Source of the DNA: Coriobacteriia bacterium
GTDB taxonomy: Bacteria; Actinomycetota; Coriobacteriia; Anaerosomatales; Anaerosomataceae
Direction: 5' to 3'
Length of the DNA: 45,756 bases
Assembly (NCBI GenBank): GCA_030655755.1
Contig: JAUSOQ010000027.1
Coordinates: forward strand, 1 to 45,756
Within the stretch, counting starts at the first letter, position 1. The number at the start of each line of letters is the position of its first letter. Shown piece by piece: positions 1 to 45,756 of this stretch. A program made the translations under genes and the position numbers. The notes beneath the pieces are model-generated. The model was given only the letters and a program-made list of their open reading frames with translations. It was not told the origin of the DNA and did not search any database.

Positions 1-99
1 GAGCATGGTCCTTTGCCCCTCCGTCAACACGAGCGCCGCACGTCTCGTCTTCCCCGCCATGATCGCCTCCGTCGAGAGCTGGGACAGCATCATGGCCAT
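1..99 (-). CDS. IS630-like transposase, N-terminal fragment cut by the window edge
   Basis: The minus strand reads into the left edge of the window. In-frame ATGs lie at 99, 93, 90 and 60, and a stop (TAG) lies just upstream at 106-108. From the ATG at 60 the product begins MAGKTRRAALVLTEGQRTML, which resembles the start of IS630/Tc1-like DDE transposases (a basic patch followed by L-T-x-x-Q-R-x-x-L, the first helix of the helix-turn-helix). Only about 20-33 residues are visible, so family assignment rests on this short stretch and on the basic composition. IS630 elements insert at TA; the sequence just outside, around 105-115, is TA-rich, which fits an element end there. The catalytic domain would lie outside the window, so I cannot say whether the gene is intact. 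Confidence 0.5.
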   Translation of the reverse strand, partial: MAMMLSQLSTEAIMAGKTRRAALVLTEGQRTML

Positions 100-199
100 T
101 GTAGCCTAATATGTAACCGTATTGTGGGAATGCACTACTAGGTCATCTTCTTGAGGTCGGCCGTGAGCTATCTGCGGTGCTTGTAGGCAAACTTCTTGA

Positions 200-398
200 T
201 CTGATCTCGCTTGAAGTGCACTTGGCATTTCTGCCACCTTGCGGGTCGAGAAACCGACAACGTACATCCCTATCTGGCTGTTGCGCTGCCCGGTGCGCTC
301 CCATCTCGGTTTCGAAGATGTCTCGAAGCGCTGTGTGGAGCAGTCTAGGTAGAAAATCGGGCGAATCGAGCAGTGCGGCTTGCGCATCGTCGGGCTGA
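200..398 (-). pseudogene. Decayed IS256/mutator-type transposase remnant
   Basis: Read on the minus strand, one frame from about 395 to 290 gives LLDSPDFLPRLLHTALRDIF then E-T-E-M-G-A-H-R-A, which matches the IS256 N-terminal pattern (D-F-L-x-x-x-V-x-x-x-L-Q-x-x-L-E-A-E-M-x-x-H-L-G-A). A second frame from about 267 to 226 gives GMYVVGFSTRKVAEM, which matches the conserved IS256 motif MYVQGVSTRKV. The roughly 60-residue segment that normally separates these motifs is missing and the frame changes between them, so this is a deleted and frameshifted relic. It lies beside the IS630-like fragment at the left end of the polysaccharide locus. The recognition rests on motifs read by eye, not on a search. 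Confidence 0.55.
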
Positions 399-634
399 GT
401 CGTAGTGTTTCTCAGGCCACGCTACTTACAGAGCTTCTTGGACACGATCGTTCGCCCCGCTGATGCTCGAGCAGATACACGCTACACTCGTATCAGCAGA
501 GGTCGGTGCGGTCCAAAGAAGATTATCCACGAAACTGGGGCAGCATCAGTGCCAAAGAGCGGCATACGTTTCGGGGACATATCTGGATGCTGAGCGAATC
601 GATGGTGTTTCTGCGAAAGGTAGGTTAGTTGACT
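399..634. other. Intergenic stretch between transposase debris and the polymerase gene
   Basis: I see no convincing gene here. Short open frames exist on both strands but none shows a family motif, a good ribosome-binding site or sensible composition. The final bases (AAAGGTAGG, 616-624) are the likely ribosome-binding site of the polymerase gene that follows. The stretch may be further insertion-sequence debris or the promoter region of the polysaccharide operon; I could not pick out a clear -35/-10 pair. Confidence 0.4.
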
Positions 635-1993
635 ATGGTCTTGGCGTTCGCCCTCATCTTGCAAGGGGTCTCGGTGTTCCTTCTTTGGCGACACCTTTTC
701 GGGACGTGGCTGTACCGCCCGTTCCCTCTGATGATCATCGTTGCGGTTGTCTACCACGGCCTCAATGAACTCCTCCTACTCATTCCGGGCGCCGATATGG
801 GCAATATGTATCGCGCTGGTTTGGATCTTTCCGACGTGTACCTTGGCGCCTTTGTTGTAAGTGGCGGCATCCTCATTGCATCCCTCGCGTACCTTGTGGC
901 TCTGGGGCATGATGGACGGCGTGCTCACCCGGACATAAGTGGCCTGCAGGCGGCGATGCGGCCCCTCGACTGGCGGCTCCTCCTGGCAGTTACCATTCCC
1001 CTAGCCGTAGTAACCTTCAGTGGTCGGGGCTACGGGGGAGGCGTGATTCTTGATTCACGGAACATGTCCTTTCTCGAAATCATTGCGTCGGCGTTGTTCT
1101 TGGTTCTCGTGATTCTGACAACGTTCGCTTTCGTGATGAAACACGGGCGTCGGTCGTTCATTCCAGCCGTGGCGGTCCAGTCTGTAATAGTTGCGGCTTG
1201 TGGGCAAAGACTAGAGGTTCTCCTAGCCACCGTCGTTATCTGCATGATGGTGACAGCGTTCACGGTGGCGCCCACAAAAAGGCAACTGATCACCGTCTTC
1301 CTTATCAGCTCCCTGCTTGTAGTGTCTATAACCTCAGTCCGTGCTGAGTCTGACCGCGTTCTCTTCAACTCGGATACTGGCTTGTTTCAACGAGTTGCAG
1401 GCATGGGCACCGCACTGTTCGATGTTACGACTGTGGAGGGTCGTGCGGAAAGAGGCATGTTGGCGCAAGTCACGGAGCGCTTCGATGCGAATGAGTGGGC
1501 TGGTGCAGTGATGCACGGACTTGACACACAAGAACCGATGGGAGGCTTAGGCGGGGTATTCACTTCCCTGGGCCTCGCTGTACCAACGATCATAAATCAC
1601 AGCAAACTTGAGTCTGGTCTTTCTGTGCTCAACAACAAGTGGGCGCAAGTCTACTACTTCCATCTTGTACCTGTTGACCATTTACCCGGCCACTTCGGCC
1701 TCTGGCTTGGTCTGGTGGGGCCGTGGATATACTTGCCGCTCATGGGAGTCTTTGGGTTTGCGTTCGCGAAGCTGGAAAAGTGGACACTACGCAAAGCAAG
1801 CGCGGCGCGCATCATCCTCTTCGTACTCTTGGCCGTAGGCGCTCTGTTCTATGAAAGGGGGATTCCAAGCATGTTCGTGGTTCTTCGATACGGGATCGTC
1901 CTATGTCCTCTTGCGTTCTGGGCGCAGAGGGTCTTGCAGAAGCTGTCCGCAGCGACAATGCCGATCGAGCCTCCCTCGAAATGCTCAAAATGA
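635..1993 (+). CDS. Wzy-like polysaccharide repeat-unit polymerase (multi-pass membrane protein)
   Basis: A 452-residue, very hydrophobic protein with about ten predicted membrane spans, a hydrophilic segment around residues 225-310, and further spans to the C-terminus. This length and layout are typical of O-antigen/capsule polymerases of the Wzy type, which join lipid-linked repeat units on the outer face of the membrane. Wzy proteins share little sequence, so the call rests on topology and on the location in front of glycosyltransferase and sugar-nucleotide genes. I chose the ATG at 635, about ten bases after AAGGTAGG; a TTG at 629 in the same frame is an alternative. Flanking transposase debris and the modest GC content suggest the locus was acquired by transfer. 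An O-antigen ligase is the main alternative reading. Confidence 0.55.
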   Translation: MVLAFALILQGVSVFLLWRHLFGTWLYRPFPLMIIVAVVYHGLNELLLLIPGADMGNMYRAGLDLSDVYLGAFVVSGGILIASLAYLVALGHDGRRAHPDISGLQAAMRPLDWRLLLAVTIPLAVVTFSGRGYGGGVILDSRNMSFLEIIASALFLVLVILTTFAFVMKHGRRSFIPAVAVQSVIVAACGQRLEVLLATVVICMMVTAFTVAPTKRQLITVFLISSLLVVSITSVRAESDRVLFNSDTGLFQRVAGMGTALFDVTTVEGRAERGMLAQVTERFDANEWAGAVMHGLDTQEPMGGLGGVFTSLGLAVPTIINHSKLESGLSVLNNKWAQVYYFHLVPVDHLPGHFGLWLGLVGPWIYLPLMGVFGFAFAKLEKWTLRKASAARIILFVLLAVGALFYERGIPSMFVVLRYGIVLCPLAFWAQRVLQKLSAATMPIEPPSKCSK

Positions 1994-2092
1994 GACTCAG
2001 GGAACACCAGACGCTACTCAGCAGACTACCCCATCACGGCTTCCGTAGGAGTGAATTGCCGCCGCTGCTCGTTCGAGGCTATCGGGTGCGCA

Positions 2093-3307
2093 GTGAGTAG
2101 GCCCGTCATCCTCACGTTTGTCGGCTGTTACTTGCCGGGCTACAAGGCTGGTGGGCCAGTCCGAACCATGGCGAACATGGTCGAACGTCTCAGCGATGAG
2201 TTTGAGTTTCACATCGTGACGTCTGATCGGGATCTCTCGGATGATGAACCATACCCAAGTGCTGTTGTTGATGCATGGAATCGGGTGGGCAAGGCCGAGG
2301 TGTTCTACACATCGCCAAAACGACAATCTCTTAGGAGCCTCGCGCGGATAATGCGGGAAACCCCGCACGATGTCCTCTACCTGAACAGCTTCTTCAGTCC
2401 ACAGGCTACGGTGATTCCGCTCGTCGCACGGGGGCTGCGAATGGTTCCGCGGCTTCCGGTAGTCATCGCACCAAGAGGCGAGTTCTCGCGGGGAGCCCTC
2501 GGGATCAAGGTGTGGAAGAAGCGTGCATTCATTCTGCTGAGCCGGGCCGTCGGGTTGTATCGCGGGTTGACCTGGCAAGCTTCGAGTACGTTGGAGGTCG
2601 AGGACATCCAGCGAGTAATCGGCCGGACCGCTGGTTGTGTTGAAGTGGCGCCAAACCTGTCACCACTGCCTGCACGCAGCGAGTCGAAGGCTCCGCTCGG
2701 GACTGGCGGCGGGCCGTTGCGGGTGGTGTTCCTCTCCCGAATCGCACGCAAGAAGAACCTGGACTTCGCCGTTCGAGTTCTGCAGAACGTTACCGAGCCC
2801 GTCGAGATGAGTGTCTACGGAGTTATGGAGGACGAGGGCTACTGGCGGAAGTGCCAGTCGATGATCGAGGACCTGCCTTCGAACGTTACGGTAAACTACG
2901 GAGGAGCAGTTCCCCATGAGCGCGTTGTCGAGACACTGCAGATGCATGACCTGTTCTTCTTCCCGACACTCGGTGAGAACTACGGGCATGTGATTCGTGA
3001 AGGGTTGGAGGCTGGACTGCCCGTGCTGATCTCCGACCAGACTCCGTGGAGAAACCTGGAAGAGGCCGGTGTCGGCTGGGATTTACCGTTAGACGCCGCG
3101 GATCGCTTTGCTGCGGTCATCGACGCACAGGCGAGGCTGAGTCTAGAAGACAGGTCGGATCAACGCGACCGGACGAAGACGTATGCGGCACAGGTTGGCT
3201 CCGATGCCGGAATTGTTGAGCAGAATGTAGCCCTGTTTCGGAATGTGCTTGCACGTGGTGCGCACTACGAGGCTTCCGGGAGGAGACATGTTGAAAGCGG
3301 ATCCTAA
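2093..3307 (+). CDS. GT4-family glycosyltransferase
   Basis: A 404-residue cytosolic enzyme with the GT-B fold of family GT4. The N-terminal half opens with RPVILTFVGCYLPGYKAGGP, the acceptor-side start seen in many capsule and O-antigen transferases (the x-P-G-Y-K-A-G-G-P pattern). The C-terminal half has the nucleotide-sugar site, with R-E-G-L-E-A-G-L-P-V-L-I-S-D forming the E-x7-E-like region near residues 298-312. It should add one sugar to the lipid-linked repeat unit; donor and acceptor cannot be told from sequence. I chose GTG at 2093 because homologues start at this motif; an in-frame GTG at 2051 would add 14 atypical residues and has its ribosome-binding site abutting it. The 3' end overlaps the next gene by about 20 bases, so the two are probably translated together. 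Confidence 0.8.
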   Translation: MSRPVILTFVGCYLPGYKAGGPVRTMANMVERLSDEFEFHIVTSDRDLSDDEPYPSAVVDAWNRVGKAEVFYTSPKRQSLRSLARIMRETPHDVLYLNSFFSPQATVIPLVARGLRMVPRLPVVIAPRGEFSRGALGIKVWKKRAFILLSRAVGLYRGLTWQASSTLEVEDIQRVIGRTAGCVEVAPNLSPLPARSESKAPLGTGGGPLRVVFLSRIARKKNLDFAVRVLQNVTEPVEMSVYGVMEDEGYWRKCQSMIEDLPSNVTVNYGGAVPHERVVETLQMHDLFFFPTLGENYGHVIREGLEAGLPVLISDQTPWRNLEEAGVGWDLPLDAADRFAAVIDAQARLSLEDRSDQRDRTKTYAAQVGSDAGIVEQNVALFRNVLARGAHYEASGRRHVESGS

Positions 3308-4355
3308 GACAGTGCCCGTGCCTGAGAAACGGGCTGGTTTCGATTCCAGCGTGCTGTTGGTGACTGGCGGGACAGGTACTTTCGGTAACGCCGTTGTCGA
3401 TCGTTTTCTCGAAACTGACATCCAGGAGATTCGGATATTCAGCAGGGACGAGAAGAAACAGTACGACATGCGGCACAAGTACGCTGATCCTCGGCTGCGG
3501 TTCTACATCGGTGACGTACGCGACCTCAGCAGTATTCGCGACGCGCTCGAGGGCGTTGATTATGTGTTTCATGCCGCAGCACTGAAGCAGGTTCCTTCGT
3601 GCGAGTTCTATCCCATGCAGGCGCTGCTCACAAACTCGATCGGCGCTGAGAATGTGATGACTGCCGCCATCGAAATGGGTGTTCAGAAGCTAGTGGTCCT
3701 AAGTACTGACAAGGCGGTATATCCAGTGAACGCCATGGGGCTTTCCAAGGCTCTCATGGAGAAGCTGATGATTGCTAAGTCGCGAGTGGCAGAGCACAGG
3801 GGAACCGTGCTATGCGGCACACGCTACGGGAACGTCATGGCGTCGCGGGGGTCAGTGATTCCCCTCTTCGTGCAGCAAATCAAGGCTGGTCTCCCGTTGT
3901 CGGTGACCGATCCAAGGATGACCAGGTTCATGATGTCGATCGAAGATGCTGTCGACCTGGTTCTCTATGCCTTCGAGCACGGAGCGGCAGGAGATATGTT
4001 CATCCAGAAGGCGCCGGGCGCGACAATAGAGACCCTGGCACTGGCGCTGAAGAAGATATTCAAGGCGTCAAACCCGGTCCGTGTGATTGGCACCCGGCCC
4101 GGCGAGAAGACGTATGAGACCCTCGTCAACCGCGAAGAGATGGTCAGGGCCGAGGACCTCGGTGGCTACTACCGCATTCCTGCGGACAATCGTGACCTGA
4201 ACTTCGAGAAGTACTTCTCCGAGGGAGAGTCCCGGATTACTGAGGGTGTGGAGTACCACTCCAGCAATACCCGGCAGTTGTCCGTGGACGAACTCGTCGA
4301 GGTGCTTCTTGAGCTCGACTACGTGAAGAGCGAACTGCAGGGGTGGGCGGGGTGA
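3288..4355 (+). CDS. capE: UDP-GlcNAc 4,6-dehydratase / 5-epimerase (CapE/FnlA type), first step to UDP-L-FucNAc
   Basis: A 355-residue extended short-chain dehydrogenase of the FlaA1/CapE family. The NAD(P)-binding loop TGGTGTFG is at residues 26-33 and the polysaccharide-biosynthesis domain fills the rest. In the active site, STDKAVYPVNAMGLSK (139-154) puts Met150 where most SDR enzymes have the catalytic Tyr of Y-x3-K; a Met here is characteristic of the CapE/WbjB group and separates it from FlaA1/PseB. The reaction turns UDP-GlcNAc into the 4-keto-6-deoxy-talose intermediate used by CapF. The ATG at 3288 follows GGGAGGAGAC, an excellent ribosome-binding site. The next two genes supply the remaining steps, which makes the assignment firm. 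Confidence 0.88.
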   Translation: MLKADPKTVPVPEKRAGFDSSVLLVTGGTGTFGNAVVDRFLETDIQEIRIFSRDEKKQYDMRHKYADPRLRFYIGDVRDLSSIRDALEGVDYVFHAAALKQVPSCEFYPMQALLTNSIGAENVMTAAIEMGVQKLVVLSTDKAVYPVNAMGLSKALMEKLMIAKSRVAEHRGTVLCGTRYGNVMASRGSVIPLFVQQIKAGLPLSVTDPRMTRFMMSIEDAVDLVLYAFEHGAAGDMFIQKAPGATIETLALALKKIFKASNPVRVIGTRPGEKTYETLVNREEMVRAEDLGGYYRIPADNRDLNFEKYFSEGESRITEGVEYHSSNTRQLSVDELVEVLLELDYVKSELQGWAG

Positions 4356-5473
4356 TCAGGGTTCTCATTACCGGGTCGGCGGGTTTCGTTGGCCGGAACC
4401 TTATGCAGGCGCTGTCAGAACAAGGCGACTTGGAAGTCAGCGGCTATGACACCGCGGATGGCCCCGAGCAGCTCTCGGCAGCCCTCGCAACCGCGGATGT
4501 TGTAGTCCACCTGGCCGGAGTGAACCGTCCGACGCACTCTGAGGAGTTCGAGCAGGGAAACACCGGGTTCACGAAGCTCATGTGCGACACGCTCAGAGAG
4601 TTCGGGCGCACACCAAAGATCATCATGTCGTCATCCATCCAGGCCGCACTCGAGAACCCGTACGGAATCAGCAAGCGAGAAGCTGAGGCGGAGTTGGAGC
4701 GGTTCGCCGCCGACACCGGCTCTGAGGTTGTCGTCTTCAGGTTTAAGAACATCTTCGGCAAGTGGTCGCGTCCCGAGTACAACTCGGTTGTGGCCACATT
4801 CTGCTACCGGGTCTCTCACGGCATTCCGCTCACCATTGATGATCCCGGTCGGGAGATGGAACTGGTGTACGTAGACGATGTGGTTGCGGCAATCACGCAC
4901 GAGATGCGCAACCGCCCCGAAGAGCCGCGGTTCAGATTTGCTGAAGAGATGCTGGGCTTCTGTGTGTCCTTGGGCGATTTGGCAGACACGATACGAAGCT
5001 TCAGGGCGATGCGTGAGACGTGCGTCCTGCCCGAACTCGGGGATCGATTCACGAGTTATCTGTATTCGACGTATGTCTCGTTTCTCGATGGTCCTGACAC
5101 GGCTTACGGACTGGACGCGAAGTCCGACGAGCGGGGTAGTCTGGCGGAGTTCGTGAAGTCCTCCCATGGCGGCCAGATCTTCGTCTCCCGGACGAAACCG
5201 GGCGTTACCAGGGGGAATCACTACCATCACTCAAAGACCGAGAAGTTCCTGGTGGTGGAGGGCCGCGCGCTCGTGCGGCTGCGGCACCTTCAAACCAATG
5301 AGATCGTCGAGCACGAGATCGCAGGCAGCGACTATCGAGTGGTCGACATTCCTCCTGGCTACACGCACTCTATAGAGAACATAGGGGAGAGCGAGTTGGT
5401 CGTGCTCTTCTGGGCAAGCGAGATGTTCGACCCTTCGGCGCCGGATACGTACTTCTGCGAGGTGTCCCATTAA
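4352..5473 (+). CDS. capF: Bifunctional 4-keto reductase with C-terminal cupin (CapF/FnlB type), UDP-L-FucNAc pathway
   Basis: A 373-residue protein in two parts. Residues 1 to about 245 are a reductase-type SDR with the dinucleotide loop ITGSAGFVG near the start and the active-site Y-G-I-S-K (Y-x3-K) near residue 110. Residues about 255-373 form a cupin with G-N-H-Y-H-H (metal-binding His) and I-P-P-G-Y-T-H-S, ending C-E-V-S-H as in CapF proteins. In Staphylococcus aureus CapF the cupin performs a C3 epimerisation and the SDR part reduces the 4-keto group, giving UDP-N-acetyl-L-talosamine-type product for the final epimerase. The start overlaps the capE stop codon (GTGA), indicating translational coupling; an upstream in-frame GTG at 4343 is possible but less like the family. 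Confidence 0.88.
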
Positions 5474-5477
5474 CAAG

Positions 5478-6605
5478 ATGAAGGTTATGACGGTGGTCGG
5501 CACCCGGCCAGAAATCATCCGACTTTCACGGGTGATGGCGGCACTCGACGCACAGGTGGATCACACCGTTGTGCATACCGGCCAGAACTACGATTACGAG
5601 CTGAGCGAAGTCTTCTTCGATGATCTTGAGATACGCAAGCCGGACTTCTTCCTGGAAGCAGCCGGTGCGACTCCGGCCGAGACTATCGGCCAGGTAATCG
5701 CCAGGATCGACCCGCTCCTGGCGCAGGTGCAACCGGATGCTGTCTTGATTCTTGGTGATACGAACAGCTGCCTGGCGGCAATCACGGCCAAGCGTCGGAA
5801 GATCCCCGTGTTCCACATGGAGGCTGGCAACCGCTGCTTTGACGAGCGGGTCCCAGAGGAGATCAACCGCAAGATCGTGGACCATATCAGCGATATCAAC
5901 ATGCCGTACAGCAGCATCTCTCGGGAGTACTTACTTCGTGAAGGAATGGCGCCTGATCGGGTCATCAAGACCGGCAGCCCGATGTGTGAAGTGCTCACGT
6001 ACTACAAGTCAAAGATCGAGGCCTCGGATGTGCTGACTCGATTGCGTCTCTCGGAGCAGCACTACTTCGTTGTGAGCGCACATCGCGAGGAGAATATCGA
6101 CGATGACGTGCAGTTTGCCAAGCTGGTCGGGACGCTGAACGGCCTGGCCGCCGCATACGGCGAGCGAGTGATCGTCTCAACGCATCCTCGCACTCGTAAG
6201 CGTATCGATGTCGAGGGCGCGGTGCTGGATCCGTTGGTGGAACTCTTGCAGCCGCTGGCTTTTAGCGACTATGTCAAGCTGCAGGTCTACTCACGCGCGG
6301 TGCTCTCCGACAGCGGAACGATCACAGAGGAGTCGTCGATTTTGAACTTCCCGGCTCTCAACATCCGCAACGCACATGAGCGGCCTGAAGGTATGGAGGA
6401 GGCCTCGGTTATCATGACCGGGCTCGCAATTGACAACGTTCTGAGAGGACTTCAGGTTCTCGAGACACAGGGGAGAGGCGCCGACCGCACCCTGCGGATT
6501 GTGAGAGACTACGACGTACCGAATGTCTCCGAGAAGGTCGTACGAATCATTCTCAGCTATACAGGGTACGTGAACCGATATGTCTGGCATCGCGTAGATG
6601 TGTAA
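5478..6605 (+). CDS. capG: UDP-N-acetylglucosamine 2-epimerase family enzyme (CapG/FnlC type)
   Basis: A 375-residue enzyme of the WecB family. It begins [20 protein letters not shown], the standard start of the family, and carries the signature stretches [10 protein letters not shown] (near 114-123), [11 protein letters not shown] and D-S-G-T-I-T-E-E-S. Within a capE-capF-capG trio the likely job is the last step, C2 epimerisation giving UDP-N-acetyl-L-fucosamine, rather than UDP-ManNAc synthesis. It starts four bases after the capF stop. The N-R-C-F-D variation (others have L-R-T-F/G-D) is the pattern I associate with the FnlC/CapG subgroup, which supports but does not prove the substrate. 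Confidence 0.87.
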
Positions 6606-6644
6606 GCTCGCAGTGATGGATGACAGCCAGGGCGGGCGCTGAGA

Positions 6645-7856
6645 GTGCGCGTGCTGTTCCTGACCATGGCGGACATGGGAAGCATGTCCAATCGCGGAAT
6701 CTACACCGATCTCCTGCGTGAGTTCAGGGATAGGGGTGAAGAGGTATACGTCGTCTGTCCGTCGGAACGCCGTCGCAAGAAGCCGACTGAGCTGGTCACG
6801 GAGGACGGGATTAATGTACTGAGGGTTCGAACGGGAAATCTCATCAAGGTCGGAGTTATTGAGAAGGTCATTGCCACTCTCCTGGTCGAGCATCAGTTTA
6901 CCTCGGCCATTGTGAAGTTCTTTGGAGATATCACATTCGATCTGGTCTTGTACTCTACTCCGCCCGTCACTTTCGATCGTGTCGTGCGCTTCATCAAGCG
7001 CCGAGACAAGTGCAAGTCGTACCTCATGCTGAAGGACATCTTTCCCCAGAATGCAGTTGACCTGGGGATGATGAGCAAAGGTGGCTTGGCATGGCGCTAC
7101 TTTCGCAAGAGGGAACAGCGGCTCTATTCGTTGTCAGACCACATCGGCTGCATGTCTCCGGCGAACGTGCGGTACCTCTTGGCCCACAATCCCTCAATCT
7201 CGAGTGACAAGGTAGAAGAGTGCCCAAACAGCATTGACCCTCTTCCCTTGCGTGCCCGGGTGGGCGGTAGCTGTGCGGTTAGGGATGCGTACGGAATCGC
7301 GCATGATTGCATGCTCTTGGTCTTTGGCGGCAACTTGGGGGTACCGCAGGGACTTGGTTTTCTACTAGAGGTAGTTGACGCATGTAGAAACCGAGAGGAT
7401 GTCTTCTTCCTGATCGTGGGATCGGGTACGGAGTATTCCCGCATTGATTCGCACCTTAGGTCAGGGCTCCATGCCAATGTGAGGCTGGTCAGCTCGCTGC
7501 CCAAGGAACAGTACGATGCACTTCTGGAAGAGTGCGACGTGGGCTTGATCTTCCTGGATCCGCGCTTCAGCATCCCGAACTTCCCCGCAAGGCTGACAGC
7601 GTACATGGAGGCCGCCATTCCAATCATCGCGGCGACAGACAGTAGCACGGACATTCGAGAGGCGTTGAACGACTCTGGTGGCGGGATATGGGTTCTCAAC
7701 GGTGACGTTGATGGATTCGTTGCCGCAGTTGATCGCTTCTCCGCTGATTCGAAGTTGAGAGAAGATGTCGGTCGTCGAGGGCGTCTGTATCTGGAAGATC
7801 ACTATACGGTCGGCCGGACGTATGAAATCGTCACGTCACACATGACGGCGACGTAG
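6645..7856 (+). CDS. GT4-family glycosyltransferase, WbuB-like (probable L-FucNAc transferase)
   Basis: A 403-residue GT-B glycosyltransferase. The N-terminal domain starts MRVLFLTMADMGSMSNRGIY and includes SYLMLKDIFPQNAVDLGMMS, a segment typical of the WbuB subgroup that accompanies fnlABC/capEFG clusters. The C-terminal donor domain has F-G-G-N-L-G-V-P-Q-G-L-G-F-L (near 224-237) and a region Y-M-E-A-A-I-P-I-I-A (the E-x7-E region). WbuB is assigned to transfer of L-FucNAc, so its place directly after the UDP-FucNAc genes makes that the best guess. GTG at 6645 is the start giving the family N-terminus; the ribosome-binding site is weak. Substrate is inferred from context only. Confidence 0.8.
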   Translation: MRVLFLTMADMGSMSNRGIYTDLLREFRDRGEEVYVVCPSERRRKKPTELVTEDGINVLRVRTGNLIKVGVIEKVIATLLVEHQFTSAIVKFFGDITFDLVLYSTPPVTFDRVVRFIKRRDKCKSYLMLKDIFPQNAVDLGMMSKGGLAWRYFRKREQRLYSLSDHIGCMSPANVRYLLAHNPSISSDKVEECPNSIDPLPLRARVGGSCAVRDAYGIAHDCMLLVFGGNLGVPQGLGFLLEVVDACRNREDVFFLIVGSGTEYSRIDSHLRSGLHANVRLVSSLPKEQYDALLEECDVGLIFLDPRFSIPNFPARLTAYMEAAIPIIAATDSSTDIREALNDSGGGIWVLNGDVDGFVAAVDRFSADSKLREDVGRRGRLYLEDHYTVGRTYEIVTSHMTAT

Positions 7857-7897
7857 GGGGCTCATGCAGAGTCACGTTGAGGTTTGTGGAGATGGAT

Positions 7898-8584
7898 ATG
7901 CGAAGTGAGACTGAACCGGCCCCCGTGCCACGTGTCGGGGTTCCGGTGATGGGCATCTATGGAAGGTACATCAAGAGGCTCGCGGATATGATCCTGTCGC
8001 TCTGTATGATTGTCCTGCTCTCTCCGATTCTGCTGGTGTTGGCCGTGTTGATACGGGTCAAACTGGGTGCGCCGGTCATATTTGAGCAAGAACGTCCCGG
8101 GCTGCACGAGAGGCTGTTTACCCTCTTCAAGTTCAGGACGATGACGAGTGAGTGCGATGAGAATCGCGAGCTGCTTCCCGACGAAGTGAGACTTACGAGG
8201 TTCGGGAGGTTCCTGCGTTCGACGTCTCTTGATGAGCTACCTGAACTCTGGAATATAGCCCTGGGTGATATGGCGTTTGTAGGACCGAGGCCACTGTTGG
8301 TGAGGTACCTGCCGTACTACCGTGAAGACGAGAGGCTGAGGAGCACGGTGCGACCAGGGATTACCGGACTCGCGCAGATTCGCGGAAGAAACGTCCTAAC
8401 GTGGGATGATCGCTTCAAGACAGATGTGGAGTACGTCAAGACACTGTCCTTCTTGAACGACCTGAATATCGCCATTCGTACGGTGGCGGTAGTGTTGAAC
8501 AGGAAGGACGTCCTGGTTGGCTCAGAGCATGTACTAGAGGACTTGGACGTAGAAAGGGCAGGTGTGTCCAAAGGTGGATGTTGA
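7898..8584 (+). CDS. Monotopic phosphoglycosyl transferase (PglC/WcaJ C-terminal type), starts the lipid-linked repeat unit
   Basis: A 228-residue bacterial sugar transferase. One N-terminal membrane-associated helix (roughly residues 25-47) is followed by the conserved catalytic core: E-Q-E-R-P-G, F-T-L-F-K-F-R-T-M, the catalytic Asp-Glu pair in S-L-D-E-L-P-E-L-W-N, and F-V-G-P-R-P-L-L. The C-terminal P-G-I-T-G-L-A-Q-I-R-G-R-N completes the family pattern. It moves a sugar-1-phosphate from a UDP-sugar to undecaprenyl phosphate on the inner face of the membrane. Starts are uncertain: ATG 7898 has GGAG six bases upstream; TTG 7877, ATG 7892 and ATG 7949 are in frame. The small size (no N-terminal multi-pass domain) resembles PglC. 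Its 3' end overlaps the next gene by 23 bases. Confidence 0.87.
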   Translation: MRSETEPAPVPRVGVPVMGIYGRYIKRLADMILSLCMIVLLSPILLVLAVLIRVKLGAPVIFEQERPGLHERLFTLFKFRTMTSECDENRELLPDEVRLTRFGRFLRSTSLDELPELWNIALGDMAFVGPRPLLVRYLPYYREDERLRSTVRPGITGLAQIRGRNVLTWDDRFKTDVEYVKTLSFLNDLNIAIRTVAVVLNRKDVLVGSEHVLEDLDVERAGVSKGGC

Positions 8585-9101
8585 GAGAAGAAGCGCAGGC
8601 CCTGAGGTAGAAGTCAGACGAATCACTGAAGCGGACATCGTCAGGAACGAGACTGTCCTCTCGGACTTGCTGGCAGATAATTTCGAGAGCAACATGCCGT
8701 TCGTTGAGAATCCTGTCCAACTTGCGGGAACCGAATACGACAGGATGCTTGGGTATCAGCGTGATGGCTCCGCTATCCTCATAGGTGCTTTTGACGAGAT
8801 GGATATTGTTGGATTCGTATGGGCCTACCGCAGGGAAGTCCTGGGGCAGCCAAGACTGCATGTCGGGCACATCGTCGTGGACTCCAGAACCAGGTCCCGC
8901 GGAGTCGGAGCTGCACTGTTAAAGGCGCTCGAGGAGATGGCCCGCGCTGAAGGCATTCCAAGGCTTGAGCTGATGGCGAGCGTCGACAACGAGAGAACGA
9001 TCAGATTCTACGAGTCGAACGGATTTGCGACTGTGCGTGTCCAACTTGAGAAGGAAATGGAAGGCGCTGCTAGTCAGCGCCCAAATGGATCAAACGCATG
9101 A
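8562..9101 (+). CDS. GNAT-family N-acetyltransferase, probably acting on an amino sugar
   Basis: A 179-residue protein with a single GNAT domain. The acetyl-CoA site lies in H-V-G-H-I-V-V-D-S-R-T-R-S-R-G-V-G-A-A-L-L (the R/Q-x-x-G-x-G/A motif, near residues 105-125), and the C-terminal R-F-Y-E-S-N-G-F-A is the usual end of the fold. It starts at GTG 8562 with AAAGGG just upstream and overlaps the phosphoglycosyl transferase gene, while its stop overlaps the next start (ATGA). Lying between a PglC-like transferase and a DegT-type aminotransferase, it may N-acetylate a 4-amino sugar, as the GNAT enzyme PseH does and as PglD (a different fold) does in bacillosamine synthesis. That role is inference. 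Confidence 0.75.
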   Translation: MCPKVDVERRSAGPEVEVRRITEADIVRNETVLSDLLADNFESNMPFVENPVQLAGTEYDRMLGYQRDGSAILIGAFDEMDIVGFVWAYRREVLGQPRLHVGHIVVDSRTRSRGVGAALLKALEEMARAEGIPRLELMASVDNERTIRFYESNGFATVRVQLEKEMEGAASQRPNGSNA

Positions 9102-10057
9102 TTATTGAAATGACAGCCCTTCAATCTGCCAAGTTCCTGCGCCGTGAGTACTATTACAACAGCGCACGGGAGGGCATGCTCGACCTGTTTCAGAACATGT
9201 TGAGTGAAGGCATGATTCACACGATTCTTCTGCCGGCATACATCGGTTGGTCGGCGAAAGAGGGAAGCGGAATATTCGATCCGCTCAAGGGTCTCGCTGG
9301 AGTGAATCTTCAGTACTACAAAATGACGCCCGATTTGAGCATAGACTTGGACGACCTGTCCGACAGGATGGCTGCACTTGACGAGGGCAAGTTCGCAGTC
9401 CTTGTGGTGAACTACTTCGGGTTCATTGACGCAAGGATACATGAGGTCGCATGTGCGATCAGGGAGCATTCGGGTTGGATTGTCGAAGACAATGCCCACG
9501 GTTTCTTCACGTATGAGTACGCGGACGAGACATTCTCGGATGCCACCTTCTTCTCTCTCCACAAGATGTTTCCGTTCGAGCACGGGGGCAGTCTGGTCGT
9601 TCACACCGAACCCCTGAGTGCGTTGACCTACCACGGCCAGTACCCCGGCCCAACGGAATACAACCCCTGGCAGTACGACGTGCCGGGTATCGCACGAGCC
9701 AGATGCGAGAACTACAGGAAGCTTGAGAGCATCGTCAGTGCGAGAGGTATTTCGGAGTTCTTCGTGCCGCTGAAACCCGAGGGACTGCCCGAGGGCATTG
9801 TGCCGCAGACCTTCCCTATACGCGTCGTGAGAGGCGACAGAGACGCGATATATCGGTTGATGAATGAATCCGGCTATGGCGTGGTGAGTCTCTACCACAC
9901 GCTTATTGAACCTCTGCGACACCCCGACTATGAGGCCAGTAATGGTTTGTCGAGGTGTATCATGAATCTTCCGGTACATCAGGATGTGGATAGCGATAGG
10001 TATGGTGATATGGTCAAACTGTTGGCGGAACTGTGTAACGTAACGGGCCGACAGTAA
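9098..10057 (+). CDS. Short DegT/DnrJ/EryC1/StrS-type aminotransferase-like protein
   Basis: A 319-residue PLP-fold protein, about 50 residues shorter than usual DegT sugar aminotransferases. The cofactor site is recognisable: V-E-D-N-A-H-G-F-F (Asp131, which should hold the pyridine nitrogen) and F-F-S-L-H-K-M-F-P-F-E-H-G-G with Lys156 as the likely Schiff-base lysine. The N-terminal glycine-rich cofactor-phosphate segment is hard to see, so the N-terminal domain is atypical. It should convert a nucleotide keto-sugar to an amino sugar, with the preceding GNAT enzyme acetylating it. Start ATG 9098 overlaps the upstream stop. Activity may differ from standard family members because of the shortened N-terminal region. 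Confidence 0.7.
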   Translation: MIIEMTALQSAKFLRREYYYNSAREGMLDLFQNMLSEGMIHTILLPAYIGWSAKEGSGIFDPLKGLAGVNLQYYKMTPDLSIDLDDLSDRMAALDEGKFAVLVVNYFGFIDARIHEVACAIREHSGWIVEDNAHGFFTYEYADETFSDATFFSLHKMFPFEHGGSLVVHTEPLSALTYHGQYPGPTEYNPWQYDVPGIARARCENYRKLESIVSARGISEFFVPLKPEGLPEGIVPQTFPIRVVRGDRDAIYRLMNESGYGVVSLYHTLIEPLRHPDYEASNGLSRCIMNLPVHQDVDSDRYGDMVKLLAELCNVTGRQ

Positions 10058-10249
10058 GATCGCCAGAGGTCAAGAATACCGGGGAGACTCTGGGGGTTCG
10101 AGACCCCCGTTGCGTACTTGGCTGCCCTTGCACCCCTGACCCGCGAGGCTGCGCCTGTCTTATCAGGTCGTGGTTGTTCCATATTCGGACTTGTAGCACA
10201 CCTATGAGCGGTCGAGTGCACGCTCGTGAACATGCATGGGAGTCTCACC
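10058..10249. other. 190-bp gap splitting the polysaccharide locus, with a G/C hairpin
   Basis: This gap separates the tightly packed operon that ends at 10057 from the FemAB-like gene. It contains a hairpin, GGGGG (10092-10096), loop TTCGAGA, CCCCC (10104-10108). It looks like a tRNA T-arm but no tRNA folds around it (see rejected items). There is no run of T after it, so it is at best a weak terminator. CCTGA and TCAGG further on (about 10135 and 10165) could form a second weak stem. No clear promoter pair was found before 10250. Confidence 0.4.
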
Positions 10250-11350
10250 ATGGAGGTAGTTCCGACCGTATATCTATGCGCTGAGGTTGCAGAGGAGCGG
10301 GAACAGTGGCGCTCAATCCGCAGCAGTTTCAAGACTAGGCGTCCTCACGACGATCCTGCATACCTCGACCTTATGGCGCCCGAGGGAGCAGTCAATCGAA
10401 TGTTCTACTTCGCTTCCGAAGACGTTCGGGTCATGTACGCCTTCCATCTTCAGCCGGTCGACCCCGCAATACTAGGTCAGGACTACGCCGGCTGGAGTAC
10501 CGTCACTTCACCGTACGGATACGGTGGCCCGTTGCTGGAGTGCGCTAAGGACTCTGCAGATCCGCCACCGGACGTATGTGAGGAATGGAGCAAGGCTTGG
10601 GCTCGTTGGGCCCAGGACAATCGCGTTGTTTCAGAGTTCGTGCGCGAGGATTTGCACCAAGAGCGGTTGCTTCCACGGACAGAGGGTTGCCATTCGATTG
10701 CGCAGGCAAATGTTGTCGTTCCGTTGGACGTGGACCCGGAGGTTCGCTGGCGTTCCTACGCCGCAAAGGTGCGAAAGAACGTCCGACGCGCTGGCGAGAG
10801 CGGACTTCGGGTTGTGTTCTCCGCGTCGGCTGATGCGGTTGCCACCTTCCATGAGGTATACCTTGAAACGATGCAGCGGAGGCAAGCGTCCTCCCAGTTC
10901 GACATAGGGATCGACAGACTGCTGGCCTACGTCGAAGACACCCGGGCAGCCAACGAAGCGATAGTGGCATTGACGATGCAGGGGTCCGTGACCACCAGCG
11001 TCGAACTCGTACTTGTGGGTTCGCGCGAGATTTACTCTTTCTTGGGCGGCACTCGACCTGAGGCATACCCGACAAGGCCAAACGACTTGCTTAAGCATGA
11101 GGTGTGCAATTGGGGTCATGCTCATGGGCTCCGGGAGTATGTTCTAGGGGGAGGGTTCTCCCCCGGCGACGGCATCTTTCAGTACAAGACGTCCTTCGCT
11201 CCCGATGGGCTGCGGGACTTCTACACAAGACGTGTCATTCTGAACGAAACGGTCTATGACGAGATGGTCGCGTCCAGACGGGCGATGGCGATCCAGCAGG
11301 GTGCAAGCTGGCACCCCCGCGATGACTATTTCCCCGTGTTCTTGTCCTAG
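10250..11350 (+). CDS. FemAB-like / GNAT-fold transferase
   Basis: A 366-residue protein with the layout of FemABX-type transferases (tandem GNAT folds). The C-terminal half has the recognisable stretch in which A-K-V-R-K-N-V-R-R-A (near residue 180) is followed by about 100 residues and then Y-S-F-L-G-G-T-R-P-E-A and R-P-N-D-L-L-K-H-E. Family members transfer an aminoacyl or acyl group, often from aminoacyl-tRNA, to an amino group on a cell-wall or glycan precursor. Next to an aminotransferase gene, a role in decorating an amino sugar is plausible but unproven. I chose ATG 10250 because GGGAG lies seven bases upstream; an in-frame GTG at 10226 has no such site. It is the first gene after a 190-bp gap. 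Confidence 0.65.
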   Translation: MEVVPTVYLCAEVAEEREQWRSIRSSFKTRRPHDDPAYLDLMAPEGAVNRMFYFASEDVRVMYAFHLQPVDPAILGQDYAGWSTVTSPYGYGGPLLECAKDSADPPPDVCEEWSKAWARWAQDNRVVSEFVREDLHQERLLPRTEGCHSIAQANVVVPLDVDPEVRWRSYAAKVRKNVRRAGESGLRVVFSASADAVATFHEVYLETMQRRQASSQFDIGIDRLLAYVEDTRAANEAIVALTMQGSVTTSVELVLVGSREIYSFLGGTRPEAYPTRPNDLLKHEVCNWGHAHGLREYVLGGGFSPGDGIFQYKTSFAPDGLRDFYTRRVILNETVYDEMVASRRAMAIQQGASWHPRDDYFPVFLS

Positions 11351-11379
11351 TGGATCGCGCGGCGGGTTGGGAGGACAAC

Positions 11380-12576
11380 GTGAGTGCAGTACTTGCATCC
11401 GGAACACCTCAGTGTTGGCCGGTCTTTGCTGATGATGAGGAAGCCGCCGCGTTGGCCGTGTTGACTTCCGGCCGCGTCAACTACTGGACGGGTACCGAGG
11501 GCCGCAGCTTCGAGGCTGAGTTCGCTGAGTACTGCGGTGTCTCGCACGCAGTGGCTTTGGCTAACGGTACCGTAGCGCTCGAGCTCGCACTTCACGCGCT
11601 CGGCATCGGATCTGGCGACGACGTGATCGTTCCCGCCCGCACTTTCATCGGCACAGCAACCGCAGTAGTGGCGCGAGGCGCACGGCCCGTTGTCGCTGAT
11701 GTGGATCGGGACTCGGGCAACATCACCGCTGCAGCGATCCGTGATGCTCTGACCCCCAACACGCGCGCAGTCATTGTTGTGCATCTTGCGGGTTGGCCGT
11801 GTGAGATGGACAGCATAATGGCGCTAGCAAATGAGCGAGGACTGTTCGTCATCGAGGACTGCGCGCAAGCGCATGGCGCTCGCTGGAACGGCAAGCCTGT
11901 CGGCACCATCGGACATGTGGGGGCGTTCTCATTCTGCCAGGACAAGATCATGACCACCGCCGGTGAGGGCGGCATGCTCGTGACGAGTGACGAAGAGCGG
12001 TGGCGTCGCGCCTGGGAGTACAAGGATCACGGTCGCAGCATGGATGCGATGGAGCGTGCGAAGGCTGAAGGTGGCCACGAGTTCAAATGGGTGTGCGAAA
12101 GCTTCGGGACGAACTGGCGCATGACCGAGGTTCAAGCTGCGATCGGGCGCGTGCAGCTGACCAAGCTGGACGAGTGGATTGCCATAAGGAGACGAAACGC
12201 CGCTGTCCTGGATAGCGAGCTGTCGTCTGTGCCCGGACTGAGGATTGTGCGACCGGACACTCTGGCTGAGCACGCCTACTACAAGTACAACGCATACGTA
12301 GATCTCGACATGTTGCAACCGGGCTGGACGCGTTCGCGTATCCTGGATGAGGTTAGCCAACGAGGCGTTGCCTGCCAAATGGGGATATGCCCTGAGATTT
12401 ATCGGGAGAAGGCCTTCGTGAATGCCGGGTGGGGGTTGGGGAGTCCCCTGCCTGTGGCGAGAGAGTTGGGGGAGACCTCTCTCATGCTGCTGGTTGACCC
12501 GACTTATGGAGAAGATGACATGCTTCGCAGTGCCGAGGTGATGCGAGCGGTAATGATGGAAGCGATCGGGGCGTAA
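11380..12576 (+). CDS. DegT/DnrJ/EryC1/StrS-family PLP-dependent sugar aminotransferase
   Basis: A 398-residue full-length member of the family. A-N-G-T-V-A-L-E-L-A-L near 62-72 is the cofactor-phosphate segment, F-V-I-E-D-C-A-Q-A-H-G (about 156-166) carries the Asp that contacts the PLP ring, and F-S-F-C-Q-D-K-I-M-T-T-A-G-E-G-G has the Schiff-base Lys189. Such enzymes use glutamate to aminate the 3- or 4-keto position of a nucleotide sugar. I chose GTG 11380, five bases after GGGAGG; an in-frame GTG at 11350 overlaps the previous stop and would add ten residues. It probably forms an operon with the FemAB-like gene and may provide the amino group which that enzyme acylates. Sugar specificity cannot be told from the sequence. 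Confidence 0.85.
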   Translation: MSAVLASGTPQCWPVFADDEEAAALAVLTSGRVNYWTGTEGRSFEAEFAEYCGVSHAVALANGTVALELALHALGIGSGDDVIVPARTFIGTATAVVARGARPVVADVDRDSGNITAAAIRDALTPNTRAVIVVHLAGWPCEMDSIMALANERGLFVIEDCAQAHGARWNGKPVGTIGHVGAFSFCQDKIMTTAGEGGMLVTSDEERWRRAWEYKDHGRSMDAMERAKAEGGHEFKWVCESFGTNWRMTEVQAAIGRVQLTKLDEWIAIRRRNAAVLDSELSSVPGLRIVRPDTLAEHAYYKYNAYVDLDMLQPGWTRSRILDEVSQRGVACQMGICPEIYREKAFVNAGWGLGSPLPVARELGETSLMLLVDPTYGEDDMLRSAEVMRAVMMEAIGA

Positions 12577-12985
12577 GGGCGGAGGCGCGAATCCAGGACC
12601 TTTGATGGGCTGTGGGTGTCGCTGAAGCGGCTTCTGCGTCATTCTCGATGATTACAGATATCGGTTGATGGTCGCGGATGATGTGTCTCTATTTGCCTGA
12701 CACATCTGTTCATGGTGTCAAAACATGTGAAGACGGATATGAGTGTCTCTGAGACCCCGTAGGCTGGTGCTTGGGAAGATCATGTGGTTTCTCGCCTGTG
12801 AGCTGTTTCATCCCGGGGGCAAACACACTAGAATACATACACTGAGGGCGCCCGGCGCGTGGTGGCTGTGTTGGCGCTATGGACCAGATCGGAGCTCGGT
12901 TCACTCTTGGGCTGCCATGTCTGGTCCTTTTTGGCATATCGAATCAAGAACCCTACGGGGTGCGAGATAGGGAGGCACTACCAGC
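12577..12985 (+). promoter_or_regulatory. guaB3-guaA leader region with candidate promoter
   Basis: About 400 bases with no gene. A TAGAAT box at 12829-12834 is a good -10 candidate; TTTCAT at 12806-12811 sits 17 bases upstream as a poor -35. Transcription from it would give a leader of about 145 bases before the ATG at 12986. The leader contains the strong hairpin and T-run described separately. GGGAGG at 12970-12975 is the ribosome-binding site. An inverted repeat, TGACAC then GTGTCA, lies around 12698-12720, further upstream, and could be an operator or the end of the preceding transcription unit. I could not match the leader to a known riboswitch class. Confidence 0.45.
12881..12932 (+). 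terminator. Intrinsic terminator hairpin in the guaB3 leader (possible attenuator)
   Basis: GGACCAGA (12881-12888) pairs perfectly with TCTGGTCC (12920-12927), followed directly by TTTTT (12928-12932). Inside it GGAGC (12891-12895) can pair with GCTgCC (12911-12916, one bulged g), lengthening the stem. This has the form of a Rho-independent terminator. It lies between the candidate -10 box and the guaB3 start, so it may control read-through into guaB3-guaA; it could also simply end transcription coming from the polysaccharide genes, with the real promoter further downstream. Confidence 0.6.
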
Positions 12986-14161
12986 ATGGAAGTCGAGATC
13001 GGGCGTGGTAAGACCGCACGGCGTGCGTATGGCTTCGACGATGTCGCGATAGTGCCCTCACGCAGGACGCGTGACCCCCGCGATGTGGATATCACCTGGG
13101 AGTTCTCCCACAGGGGCAAGACCTTCACCTTCCCGCTGCCGGTCCTCGCTTCGGCGATGGACGGAGTCGTCGACCCCGCATTCGCGGTCACGATGGGCAA
13201 GCTCGGTGGCCTTGCTGTACTGAACCTCGAAGGCATCCAGACTCGCTACGCGGATCCCGCACCACACCTTGACGCCATCGCCTCCTTTTCAAAAGACGAG
13301 GCCACTCCTCGCATGCAGGAGATCTACGCCGCCGAGGACGTGAAACCCGAACTCATCACCGCTCGTCTCAAGGCCATCAAAGACGGCGGTGTGCTGGCTG
13401 CGGCCTCGCTCACTCCGCAGAACGTCGAACGCTATATCGACGCTGCAATGGCGGGTGGACTCGATATCCTCGTTATCCAGGGCACGGTCGTCAGTGCCGA
13501 GCATGTTTCCACCTACGACAAGCCGCTCGATCTCAATGCTTTCATCCGCGATCTCGATATCCCCGTCATCGTCGGTGGATGTTGCAGCTACCAGGGCGCT
13601 TTGCACCTGATGCGTACCGGAGCCGTTGGCGTGCTCGTAGGCGTCGGTCCCGGTCACGCCTGTACCTCACGCCGAGTCCTCGGCATCGGTGTTCCGCAGT
13701 GCACCGCCGTTGCCGATGCTGCTGCCGCCCGTATGCGTCATCTGGATGAGACCGGCACCTACTGTCACGTCATCGCTGATGGCGGTATGCGTACCGGTGG
13801 AGACCTCGCCAAGGCCATCGCCGTTGGCGCGGACAGCGTCATGATCGGCTCGCCGCTCGCCTCGGCTTCAGAGGCACCCGGTCGCGGTTTCCACTGGGGC
13901 ATGGCGACCTTCCATCCGGATCTGCCGCGCGGTGCCCGGGTGCAGGCGGGCATCAAGGGCACGCTCGAGGAGATCTTGGTCGGTCCCGCCCATGAGAACG
14001 ACGGAACTCTCAACCTGTGTGGTGGCCTCAGGACGTCGATGGCTACGTGCGGTTATGAGAACCTCAAGACCTTCCAGAAGGCCGAAGTCATGGTTGCCCC
14101 CTCCCTGCAGACGGAGGGCAAGATCCTCCAGCAGTCGCAGGGTGTAGGCATGGGCCGGTAG
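12986..14161 (+). CDS. guaB3: GuaB3-type IMP dehydrogenase family protein (no CBS domains)
   Basis: A 391-residue TIM-barrel protein of the IMPDH/GMP reductase family. It begins MEVEIGRGKTARRAYGFDDV, very close to the actinobacterial GuaB3 start. The catalytic-loop cysteine is present in G-V-G-P-G-H-A-C-T-S-R-R-V-L-G-I-G-V-P-Q, and A-D-G-G-M-R-T-G-G-D provides the phosphate-binding Asp and Gly residues. The two CBS domains of classical GuaB (about 490 residues) are absent. It should oxidise IMP to XMP with NAD, the step before guaA, which follows nine bases later. GuaB3 paralogues of cyanobacteria have been described as active IMPDH; mycobacterial GuaB3 is poorly understood. ATG 12986 follows GGGAGG. 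A classical guaB elsewhere in the genome cannot be excluded. Confidence 0.85.
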   Translation: MEVEIGRGKTARRAYGFDDVAIVPSRRTRDPRDVDITWEFSHRGKTFTFPLPVLASAMDGVVDPAFAVTMGKLGGLAVLNLEGIQTRYADPAPHLDAIASFSKDEATPRMQEIYAAEDVKPELITARLKAIKDGGVLAAASLTPQNVERYIDAAMAGGLDILVIQGTVVSAEHVSTYDKPLDLNAFIRDLDIPVIVGGCCSYQGALHLMRTGAVGVLVGVGPGHACTSRRVLGIGVPQCTAVADAAAARMRHLDETGTYCHVIADGGMRTGGDLAKAIAVGADSVMIGSPLASASEAPGRGFHWGMATFHPDLPRGARVQAGIKGTLEEILVGPAHENDGTLNLCGGLRTSMATCGYENLKTFQKAEVMVAPSLQTEGKILQQSQGVGMGR

Positions 14162-14170
14162 GGGCTGCGG

Positions 14171-15718
14171 GTGAGCTATCACGAGCAGCAGCCGACCGTC
14201 TTCGTCATAGATTTTGGCGCGCAGTACGCGCAACTCATCGCACGTCGTGTGCGCGAGGCCAAGGTCTACTCGGAGATCGTCGCACATGACATCAGCGCTG
14301 AAGAGATCGAGCGTCGCCGTCCGGCGGCGCTCATCCTTTCTGGTGGTCCGGCAAGCGTCTACGCGCCCGGTGCTCCGAAGATGGATCCGCGTATCTATGA
14401 TCTGGGCATCCCGATATTGGGCTTCTGCTACGGCATGCAGCTCATGGCGCTCGATCTTGGCGGTCAGGTCCCCCATACCGACATCGGCGAGTACGGGTTC
14501 GCTGAACTCACGGTGATGGAGCCTGAGTGTCGTCTTCTTGAGGGCGTATCCGAGACATCGCAGGTCTGGATGAGTCACCGCGATAGCGTGGGGACAGTCC
14601 CGGAGGGTTTCTTGGTGACGGCGCGTACCGGTATCACTGCGGTCGCCTCTATGGAGGATCCGTCGCGCGGCCTGTATGCGACCCAGTTCCATCCTGAGGT
14701 GGCGCACACCGAGTACGGGCAGCAGATCATCAGACGCTTCCTGCACGACATCGTCGGCATCCCTCCGGTCTGGACGATGGTGAACATCATCGACGAGGCC
14801 GTGGAGCACATCCGCGAGCAGGTCGGCAGTGACAAGGTCATCTGCGGGCTTTCGGGAGGCGTTGACTCCAGCGTGGTAGCGGCGCTTCTGCACCGGGCGA
14901 TCGGCGATCAGCTGACCTGCGTGTTCGTCGATCACGGGATGCTGCGCCTGGACGAAGCCACCGATGTCGTGCGCGTGTTCGGCGACCAGTTCCGCATCGA
15001 CCTCGTGCATGTGCAGGCGCAGGAGCGCTATCTCGGCCTACTTCGGGACGTGACCGACCCTGAATTCAAGCGTCGTATCATCGGCGAGGAGTTCTGGAAG
15101 GTCTTCTTCGATGAGGCGACCAAGCTCGAGGGCGTGAAGTGGCTGGCGCAGGGGACGCTGTATCCCGATGTGATCGAGAGCGGCAACAAGACGGCTGCTA
15201 AGATCAAGAGCCACCACAACCTCATACCGTTCCCGGAGGGTGTGCACTTCGACCTTATCGAGCCCCTCAGGGCGCTCTTCAAAGACGAGGTCCGTGCGGT
15301 GGGCGCCGAGCTCGGCCTTCCCGATGAGATCGTCCACCGGCAGCCCTTCCCGGGTCCCGGCCTGGCCGTGCGGATCATCGGTGCGATCACCGATGAGAAG
15401 CTCGACATGCTGCGCAAGGCGGATGCCATCGTGCGCGAGGAGATCTCGAACTGGGACACCGAGCGCAGTGTGTGGCAGTACTTCGCAGTCCTGCCTGACA
15501 TACGATCCGTCGGCGTCATGGGAGACGAGCGCACCTACGGTCATCCCATCATCATCCGCGCGGTCTCCTCGGCAGATGCCATGACCGCCGATTGGGCACG
15601 TCTGCCGCACGAGCTGTTGGCGAAGATGAGCAATCGCATCATCAACGAGGTCGAGGGCGTCAATCGGGTGGCGTACGACATCACGAGCAAGCCGCCCGGC
15701 ACGATCGAGTGGGAATAA
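14171..15718 (+). CDS. guaA: GMP synthase (glutamine-hydrolysing)
   Basis: A 515-residue two-domain amidotransferase. The class I glutaminase domain (about 10-200) has L-G-F-C-Y-G-M-Q with the nucleophilic Cys, and T-Q-F-H-P-E-V with the His and Glu of the triad. The ATP-pyrophosphatase domain begins near 215 with the P-loop L-S-G-G-V-D-S-S-V. The C-terminal dimerisation domain ends [14 protein letters not shown], the canonical GuaA tail, so the gene is intact. It converts XMP, glutamine and ATP to GMP in the cytosol. Start GTG 14171 lies nine bases after the guaB3 stop, with GGGGCTGCGGG as a modest ribosome-binding site; the two form an operon for guanine nucleotide synthesis. Confidence 0.96.
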
Positions 15719-15730
15719 CCAAGGTATGAC

Positions 15731-15758
15731 GAGCGCTGGCTGCGTCTCGCCGGCGTTC
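15731..15758 (+). other. Intergenic stem-loop between guaA and the chorismate mutase gene
   Basis: GAGCGCTGGC (15731-15740) can pair with GCCGGCGTTC (15749-15758) across an 8-base loop, using two G-U pairs in RNA. There is no T-run after it, so it is a weak terminator at best; it may mark the boundary between the purine and aromatic genes or protect the end of the guaA message. Confidence 0.35.
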
Positions 15759-15799
15759 TATGTAAGAGGCGCCCCCCGACATGAGGTGGAGTGAAGACG

Positions 15800-16075
15800 A
15801 TGGCCGAGCACACCGAGGACGTCCAGCACAAGATCGCGGAGCTGCGGGTGCAGATCGACGAGGTCGATTGTCGCATCGTCAAGCTCATCAACCAGCGCGC
15901 TGAGCTGGCGCTTGCGATTCGCGAGCTAAAGCCCAAGGTCAACTTGGGTCTGTACGATCCGAAGCGCGAAGAGGAGATCTTCACACGGTTGTCGGCCTGC
16001 AACGGGGGCCCACTATATGACGACAATCTCCGGGAGATCTACGAAGCGATCCTGCATGTCATGAAGGAGCTCTGA
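15800..16075 (+). CDS. Chorismate mutase, AroQ type
   Basis: A 91-residue all-helical protein matching the AroQ fold: an N-terminal helix with I-A-E-L-R-V-Q-I-D-E-V-D, the catalytic Arg/Lys region with L-I-N-Q-R-A-E-L-A-L-A-I-R-E-L-K, and the D-P-K-R-E-E-E-I stretch, as in E. coli P-protein and Bacillus AroQ domains. It rearranges chorismate to prephenate for phenylalanine and tyrosine. I chose ATG 15800, eight bases after GGTGGAG; an in-frame GTG at 15791 overlaps that site. It ends seven bases before the DAHP synthase gene. In several bacteria the same two domains are fused, so these neighbours probably form one complex in which the mutase helps feedback control; that is inference. Confidence 0.9.
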   Translation: MAEHTEDVQHKIAELRVQIDEVDCRIVKLINQRAELALAIRELKPKVNLGLYDPKREEEIFTRLSACNGGPLYDDNLREIYEAILHVMKEL

Positions 16076-16081
16076 GCCAAC

Positions 16082-16879
16082 ATGGCAGATGTAGCGCGCG
16101 CGATCGGCGCGGTCGTGCGGGACGGGAAGAGTGTCACACTCATCGTCGGCCCGTGCTCGATCGAGAGTCGCGAGCAGATCATGGAGGTAGCAGCGGTCAC
16201 TGCCGAGCTTGGTATACGGGTGCTTCGGGGAGGCGCGTACAAGCCGCGCACGTCGCCGTATTCGTTCCAGGGGCTGGAGGAAGAGGGTCTCAAGTTACTC
16301 AAGGAGGCAGGGGAGCGCTACGGGCTGCTGACCTGCACAGAAGTCGTTGACTCGGCACACGCGGAACTGGTCGACAGCTACGTCGACATCCTCCAGGTGG
16401 GTACGCGCAACATGGCGAACTACTCGCTGCTCAAAAAGGTCGGGAGCGTGACGGCTGAGAGCGGGAAGCCCGTACTGTTCAAGCGCGGTATGGCAGCGAC
16501 GATCGATGAGTGGCTTGCGGCAAGTGAATACATCACGAGCCAGGGCAATCCCAACGTCATACTGTGCGAGCGCGGCATCCGGACGTTCGAGACATCGACG
16601 CGTTTCACGCTGGATATCACCGCGGTGCCGGTGGTGAAGAAGCTTTCAAATCTGCCGATCATCATCGATGCGTCACATCCTACGGGGCAGGCGGACCTGG
16701 TTCCCGCTGTCTGCCGGGCGGCGGTCGCTGTCGGTGCTGATGGCATCATGATCGAGGCGCATCCCAATCCGCGCAAGGCGCTCTCCGATGGACCACAGTC
16801 ATTGGATCTTCCCAGACTTCGTGGGCTTGTTAACGAACTCCAACCTGTGGCAGAATCTGTGGGGAGAACTATCACCTGA
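16082..16879 (+). CDS. aroF: 3-deoxy-7-phosphoheptulonate (DAHP) synthase, KDO8PS-like type
   Basis: A 265-residue (beta/alpha)8-barrel enzyme, first step of the shikimate pathway, condensing phosphoenolpyruvate with erythrose 4-phosphate. Clear motifs are L-I-V-G-P-C-S-I-E-S, R-G-G-A-Y-K-P-R-T-S-P-Y-S-F-Q-G, L-F-K-R-G-M, C-E-R-G-I-R-T-F-E and I-D-A-S-H-P-T-G-Q. The Cys and His needed for metal binding are in G-P-C and A-S-H-P. It is the short Ibeta form: it lacks the N-terminal ferredoxin-like regulatory domain of Thermotoga-type enzymes, so control may come from the separate chorismate mutase encoded just upstream. ATG 16082 is preceded by GGAGCTCTGAGCC. Confidence 0.92.
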   Translation: MADVARAIGAVVRDGKSVTLIVGPCSIESREQIMEVAAVTAELGIRVLRGGAYKPRTSPYSFQGLEEEGLKLLKEAGERYGLLTCTEVVDSAHAELVDSYVDILQVGTRNMANYSLLKKVGSVTAESGKPVLFKRGMAATIDEWLAASEYITSQGNPNVILCERGIRTFETSTRFTLDITAVPVVKKLSNLPIIIDASHPTGQADLVPAVCRAAVAVGADGIMIEAHPNPRKALSDGPQSLDLPRLRGLVNELQPVAESVGRTIT

Positions 16880-16900
16880 CAAAAAGCGGCCTGTGCGTTG

Positions 16901-16938
16901 CTACATCACGCTCGAATGCCGACAAAGAGGTGATGTAG
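16901..16938 (+). promoter_or_regulatory. Hairpin covering the ribosome-binding site of the zinc-ribbon gene
   Basis: CTACATCAC (16901-16909) and GTGATGTAG (16930-16938) form a perfect nine-base inverted repeat with a 20-base loop. The right arm ends immediately before the ATG at 16939 and takes in part of the ribosome-binding site AGAGGTG (from 16927). Folded as RNA, it would hide the start region. As DNA it could instead be a protein-binding operator. Confidence 0.5.
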
Positions 16939-17145
16939 ATGATGGACGTCGTGCCTCCTCACTTCTGCGCCCATTGTGGTTCTGAGAACGAACCGCGCCT
17001 CGGCTACTGTACCGAGTGCAAGGGTCCTGTATGCGCGAAGTGTGGCAACGTTCAGCATGTGCACGGCGAATCTATGGCCATGCATGACATGTGCCTCAAG
17101 CATAGCGAGAATGGCGGATTCTCGATGATCAAGTTCGTGAAGTGA
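16939..17145 (+). CDS. Small zinc-ribbon protein (68 aa), function unknown
   Basis: A cysteine- and histidine-rich small protein: F-C-A-H-C-G, then Y-C-T-E-C-K and V-C-A-K-C-G give three C-x2-C pairs within the first 40 residues, followed by H-V-H and H-D-M-C. That is enough to bind two zinc ions, like a double zinc ribbon or a degenerate B-box. No enzyme domain or membrane segment is seen; it ends F-S-M-I-K-F-V-K. ATG 16939 is followed by a second ATG, and AAAGAGGTGAT lies just upstream inside a hairpin. It sits alone between the DAHP synthase gene and pcrA. It may be an RNA- or protein-binding adaptor; no function is assigned. Confidence 0.75.
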   Translation: MMDVVPPHFCAHCGSENEPRLGYCTECKGPVCAKCGNVQHVHGESMAMHDMCLKHSENGGFSMIKFVK

Positions 17146-17187
17146 TCGGCATCCCCTGGAACCCTGGAGCCGAGCCGTTTCCGCGTG

Positions 17188-17193
17188 TACACT
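17188..17193 (+). promoter_or_regulatory. Candidate -10 element giving a nearly leaderless pcrA message
   Basis: TACACT at 17188-17193 fits the TANNNT -10 pattern and lies nine bases before the pcrA ATG at 17203. Transcription would then start within about three bases of the start codon. No good ribosome-binding site precedes this ATG, which supports leaderless translation. No convincing -35 was seen. Confidence 0.4.
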
Positions 17194-17202
17194 AGACAAC
17201 CT

Positions 17203-19443
17203 ATGAGCTACCTTGTCGACGACCTCAACCCCGCGCAGCGTGACGCTGTCTTGGCAACCGAAGGGCCCCTGCTCGTGTTGGCTGGCGCCGGCTCGGGTAA
17301 GACTCGCGTGCTCACACACCGTGTCGCGTACTTGATCGCCGAGAAGCGCGTGTCGCCGGCGGACATTCTCGCCATCACCTTCACCAACAAAGCCGCGCAG
17401 GAGATGCGTCACCGCCTCGAAGGGATCGTCGGTCCCGGCGTGCGGTCGATGTGGGTGATGACGTTCCACGCGATGTGCGTGCGAATCTTGCGAGGTGACG
17501 CGCATCGCCTCGGCTACACGCGCAACTTCTCGATCTACGACGCCGATGACAGCAAGCGCATGATCTCGTCGATCATGGCCGACCTCGAGATCGATCCCAA
17601 GCAAGCGCCGGTCAAGATGATCTCAGGACGTATATCCTCGGCGAAGAACGATCTCATCGGTCCCGCACGTTTCGTTCAAGATGCCGTCATGCCGCCAATG
17701 AAGATCGTCGCCAAGGTCTACCCGCTCTACCAGCAACGCCTGGTGGCGGCCAACGCGATGGACTTCGATGACCTGCTGGTGAACACGCACCGCCTCTTTG
17801 TCGAGTATCCGGAGGTGCTGGCGTCTTATCAGGACCGATTCCGCTACATCCACGTGGACGAATATCAGGACACCAACCACGCGCAGTACTCGATCGTGAA
17901 CCTGCTGGCCGCCAAGCACCGCAACCTCATGGTGGTCGGCGATGACGATCAGTCGATCTACTCGTGGCGGGGCGCCGATATCCGCAACATCCTCGAGTTC
18001 GAGCAGGACTACCCCGAGGCCACCGTCATCAAGCTCGAGCAGAACTACCGTTCGACGCAGACGATCCTTGCGGCGGCCAATGCGGTGGTCGCCAACAACT
18101 CCGGACGCAAGCCGAAGACGCTGTGGACCGCTAACGTCGGCGGCGAGACGATCACGCGCTACTACGCGAGCGACGAGAAGGACGAGGCGCGCTTCGTTGG
18201 CCAGGAGGTCGAACGGTTGTTGCGCGAGGAGCACCGTGGCTACGACGAGTTCGCGGTCTTCTACCGCACCAACGCACAGTCGCGCACGCTTGAGGACATC
18301 TTCCTACGCATGGGCGTGCCCTACCGCCTCGTCGGCGGCACCCGCTTTTTCGAGCGCGCTGAGATCAAAGACGTGATGTCGTGGCTGCGCGCGGTCGTGA
18401 ACCCCGCAGACATCCAGTCGGTCGAACGTCTGCTCACCAAGCGGCAGGGCATCGGCAAGACGACCGTGGACATGCTCAAGGCACGCTCCTACGAACAGGA
18501 CATCACGCTCTCCGAGGCGATCGAGCGATCAACCGACGAGGACTGGCTCTCCACGGCGCCTCGCCGCAAGGTCGCAGAGCTTGCAGCGGTGCTGGCCGAG
18601 GTCCGCGCGCTGCAGACCGACGCTCTGCGCGAGCGGGTCGAGGAGATCGTGAAGCGCTCAGGGCTTCTCTCGGCGTTAGCGGCTGAGGACACGAGTGAGG
18701 CAGAGGGTCGCGCGGAGAACATCCACGAGTTCTTCGGCGTCGTGCAGGAGTACGACGAGACACACGAGGACGAGGAGCGCACGCTCGAGGCGTTCCTCGA
18801 GTGGATAGCGTTGCGCACAGATCTCGACCAACTTGCCGAGGAAGACCGCTCGGTCACGCTCATGACGCTGCATACGGCCAAGGGCCTTGAGTATCCGGTC
18901 GTCTTCCTGGTGGGTATGGAGGACACGATCTTCCCGCACGCGAACTCGATGTTCGACCCGCAAGGGCTCGAGGAGGAGCGGCGGTTGTGTTACGTGGGTA
19001 TCACGCGTGCTCGCGAGCGTCTGTATCTCACACACGCCAACTCACGCTCGCTCTTCGGCCAGTCGCAGTACAATCCTCCGAGCCGTTTCATCGACGAGGT
19101 GCCCGATGAATGCATACGCACGGAGGGCGTCGGCTCCGCCGGTTTCGGCGCTGCGGCGCCGGGACGTGGCAGGGGCGACCGCGGCGGTTCCATGCGCTGG
19201 TCGAACGGGTTCAGTGCACGGGCGTCTGCTCCCGAGGGACGAGTGTTCGGTTCCGGGCAGCGGCGCAGCAGTGAGCCCAAAGAGAGTCTGCAACTTGCCG
19301 CCGGTGACGTGATCGACCACAAGACCTTCGGCCGTGGCACCGTGCTCGAGGTCAAAAGTGATCGCGTGTCGATCCGTTTTAGTGAACCAGCGGGTACGAA
19401 GAACCTTCTGATAGGGTACGCTCCGATACGTAAGGTCGAGTGA
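17203..19443 (+). CDS. pcrA: ATP-dependent DNA helicase PcrA (UvrD family)
   Basis: A 746-residue superfamily 1A helicase. It starts LNPAQRDAVLATEGPLLVLA (the Q motif), then the Walker A loop G-A-G-S-G-K-T near 30-36, motif Ia T-F-T-N-K-A-A-Q-E-M, motif II V-D-E-Y-Q-D-T-N, motif III V-G-D-D-D-Q-S-I-Y-S-W-R-G-A, motif IV E-Q-N-Y-R-S and motif VI Y-V-G-I-T-R-A-R. A basic, glycine-rich linker near 640-690 leads to a C-terminal Tudor-like domain ending G-Y-A-P-I-R-K-V-E, the PcrA hallmark that binds RNA polymerase. It acts in nucleotide excision repair and removal of blocked complexes. I start it at ATG 17203; the GTG at 17185 overlaps the candidate promoter. The stop overlaps a possible upstream start of the next frame. 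Confidence 0.96.
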   Translation: MSYLVDDLNPAQRDAVLATEGPLLVLAGAGSGKTRVLTHRVAYLIAEKRVSPADILAITFTNKAAQEMRHRLEGIVGPGVRSMWVMTFHAMCVRILRGDAHRLGYTRNFSIYDADDSKRMISSIMADLEIDPKQAPVKMISGRISSAKNDLIGPARFVQDAVMPPMKIVAKVYPLYQQRLVAANAMDFDDLLVNTHRLFVEYPEVLASYQDRFRYIHVDEYQDTNHAQYSIVNLLAAKHRNLMVVGDDDQSIYSWRGADIRNILEFEQDYPEATVIKLEQNYRSTQTILAAANAVVANNSGRKPKTLWTANVGGETITRYYASDEKDEARFVGQEVERLLREEHRGYDEFAVFYRTNAQSRTLEDIFLRMGVPYRLVGGTRFFERAEIKDVMSWLRAVVNPADIQSVERLLTKRQGIGKTTVDMLKARSYEQDITLSEAIERSTDEDWLSTAPRRKVAELAAVLAEVRALQTDALRERVEEIVKRSGLLSALAAEDTSEAEGRAENIHEFFGVVQEYDETHEDEERTLEAFLEWIALRTDLDQLAEEDRSVTLMTLHTAKGLEYPVVFLVGMEDTIFPHANSMFDPQGLEEERRLCYVGITRARERLYLTHANSRSLFGQSQYNPPSRFIDEVPDECIRTEGVGSAGFGAAAPGRGRGDRGGSMRWSNGFSARASAPEGRVFGSGQRRSSEPKESLQLAAGDVIDHKTFGRGTVLEVKSDRVSIRFSEPAGTKNLLIGYAPIRKVE

Positions 19444-19478
19444 TCCTCGGTGGTCTTCGGGCCGTGAAGGGAGTGAGA

Positions 19479-21107
19479 ATGGGGCAGATCCTCGTCTTCG
19501 GTCACCGCAACCCGGACAACGACTCCATATGTTCGGCGGTCGCCTACGCGCACCTCAAGAATCGCACGGATGCTGAGAATGTGTACGTGCCGGCGCGCCT
19601 CGGCCCGGTGCCCCCCGAGACCGCGTGGGTCTTCGAGCGTTTCGGTGCGGACCTGCCCGATGAGATCGCTCATGTGCGTACGCGTGTACGCGATGTCATG
19701 ATCGGCGAGGTCGTCTCGGTCGCTCCTGACGAGAACATGCTGTTGGCGGGTCGACTCATGCGACAGCACGGCATTCGCGCACTACCGGTCGTCGATGAGG
19801 GTGGTGTGGTGCGCGGTCTGGTGAACGTCAACATCCTTGCCGAGCGCTACATCGAGGAGACTGATGTTGCGGACTTCACCAGTCTGCCGGTGAGTGTAGG
19901 TCAGCTCGCGCAGGTACTGGACGGCAGCGTGCTTGAGGGCGACCCGGCTGCGGTTCTCTCTGGTGGCGTGCTGATCGGCGCGATGGAGCCCGAGACCATG
20001 TGTGGCTACATCAGACCCGGTGACACACTCATCGTTGGCGATCGTGTCCGCAGCCAGCCGATGGCGGTCGAGGCGGGTATCGCATGCCTGATCGTCACTG
20101 GAGGCGCCACACCCGAAGACGGCGTCGTCGAACTTGCGGCACGTAGGGGAGCTGCAGTGATCTCCTCTGCACACGATACCTATGCGACGGCGCGTCTTGT
20201 GAACTTGAGTCACAGTGTCGGCGAGATCATGGATACCAACCTGCTGCTTGTCGGTCCCGATATGCTCCTGTCAGAGGTTGCCGAGGACCTCGTCGAGTCG
20301 CCACACCGTGAGGCGGTCGTTGTCGATGACGGTGGCAAGCTGCTGGGCATGATAACGCGCACGAACCTGGCGCGCGGACTGCGCCGCCGCATCATCCTGC
20401 TCGATCACAACGAGCTCGCGCAGTCGGCCTCCGGTGTCGAGGAGGCTACGATCGTCGAGATCGTGGACCACCACCGCGTGGGTGACGTGCAGACCGCTGC
20501 ACCGATCCTGTTCCTGAACATGCCGGTGGGCTCCACCGCTACGATCGTGGCCGAGCGATACCGCGAACTTGGCGTTGACGTGCCGATCTCCGTGGCCGGT
20601 CTGCTGCTCTCGGCGGTGCTGTCCGATACCGTGCTGTTGAAATCGCCCACGACCACTGCGATCGATCGTGAGGTCGCGGAGCGGCTTGCGGCGCTGCTGA
20701 AGCTCGAGCCGCTGGAGTTCGGCATGGAGATGTTTAAGGCACGCTCGGCATATGAGACCTTCTCGGCGGAACGTGTCGTGGGCGCCGACCTCAAGGAGTA
20801 TCGCATCGGTGACGCAGCCATCGCGATCGGGCAGGTGGAGACGGTTGACGCCGGCGAGATCCTGGCTCACCGTGATGAGATCGTGGCTGCCATGCGCGCG
20901 CTGCGTGAGGCGCGCCGCTACGACCTCGTGCTGCTGATGGTGACCGATGTCGTGCGGGAGGGGAGCGATATCGTGGCCGAGGGTAGGACGCGTATCGCCG
21001 AGCGGGGTCTGGGCGTGTCGTTCGCGAATGGATCCGCCTGGATGGATGGCGTGCTCTCGCGCAAGAAGCAGGTCGCCGCGCGTCTACTCGAGGCGGTGGG
21101 CGCATGA
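19479..21107 (+). CDS. ppaC: Family II (manganese) inorganic pyrophosphatase with inserted CBS-DRTGG-CBS module
   Basis: A 542-residue DHH-family enzyme. The metal site begins F-G-H-R-N-P-D-N-D-S (near 7-16), and later L-D-H-N-E (near 321) and E-I-V-D-H-H-R (near 342) complete it. Between them lie a CBS motif (T-R-V-R-D-V-M onwards, about 70-125), a DRTGG domain (about 130-245) and a second CBS motif (V-G-E-I-M-D-T-N-L, about 245-305). C-terminally A-R-S-A-Y, then F-A-N-G-S-A-W, precede S-R-K-K-Q, the DHHA2 substrate Arg-Lys-Lys. It splits pyrophosphate; in CBS-DRTGG enzymes AMP/ADP and diadenosine polyphosphates are known regulators. ATG 19479 follows AAGGGAGTGAGA. It is unrelated in function to pcrA upstream but probably co-transcribed. 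Confidence 0.93.
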   Translation: MGQILVFGHRNPDNDSICSAVAYAHLKNRTDAENVYVPARLGPVPPETAWVFERFGADLPDEIAHVRTRVRDVMIGEVVSVAPDENMLLAGRLMRQHGIRALPVVDEGGVVRGLVNVNILAERYIEETDVADFTSLPVSVGQLAQVLDGSVLEGDPAAVLSGGVLIGAMEPETMCGYIRPGDTLIVGDRVRSQPMAVEAGIACLIVTGGATPEDGVVELAARRGAAVISSAHDTYATARLVNLSHSVGEIMDTNLLLVGPDMLLSEVAEDLVESPHREAVVVDDGGKLLGMITRTNLARGLRRRIILLDHNELAQSASGVEEATIVEIVDHHRVGDVQTAAPILFLNMPVGSTATIVAERYRELGVDVPISVAGLLLSAVLSDTVLLKSPTTTAIDREVAERLAALLKLEPLEFGMEMFKARSAYETFSAERVVGADLKEYRIGDAAIAIGQVETVDAGEILAHRDEIVAAMRALREARRYDLVLLMVTDVVREGSDIVAEGRTRIAERGLGVSFANGSAWMDGVLSRKKQVAARLLEAVGA

Positions 21108-21787
21108 GCCCGATGGTGCCCCGCCGGGTCTCCTGGCAGCGCGACCCGCGTTCCGGACTGCTGGTCATCGCGTTCGGCGTCGCGGTCGTGTCGTTTCTCG
21201 TACTTACAGCCGCAGTTCTGCTGCTGCCTGCTTTTCTGACCTTCGACGCCCACATCTCCGAGCTTGTGCGCGATATCTCGCTGCCGGGGCTGGAAGGCGT
21301 CGCGCGTCTCTTCACGACGTTGGGCAGCTTCTGGGTCATGAGCGTGCTCACACTCGGGGCGAGCGCCTATCTGTACGTGCGCGGCCGCAGAGCCGAGGCG
21401 CTGCTGCTCGTACTCACCGTGTCGTTGGGCGCGCTGCTCGGGGAGGGGCTCAAGCTGGTCGTCGGTCGCGTGCGCCCCGCGCTCGAGTACGCTCGCATCG
21501 CCATACCTGCGTCCTACAGCTTTCCGTCCGGTCACGCTCTCGCGGCGACCGAGTTCTTCGGCACGGTCGGCTTCATCTCCCTGATAGGTGAACATCGACT
21601 GCGACGTGCCGTGCTCATCGTGGCGGGGTGCGTCATGGTGTCCGTCGCGGTCGGACTCTCGCGCGTCTACCTTGGCGTGCACTTCCTTGGCGACGTCCTT
21701 GGAGGATGGTTGTTGGGCGTGGCGTGGGTGACGCTGATGATCCTTCTGGGCGCGACCTGGGGTGCGGGAGTCATCCAGGACGACTAG
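21104..21787 (+). CDS. PAP2-superfamily membrane phosphatase
   Basis: A 227-residue protein with about six membrane spans. The three phosphatase motifs are clear: K-L-V-V-G-R-V-R-P, S-Y-S-F-P-S-G-H-A and S-R-V-Y-L-G-V-H-F-L-G-D-V. The motif 2 and 3 histidines are in place, so it should be active. Substrates for such enzymes include undecaprenyl pyrophosphate, phosphatidic acid and phosphatidylglycerol phosphate; recycling of undecaprenyl pyrophosphate would suit a cell making polysaccharide, but this is a guess. Its ATG overlaps the pyrophosphatase stop (ATGA). At its 3' end it converges on phoR with a four-base overlap, leaving no room for a separate terminator. Confidence 0.88.
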   Translation: MSPMVPRRVSWQRDPRSGLLVIAFGVAVVSFLVLTAAVLLLPAFLTFDAHISELVRDISLPGLEGVARLFTTLGSFWVMSVLTLGASAYLYVRGRRAEALLLVLTVSLGALLGEGLKLVVGRVRPALEYARIAIPASYSFPSGHALAATEFFGTVGFISLIGEHRLRRAVLIVAGCVMVSVAVGLSRVYLGVHFLGDVLGGWLLGVAWVTLMILLGATWGAGVIQDD

Positions 21788-23541
21788 CGGGCCCTGGGAA
21801 GTACGATCGTCACGCTCGTACCGACGTCAGGTGCCGAGTCTATCGCCACGTGACCTCCCGAGCGTTCCACGACATGACGCACGAGTGAGAGCCCCAGCCC
21901 TGTGCCGCCACTGTCTCGCACCCGTGATCGGTCCACGCGATAGAAGCGCTCGAACACCCTCGGCAGGTCTTCTGTGGGGATCCCCACGCCAGTGTCTGTG
22001 ATGACGAGTCGGACGTCCGACTCGTCAGCCAGCACGCAAACAGTGACCGAGCCTGTGGATGTGTAGGAGATCGCGTTGGCTAGGAGGTTGTCGAGCGCTA
22101 TCGCGACATCCGTCCGGTCTGCAGCCGCGAAGACGTCCTCGGCACTGACTGTCGAGTAGTCCGCAGTGAGTTCGAGCCCTTTGGCTGAGGCCGCCCGCGA
22201 GTGAGCTGCGAGCGAGAGATCGATCGCCTCGCGAAGGTCGGTGATGGCGCCCTCAGCAGGGAGGGTCTCCAGGCGCGACAGGTCGAGGAGGTCGAGCACA
22301 AGCTGACGCATGCGCGCGGCCTCGGCGCGGATCTGGCTGACGAATGCCAGTGCTTGCTCGGCGTCGCCGTCGGTCGCGGCGCTCTCCGCGGACCCTGCCA
22401 GTAGCAGGATGCCGGCGGTGGGGGTCTTGAGTTCGTGGGACGCGTTGGCGACGAAGTCGCGTCGCATGCGTTCGACACGCGTCCGGTCGGTGATATCGGC
22501 GACCACGACCAGGCTGCGTGTGGTCTGCGGCGCGCCCTCCAGCGGTACCACGGTGAGCCGGAACGAGCGACCGCGCGGGTCGGGTCCGATGTCAGTACAA
22601 CTGGTTCGGCCCGTTGCGAGGCCCTCGCGGATGGCGGTACTCAGTGAGGCGGGCAGTCCGCTATCCACGAGCGAGCGTTTCGGAGCGGGGATGAGTGAGA
22701 AGAGCTCGCGTGCGGCTCGGTTGGAGACCGCGATCTGCTCGCCCTCGAGCAGGAAGACGGCATCCTCGAGGCCATCGAGTACCGCGTGCAGGTCGGCTTG
22801 CTCGGTCTCGAGCGCCCCGATGCGCTCGCGCAGTTGCGTGCGCAGGCGCGCAAGTGCCTCGGCCAGCGGCGCGAGAGCTCCGCTCTCGTCGGGGACCGAT
22901 GCGTTCAAGTTGCCGGACGCCATGGTGGTTGCAGCCTCTGCGAGTCGTTCGACCGGGCGCGCTGTTGCGGCGGCTATACGCACTCCCACGCCGAGAGCGA
23001 GTACGAGTGCGGCGCCAAGCAGAGCGAGGCCGGTGCTTCTGGTCTGGGCACTCAGTTCCCGGATGCGTTCCAGCGATTCCGAGACACGCAGTGCGACACG
23101 CTTGCCCTGGAAGCTCGCGGGGACGGCGACGTACATCTGCTGGATGCCCTGGGTCGCCGATTCGCGGATATCCCGGCCGATACTGCCGGCCAGCGCGGCC
23201 GCCACCTCCGGCCGGTTCGCATGGTTCTCCATCGCCGCCGGGTCCTCCTCGCTGTCCGCGAGGATCACTCCGTTGGAGGCGACCACCGTCATGCGGAGGT
23301 CGGTTCGCGCAACGAGGCTGTTGACCGAGGACGTGAGGTCGATGTCCGTCTGGCCGAGCACGAGTACGCCCGCCTGGGCGACGCTCTGGAGGTGTGTCTG
23401 CTGCTGTTCTATGACGGTGTCCGTCAACGGGCCGAACAGGCTCCAGCCCCACAGGCCTGCGAAGAGGGCCACGATGACGACGTAGCCGAGCGCAAGGCGA
23501 ACCCGGTACGACGATGTCCATGTGCGAACGGCCTCGGCCAC
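21784..23541 (-). CDS. phoR: Sensor histidine kinase, PhoR type
   Basis: A 585-residue membrane kinase: first membrane helix about 14-36, extracytoplasmic domain 37-165, second helix about 170-192, HAMP 193-245, PAS 250-355, then the phosphoacceptor motif F-V-A-N-A-S-H-E-L-K-T-P with His369, and the ATPase domain with N-box D-N-L-L-A-N-A (484-490), D-T-G-V-G-I-P (516-522) and G-G-T-G-L-G-L. HAMP-PAS-HisKA order is that of Gram-positive PhoR/WalK. Paired with the regulator overlapping its start, and divergent from pstSCAB, it should respond to phosphate limitation. GTG 23541 overlaps the stop codon of the regulator (TAGTG), so translation is coupled. E. coli PhoR lacks a large external domain, so this one may sense something directly. 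Confidence 0.88.
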   Translation of the reverse strand: MAEAVRTWTSSYRVRLALGYVVIVALFAGLWGWSLFGPLTDTVIEQQQTHLQSVAQAGVLVLGQTDIDLTSSVNSLVARTDLRMTVVASNGVILADSEEDPAAMENHANRPEVAAALAGSIGRDIRESATQGIQQMYVAVPASFQGKRVALRVSESLERIRELSAQTRSTGLALLGAALVLALGVGVRIAAATARPVERLAEAATTMASGNLNASVPDESGALAPLAEALARLRTQLRERIGALETEQADLHAVLDGLEDAVFLLEGEQIAVSNRAARELFSLIPAPKRSLVDSGLPASLSTAIREGLATGRTSCTDIGPDPRGRSFRLTVVPLEGAPQTTRSLVVVADITDRTRVERMRRDFVANASHELKTPTAGILLLAGSAESAATDGDAEQALAFVSQIRAEAARMRQLVLDLLDLSRLETLPAEGAITDLREAIDLSLAAHSRAASAKGLELTADYSTVSAEDVFAAADRTDVAIALDNLLANAISYTSTGSVTVCVLADESDVRLVITDTGVGIPTEDLPRVFERFYRVDRSRVRDSGGTGLGLSLVRHVVERSGGHVAIDSAPDVGTSVTIVLPRAR

Positions 23542-24254
23542 TACGTGTGCGCCTCGCTCTCTGCAGAGGGCATGATCTCAAAGCGATAGCCGATGCCGTG
23601 GACGGTTTGGATGTAGTCGTAGGCGGAGTACTCCTCGAGTGCCTGGCGAAGGCGACGGATATGCACGTCGATCGTCCGCGAAGAGGGGAGGAAGTCATAC
23701 CCCCAGACCTCGCTGGCGAGGCGTTGCCGCGACATGAGTAACCCCGGGTTCGCGGCCAACGCGACGAGCAGCTGGAACTCCTTGAGACGCAATTTGACCT
23801 GTTGCCCCGCGACCCACAGACGGAACTGGCCGACCTCGATGCGCAGGTCGCCCGCTTCGATGACGTCTTCTTGCTGGAGGATATGGCGCTCCCGGACCCG
23901 CCGCAGATTGGCTCGAACGCGCGCAAGAAGCTCCTCCATGGAGAACGGCTTCGTGATGTAGTCGTCGGCTCCGGCGTCCAGGCCGCGCACCTTGTCGCGC
24001 TCCTGGTCGAGAGCGGTGACCATGACGATGGCCACCTCGGCGTCCGTGCCCCTGAGTCGCTCCGCGAACGTGTAGCCGTCGACGCCCGGGAGCATGAGAT
24101 CGAGGAGGACGAGGTCGGGTGACTCTTGCTCCGCCATAGTGAGGCCTTCGATGCCGTCACCGGTCGTCAGGGTCTCGAAACCGGCGCGCCGCAGCGCGTA
24201 GTCCACGGTCTGTCTGATGATCGGATCGTCCTCCACGACGAGGATTCGTGCCAT
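23541..24254 (-). CDS. phoP: OmpR/PhoB-family response regulator
   Basis: A 237-residue regulator. The receiver domain (about 1-118) begins MARILVVEDDPIIRQTVDYA, with the acidic pocket at E8-D9, phosphorylated Asp52 in L-L-D-L-M-L-P-G and Lys in I-T-K-P-F. The C-terminal winged helix has R-L-K-E-F-Q-L-L and S-S-R-T-I-D-V-H-I-R-R-L-R, ending at Y-R-F. ATG 24254 has TTGGAG seven bases upstream; longer readings start inside that site. The Pho-box-like repeats in the divergent interval (24309-24360) are its likely targets, regulating itself and pst. Paralogues such as MtrA look similar, but the location beside pst favours PhoP. Confidence 0.88.
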   Translation of the reverse strand: MARILVVEDDPIIRQTVDYALRRAGFETLTTGDGIEGLTMAEQESPDLVLLDLMLPGVDGYTFAERLRGTDAEVAIVMVTALDQERDKVRGLDAGADDYITKPFSMEELLARVRANLRRVRERHILQQEDVIEAGDLRIEVGQFRLWVAGQQVKLRLKEFQLLVALAANPGLLMSRQRLASEVWGYDFLPSSRTIDVHIRRLRQALEEYSAYDYIQTVHGIGYRFEIMPSAESEAHT

Positions 24255-24308
24255 CACAAGCTCCAATCAGGATAGCCGTCCCGGGCCATCATGCCAGGGT
24301 GTCGCGGA

Positions 24309-24360
24309 ATGTAAAAGGCATTTAACAAAGGTTTCACAGAGAGGATGTGAGGGTTTACAT
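24309..24360. promoter_or_regulatory. Pho-box-like 11-bp repeats between phoP and pstS
   Basis: TTTAACA (24321), TTTCACA (24332) and TTTACAT (24354) sit on an 11-base grid (steps of 11 and 22), the spacing used by PhoB and PhoP direct-repeat sites. ATGTAAA at 24309-24315 is the exact reverse complement of the TTTACAT at 24354, so one unit faces phoP. The unit expected at 24343 is not recognisable. Both phoPR and pstSCAB could be regulated from here. Confidence 0.6.
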
Positions 24361-24462
24361 CGGTGCAACCACTTGCCGCTGCTGGCGACCTACGCTGGTC
24401 ATGCGTCGACGGCAGGGTGCCGCCGGCGGGAAACGTATCCTGACTTTAAGGGAGAGGGATCT

Positions 24463-25341
24463 GTGAACAAGAAGCAGGTAGTCGCTCTCGGACTTGTGCT
24501 CGCAATGCTGTTCGGTGCCTTCGCGCTGGCCGGTTGCGGCAAGACCGAGGACGCCACGGACGGCACGACCGAGCCGGTTGCCGAGGAGCTCACGGGTGCT
24601 ATCAACATCGAGGGCTCCGACACGCTGGTGAACGTCGCCGGTGCGTGGGCCGACGCATTCATGACCGAGAACCCCGGCGTCATGATCTCGGTCAAGGGTG
24701 GCGGCTCCGGTACCGGTATCGCCGCGCTCATCAACGGTACGGTGGACTTCGCGGACGCGTCTCGTGAGATCAAGGACGAGGAGATCCAGCAGGCCAGTGA
24801 CAACGGGATCGACCCGGTGGAGCACAGGGTCGCCATCGATGGCATCGCCATCGTCGTGAACTCCGGCAACGGTGTCGAGGCGCTCACTATGGACCAGCTC
24901 GGCAAGATCTACCGTGGCGAGATCACCAACTGGAAGGACGTCGGTGGTGCGGACAAAGCCATCGTCCTCCTCTCGCGTGACAGCTCCTCGGGAACGTACG
25001 AGTACTTTAAGGAAGCGGTCGTCGGTAAGGACGCCGAGTACGCCAAGGAGGCCAAGCTCCTGCCTTCGAACCAGGCGATCGCCGACGAGGTCAAGGCCAA
25101 CGACGCGGCCATCGGCTACATCGGCCTCGGCTACCTCACCCCGGACGTCAAGGTCGTCGCGGTGGATGGCGTGAAGGCCTCCGTCGAGACCGCCAAGGAC
25201 GGCAGCTACCCGATCAGCCGCTACCTGTACATGTACAGCAACGGCGAGCTGAGCGACGTCATGCAGGCGTACCTGGACTGGATCCTCGGCTCCGACGGTC
25301 AGAAGATCGTAGCCGACGAGGGCTTCGTCCCGCTGCAGTAG
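24463..25341 (+). CDS. pstS: Phosphate ABC transporter, substrate-binding lipoprotein PstS
   Basis: A 292-residue periplasmic-binding-type protein. The signal peptide has M-N-K-K then a hydrophobic core ending L-A-G-C-G, a lipobox, so the mature protein starts at Cys24 and is lipid-anchored. The phosphate-binding residues lie in I-E-G-S-D-T-L (near 47-53), K-G-G-G-S-G-T-G (near 74-81) and S-R-D-S-S-S-G-T-Y (near 170-178), as in PstS. Start GTG 24463 follows AAGGGAGAGGG. It leads the pstSCAB operon, four bases before pstC, and lies downstream of Pho-box-like repeats, so it should be strongly expressed when phosphate is low. Confidence 0.95.
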   Translation: MNKKQVVALGLVLAMLFGAFALAGCGKTEDATDGTTEPVAEELTGAINIEGSDTLVNVAGAWADAFMTENPGVMISVKGGGSGTGIAALINGTVDFADASREIKDEEIQQASDNGIDPVEHRVAIDGIAIVVNSGNGVEALTMDQLGKIYRGEITNWKDVGGADKAIVLLSRDSSSGTYEYFKEAVVGKDAEYAKEAKLLPSNQAIADEVKANDAAIGYIGLGYLTPDVKVVAVDGVKASVETAKDGSYPISRYLYMYSNGELSDVMQAYLDWILGSDGQKIVADEGFVPLQ

Positions 25342-25345
25342 CACA

Positions 25346-26275
25346 GTGGCGATATCGACTGACACGAAGCGCGGTCGAGCCCTCGGTCGCACGGCAAGTC
25401 GCCGTGCGACCGAGGTCGTCGTTCGCGCACTGGTGTTCGCATGCGGTTGGCTGGCCATCGTGATCCTGGCCGCCATCGCCGTATTCTTGCTCACGAACGG
25501 GCTGCGTTCGATCGATGAGGTCGGCCTCGGCACGATGCTGACGGGTACCTCGTGGTATCCCACGTCGAACAACGCGCAGTTCGGCTTCCTTCCCCTCATC
25601 CTTGGTTCGCTGTTCGTCACCGGCGTTGCCCTTGTGGTCTCAGTGCCAGTGGGCGTCGGCGCCGCAGTCTACCTGTCCGAGTTCGCGGGCCGCGGTTTCA
25701 AAGAGGTCGCGAAGTCCGTCGTCGAATTCATGGCAGCCGTCCCTTCGGTCGTCTACGGCCTCATTGGCGTCGCGGTACTCATCCCGTGGGTGCGCACCAC
25801 CTTCCAGCTCGACAGCGGCATGACCGCGCTCACCGGCGGCATTGTTCTCGGTGTCATGTCGATCCCTACCGTGCTCTCCATCTCTGAAGATGCCCTGCAT
25901 GCTGTGCCCGAGTCGCTTCGGCAGGCCTCGCTCGCGCTCGGCAACACGCGTTGGCAGACGACGTACAAAGTCGTCGTTCCTGCCGCGTCCTCGGGCATCT
26001 TCGCGGCGGTGATGCTGGGGTTGGGCCGCGCTATCGGTGAGACGATGGCGGTGCTTATGCTCACGGGCAACGCTGCCGTAATGCCCACAGGCGTGTTCGA
26101 GTCAGTCCGCACCATGACGGGTACCATCGCCGCCGAGATGGGCGAGGTCGTCCGCAAGGGCCTTCACTACTCGGCGCTCTTCTCGGTCGGGCTGGTGCTG
26201 TTCGCCATGACGTTTGCGATCAATCTGGCGGCAGACCTCGTGCTCGAGCGCCAGCGGAAGAGGTGGCGACGATGA
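25346..26275 (+). CDS. pstC: Phosphate ABC transporter permease PstC
   Basis: A 309-residue inner-membrane permease with six membrane spans; the first is about residues 31-53. The binding-protein-dependent permease motif is in E-S-L-R-Q-A-S-L-A-L-G-N-T-R-W-Q-T, which contacts PstB. A-V-P-S-V-V-Y-G-L-I-G is the usual PstC/PstA membrane segment. It starts at GTG 25346, four bases after the pstS stop, and its stop overlaps the pstA start. It forms the channel with PstA. Confidence 0.95.
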   Translation: MAISTDTKRGRALGRTASRRATEVVVRALVFACGWLAIVILAAIAVFLLTNGLRSIDEVGLGTMLTGTSWYPTSNNAQFGFLPLILGSLFVTGVALVVSVPVGVGAAVYLSEFAGRGFKEVAKSVVEFMAAVPSVVYGLIGVAVLIPWVRTTFQLDSGMTALTGGIVLGVMSIPTVLSISEDALHAVPESLRQASLALGNTRWQTTYKVVVPAASSGIFAAVMLGLGRAIGETMAVLMLTGNAAVMPTGVFESVRTMTGTIAAEMGEVVRKGLHYSALFSVGLVLFAMTFAINLAADLVLERQRKRWRR

Positions 26276-27129
26276 ACCGGGTGCAGCGTGCGCGGTTTGC
26301 CGAGAAAGTCGCGAAGACCGTGCTTGGTCTCATGGCGGTGATCGTGCTGGTCACCGCTGCCGCTGTCTTCATCTACATAGTCTCGAAGGGTTACCGCGCG
26401 ATCAGCTGGGAGTTCCTGACCACCCGGCCGCTCAAGCTGGGGCGCGAAGGTGGGATCGGGCCGGCGATAGGCGGTACGTTGTGGTTGGTCTCGCTCACCG
26501 CGTTCTTCACACTGCCCATCGGCATCCTCGCAGGCGTGTATCTCTCCGAGTACGCACCCCGCAATATGCTAACGCGATCGATTCGCCTAGCGATCACGAA
26601 CATGGCGGGCGTTCCCTCTATCGTCTACGGGCTGTTCGGGTTGGCGATGTTCGTCATGTTGGCGAACTTCAAGGTGTCCGCTCTATCAGGTGCGCTCACC
26701 CTTGCTTGCATGACGCTCCCCGTCGTCATCACCGTCACCGAGGAGGCGTTGCGACAGGTGCCGCAGGACCTTCGTCATGCGTCGTTAGCGCTGGGGTCCA
26801 CCAAGTGGCGTACCATCCGCAAGGTCGTCCTGCCCGCCTCGATGCCGGGCATCGTGACCGGTTCGATCCTGGGTCTGGCGCGCGCTGCCGGTGAGACCGC
26901 GCCGATCCTGTTCACGGCTGCCGTGTTCATGTCGCCGCAGTTACCGCGTTCACCGCTCGATAGGGTGATGGCACTGCCGTACCACATCTATGCCGAGGTG
27001 ACCTCCGTGCCCAACTGGAGTGAGAACCTCATCTGGGGCACCGCGCTGGTGCTCGTCGCAGGAATCAGTATCGTGAGCGTGGCCGCTGGGGTCTGGCGCT
27101 CGATCCAGAGGAGGAAGATCCGTTGGTGA
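26272..27129 (+). CDS. pstA: Phosphate ABC transporter permease PstA
   Basis: A 285-residue six-span permease. [12 protein letters not shown] and the coupling loop [20 protein letters not shown] match PstA. I chose ATG 26272, which overlaps the pstC stop (ATGA) and follows AAGAGGTGG; a GTG at 26263 lies inside that site. Partner of PstC; both bind PstB on the cytosolic face. Confidence 0.95.
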
Positions 27130-27989
27130 ACGCACTCAACGTGGAACTCAGGACAACGGCCATGCCGTCCCTGGTGATGACCGAGCGTGAGAACGATACG
27201 GTGGTCGCGGCGGATGCCAGCGGAAGCTTCACGCTGTCCGAGGTGTCGGTTGCGTACGGCCGTGATCTGGTGATCGAGGGCGTCGACATGTACGTCGCGC
27301 CGAGATCAGTGACCGCGCTCATCGGACCTTCCGGGTGCGGAAAGTCGACGTTGTTGCGATGCCTCAACCGCATGAATGACGAACTGGGCAACGTGAAGGT
27401 CGGTGGCCGGATCACGCTGGACGGCCAAGACATCATGGGCAGGGACACGGACCCGGTCGAGCTTCGGATGCGCGTAGGGCAGGTGTTCCAGCGCCCGAAC
27501 CCGTTCCCGATGTCCATCTACGACAACGTGGCGTATGGCCCGCGTACCCAGGGGATCAGGAAGCATAGTGAGCTCGATGATCTCGTCGAGGACTCCCTGC
27601 GTCGCTCGGCGCTCTACGAAGAGGTGAAGAAGAACCTCAAGAAGCACGCCTTCGAGCTGTCCGGCGGGCAGCAGCAACGCCTGTGCATCGCACGTGCGCT
27701 GGCGACGATGCCTGAGGTACTGCTGATGGACGAGCCCGCCTCGGCGCTCGATCCGATCTCCACACAGCAGATCGAGGACACGATCGCGGAACTCAAGTCA
27801 TCCGTGACGATCGTGATCGTCACACACAACATGCAGCAGGCCGCACGCATCTCCGACCAGACGGCGTTCATGCTGCGAGAGTCGATGGAGGAACCGGCAC
27901 ACCTGATCGAGATGTCGGAGACGAAGAAGATCTTCACCAATCCCGACGACAAACGCACGGAATCCTACATCACGGGGCGTTTCGGCTAG
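27126..27989 (+). CDS. pstB: Phosphate ABC transporter ATP-binding protein PstB
   Basis: A 287-residue ATPase. Walker A is G-P-S-G-C-G-K-S-T, the Q-loop follows in [16 protein letters not shown] (a PstB signature), the ABC signature is L-S-G-G-Q-Q-Q-R, and Walker B is [12 protein letters not shown]. It has an N-terminal extension of about 35 residues compared with E. coli PstB. GTG 27126 overlaps the pstA stop (GTGA); TTG 27123 and ATGs at 27162 and 27177 are alternatives, the latter giving a more usual length. No phoU follows, unlike in many pst operons. Confidence 0.95.
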
Positions 27990-28016
27990 AGATCGTTCGG
28001 CAGTCTAGAGAATACG

Positions 28017-28044
28017 AAAGGCCCGCGGGGGGATGCGGGCCTTT
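28017..28044 (+). terminator. Terminator after pstB (hairpin 1 of 3)
   Basis: AAAGGCCCGC (28017-28026), loop GGGGGGAT, GCGGGCCTTT (28035-28044): a perfect ten-base stem with A-run before and T-run at its end, about 27 bases after the pstB stop. It is a good bidirectional Rho-independent terminator. Confidence 0.85.
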
Positions 28045-28072
28045 CTCGCTCCTCTTCGAGAAGAGGAGCGAG
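28045..28072. terminator. Perfect 12-bp hairpin directly after the pst terminator (hairpin 2 of 3)
   Basis: CTCGCTCCTCTT (28045-28056), loop CGAG, AAGAGGAGCGAG (28061-28072). The stem is perfect and very stable, but no T-run follows on either strand. It abuts hairpin 1 with no gap, and its right arm shares 28068-28072 with hairpin 3. Confidence 0.7.
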
Positions 28073-28095
28073 GTGCGTGGGGGGACGCACCTCGC
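28068..28095. other. Perfect 11-bp hairpin overlapping the previous one (hairpin 3 of 3)
   Basis: GCGAGGTGCGT (28068-28078), loop GGGGGG, ACGCACCTCGC (28085-28095). Because its left arm uses the last five bases of hairpin 2, the two cannot both form in full; this is the geometry of alternative RNA structures, though it may simply be stacked terminators. Confidence 0.6.
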
Positions 28096-28321
28096 TTCGA
28101 TCGAGCGGCGTGCCCCGCTCCCGAGGGGGGATGGTTGCGGGTCGCTCTGCTCTGCTGGCTTGCAAGCAACGTGTATGCCAACCTCGTGCATCCGACGTCA
28201 GAGCCAGCTCCAGTGGTGAGTGCCATCTTGCCGGTCCGCCGAACAAGTCGCACTGCTTGCGCCCAAACAGCCGTACAGAGGGTACCTACCCCGGAAATCA
28301 CGTGAATAGCGGCACAAGTGA
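28096..28321. other. Orphan 226-bp intergenic stretch between converging genes
   Basis: There is no gene I can support. Overlapping open frames on both strands run through it but have no motif or ribosome-binding site. TTGCAAGCAA near 28160 and GGTACC near 28280 are short palindromes. It is long for a gap between convergent genes and may hold a small RNA or a repeat present elsewhere in the genome. Confidence 0.35.
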
Positions 28322-29668
28322 CTAGCAGCGCTTGGCGGTCTCCTCGCACAGCAGGCGAGGCCTCAAGAGCAAGACGCTGCAGTATGTGAGTAGCACAACG
28401 GCGCCCGCGAAGATCGCCCACGTGACGCCGATCGCGTCACCGAGTGCGCCGAACGCCAGCGAACCGAAGGGCATCATCCCCATGAATGAGAGCACGAACA
28501 GAGCCATCACGCGGCCACGCAGCTCGTTGGGGACGGCGGTTTGAAGGTTGGTGTTGATGCTCGACACGGTCGCGAGGAAGACGGCGCCCAACACGACGAG
28601 CAGTGCGGCAGCAATGGTGTAGCTGCGCACGAATGAGAGCGCGAGCACTCCGACCGCCATTGCGGTCAGAGAGTAGCGGATGATGCGCTCGCGTTTGACG
28701 CTCCTCGGCAGTGATGCCACGATCAGCGCTCCGATAAGCGCGCCGCCACCATTGAAGCCCATCAGTGCCGAGTAGCCCGTGCTGCCGAGACCCAGTGTGT
28801 CCGCCGCAAAAGCGGGAAGCAGTGTCATGAAGGGCATACCGAAGATCGTGAGCATGGCAGCGGTCACCAGATGCATCGCGACGTGCGGGTGTTGGCGCGC
28901 GTAGTGCAGGCCTGCGCCGAGGCCGCCGTCGTTGAACGTGGCGCCGCGCTCGCGAACCACCTGCTTGGGCCTGATCACGGCGAGTGCCCAGATGACGAAG
29001 AGGAAACTCACGGCGTTCACAGCGAATACCATCGTTATGCCGAGTTGCTCGTTGGCGCGGAACGCCGCGATGATGGCGGCGGTCACCATCGGTCCAACCA
29101 AACGCGCCGCGTTGAACTGCGCTGAACTTAGTGCGATGGCGTTTAAGAGGGACGAGCGCGGCACGAGGTCGGGCACCATCGCCTGCCATGCGGGGAACAT
29201 GAATGCCGAGACGACGCCCCCGGCGAGCGAGAGGCCGTAGATCCACCCTATGGTGAAGTGATTCGTCTGGTTGAGCACGCCGAACGCAAGCGCCTGCACC
29301 ATCAAGATCACCTGCGCGATGATGAGCAGCTTGCGTCTGTCCATGCGGTCGGCCAGCGAGCCGGCGAACAGTGTCAGGAAGAAGATGGGCACACCCGCGA
29401 GGAAGTTCACGATCCCGAGCGAGGAGGACGATGCCGTCAGCTGGTACACGACCCAGCCGAGTGCGACCGTCTGTGTCCAGGTGCCGATATTTGAGAGCAG
29501 CGCTCCGAAGAAGAAGTAGGTGTAGTCGCGGTGGCTGAAGGACTCGAAGGTCTTCAGGCCGCGGAGCACGCTTCGAGGCGGGCTGGAGACGTCGGCCTCG
29601 AACGTGGGAGTGTCTTGAGGTAGGGGCGCCTGTGGCTCGTGCGGTTTTGTGAGGGGCGTCTTGGACAC
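28322..29668 (-). CDS. MFS transporter, EntS/enterobactin-exporter-like (MFS_3) family
   Basis: A 448-residue protein with a hydrophilic N-terminus of about 45 residues and then 12 membrane spans. The segment after the first helices has A-G-S-L-A-D-R-M-D-R-R-K, the conserved MFS loop between helices 2 and 3, and N-E-L-R-G-R-V-M-A-L in the second half is typical of the EntS-like group. Substrates in this family include siderophores and drugs; none can be inferred here. GTG 29668 is the only reasonable start, but the good ribosome-binding site AAGGAG lies 13 bases away and is better spaced for an ATG in another frame. It is convergent with pstB. Confidence 0.82.
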   Translation of the reverse strand: MSKTPLTKPHEPQAPLPQDTPTFEADVSSPPRSVLRGLKTFESFSHRDYTYFFFGALLSNIGTWTQTVALGWVVYQLTASSSSLGIVNFLAGVPIFFLTLFAGSLADRMDRRKLLIIAQVILMVQALAFGVLNQTNHFTIGWIYGLSLAGGVVSAFMFPAWQAMVPDLVPRSSLLNAIALSSAQFNAARLVGPMVTAAIIAAFRANEQLGITMVFAVNAVSFLFVIWALAVIRPKQVVRERGATFNDGGLGAGLHYARQHPHVAMHLVTAAMLTIFGMPFMTLLPAFAADTLGLGSTGYSALMGFNGGGALIGALIVASLPRSVKRERIIRYSLTAMAVGVLALSFVRSYTIAAALLVVLGAVFLATVSSINTNLQTAVPNELRGRVMALFVLSFMGMMPFGSLAFGALGDAIGVTWAIFAGAVVLLTYCSVLLLRPRLLCEETAKRC

Positions 29669-29699
29669 GATCGTGCATCAACTCCTTCGGGGAAATGCA

Positions 29700-29731
29700 A
29701 GCGCCGCCCCCGGATACCCGGGAGCGGCGCT
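29700..29731 (-). terminator. Terminator hairpin after the glutamate-synthase-like gene
   Basis: AGCGCCGC (29700-29707) pairs with GCGGCGCT (29724-29731); inside, CCCGG (29709-29713) pairs with CCGGG (29718-29722) around the loop ATAC, with one mismatch between the blocks. On the minus strand TTGCATTT follows, a partial T-run, about 27 bases after the stop of the gene at 29758. The same bases precede the MFS start. Confidence 0.7.
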
Positions 29732-29757
29732 GTGTGCGCCGAGATGTCAGTCTACAC

Positions 29758-31350
29758 CTACTCGCAGATGATTCGCATGGCCTCTTCACGCTGGACGTCC
29801 ATCACATACTGGATGCCGGAGACCTTGGCGGCCTCCTCGGTCAGTGCGAAGACATCGGTGCGTCTGATGGACGACACATCGAACTTGCGGCTGCCGCTCA
29901 TGAGTTGCTGCAGGCCGACCTTGAGCTTGTCGCTGAACGTGTAGAGGGCGATCGCGCCGAGCGGCATGCTGTCGACATCGGCGCCGTACTTGGCCTTGAG
30001 GGTCTCATAGCTGACGAAGATCTCCTCTTTGCTGCCGCCGAATTCCGAGATCGTCTTGGGGAGGTTCTCCTCTTTCATCCACAACTCGATGTTCTTGCCG
30101 ACGAAGCCTGGGATCATGAGCGCACGCCCCATACACACGGCTTTCGTATGTGGTGAACCCATCGCGAGCACCTTATAGATGTGGTCCTCACTTGAGAAGC
30201 CACCGGCAATAGCGATGTCCGGGATGTAGGCGCCGTTACACCCGCGCAGCTTGTTGATGAGCTCGTTCGCCATCGACTGCAGGTAGAAGGTTGGGATGCC
30301 CCACTCCTCCATCATGCGCCAGGGGCTCATACCGGTACCGCCGGGGGCGCCGTCGATGGTGAGCAGGTCGATGCGAGCGTTGCTCGACCACTTGATGGCC
30401 ATGGCGAGTTCGCGCATGCCATACGCGCCGGTCTTGAGCGTGACGCGTTTCGCCCCAAGATCCCGGAGGCGCTGCACCTCGGCGTAGAAACCCTCCTCGT
30501 CGATGAAGCCGAGACGGCTGTGACGCTCGAACTGGCGGATGGCGCCGCCTGCGACTGCGGCTTGGACTGCCGGATCGCTCGGGTCAGGCGTTATCAGGTA
30601 TCCGCGGTTCTGCAGCTCGAGTGCGCGTTCGAGTGAGTTGACCTTGATCTCGCCGCCGATGCACTTGGCGCCCTGACCCCACTTGAGCTCGACGGTCTCG
30701 ACACCGAGTTTCCCGATGACGTACTCGGCGACGCCGAGGCGGGTGTCTTCGACGTTCATCTGCACGAGGATGTCACCGTAGCCCTCGTGATAGCGACGGT
30801 AGCTCTCAACACGGCGGTCCATATCGGGGGCTTTGGTGACCTTGCCGTTGCCGTCACGCTCGAGCAACGGGTCGATGCCGCAGACGTTCTCGCCACACAC
30901 GAGTGAGATGCCGCTGATGGCAGCGCCCACCGCGAAGTGCTCCCAGTTCTTGCGGGCGATCTCGGTGGAGCCAAGCGCGCCGGTGAAGATCGGCATGCGC
31001 ATCTTCACCTTGTTCACATCGCCGAAGACGGTCTCTGTGTCGACGTTCGGGAACAGCGTGTTGTCGGAGTCTCCCGTGACGCCGTCGGCCAGTCCCTCCG
31101 CGCCCAGTGCGTAGCCCATGATGTTGAGGTGCGAGTAGTCGATGGGGTAGTCCTTGTCGCCGCCTGCGGTGATCTCGCCGAACGGACCCGGATAGATCAC
31201 TTCACGTCCGCGGAACGAGGCCTTGAACACCTCGCAGTTACCGCGACATCCGTCGACACACCTCGTGCAGAGGCCGGAACCCGGCGTGACATTGCGCGAG
31301 CGGTTGGACGTCTGGGTGGCGTCGTTGGCATTTGGTTGCTGAAGATTCAT
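29758..31350 (-). CDS. FMN-binding glutamate-synthase-like protein (GltB domain 2 family)
   Basis: A 530-residue protein. From about residue 90 it matches the FMN/synthase barrel of glutamate synthase: G-A-I-S-G-I-S-L-V-C-G-E-N-V-C-G, E-L-K-W-G-Q-G-A-K, L-T-I-D-G-A-P-G-G-T-G-M-S-P and A-I-A-G-G-F-S-S. It has no glutaminase domain and no C-terminal beta-helix. The N-terminus carries C-x2-C-x3-C-x3-C (Cys28, 31, 35, 39), which could hold an iron-sulfur cluster. It likely makes glutamate from 2-oxoglutarate and ammonia or a separate glutaminase subunit, with ferredoxin or NAD(P)H donors encoded elsewhere; other glutamate-synthase-like enzymes act on methylamine-derived compounds, so the exact reaction is open. 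It diverges from glnA across GlnR-like sites, which ties it to nitrogen assimilation. Confidence 0.82.
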   Translation of the reverse strand: MNLQQPNANDATQTSNRSRNVTPGSGLCTRCVDGCRGNCEVFKASFRGREVIYPGPFGEITAGGDKDYPIDYSHLNIMGYALGAEGLADGVTGDSDNTLFPNVDTETVFGDVNKVKMRMPIFTGALGSTEIARKNWEHFAVGAAISGISLVCGENVCGIDPLLERDGNGKVTKAPDMDRRVESYRRYHEGYGDILVQMNVEDTRLGVAEYVIGKLGVETVELKWGQGAKCIGGEIKVNSLERALELQNRGYLITPDPSDPAVQAAVAGGAIRQFERHSRLGFIDEEGFYAEVQRLRDLGAKRVTLKTGAYGMRELAMAIKWSSNARIDLLTIDGAPGGTGMSPWRMMEEWGIPTFYLQSMANELINKLRGCNGAYIPDIAIAGGFSSEDHIYKVLAMGSPHTKAVCMGRALMIPGFVGKNIELWMKEENLPKTISEFGGSKEEIFVSYETLKAKYGADVDSMPLGAIALYTFSDKLKVGLQQLMSGSRKFDVSSIRRTDVFALTEEAAKVSGIQYVMDVQREEAMRIICE

Positions 31351-31403
31351 TCTTTCCCCCGTTTTCCTGTTGTGCGCTTACAGCCGCCTGAGTTTCGGCT
31401 ATC

Positions 31404-31441
31404 GTAACGTACTGGAAACATAGCAGAAAGCATTATGTAAC
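31404..31441. promoter_or_regulatory. GlnR-like operator between the glutamate-synthase-like gene and glnA
   Basis: GTAAC (31404), GAAAC (31415), GAAAG (31426) and GTAAC (31437) are separated by exactly six bases each, giving an 11-base period over four half-sites. This matches the actinobacterial GlnR consensus (gTnAC-n6-GaAAC, repeated). It lies in the 118-base interval between the two divergent nitrogen genes and could control both. Confidence 0.7.
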
Positions 31442-31468
31442 ATACAGCCCGAGAAATGGGGGATTTCA

Positions 31469-32797
31469 ATGCCTGCAGAAGTCAGAGCAGACGTCATCAA
31501 GACCATCAAAGGTCAGAAGATCGAGTTCATCCATCTGTGGTTCACGGATGTGCTCGGCTTTCTAAAGGCGTTCACCATCGACGTTGAAGAGCTCGAGCTC
31601 GCTATGACTGAGGGCATGGGCTTTGACGGAAGCTCCATCCAGGGGTTCGCACGCATCCAGGAGTCCGACATGATCGCACTTCCGGATCCGACGACGCTGC
31701 AGATCCTGCCCTGGCGCCAGAAAGGGGCGTTGGTGGCCACGATGTTCTGTGACATCAAGCGACCTGACGGCAGCTTTTATGAGGCTGATCCGCGCTACGT
31801 GCTGCGCCGCACCATCGAGCGCGCCAAGTCACTCGGCTATGACTTCTACATCGGTCCCGAGCTCGAGTACTACTACCTCAAGAGCGATCACGAGCCAGAA
31901 GTGCTCGATCATGCGACCTACTTCGATCAGACGACGCGAGATCTTGCCATCGATCTGCGCAAGGACACCGTTCGCGCACTGAAGCGCTCCGGCATCCAGG
32001 TCGAGTACAGCCACCACGAGGTCGGCCCGAGCCAGCACGAGATCGACCTGCGTTACTGTGAGGCCCTCAAGATGGCCGACAACGTCATGACGTATCGCGC
32101 GGTCGTCAAGGAGATTGCGCAGGAGAACGGCGTGTATGCCACGTTCATGCCCAAGCCGCTTTACGGCGAGGCCGGCAGCGGCATGCATGTGCACCAGTCG
32201 CTGTTCAAGGATGGTAGGAACGCGTTCTACGACGCGAGTGACGAGTACCATCTCTCAGCGACCGCCAAGTCCTACATCGCGGGCCTGCTCTACCACGCGC
32301 GGGAGATCTGCGCGGTGACCAACCAGTGGGTGAACAGCTACAAGCGCCTGGTCTCAGGCTACGAGGCGCCTGTGTACATCTGCTGGGCGCACCGCAACCG
32401 ATCCGCGCTCGTCCGCGTTCCGATGTACAAGCCGGGCAAGGAGAACGCCACCCGGGTCGAGCTGCGTTCGCCCGATCCCGCATGCAACCCGTATCTCGCG
32501 TTCTCGGTCATGCTCGCCGCTGGTCTCGACGGTATCGAACGAGGCCTGCAGCTGCCGCAAGACGTCGTCGACGACGTCTATGAGATGTCTGTCGAGGAGC
32601 GTGCCGATCGTGGTATCGGTCAGCTTCCCGAGGACCTTGCCGAGGCGATCTCGGCCATGGAGTCCAGCGAGCTTGTGCGTGAAGCGCTCGGCGAGCAGGT
32701 CTTCCAGTGGTTCCTGCGCAACAAGCGGGCCGAATGGAACAACTATCGCACTCGGGTCACGCCGTTCGAGCTCGAGGAGTATCTGCCGCTGCTCTAA
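31469..32797 (+). CDS. glnA: Glutamine synthetase, type I (alpha subgroup)
   Basis: A 442-residue enzyme forming a dodecamer that makes glutamine from glutamate, ammonia and ATP. Motifs: G-F-D-G-S-S-I-Q-G-F (near 50-59), E-L-E-Y-Y-Y (near 131), the ATP-region K-P-L-Y-G-E-A-G-S-G-M-H-V-H-Q-S, and N-R-S-A-L-V-R-V-P near 307. The length and the lack of the adenylylation-loop tyrosine motif (N-L-Y-D-L-P) place it in the GSI-alpha group, so feedback or transcriptional control is more likely than adenylylation. ATG 31469 follows GGGGGA. The GlnR-like sites upstream suggest nitrogen control. Confidence 0.96.
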   Translation: MPAEVRADVIKTIKGQKIEFIHLWFTDVLGFLKAFTIDVEELELAMTEGMGFDGSSIQGFARIQESDMIALPDPTTLQILPWRQKGALVATMFCDIKRPDGSFYEADPRYVLRRTIERAKSLGYDFYIGPELEYYYLKSDHEPEVLDHATYFDQTTRDLAIDLRKDTVRALKRSGIQVEYSHHEVGPSQHEIDLRYCEALKMADNVMTYRAVVKEIAQENGVYATFMPKPLYGEAGSGMHVHQSLFKDGRNAFYDASDEYHLSATAKSYIAGLLYHAREICAVTNQWVNSYKRLVSGYEAPVYICWAHRNRSALVRVPMYKPGKENATRVELRSPDPACNPYLAFSVMLAAGLDGIERGLQLPQDVVDDVYEMSVEERADRGIGQLPEDLAEAISAMESSELVREALGEQVFQWFLRNKRAEWNNYRTRVTPFELEEYLPLL

Positions 32798-32841
32798 ATC
32801 GTGGTGGAGTGGATGTGTGGCAGCAGGACAGGTGTGATGTA

Positions 32842-33078
32842 TCAGTCGAAGGTACCGAGTGTCCGGCTCCAGCCGTGTGCGGTGATGGCCGAGTTGAGCT
32901 GGTCACACAGGCGCGCACGGGTGTAGTGCCCCGGGGGGATGCGGTTGATGAGTTCGAAGACGTCTTGCGCCATGTCCATCGCCTGAGCACGGATGATGAC
33001 ATCGAGACGAGTGACGTGGTGTGCTTGCCGGAACATCGCGTCGAGCATGCGCTCGATCAGCTCGCGGGTCTCTTCCAC
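32842..33078 (-). CDS. Conserved-looking small protein of 78 aa after thrC, function unknown
   Basis: The ORF starts at GTG 33078, six bases after the thrC stop, so it is probably co-translated with thrC. The product begins M-E-E-T-R-E-L-I-E-R-M-L and is mostly helical, with M-A-Q-D-V-F-E-L-I-N-R-I-P-P-G-H-Y in the middle and a C-terminal H-G-W-S-R-T-L-G-T-F. There is no membrane segment, signal peptide or known motif. Codon usage is like that of its neighbours, which together with the spacing argues it is real. I do not recognise it. A helical regulator or partner of threonine synthase is one option, without direct support. Confidence 0.65.
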   Translation of the reverse strand: MEETRELIERMLDAMFRQAHHVTRLDVIIRAQAMDMAQDVFELINRIPPGHYTRARLCDQLNSAITAHGWSRTLGTFD

Positions 33079-33084
33079 GGAGGG

Positions 33085-34623
33085 CTAGCGGCCGAGCCAG
33101 GTGCGTACGGCGTTCTCGACACCATCGCGACCGGCATCGACGATGCCGGTGAATCGCTCCGCGACATCATCGAGCTCACTGAGCGTGCGCGGTATGCAGG
33201 CGTTCTCGGCCAGCTCCTGCACCTTGCTGAGGAGCTGCACGCCGGTGAGGTCGACCGTTTCGACGGGAAGTGGGTCGCTGTAGAGGAGACCGCTGAGCGC
33301 CCTATAGACGTCGGCGCCGAACTTCGCCCAGTGCGCGGTGGAGACCACGAGCACCGGGTTGGCGTCGCGCAACCGCTCCGCGACCTCCCAGGCCACGGCG
33401 GTGTGCGGATCCATCAGATAGCCGGTCTCGTCGTAGACGCGCGAGATGACGCCAAGCGACTCGTCGTTGCTCACCCAGTCGCCGATGAAGAGTTCGCGCA
33501 GTACGCCGAAGGTCTCGCGGTCCACCTGGAAGCGGCCTTTATCAGCGAGTGATGTCATCCATTCACGCACATGCTCGGCGCCGGCCAGTTCGAAGAGCAG
33601 CCGCTCGAGGTTGGAGCTGATGAGGATGTCCATGCTCGGGCTGGGCGTGGTGACGAACGCGCGCGAGGAGATGTCGTAGGTGCCGGTCGCGATGAAGTCA
33701 GCCAGCACGTTGTTCTCGTTGCTCGCACACAGCAGCTTACCGATCGGCACGCCCATCTTCTTGGCATAGTACGCGCCCAAGATGTTGCCGAAGTTGCCCG
33801 TGGGGACGCACACGTCCATCTCGGCGCCTGCCACGACACCGCCGCTCGTCACCATGTCGGCATAGGCGCTGACGTAGTAGGCGATCTGGGGCAGCAGTCG
33901 TCCCCAGTTGATGGAGTTGGCCGAGGAGAGCTTGAGCGAGTGGGTCTCGTGCAGCTGGGCGTTGAAGGCTTCGTCGTTGAAGGCTGCTTTGACGGCGTTC
34001 TGGCAGTCGTCGAAGTTGCCGCGCACGCCGAAGGCGCTCACGTTCTCACCGTGTTGTGTGACCATCTGCTTGCGCTGGATGTCGGAGACACCGCCGGCGG
34101 GATAGAAGACGACGATGCGGGTGTGGTCGCGATCGGCGAAGCCTTCGAGCGCAGCCTTACCGGTGTCGCCCGAGGTCGCCACGAGCACGAGGTAGTCGTC
34201 GGTAAGCTCGCCACGTTCCTGCTTGAGTGCGATGGCCTCCGAGAAGAACACCGGCATGCACTGCAGCGCCATATCTTTGAATGCCGAGGTGGGGCCATGC
34301 CACAGCTCCAGCACGTGCATCCCGGCGATGACCTCTTCGATGGGCGCGATGCGCGCATCGTCGAAGTTGTCGCCGTACGCGACGCGCATGAGCTCGGCGA
34401 TGCGCGCGCCAGCGAGGTCGACACCGAAGTACTCGAAGATCGTGGCGGCGCGCTGCCAGTAGGGCAGCTCGGCCAGGGTGAGGATCTCCTCAAGTGTCAG
34501 CACCGGCAGCTGCTCGGGCACGTAGAGGCCGCCACCGTGCGCGATGCCTTTGACGACGGCATCGGTGAACGCGGGGCGGGTCGCGTCGAGTCCGCGGGTG
34601 TCGCGGTAGCGTGTCGTTTCCAT
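33085..34623 (-). CDS. thrC: Threonine synthase
   Basis: A 512-residue PLP enzyme (fold type II) of the longer class found in E. coli and yeast. It starts METTRYRDTRG; the Schiff-base lysine is in G-P-T-S-A-F-K-D-M-A-L-Q, and the cofactor-phosphate loop is the Gly-rich part of A-T-S-G-D-T-G-K-A. S-S-N-L-E-R-L-L-F-E-L and D-P-H-T-A-V-A are typical of ThrC. It turns O-phosphohomoserine into threonine. I start at ATG 34623; the reading frame extends 14 codons upstream into the promoter of the divergent gene, but this has no family match. It is transcribed with the 78-residue ORF. Confidence 0.95.
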   Translation of the reverse strand: METTRYRDTRGLDATRPAFTDAVVKGIAHGGGLYVPEQLPVLTLEEILTLAELPYWQRAATIFEYFGVDLAGARIAELMRVAYGDNFDDARIAPIEEVIAGMHVLELWHGPTSAFKDMALQCMPVFFSEAIALKQERGELTDDYLVLVATSGDTGKAALEGFADRDHTRIVVFYPAGGVSDIQRKQMVTQHGENVSAFGVRGNFDDCQNAVKAAFNDEAFNAQLHETHSLKLSSANSINWGRLLPQIAYYVSAYADMVTSGGVVAGAEMDVCVPTGNFGNILGAYYAKKMGVPIGKLLCASNENNVLADFIATGTYDISSRAFVTTPSPSMDILISSNLERLLFELAGAEHVREWMTSLADKGRFQVDRETFGVLRELFIGDWVSNDESLGVISRVYDETGYLMDPHTAVAWEVAERLRDANPVLVVSTAHWAKFGADVYRALSGLLYSDPLPVETVDLTGVQLLSKVQELAENACIPRTLSELDDVAERFTGIVDAGRDGVENAVRTWLGR

Positions 34624-34719
34624 GCGTGCATGGTAGCAGAGCAGCGCTGATGTGGGAGAATCCAAATGACTGCTCCCCGAGCGGAAGCGTCTGTGCCACT
34701 GGCGAAGGAGGTCTCTCTC

Positions 34720-35085
34720 ATGGGTATGCGTGGGATCACAGCACGGTTTGCCGGGTTCGTCTTGGGAGCGATCGTCGGCTTCTTCGGCTCATTCAATGCC
34801 GTCTTCTCCGATGGCGGCTCTGTCGAGCGTGTGAACGCTATCCTGATGACCGCACTCGTCATCGGCCTCGTTGCGGCCATGGTCGGAGTCATCGACCGGG
34901 GGACCGGTTGGCGTGTCGCGCTCTGGGTCTGGTTCCCGGGTGCAGCGATGCTTGCGGTCTACATCGCGCTCGGTGAGTACTCCGTATGGATGTGGGCTAT
35001 CCTCGTCGCTGCGATCACGCTCGGTGCTGCCATCGTCGGCGTGCTTCTCGGTGGTCTGTCGGGCGGACGCACGCGTGTCAGGTGA
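34720..35085 (+). CDS. Small membrane protein (121 aa), about four spans, function unknown
   Basis: A hydrophobic protein with predicted helices near residues 8-28, 38-58, 64-84 and 86-112, short loops and a basic C-terminus (R-T-R-V-R). The start is well supported: ATG 34720 comes eight bases after AAGGAGG (34705-34711). No catalytic or transport motif is visible. It diverges from thrC and converges on the sensor kinase gene, which ends 20 bases further on. I do not recognise the family; possible roles such as small-molecule leakage or stress response would be guesses. Confidence 0.7.
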   Translation: MGMRGITARFAGFVLGAIVGFFGSFNAVFSDGGSVERVNAILMTALVIGLVAAMVGVIDRGTGWRVALWVWFPGAAMLAVYIALGEYSVWMWAILVAAITLGAAIVGVLLGGLSGGRTRVR

Positions 35086-35105
35086 GGGAAGTGCGGTTCG
35101 GAACA

Positions 35106-37178
35106 TTACATGCGGTTTGCAGATACGTCCGTGGCTGCTGTCTGGCTCCCGGGTATCTCGTCTTCCGCGTCGGTGACCAGGGGCACGCTCGCGAGTAGTG
35201 TCGTTCCGTGCTCGTTGGACACGATATCGAGCGTTCCGCCGTGTTCCAGCAGCCGCTGGCGCATGCCGCGCAAGCCGGTAGACTTCGCGGGCAGAGCATC
35301 GATGTCGGCCACTCCGGTGCCACTGCCGTCATCACGCACGGCGAGTTCCAGCGCCGCGGGGCGCAGGTCGATGTTCACCCTCACTGCGCGCGCACCGCCA
35401 TGCTTCGCTGCGTTGGTGATGGCCTCTTCGAGAACACACTGCAGGTCCCAGCCTAGTTGGCTCGCAAGTCGGGGGAGAGTCTCCGGAGCTTCGAAAGTCA
35501 CTGCAACGCCGAGCCGAGCCGCCTGCGCCCGGCAGACGTGCTCCAGCTGGGAGCGCAGCGGGTCGACGCCTGCGATCTCTGCGGTCCTTGAACGTGTATC
35601 GCCGAGGATGTCTTGTAGGTCGGTGACGGTCGCACGGATGTCCTCGGCAACGCCCCCCAGACTCTGCGCGACGTCGGACGAGATCGAGCCGGAGGTCATC
35701 TCCACGCGCTTAGAGAGGGCGGAGAGGCGATTGTAGACCTTGTCGTGAGCGTCCCGTTGGACGCGTTCCATCTCCTCGACGAGCCGCTGCCGCGCGATCA
35801 TGTTGCGCTCGTAGAAGAACGCAGTGGGAGAGATCACGAGTGTGAGCGCAAGCGTACCGATGCCCAGGTTGAGTAGCCAGTGCATGTTCATCGCGAGCCA
35901 GATGCGGACATCACGGATCCCGTTGCCGAGCGATCTGGCATCAGGGACGATTGGCAGACCGGGTGCGCTCTCGTCGGGATAGACCGCGATCAGCAATACG
36001 GTTGGCGAGGGGTACTCGGGTAGCACTCCGTTCTCGCGAACACCCACATCTCCTGCTCGCCCGCTGGTTGCTGAGACAACGGGGGTGATTCCTGTGCCGA
36101 GAATGTCAGAGACTCTCTCGGGAATCGCGCTTCCATTGGACATCGTCAACCCGGTGACGGTACCGGGCGTAAGGGCGTTGGCAAGGTCGATGGCCGTATC
36201 TTCGTTCCCCTCGCGACACCACAGTGGGATGAACTTACCTTCGATCGGACCGACAAGGTAGCCATTACACCTGTACTGCTTGGCCATGTCTTCGATGACG
36301 GCTCGCGCGACAGGACTGGTGGGATCGATACTACTCAGGCGCAGGTCACTAGTCGGGTCATTGGTCTCACTTGAGATCTCGTCGATCATCGGGAGTGAAA
36401 TCCATACGCTGGCAAACAGCTCGCCATTCGACACGTGCCCAAAGGTCGATACGTATCGCCTCTCGTCGCTATAGCCTCCACCTCCGCCTGTGAGCAGATC
36501 GGGAAAGGCCGCGAGGTCTCCATAGCCGTAGCATTCGCTATACCAGGCGACCTTCCATGACTCATCTATCATCGCGGGGTCGACGGTGGGTGTCGGTGGC
36601 AAGGAGTACTCACTCGGGAACTCCTGCGCCCATGCATATTCTGGAGGCAGCAGTGCCAGCTCTGCCTCGCTGGTGGCGTAGAGCAGGGACGGAGCTCTCT
36701 CTGACTTGGCGACCAGCGGCGGCAGTCCGGTCCTGAGCACCGCGAACGCATAGACGTCTGCGGCGCTCTCAGCGTCGAACTGCGCGATGTCCTCGAACAT
36801 GGGGTTGTCGCTTGCCCACGGGAACGGTTGGGAATCCTCGTACAGGCTCGCGAGCGGCTGTGTCTCTCCGCTGGAGGCGAGAACCAGACGCTCGCCGTAG
36901 TAGGGGAGACGATCTGTCTCTTCTACGTCCATATGATCGAACGCGCGTTCAAGCCCCGGGTAGAGTCCCCACTCGACCGTCTGCCGTATGGAATCCTCGG
37001 TGATGTACTCTGCGAACTCGTCAACGCGCTGGTAGGAGCGGAGTCGCAACATCTCGCCGCGCAGCGGACCGGGGACCGATATCCACACGATCCCGTTGAA
37101 CATGAGCGGGATGAGCGGTGAGAACTGCAGGATGCGAAGCAGAAGGTGCTTACGATTCCGCTCCCACAGAAGCCTCAT
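35106..37178 (-). CDS. NarX/LiaS-type sensor histidine kinase with a large unrecognised extracytoplasmic domain
   Basis: A 690-residue membrane kinase. Membrane helix 1 is about 16-36; residues 37-426 form an extracytoplasmic domain; helix 2 is about 427-455. The HisKA_3 phosphoacceptor segment has E-R-V-Q-R-D-A-H-D-K-V-Y-N-R-L with His478, and the ATPase domain has E-E-A-I-T-N-A-A-K-H-G (584-594) and T-G-L-R-G-M-R-Q-R-L. The outer domain is about 390 residues, far longer than a single PAS/Cache module; it is acidic and rich in Tyr, Pro and Ser, has T-G-G-G-G-G-Y near 230-236 and three Cys (216, 304, 321). I do not recognise it. The start overlaps the regulator stop (ATGA). Confidence 0.85.
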   Translation of the reverse strand: MRLLWERNRKHLLLRILQFSPLIPLMFNGIVWISVPGPLRGEMLRLRSYQRVDEFAEYITEDSIRQTVEWGLYPGLERAFDHMDVEETDRLPYYGERLVLASSGETQPLASLYEDSQPFPWASDNPMFEDIAQFDAESAADVYAFAVLRTGLPPLVAKSERAPSLLYATSEAELALLPPEYAWAQEFPSEYSLPPTPTVDPAMIDESWKVAWYSECYGYGDLAAFPDLLTGGGGGYSDERRYVSTFGHVSNGELFASVWISLPMIDEISSETNDPTSDLRLSSIDPTSPVARAVIEDMAKQYRCNGYLVGPIEGKFIPLWCREGNEDTAIDLANALTPGTVTGLTMSNGSAIPERVSDILGTGITPVVSATSGRAGDVGVRENGVLPEYPSPTVLLIAVYPDESAPGLPIVPDARSLGNGIRDVRIWLAMNMHWLLNLGIGTLALTLVISPTAFFYERNMIARQRLVEEMERVQRDAHDKVYNRLSALSKRVEMTSGSISSDVAQSLGGVAEDIRATVTDLQDILGDTRSRTAEIAGVDPLRSQLEHVCRAQAARLGVAVTFEAPETLPRLASQLGWDLQCVLEEAITNAAKHGGARAVRVNIDLRPAALELAVRDDGSGTGVADIDALPAKSTGLRGMRQRLLEHGGTLDIVSNEHGTTLLASVPLVTDAEDEIPGSQTAATDVSANRM

Positions 37179-37861
37179 GATGCTTCGGTCCTCTCCACGA
37201 GCCGCTGGAAGGCGTCCCGACGGGTGCCCGCGCCCAGCACGGCGTAGGCGTTCTTGATGCGCGAGTTCACGGTGTTGACGCTGAGCTGCAGCTCGTCGGC
37301 GATCTCTTTGGCCGACATGCCGCAGTAGCAGTAGAGGTAGACGGTCTTGCGCGTCGCCTCGGTCAGGTCCTTGTACTCCTGCCGATCGGGCAGGACCTCG
37401 GCGGCGTAGGTACCCAGATCGGTCACTGCGTTGAGGAGCTTCTCGGCCACGGATGCCGAAACGACCAGACGGCCCTCATGAACGCGCACGATAGCCTCAG
37501 CGATGCCGTCGGTGGATTCGTTCTTCCACACGTAGCCATCGGCGCCGGCGAGCATGGCGACACGAACCGTCTCCTCATCGCGCGAGATGGAGGAGACCAG
37601 CACCCGACAGTTGGGGCACGCGTCTTTGAGTCTCGGCAATCCGATGATGCCACCAAGCTCGTCGTCGCCGAGGCGGATGTCGAGGACGATGACGTCGGGA
37701 TAGGGCCCCCGGGTGGAGTCGAGAAGCGACAGGGCCTCTGCGACACTACCCGCGGTTCCCCACATACGGGTCCGCGCGTCCCGTGCCACGAGCGCCTGCA
37801 TCGCCTCGCGCGCATAGTAGTCGTCGTCGATGATGAGCACTCGCGGCTCGGCGCCGGTCAC
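37175..37861 (-). CDS. NarL/LuxR-family response regulator
   Basis: A 228-residue regulator. The receiver domain begins V-L-I-I-D-D-D-Y-Y-A-R-E-A, with phosphorylated Asp61 in V-I-V-L-D-I-R-L-G, Ser/Thr switch in L-V-S-S-I-S-R-D and Lys in V-W-K-N-E. The C-terminal LuxR helix-turn-helix has C-G-M-S-A-K-E-I-A-D-E-L-Q-L-S-V-N-T-V. GTG 37861 follows GAGGAGGGA at good spacing; a longer reading (to 37987) has no support. It works with the kinase whose gene overlaps its end. Targets are unknown; an obvious candidate is its own promoter in the 37862-38037 interval. Confidence 0.9.
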   Translation of the reverse strand: MTGAEPRVLIIDDDYYAREAMQALVARDARTRMWGTAGSVAEALSLLDSTRGPYPDVIVLDIRLGDDELGGIIGLPRLKDACPNCRVLVSSISRDEETVRVAMLAGADGYVWKNESTDGIAEAIVRVHEGRLVVSASVAEKLLNAVTDLGTYAAEVLPDRQEYKDLTEATRKTVYLYCYCGMSAKEIADELQLSVNTVNSRIKNAYAVLGAGTRRDAFQRLVERTEAS

Positions 37862-38037
37862 GGCATGTCCCTCCTCGGACGTATGAACCCGTCTCACTGC
37901 AGATGATGGCAGGAGCGCGTACGGCGCCCAACCCCAGATTCTGGTGATTCCCCCGCGACGATGGATCCCCTGTTCAGATTGGCTCATCGTCGCACTTCAT
38001 CGTACCCTGGATACAGTCCTTTGACCGAGGGGGGATC

Positions 38038-39219
38038 GTGAAGTATCTCGTTCTCATACTTGATGGCGCAGCCGGTTGGCCGCTTCCCGAGCTTGGCGGT
38101 GCTACAACGCTTGCCGCAGCCGACACGCCCAATCTCGACGTACTTGCCCGCGAAGGTATGGTCGGACTCGCTCAGACGGTGCCCGAAGGCGTTGAGCCCT
38201 CCTCGGCGGCCGCCTGCACTTCCATCCTGGGCTACGACCCTGTGGAGAACTATGTCGGACGCGGCGCGATCGAGGCGGCGAGCATGGGTATCTCGCTTGC
38301 GCCGGACGAGGTCGCACTGCGGATGAATCTGGTGGCTGTCGACGACGGGGTCATGGCATCCTACTCGTGCGGCCACATCACCACCGAGGAGTCGCGAGCG
38401 ATCGTGGCTGACCTGGCACTCGAGCTCGGCGATGACACGTTCACGTTCTGTCCCGGTGTCGCGTACCGTCACATCCTGGTCGTGAAAGGGCACCCCGAGC
38501 TCATGGAGCTCGCCTATACGCCACCGCACGACATCTCCGACAAGTCCATAGCGGGTCACATGCCCCGCGGTAGGGGCGCCGAACTGCTTCTCGATCTGAT
38601 GGCCCGTGCCCGAGAGGTACTGACGGCCAGCCCGGCGAACCGCGCGCGAGCAGTCCGTGGCGAGGTTGCGGCGACCGAGATCTGGCCATTCTGGCCGGGT
38701 ATGGCTCCGGGTGAGCTGCAGCCCTTCTCGGCGCTGCGAGGCAAGAAGGCCGCGTTGACATCAGGTGTCGACCTGCTGAACGGTTTGGCCGTGCTGTTCG
38801 GCTTCGAACGCCTCGACATTCCCGGTGTGAGTGATGGCTCCGACAACGATTACGTCGCGCAGATCGAAGGCGGTCTGGCCGCACTCGACGATCATGACGT
38901 CGTCATCGTGCACGTCGAGTCCCCCGACGAGGAAGGTCATGCAGGTGACAGGGATGGCAAGATCGCTGCGATCGAGGCGATCGACCGTCTGATGGTCTCC
39001 AAGATCCGCGAGTACCCCGGCGATCTGCGTGTCCTATGCATGCCCGACCATCCCACACCCATCGAACTCAAGACGCACGTGGGGGAGCCGGTGCCGTTCG
39101 TGCTGAGTGGACCGGGCGTCGCGTACAGCGGCGCTGACTCCTACGACGAAGCAGCCGCCTCAGCGGGAGAGATCCGCATCGACCCGGGCCATAAGGTGAT
39201 GGATCTGCTGTTGGGGTGA
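38038..39219 (+). CDS. apgM: 2,3-bisphosphoglycerate-independent phosphoglycerate mutase, archaeal type (ApgM)
   Basis: A 393-residue metalloenzyme of the alkaline phosphatase superfamily, interconverting 3- and 2-phosphoglycerate. It starts MKYLVLILDGAAGWPLPELG (metal-site Asp in the D-G segment); the nucleophile Ser lies in G-V-E-P-S-S-A-A-A, and the later metal sites are in V-E-S-P-D-E-E-G-H-A-G-D and M-P-D-H-P-T-P. The length fits ApgM (about 400) and not GpmI (about 510). Bacterial ApgM is known from several anaerobic and actinobacterial lineages. GTG 38038 follows GAGGGGGGATC. It diverges from the NarL-type system; its 3' end converges on the ABC exporter 15 bases away. Confidence 0.92.
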   Translation: MKYLVLILDGAAGWPLPELGGATTLAAADTPNLDVLAREGMVGLAQTVPEGVEPSSAAACTSILGYDPVENYVGRGAIEAASMGISLAPDEVALRMNLVAVDDGVMASYSCGHITTEESRAIVADLALELGDDTFTFCPGVAYRHILVVKGHPELMELAYTPPHDISDKSIAGHMPRGRGAELLLDLMARAREVLTASPANRARAVRGEVAATEIWPFWPGMAPGELQPFSALRGKKAALTSGVDLLNGLAVLFGFERLDIPGVSDGSDNDYVAQIEGGLAALDDHDVVIVHVESPDEEGHAGDRDGKIAAIEAIDRLMVSKIREYPGDLRVLCMPDHPTPIELKTHVGEPVPFVLSGPGVAYSGADSYDEAAASAGEIRIDPGHKVMDLLLG

Positions 39220-39233
39220 GCTTGTGTCAGCCC

Positions 39234-41027
39234 CTACTCATCGGCGAACTGCGCCTCGTGCAGCCGAGTGAAAAGTCCTCCCGCGGCTAGTAGCTCCGCG
39301 TAGGTGCCTTGCTCGGCGATGCGGCCTTCCTCGATGACGGCGATGCGGCCGGCGTCGCGTACGGTGGACAGGCGGTGGGCGATCACGAACGCCGTGCGGC
39401 CGTGCAGGATCTCGCGCAGTGCTTCCTGGATGAGCAGTTCCGTGCGCGTGTCCACCGACGAGGTCGCTTCGTCCAGGATGAGTATCACGGGGTCCGCGAG
39501 GATGGCCCGCGCGAACGACAGGAGCTGTCGCTGGCCGGTGGAGAGGGTCGAGCCGCGCTCGCTAATGGCAGTCTCGAAGCCGTCAGGCAGTCGTTCGATG
39601 AACTCGATCGCGCGGGCGGCGCGGGCGGCGCCCCTCACCTCATCGTCGGTCGCTTCAAGACGCCCGTAGCGGATGTTCTCGGCGATGGTGCCCGAGAACA
39701 GGAAGGGGTCTTGCAGCACCACGCCGAGGTTCCTGCGCAGGCTCGACGTCACGATGTCGCGCAGGTCGTGCTCGTCCACGCTCACGAGCCCCGAGGTCGG
39801 GTCGTAGAAGCGTGCGAGCAGGTTGACGAGCGTGCTCTTGCCCGCTCCGGTCGGTCCCACGATGGCGAGTGTCGTACCAGCCTCGACCGCGAGCGAGATG
39901 TCGTGGAGTACGACGGGGCCGTCGCCGTATCGGAAGCTGACCTGGTCGTATGCGACTTCGCCCCGGATCCGGCCGAGAGTGATGGCGTCCGGCTTGTCGG
40001 TGATCTCAGCTGGCGTGTCGAGGAGCCCGAAGACTCGCTCGCTTCCCGCGAGAGCGGACTGCGTCTCGGTGTACAGGCTCGAGAGCTGGCTCACGCCGTT
40101 GAAGAAGCTGCGGGCGTAGCCGAAGAAGGCAACGACGACGCCTACCGTCACGAGTTGCCGCGTCGCGAGCCAGCCACCGAGTCCCGCTACGAGTGCGATG
40201 GAGGCGGTCGAGATGACCGCGAGCGCCGGGGTGAATGCCGATGAGACCGTCGACGCCGTGATGTTGGCGTCGCGGTTGAGCGCGTTGCGTTGTGCGAACT
40301 CGCTCCGATTGCGATCGGTGCGATTGAACGCCTGGGCGACCTTGATGCCGGCGAGCTCCTCGGCAAGCGTCGAGGAGACGTCGCCGATCGATTCCTGCCG
40401 TCGACGGAACGCGCGCCGCGCGATCAGGCCGAACAGTCTCGTCGCGCCGATCATCACGGGTACCACCACGAGCGTCGCGAGCGCCAGGCGCCAATCGACG
40501 AGCAGCATGCCCACGAGCGTCGCCGCAACGCCGATCCCAGCGCCGATCACGCGACGGAAGCCCTGCGAGAGGAACGAGTTGATCTGCTCGATGTCGTTGA
40601 TGAGCCGGCTCATCAGGTCGCCGGACTCGACACGCTCGAACGCTGCAACGGACAGTCGCTGGACCGCCGAGAAGACGTCTTCTCGTACCGAGAAGAGCGC
40701 CTTCTGGCCAACGATGCCGAGTCCAAGGATCTGCCCGCGTTGGGACCACCAACCGGCAATCGCGGAAACGACGAGCGCGATGACCGGTATCAGGAGTGGC
40801 CGGGCGTCCCCGCCGGACTTCTGTTGGGCGAGGGCAGTGTCGACGATCCACCCCGTTATCGCGGGTGCGACAGCCGAGTTGACAGCGGAGAAGCCGACGT
40901 AGAGCAGGGCAAGCGTCATCTCCCGGCGGTGTGGGGTGAGATAGCCGATCAAGCGCTTGATCGTCGGCCATGCGGCGGCGGGCTTCTCGTCCTTGGCGAG
41001 CGAGCGCAGTGAGACTCCGCGCACCAT
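39234..41027 (-). CDS. ABC exporter half-transporter, subunit with canonical Walker B
   Basis: A 597-residue protein: six membrane spans (about 35-340) fused to an ATPase domain. Walker A is V-G-P-T-G-A-G-K-S-T, the ABC signature is altered to L-S-T-G-Q-R-Q-L-L-S-F, Walker B is I-L-I-L-D-E-A-T-S-S-V-D with the catalytic Glu, and the switch His is in V-I-A-H-R-L-S-T. It pairs with the upstream gene, whose stop overlaps its ATG at 41027. Changed signature here and changed Walker B there mark a heterodimer with one degenerate ATP site, as in TM287/288 and BmrCD, which are multidrug exporters. The reading frame stays open far upstream inside the partner gene, which is a shadow. Confidence 0.9.
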   Translation of the reverse strand: MVRGVSLRSLAKDEKPAAAWPTIKRLIGYLTPHRREMTLALLYVGFSAVNSAVAPAITGWIVDTALAQQKSGGDARPLLIPVIALVVSAIAGWWSQRGQILGLGIVGQKALFSVREDVFSAVQRLSVAAFERVESGDLMSRLINDIEQINSFLSQGFRRVIGAGIGVAATLVGMLLVDWRLALATLVVVPVMIGATRLFGLIARRAFRRRQESIGDVSSTLAEELAGIKVAQAFNRTDRNRSEFAQRNALNRDANITASTVSSAFTPALAVISTASIALVAGLGGWLATRQLVTVGVVVAFFGYARSFFNGVSQLSSLYTETQSALAGSERVFGLLDTPAEITDKPDAITLGRIRGEVAYDQVSFRYGDGPVVLHDISLAVEAGTTLAIVGPTGAGKSTLVNLLARFYDPTSGLVSVDEHDLRDIVTSSLRRNLGVVLQDPFLFSGTIAENIRYGRLEATDDEVRGAARAARAIEFIERLPDGFETAISERGSTLSTGQRQLLSFARAILADPVILILDEATSSVDTRTELLIQEALREILHGRTAFVIAHRLSTVRDAGRIAVIEEGRIAEQGTYAELLAAGGLFTRLHEAQFADE

Positions 41028-42811
41028 CACACATCGCCTCGCTCGGCGAGGAGGTCGCAGTGGTCGGGCATCCCGACGCGCTCGCCGCCCACGAGTTGGC
41101 TGGCCGCGATCTCGGCGTAGAGGCAGTTTTCGGCCAAGAGCTCGTCGTGTGTTCCCTGCGCGACGAGACGGCCGTCGTCGATCAGTAGGATCGTGTCGGC
41201 TTTGCGCACGGTCGAGAGGCGCTGCGCGATGATGAACGTCGTGCGGTCCTCCATGAGCGCGTCGAGCTTGAGTCGCAGCGCCGACTCTGTCTCCGCGTCG
41301 ACCGACGACGTCGAGTCGTCCATGATCAGGATGCGCGGGTCGATCAGTAGCGCGCGGGCGATGGCGACACGCTGGCGCTGACCGCCTGACAGCCGAACGC
41401 CCCGTTCGCCCACACACGTCTCGTAGCCGTGTTCGAGCTGGAGGATGAACTCGTGCGCTTCGGCCGATCTCGCCGCCGCTTCGATCTGCTCGCGCGTTGC
41501 GTCGGGCATACCGTATGCGATGTTCTCGGCCACCGTGCCCGAGAAGAGCACGGAGTCCTGCATGACGACGCCGATCTTAGAGCGCAGGGAGTCCAGCGTG
41601 ACGTCGCGGACGTCGGTGTCATCGATGAGGACCGCGCCGCTGGCGACGTCGTAGAAGCGTGGGATGAGGTTGACGACGGAGGTCTTGCCGGAGCCCGTCG
41701 CTCCTACCAGTGCGATAGCGGCGCCGGGTTCGACGATGAAGCTCAGGTCGGAGAGCGTGTCGGTGGTGGATCCGGGATAGCGCAGCGTGACGCCGCGGAG
41801 CTCGATGCGACCCTGGATCGGCCCCATCGCCACGGCGTTGGGTCGCTCGGCAACGTCCGTCGCGACATCCAGGATCTCGAACAGCCGTTGCGCCGAAGCA
41901 CCCGCGCGTGCGATCGACTGCGCGCCGAAGCCGATGATGAACAACGGTTGGAGCAGAAGCATGAGATAGCTTGTGAATGCCACGAGTTCGCCCACGGTGA
42001 GCTCCCCGTGGATGACCTGAACCGCACCGACCCATGTGACGAGTGCGACACCGAGGGTGCCCACCGAGAACAGCAGCGGGAACGCGTTCGCGACGGTGAT
42101 GCGGACTTTGAGGCCCTGGTCCAGCAGCAGTTCGTCGGCGCCGCGGTACCGTTGCGCTTCGAACGGCTCGCGAGCGAAGGCCTTCACGACACGGACGCCT
42201 GCGATGTTCTCCTGAAGGACCGAGTTGAGTGCTGCAAGCCGTTGCTGGAACGTGCGGAACGACGGTCCGAGGTTCCCGACGAACTTCACGAGCACGAAGA
42301 CCGTCGCCGGTATGGACGCGAACGCCACCAGGGCAAGTCGCCAGTTCATCTCGAGCAGGAGCACGACAGCTCCTACCAGCATGATCGCTGCTGAGATCGC
42401 CTGGACGAGTCCGCCGCCAACGAAGTCGCGCACCAGGTCGACGTCGGAGGTGACGCGAGTGATCAGCTGTCCGGTCTGTGCGCGGTCGTGGTAGCTGAAC
42501 GACAATCCCTGCAGTTTCTCGAAGATGGCGTTGCGCATGTCGTAGGCAGCGCCATGGCTTGCTCTTGCCGAGAGGTACCCCTGCAGGAAGGTCGCGATGC
42601 CGCCCACCACCGCAACGCCGACCAGACCGAGTGCGGCGGCGATGATGACATCGGTTCGTGACCCGGTGATACCGACGTCGATGATGCGCTTTAGAAGCTG
42701 TGGAGCAATGAGTTCGGCTGCTGAGGCGGCGAGGACTGCGAGTACGGCGAAGCCCGCCACGAGGGTGTAACGGCGCATGAAGCGCAGCGCGCGCAGAAGG
42801 TCGGTGGTCAT
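41027..42811 (-). CDS. ABC exporter half-transporter, subunit with degenerate Walker B (Asp for Glu)
   Basis: A 594-residue half-transporter with six spans (about 15-310) and an ATPase domain. Walker A is V-G-A-T-G-S-G-K-T-S, the signature is canonical L-S-G-G-Q-R-Q-R-V, but Walker B reads I-L-I-M-D-D-S-T-S-S-V-D, with Asp where the catalytic Glu should be, and the switch region has I-I-A-Q-R-L-S-T, Gln replacing His. It therefore binds ATP at a site that hydrolyses poorly; the partner supplies the active site. ATG 42811 follows TCGGAGAACC. It is the first gene of the exporter pair. Drugs, lipids or peptides are possible substrates; none is evident. Confidence 0.9.
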   Translation of the reverse strand: MTTDLLRALRFMRRYTLVAGFAVLAVLAASAAELIAPQLLKRIIDVGITGSRTDVIIAAALGLVGVAVVGGIATFLQGYLSARASHGAAYDMRNAIFEKLQGLSFSYHDRAQTGQLITRVTSDVDLVRDFVGGGLVQAISAAIMLVGAVVLLLEMNWRLALVAFASIPATVFVLVKFVGNLGPSFRTFQQRLAALNSVLQENIAGVRVVKAFAREPFEAQRYRGADELLLDQGLKVRITVANAFPLLFSVGTLGVALVTWVGAVQVIHGELTVGELVAFTSYLMLLLQPLFIIGFGAQSIARAGASAQRLFEILDVATDVAERPNAVAMGPIQGRIELRGVTLRYPGSTTDTLSDLSFIVEPGAAIALVGATGSGKTSVVNLIPRFYDVASGAVLIDDTDVRDVTLDSLRSKIGVVMQDSVLFSGTVAENIAYGMPDATREQIEAAARSAEAHEFILQLEHGYETCVGERGVRLSGGQRQRVAIARALLIDPRILIMDDSTSSVDAETESALRLKLDALMEDRTTFIIAQRLSTVRKADTILLIDDGRLVAQGTHDELLAENCLYAEIAASQLVGGERVGMPDHCDLLAERGDV

Positions 42812-42853
42812 GGTTCTCCGAGGGACGGCGTGTACGCCTCAAGGATAGCGTAC

Positions 42854-42876
42854 GGGCGACCCACGAGGGGTCGCCC
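42854..42876 (-). terminator. Hairpin between the SHOCT gene and the ABC exporter (proximal to ABC)
   Basis: GGGCGACCC (42854-42862), loop ACGAG, GGGTCGCCC (42868-42876): a perfect nine-base stem. On the minus strand it lies after the SHOCT gene and about 43 bases before the exporter start. There is no T-run, so it could slow or end transcription from upstream, or sit in the exporter leader. Confidence 0.55.
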
Positions 42877-42890
42877 GCACCGGCTGGGTG

Positions 42891-42928
42891 GTGACCGGGG
42901 TGTACGAGGGAGGGGGGACCCCGGTCAC
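42891..42928 (-). terminator. Long hairpin after the SHOCT gene
   Basis: GTGACCGGGGT (42891-42901) and ACCCCGGTCAC (42918-42928) form a perfect eleven-base stem with a 16-base loop, 38 bases after the SHOCT stop on the minus strand. It lacks a T-run. Together with the hairpin at 42854 and the G-runs between 42908 and 42952 it makes this gap strongly structured. Confidence 0.6.
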
Positions 42929-42965
42929 CGGGGGGAAGGGGGGTGGAGAGGGAGAGAAGGTGACG

Positions 42966-43268
42966 TTAGGTCGATAGCGCCTCCGCGATCGCGCGGTACT
43001 GTTCGGGATCGATCTCGCCACGGGCGAGTCGCTCACGGGCGATTCGCAGCGGTTCGTCCTCGGCAGGAATGCTTGTCGCCGGAACTGCCGCAAAGACGTC
43101 CGGTGCATGGACCTGACCGGCGGGTGCTACCCGGCTGTGGTGCGTCGACTTGATGATGACGGCCACGATGACGGCGATGACTGCTATCGATACCAGCAGA
43201 CCGAACAGTCCGCCGAGAAGCCCGAAGCTGTGATCCATGAACGGTGCAGTGCGTTCGAATCCATACAT
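42966..43268 (-). CDS. SHOCT-domain membrane protein (100 aa)
   Basis: One N-terminal membrane helix (about residues 16-40, G-L-L-G-G-L-F-G-L-L-V-S then valine/isoleucine-rich), a linker rich in Ala, Pro and Val, and a C-terminal SHOCT motif: P-L-R-I-A-R-E-R-L-A-R-G-E-I-D-P-E-Q-Y at about 73-91. SHOCT domains are short helical modules at protein ends, usually linked to oligomerisation; functions are mostly unknown. ATG 43268 has AAAGGAG six bases upstream. It is read in the same direction as the ABC exporter but separated from it by a structured 154-base gap. Confidence 0.82.
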   Translation of the reverse strand: MYGFERTAPFMDHSFGLLGGLFGLLVSIAVIAVIVAVIIKSTHHSRVAPAGQVHAPDVFAAVPATSIPAEDEPLRIARERLARGEIDPEQYRAIAEALST

Positions 43269-43286
43269 GGCGTACTCCTTTCGTTC

Positions 43287-43316
43287 GTTATATGGAGTAT
43301 CGCCCGTGGATGTGAC
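43287..43316 (-). promoter_or_regulatory. Candidate promoter of the SHOCT gene
   Basis: On the minus strand GTCACA (43316-43311) and TATAAC (43292-43287) are separated by 18 bases and resemble the -35 and -10 hexamers. The expected start lies about 7 bases downstream, leaving a leader of only about ten bases with the AAAGGAG site. Called by eye. Confidence 0.35.
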
Positions 43317-43354
43317 GCGCCTGTGCCTTGCGTGTGAAGAAGTCGTGGATTCGC

Positions 43355-44374
43355 CTATGAAGCCGCTTCGACGCTCCCGGCTCCGCTTGCTTCGGCCAGA
43401 AGTTCGGCCTCATCGGCGGCAAGAAGCGTCTCTGCGGACGGCATCGGCGTCATGCCCCGTGCGGGGCGTGTGGGCGCGCTTGTCGTGAGTGCGACACCAG
43501 CGACGATGATCGCCATGCCTGCGAGTACCCAGCCATCGATGGGCTCCCGCAGTACCAGCCAGCCGAGGAACACCGCGATGACCGGGTTCACATACGCGTA
43601 GGTCATGACCTTAGAGGCCGGGGCGTTGCGTAGTAGCCACACGAACGCGGTGAATGCGACGCAGCTGCCCATGATGATGAGGTAGGCCAGCGCGCCGGCG
43701 CCGGACGGGGTGATGGCGAAGCCGTTCCACTCGCCGAGCACCGTACCGATGAACAGAAGCACGACTCCGGCCGTGAGCATCTCGTAGCCGGTGGCGACGA
43801 TGGCGTCAGTCTTGACCGGTCGCCGCTTCGAGAGTACCGAGCCGCCGGTCCACAGCCACGTTCCGAGAACCTGCAGGCCGATGCCGAGGAACTGCTCCGG
43901 AGTGCCATGTATCCCGGTGATGCGTGGCGCCATCAAGACACCGAGCCCGGTAAAGCCGATGACGAGGCCGAGAATGCCGCGGGCACTCGGGCGGTCCATG
44001 CCGGGAAGCGCGTACTCGGCCAGCGCGATCCACAGCGGCAGCAGCGCCACGATCAGCGCCGAGAGACCGGAGGGGATGGATCGCTCGGCGAGGAACGTGA
44101 AGTACATGCCACCGACGAGTAGCAAGACGCCCACGGTGGCGACGATACGGTACTCGGAGAGCGGGATACGTACTGACTGGCCGCGCCACTTCGCGAACGC
44201 GAGCATGAGCAGTCCGGCTGGCACCAGGCGCAGTCCTGCGAAGAGCGCGGGCGGCATGCCAGCCTGGAGACCTATGCGGATGCCGAGGTAGGTGGAGCCC
44301 CATACGACATAGAGCACACCGAACGCGACGATGAGCTTGATGTTGCGTGGCCAGCGTAGCGGGTTGAACGACAC
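43355..44374 (-). CDS. EamA/DMT-family exporter
   Basis: A 339-residue protein with ten predicted membrane spans formed by two EamA repeats; the first has V-W-G-S-T-Y-L-G-I-R, the second W-L-L-R-N-A-P-A-S-K-V and Y-V-N-P-V-I-A-V-F-L-G-W-L. This pattern fits YedA/RhaT-type members that export amino acids or metabolites. The C-terminal tail of about 45 residues is acidic and alanine-rich. GTG 44374 follows GAGGAGG at good spacing. It is divergent from the NUDIX gene. No substrate is implied. Confidence 0.88.
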   Translation of the reverse strand: MSFNPLRWPRNIKLIVAFGVLYVVWGSTYLGIRIGLQAGMPPALFAGLRLVPAGLLMLAFAKWRGQSVRIPLSEYRIVATVGVLLLVGGMYFTFLAERSIPSGLSALIVALLPLWIALAEYALPGMDRPSARGILGLVIGFTGLGVLMAPRITGIHGTPEQFLGIGLQVLGTWLWTGGSVLSKRRPVKTDAIVATGYEMLTAGVVLLFIGTVLGEWNGFAITPSGAGALAYLIIMGSCVAFTAFVWLLRNAPASKVMTYAYVNPVIAVFLGWLVLREPIDGWVLAGMAIIVAGVALTTSAPTRPARGMTPMPSAETLLAADEAELLAEASGAGSVEAAS

Positions 44375-44459
44375 GAACAGACCTCCTCGGCGAAGACGCG
44401 TCTTGCCAGGATACTCCTGCGCGTCGGGGTCAGGAAGCGTCGCGTGAGGGCAGTTGCGC

Positions 44460-44465
44460 TACACT
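44460..44465 (+). promoter_or_regulatory. Candidate -10 element for a leaderless NUDIX message
   Basis: TACACT lies six bases before ATG 44472. A start site about seven bases after the hexamer falls on the A of the ATG. No ribosome-binding site is evident. The same hexamer stands before pcrA. Confidence 0.4.
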
Positions 44466-44471
44466 CGGGGC

Positions 44472-44906
44472 ATGCCTGACTACGAGTATCCGAGACCCGC
44501 TCTGACCGCTGACGCAGTGGTGCTGCGTGGTGTGGCAGGTGCGCGCGAGGTCTTGCTCATCCGGCGATGTTTCGACCCTTTCGCCGGGTGCTGGGCGCTG
44601 CCCGGCGGTTTTCTCGACGAGTGGGAGCTGGCCGAGGACGCGGCGCGGCGGGAACTGGCCGAGGAGACCGGCGTTGTCTGGAGTGGGCCGCTTTCTCTGG
44701 TGGGAGTCTTCGGCAAGCGTGATCGTGACCCGCGCGGGTGGACCGTCTCGGCGGTGTATCTTGCGGATCTGGGCGAGAGTGACGTGGTGGTCCGTGCGGG
44801 CGACGATGCCGGAGAGGCGCGCTGGTTCCCAGTGGGCGCATTGCCCCCACTGGCGTTCGATCACGATGACGTGATGGCGGTCGCACTCACGCACGTGGGC
44901 CTCTGA
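44472..44906 (+). CDS. NUDIX hydrolase
   Basis: A 144-residue enzyme with the full NUDIX box G-x5-E-x7-R-E-U-x-E-E-x-G-U in G-G-F-L-D-E-W-E-L-A-E-D-A-A-R-R-E-L-A-E, then E-T-G-V. It splits nucleoside diphosphates linked to another group. The L-T-A-D-A-V-V-L start and A-L-P-G-G-F-L are close to the ADP-ribose or NADH-type groups; the exact substrate is uncertain. I chose ATG 44472; a TTG at 44454 lies upstream of the -10 hexamer. The right-hand insertion sequence begins about 20 bases after its stop. Confidence 0.88.
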   Translation: MPDYEYPRPALTADAVVLRGVAGAREVLLIRRCFDPFAGCWALPGGFLDEWELAEDAARRELAEETGVVWSGPLSLVGVFGKRDRDPRGWTVSAVYLADLGESDVVVRAGDDAGEARWFPVGALPPLAFDHDDVMAVALTHVGL

Positions 44907-44951
44907 CCTCGTTTTTTAAGACACGGTGTCCCCTGCGTATCATTGCGCCGG

Positions 44952-45014
44952 GTTGCCTCAGAATAAAAGGTACTCGAGCGACTGATTCGTTGCCTCACAA
45001 TAAATGTACTCGAG
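44952..45014. repeat. Two subterminal direct repeats of the insertion sequence
   Basis: A 27-base unit at 44952-44978 and a 26-base unit at 44989-45014 share GTTGCCTCA, then AATAAA, then GTACTCGAG, differing at a few bases. On the coding strand they encode part of the transposase C-terminus (L-E-Y-I-Y-C-E-A-T-N-Q then L-E-Y-L-L-F), with the stop codon inside the outer copy. They are probably transposase-binding sites. Confidence 0.7.
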
Positions 45015-45756
45015 ATCGGACGCCTTCACCTCCTCTTTCCATTTCGGGTTCTTGCGTGCGTTGAGCTTGTAGAGCTCGTCTTGGAGCTTGCCGATCCGCC
45101 TCCTCAGGTCTGCCGGGTTCAGGTTCTCGAACTGCGTGGCGAGCGCGGTCTTGGTCTTGCCGTCCACATCGTCGCGCGCCAGCACGCGCCGGTACGGGGT
45201 CGTGGGCGTGTCGTAGTGCTTGGTGACCTTCGAGCCGTCGCGGGTCTTGGAGACGAGCTTGGCGCTCGGCATGAAGAAGTTCGTGTGCAGGCGTAGAAGC
45301 GCGTGGATCTTGTTCAGGACCTCGAGCTCCTCGGGCGTGTCGAATCGCGCGTAGCCGACGTTCTGACGTACCACCGACCAGTTCTTCTGCTCCACGTGGC
45401 ACCCGTCGTTCTTGCGGTACGCCCGGCTTCTCGTGAAGGCTATGTCGTGCTCCGTGCAGTAGCGCAAGAGCTCTGCGTTGATGAACTCCGAACCGTTATC
45501 AGAATCGATCCCGAGAAGCGGGAACGGCAGGTGTCCAACGATGTCTTTGAGCGCTGCGAAGACATGGACCTGGGCCTTGTTGCGTACCGCTCTCGTCTCG
45601 GTCCAGCCCGTGGCGATGTCGGTGGCGTCGAGCGTGTTGCAGTACTCACCCCTCGTGGAGTCACCGCAGTGGGCCACGAGATCGATCTCGATGAAACCGG
45701 GACATGCGTCGTTCCACTCGGTGCCGGTCCTGATCTGGATCTGTGACTTCAGCAGC
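44958..45756 (-). CDS. DDE transposase with rve (integrase-catalytic) domain, 5' end outside the window
   Basis: The frame is open from the right edge to the stop at 44958-44960, about 265 codons. The catalytic acids are visible: the first Asp in I-E-I-D-L-V-A-H-C-G-D, the second in G-I-D-S-D-N-G-S-E-F-I-N, and the Glu in R-K-N-D-G-C-H-V-E-Q-K-N-W. The K-N-D-x3-V-E-Q-K-N-W block is typical of an integrase-catalytic transposase group often filed as ISNCY or IS481-like. The GTG at 45677 is only an internal codon, since the family match continues upstream to the edge. The missing part would hold the N-terminal helix-turn-helix. It looks intact as far as seen. Confidence 0.85.
   Translation of the reverse strand, partial: LLKSQIQIRTGTEWNDACPGFIEIDLVAHCGDSTRGEYCNTLDATDIATGWTETRAVRNKAQVHVFAALKDIVGHLPFPLLGIDSDNGSEFINAELLRYCTEHDIAFTRSRAYRKNDGCHVEQKNWSVVRQNVGYARFDTPEELEVLNKIHALLRLHTNFFMPSAKLVSKTRDGSKVTKHYDTPTTPYRRVLARDDVDGKTKTALATQFENLNPADLRRRIGKLQDELYKLNARKNPKWKEEVKASDLEYIYCEATNQSLEYLLF

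Follow-up and report, generated by a model that had tools for sequence, protein, structure and literature searches.

A candidate GlnR operator array in the divergent gap between glnA and a glutamate-synthase-like gene of a Coriobacteriia bacterium

Introduction

The nitrogen regulator GlnR is known from studies of Streptomyces, mycobacteria and related bacteria, and to our knowledge its input signal has not so far been settled. In a search of the openly accessible literature we found no description of GlnR or of nitrogen regulation for Coriobacteriia, Eggerthella included. The published GlnR consensus is gTnAc-n6-GaAAc-n6-GtnAC-n6-GAAAc, with the form t/gTAAC-n6-Gc/aAAC in M. smegmatis, and the A at position 4 is irreplaceable (PMC10704036). 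The amt-glnK-glnD genes are a classical GlnR target (PMC10704036). Here we compare with these systems an array of GlnR-like half-sites upstream of glnA in a member of the Anaerosomatales, and describe a regulator gene and further boxes in the same genome and its relatives.

Results

Position and uniqueness of the array

The window (the whole stretch of DNA analysed, 45,756 nucleotides of contig JAUSOQ010000027.1) contains four half-sites separated by 6 bp each, which places them on an exact 11-bp grid. They lie in a 118-bp gap between glnA, here called glnA1, and a gltB-like gene, the divergent starts being at 31350 (minus strand) and 31469 (plus strand). The features of the locus are as follows.

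29758 to 31350, minus strand: gltB-like gene, 530 aa, with a partial Glu_synthase domain (PF01645) and a Cys-containing N-terminus
31401 to 31406, minus strand: predicted -10 of the gltB-like gene, TACGAT, of the form TACnnT, found in most gltB-containing loci of the order
31404 to 31408, plus strand: half-site 1 (a1), GTAAC, overlapping the predicted -10 of the divergent gene
31415 to 31419, plus strand: half-site 2 (b1), GAAAC, the most strongly conserved of the four, at a distance of 8 nt from the -10 on the minus strand
31426 to 31430, plus strand: half-site 3 (a2), GAAAG, placed approximately between -36 and -32 in the predicted promoter of the gltB-like gene
31437 to 31441, plus strand: half-site 4 (b2), GTAAC followed by A, its G and AA kept across genera
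31458 to 31463, plus strand: ribosome-binding site of glnA1, GGGGGA, read from the sequence
31469 to 32797, plus strand: glnA1, type I glutamine synthetase, 442 aa

The array resembles the GlnR boxes at glnA of S. coelicolor and M. smegmatis in its half-site letters, its n6 spacing and the presence of two adjacent boxes before glnA, and all four half-sites have the A at position 4. It differs from them in lying in a gap common with a divergent gltB-like gene, to whose predicted -10 it is phased, and in that half-site 3 ends in G. The preliminary description of this DNA had placed four half-sites on an 11-bp grid in this short divergent gap, and had called their letters and spacing close to those of GlnR sites. 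Both statements stand: the array is present at those positions, and its half-site letters and n6 spacing fit the published consensus (PMC10704036).

The array matches 19 of 20 positions of a model made up of four G[AT]AAC units at 11-bp intervals. The runner-up in the window scored 15 when both strands were searched in the same way, and the best score in 40 dinucleotide-shuffled windows was 16; within the gap alone, p is approximately 0.0005 for the array. When the gap was scored at other spacings from 7 to 15, no score exceeded 13, so that the score is high only at 11 bp. In the genome (2.13 Mb), a pattern derived from the array had a single match and the reversed pattern had none. A scan of the whole genome for the four-part pattern with mismatches gave 49 matches, and the reversed control gave 39; two of the 49 resemble 16S rRNA, and scans as loose as this are uninformative.

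Half-site 1 and the minus-strand TACGAT have the letters GTA in common. Conservation of half-site 1 therefore has two possible causes, and for half-sites 2 to 4 there is no overlap with that -10 as an alternative cause.

A GlnR-type regulator behind a second glutamine synthetase gene

The preliminary description had proposed searching the genome for a GlnR homologue, and one GlnR-type OmpR regulator was found, directly behind a second glutamine synthetase gene.

C56:4484-6589: glnA2-glnR pair of the same genome, with the regulator gene directly behind glnA2
C56:5918-6589: glnR, one of the eight OmpR-type regulators of the genome

The receiver of the protein may be of the atypical GlnR kind, and its DNA-binding domain is GlnR-like (RTVDVHVRR). 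Its best PDB matches were 8hih (99.6 bits), 8hig (93.3 bits) and 8hml (85.9 bits), which we take to be GlnR structures, their PDB names being generic; PhoB followed at 77 bits. In the reverse search, the sequences of 8hih and 8hig, as they stand in the PDB alignments, both ranked the C56 protein ahead of the other seven OmpR regulators. In a tree, a split supported by 100/100 set every GlnR-like protein apart from five conventional regulators of the same genome. The Pfam model GlnR_1st matched the regulator weakly (E=6e-5, 23.4 bits, slightly under the cut-off of 27), and matched 15 of 24 orthologues at E<1e-3. Among the orthologues, receiver residues D9 and D10 are invariant and D51 is nearly so.

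No histidine kinase was recognised beside glnR when the open reading frames of the surrounding 18 kb were read by eye; in the same stretch glnA2 lies upstream, and genes for a methyltransferase, polA, rpsA, coaE and uvrB lie downstream. The regulator resembles actinobacterial GlnR (8hih, 8hig, 8hml) in its best sequence matches in the PDB, in the RTVDVHVRR domain and in having no recognised histidine kinase beside it. In contrast to actinobacterial GlnR, it is encoded directly behind a glutamine synthetase gene, and its receiver keeps D9, D10 and D51.

The distance from glnA2 to glnR is approximately 96 bp, and glnA2 is 62% identical to the glnA of the window. The pair was found in 26 of 27 genomes of the family, the exception being a genome that is 70% complete. 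More widely, a glutamine synthetase gene directly precedes glnR in 69 of 80 loci (L126-L205). The linkage extends to Eggerthellaceae, and every one of the seven loci of lowest rank (L199-L205) shows it; three of these seven carry the name Acidimicrobiales or Acidimicrobiaceae. The taxa concerned are Coriobacteriia and a few Acidimicrobiia.

GlnR-like boxes before other nitrogen genes

The 27 family genomes contain 42 matches to GAAAC-N6-GAAACA and none to the reversed control; matches apparently inside coding sequence (for example L100 and L124) are not regarded as members of the regulon. One copy lies approximately 70-115 bp upstream of glnA2 in every genome with glnA2-glnR (26/26). Twenty glnA2 promoters were compared. 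The hexamer [TC]AnnnT, which has a background of 1.4% per position, begins exactly 10 nt after the second half-site in 14 of them and after 9 nt in two, and the remaining four have GAnnnT after 10 nt. The predicted layout is that of a promoter with activator boxes in place of the -35.

Class II Pho-box promoters of PhoB are built alike, with tandem 11-bp direct repeats that replace the -35 approximately 10 nt before the -10, but they have other half-site letters and serve another regulon. The glnA2-glnR operon can also be compared with glnRA of Firmicutes, where a regulator and a type I glutamine synthetase are likewise encoded in one operon that is autoregulated through its own boxes. The Firmicute GlnR, however, belongs to the MerR and not to the OmpR family, the gene order is the opposite, and the operator is different.

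Boxes were also found upstream of the amt-glnK-glnD operon in G015 (the sister species) and G018, and other amt promoters in relatives carry GACAC-N6-GAAAC-like grids. Searches of the array's own genome for P-II, Amt and GlnE (PF00543, PF00909 and PF03710) were negative, whereas P-II is present in 25 of the 27 family genomes; the genome has therefore probably lost amt-glnK-glnD, to judge from these domain searches. A search for the pattern before amt, glnK and other nitrogen genes had been proposed. Boxes of this kind precede glnA2-glnR and, in relatives, amt-glnK-glnD; this genome has neither amt nor glnK, so that the amt and glnK boxes could be checked in relatives only.

The array's own genome, G007 and genus g9 have an inverted copy of the box in front of an HdrBC-like gene. 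On contig C45 of the genome, the HdrBC-like gene is followed by an amidotransferase-like gene (identified by eye), a full-length Glu_synthase gene and a GXGXG gene, which together are predicted to be an archaeal-type GOGAT operon. The inverted GAAAC pair is at C45:86868-86884 (L221 2370-2385), between an ANTAR response regulator and the HdrBC-GOGAT operon. G007 has a pair at the corresponding position, and in genus g9 a pair precedes the HdrBC-like gene; by eye, the distance from the pair to a -10 is approximately 30 nt in the array's own genome and 20 nt in the others.

These boxes bear on the identity of the protein that uses the array. Eleven-bp direct repeats are general in the OmpR/PhoB family, PhoP included, and with eight OmpR-type regulators in the genome the array might be the site of another of them, for example a PhoP orthologue. 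Against this, the same half-sites occur before nitrogen genes (glnA2-glnR, amt-glnK-glnD and GOGAT), and their letters fit the published GlnR consensus (PMC10704036). We therefore consider another regulator of this type unlikely.

Conservation of the array in relatives

The comparison covered the upstream regions of 25 orthologues from the family, with 15 more from elsewhere in the order. Where a divergent gltB-like gene is present (29 loci), the best four-unit scores averaged 16.4 at a spacing of 11, against 11.2-11.9 at other spacings, 11.5 on the reverse strand and 10.8 after shuffling. These comparisons are fair because the same maximisation was used in each. Half-site columns held 1.13 bits and spacers 0.33, values that are inflated because the alignment was anchored on the grid. 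A genome with no GlnR-type regulator, or half-sites that are not conserved between related genomes, had been named beforehand as evidence against the proposal; neither is the case here. From one family of the order to another the 11-bp grid is kept and the 6-bp spacers differ, the arrays of other families being shifted one unit towards glnA.

The regular grid could be fortuitous if the conserved letters were core elements of two overlapping promoters, since half-site 1 overlaps the conserved minus-strand -10 and half-site 4 holds TAACAT, a possible plus-strand -10. Half-sites 2 and 3 fit no such element, however, and neither the retention of the 11-bp register beside diverging spacers nor the collapse of the score at other spacings, on the opposite strand or after shuffling agrees with this explanation, which we regard as very improbable. 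The score, the regulator gene, the motif of the regulon and the conservation of the grid together indicate that the array is very probably a genuine GlnR operator, that is, the operator of the OmpR-type GlnR orthologue encoded at C56:5918-6589, which we infer to bind it.

The array follows the gltB-like gene: it was present at 24 of 29 loci with the gene and 2 of 11 without it (Fisher p=0.0003, an optimistic value because the loci are related and not independent). Locus L029 has an array and no divergent gltB-like gene, and at L025, L026, L263, L266 and L272 the gltB-like gene is accompanied by a weak array. At the loci with the gene, the minus-strand -10 has the form TAnnnT, mostly TACnnT, and a GAAA-type half-site lies 8-9 nt from it in 21-23 of the 29. 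The array, as read from these alignments, keeps a fixed phase with the predicted -10 of the gltB-like gene.

A different grid, TTCAT-N6-G[AC][AC]AC-N6-GAATT, was seen upstream of glnA1 at L020, L027 and L034, where no divergent gltB-like gene was found. It lies 10 nt before TA[GT]CGT, and is possibly a re-positioned GlnR promoter for glnA1.

The gene served by the array

In Streptomyces and mycobacteria GlnR activates glnA, and the array could act in the same way on glnA1, with the gltB-like gene affected only incidentally. Its position just upstream of the glnA1 ATG, the array of L029 and the orientation of the boxes on the glnA1 coding strand, which is usual for GlnR targets (PMC10704036), are all consistent with this. 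On the other hand, the arrangement of the glnA2 promoter (half-site, 10 nt, [TG]AnnnT) is found downstream of none of the four half-sites, and the array ends 16-30 nt before the glnA1 start codon in most relatives, which leaves scant room for a promoter. Where the gltB-like gene is absent the array is usually absent too, yet glnA1 is still there. Activation of glnA1 as the main function is therefore possible but rather doubtful.

Neither in the array nor in the sequence downstream of it could a convincing -10 for glnA1 be recognised. TAACGT (31405-31410) was considered as a plus-strand -10 and rejected, as its final T is lost in several relatives and the hexamer is absent from other families; TAACAT in half-site 4 was also considered and rejected: the letters at its two ends differ between loci, and the G in front of it is kept.

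Relative to the predicted gltB-like promoter, half-site 2 is at approximately -23, half-site 3 at -34 and half-site 4 at -45; they are inverted and overlie its -35. This arrangement, together with the tracking of the gene by the array, suggests that GlnR acts mainly on the gltB-like promoter, and that the gltB-like gene is a principal GlnR target; an effect on glnA1 is also probable. The boxes are inverted relative to the gltB-like gene and not relative to glnA2 and amt, so that activation through the same contact is unlikely. Repression by occlusion of the -35 is slightly favoured over activation, although repression of the gltB-like gene by GlnR is a guess.

It had been suggested that one operator may control both arms of ammonia assimilation. 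This is not supported for the gltB-like gene, whose product matches PF01645 in part only and falls short of a complete Glu_synthase domain with an amidotransferase partner; the gene is predicted not to be the GOGAT gene of the cell, given the separate archaeal-type operon on C45. The array, moreover, follows the gltB-like gene and not glnA. A search for solved structures related to the gltB-like protein by sequence found none.

Two further observations were made around the gltB-like gene. By eye, its 5′ leader in several relatives could form a small hairpin with a GTGA loop, for example GGCCC-GTGA-GGGCC; the stretch concerned is 31355-31400 in the window and the corresponding one at L015, L016, L018 and L035. 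Downstream of the gene is a 450-aa open reading frame (28437-29789, minus strand) with an overlapping 448-aa frame at 28322-29668; the former has no Pfam or NCBIfam match and may be a wrong-frame reading.

Discussion

We propose the following model. Under nitrogen limitation GlnR would bind the array in the classical a-b-a-b layout, as two dimers head to tail. The GlnR copies would face glnA1 and cover approximately -20 to -48 of the gltB-like promoter, occupying its -35. From this common gap GlnR would set how strongly the gltB-like gene, and probably glnA1 too, is expressed, and it would raise its own glnA2-glnR operon through GAAAC-N6-GAAAC-N10-[TG]AnnnT, where the boxes replace the -35.

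The use of GlnR logic outside Streptomyces and Mycobacterium, foreseen in the preliminary description, agrees with the presence of both regulator and boxes in Anaerosomatales. There is a coherent candidate GlnR regulon in this order, and the same regulator gene is found in Eggerthellaceae and Acidimicrobiia. As far as genome comparison can tell, this indicates that a GlnR system is also at work in the Anaerosomatales, a deep actinobacterial branch within the Coriobacteriia.

The linkage of glnA and glnR in deep branches makes glutamine synthetase a candidate partner of GlnR, and a simple test case for the GlnR input is offered by a genome such as this one, from which P-II, Amt and GlnE are all absent. 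In such a genome GlnR might be controlled directly by the glutamine synthetase of its own operon, the glutamine-bound enzyme serving as sensor. This is speculative and on balance improbable. If true, it would be an OmpR-type counterpart, independently arisen, of the MerR-type GlnR-glutamine synthetase circuit of Firmicutes, and would answer how an orphan GlnR senses nitrogen. For the gltB-like protein the array is a first regulatory clue. The unusual glnA-glnR operon is a more interesting lead than the operator itself.
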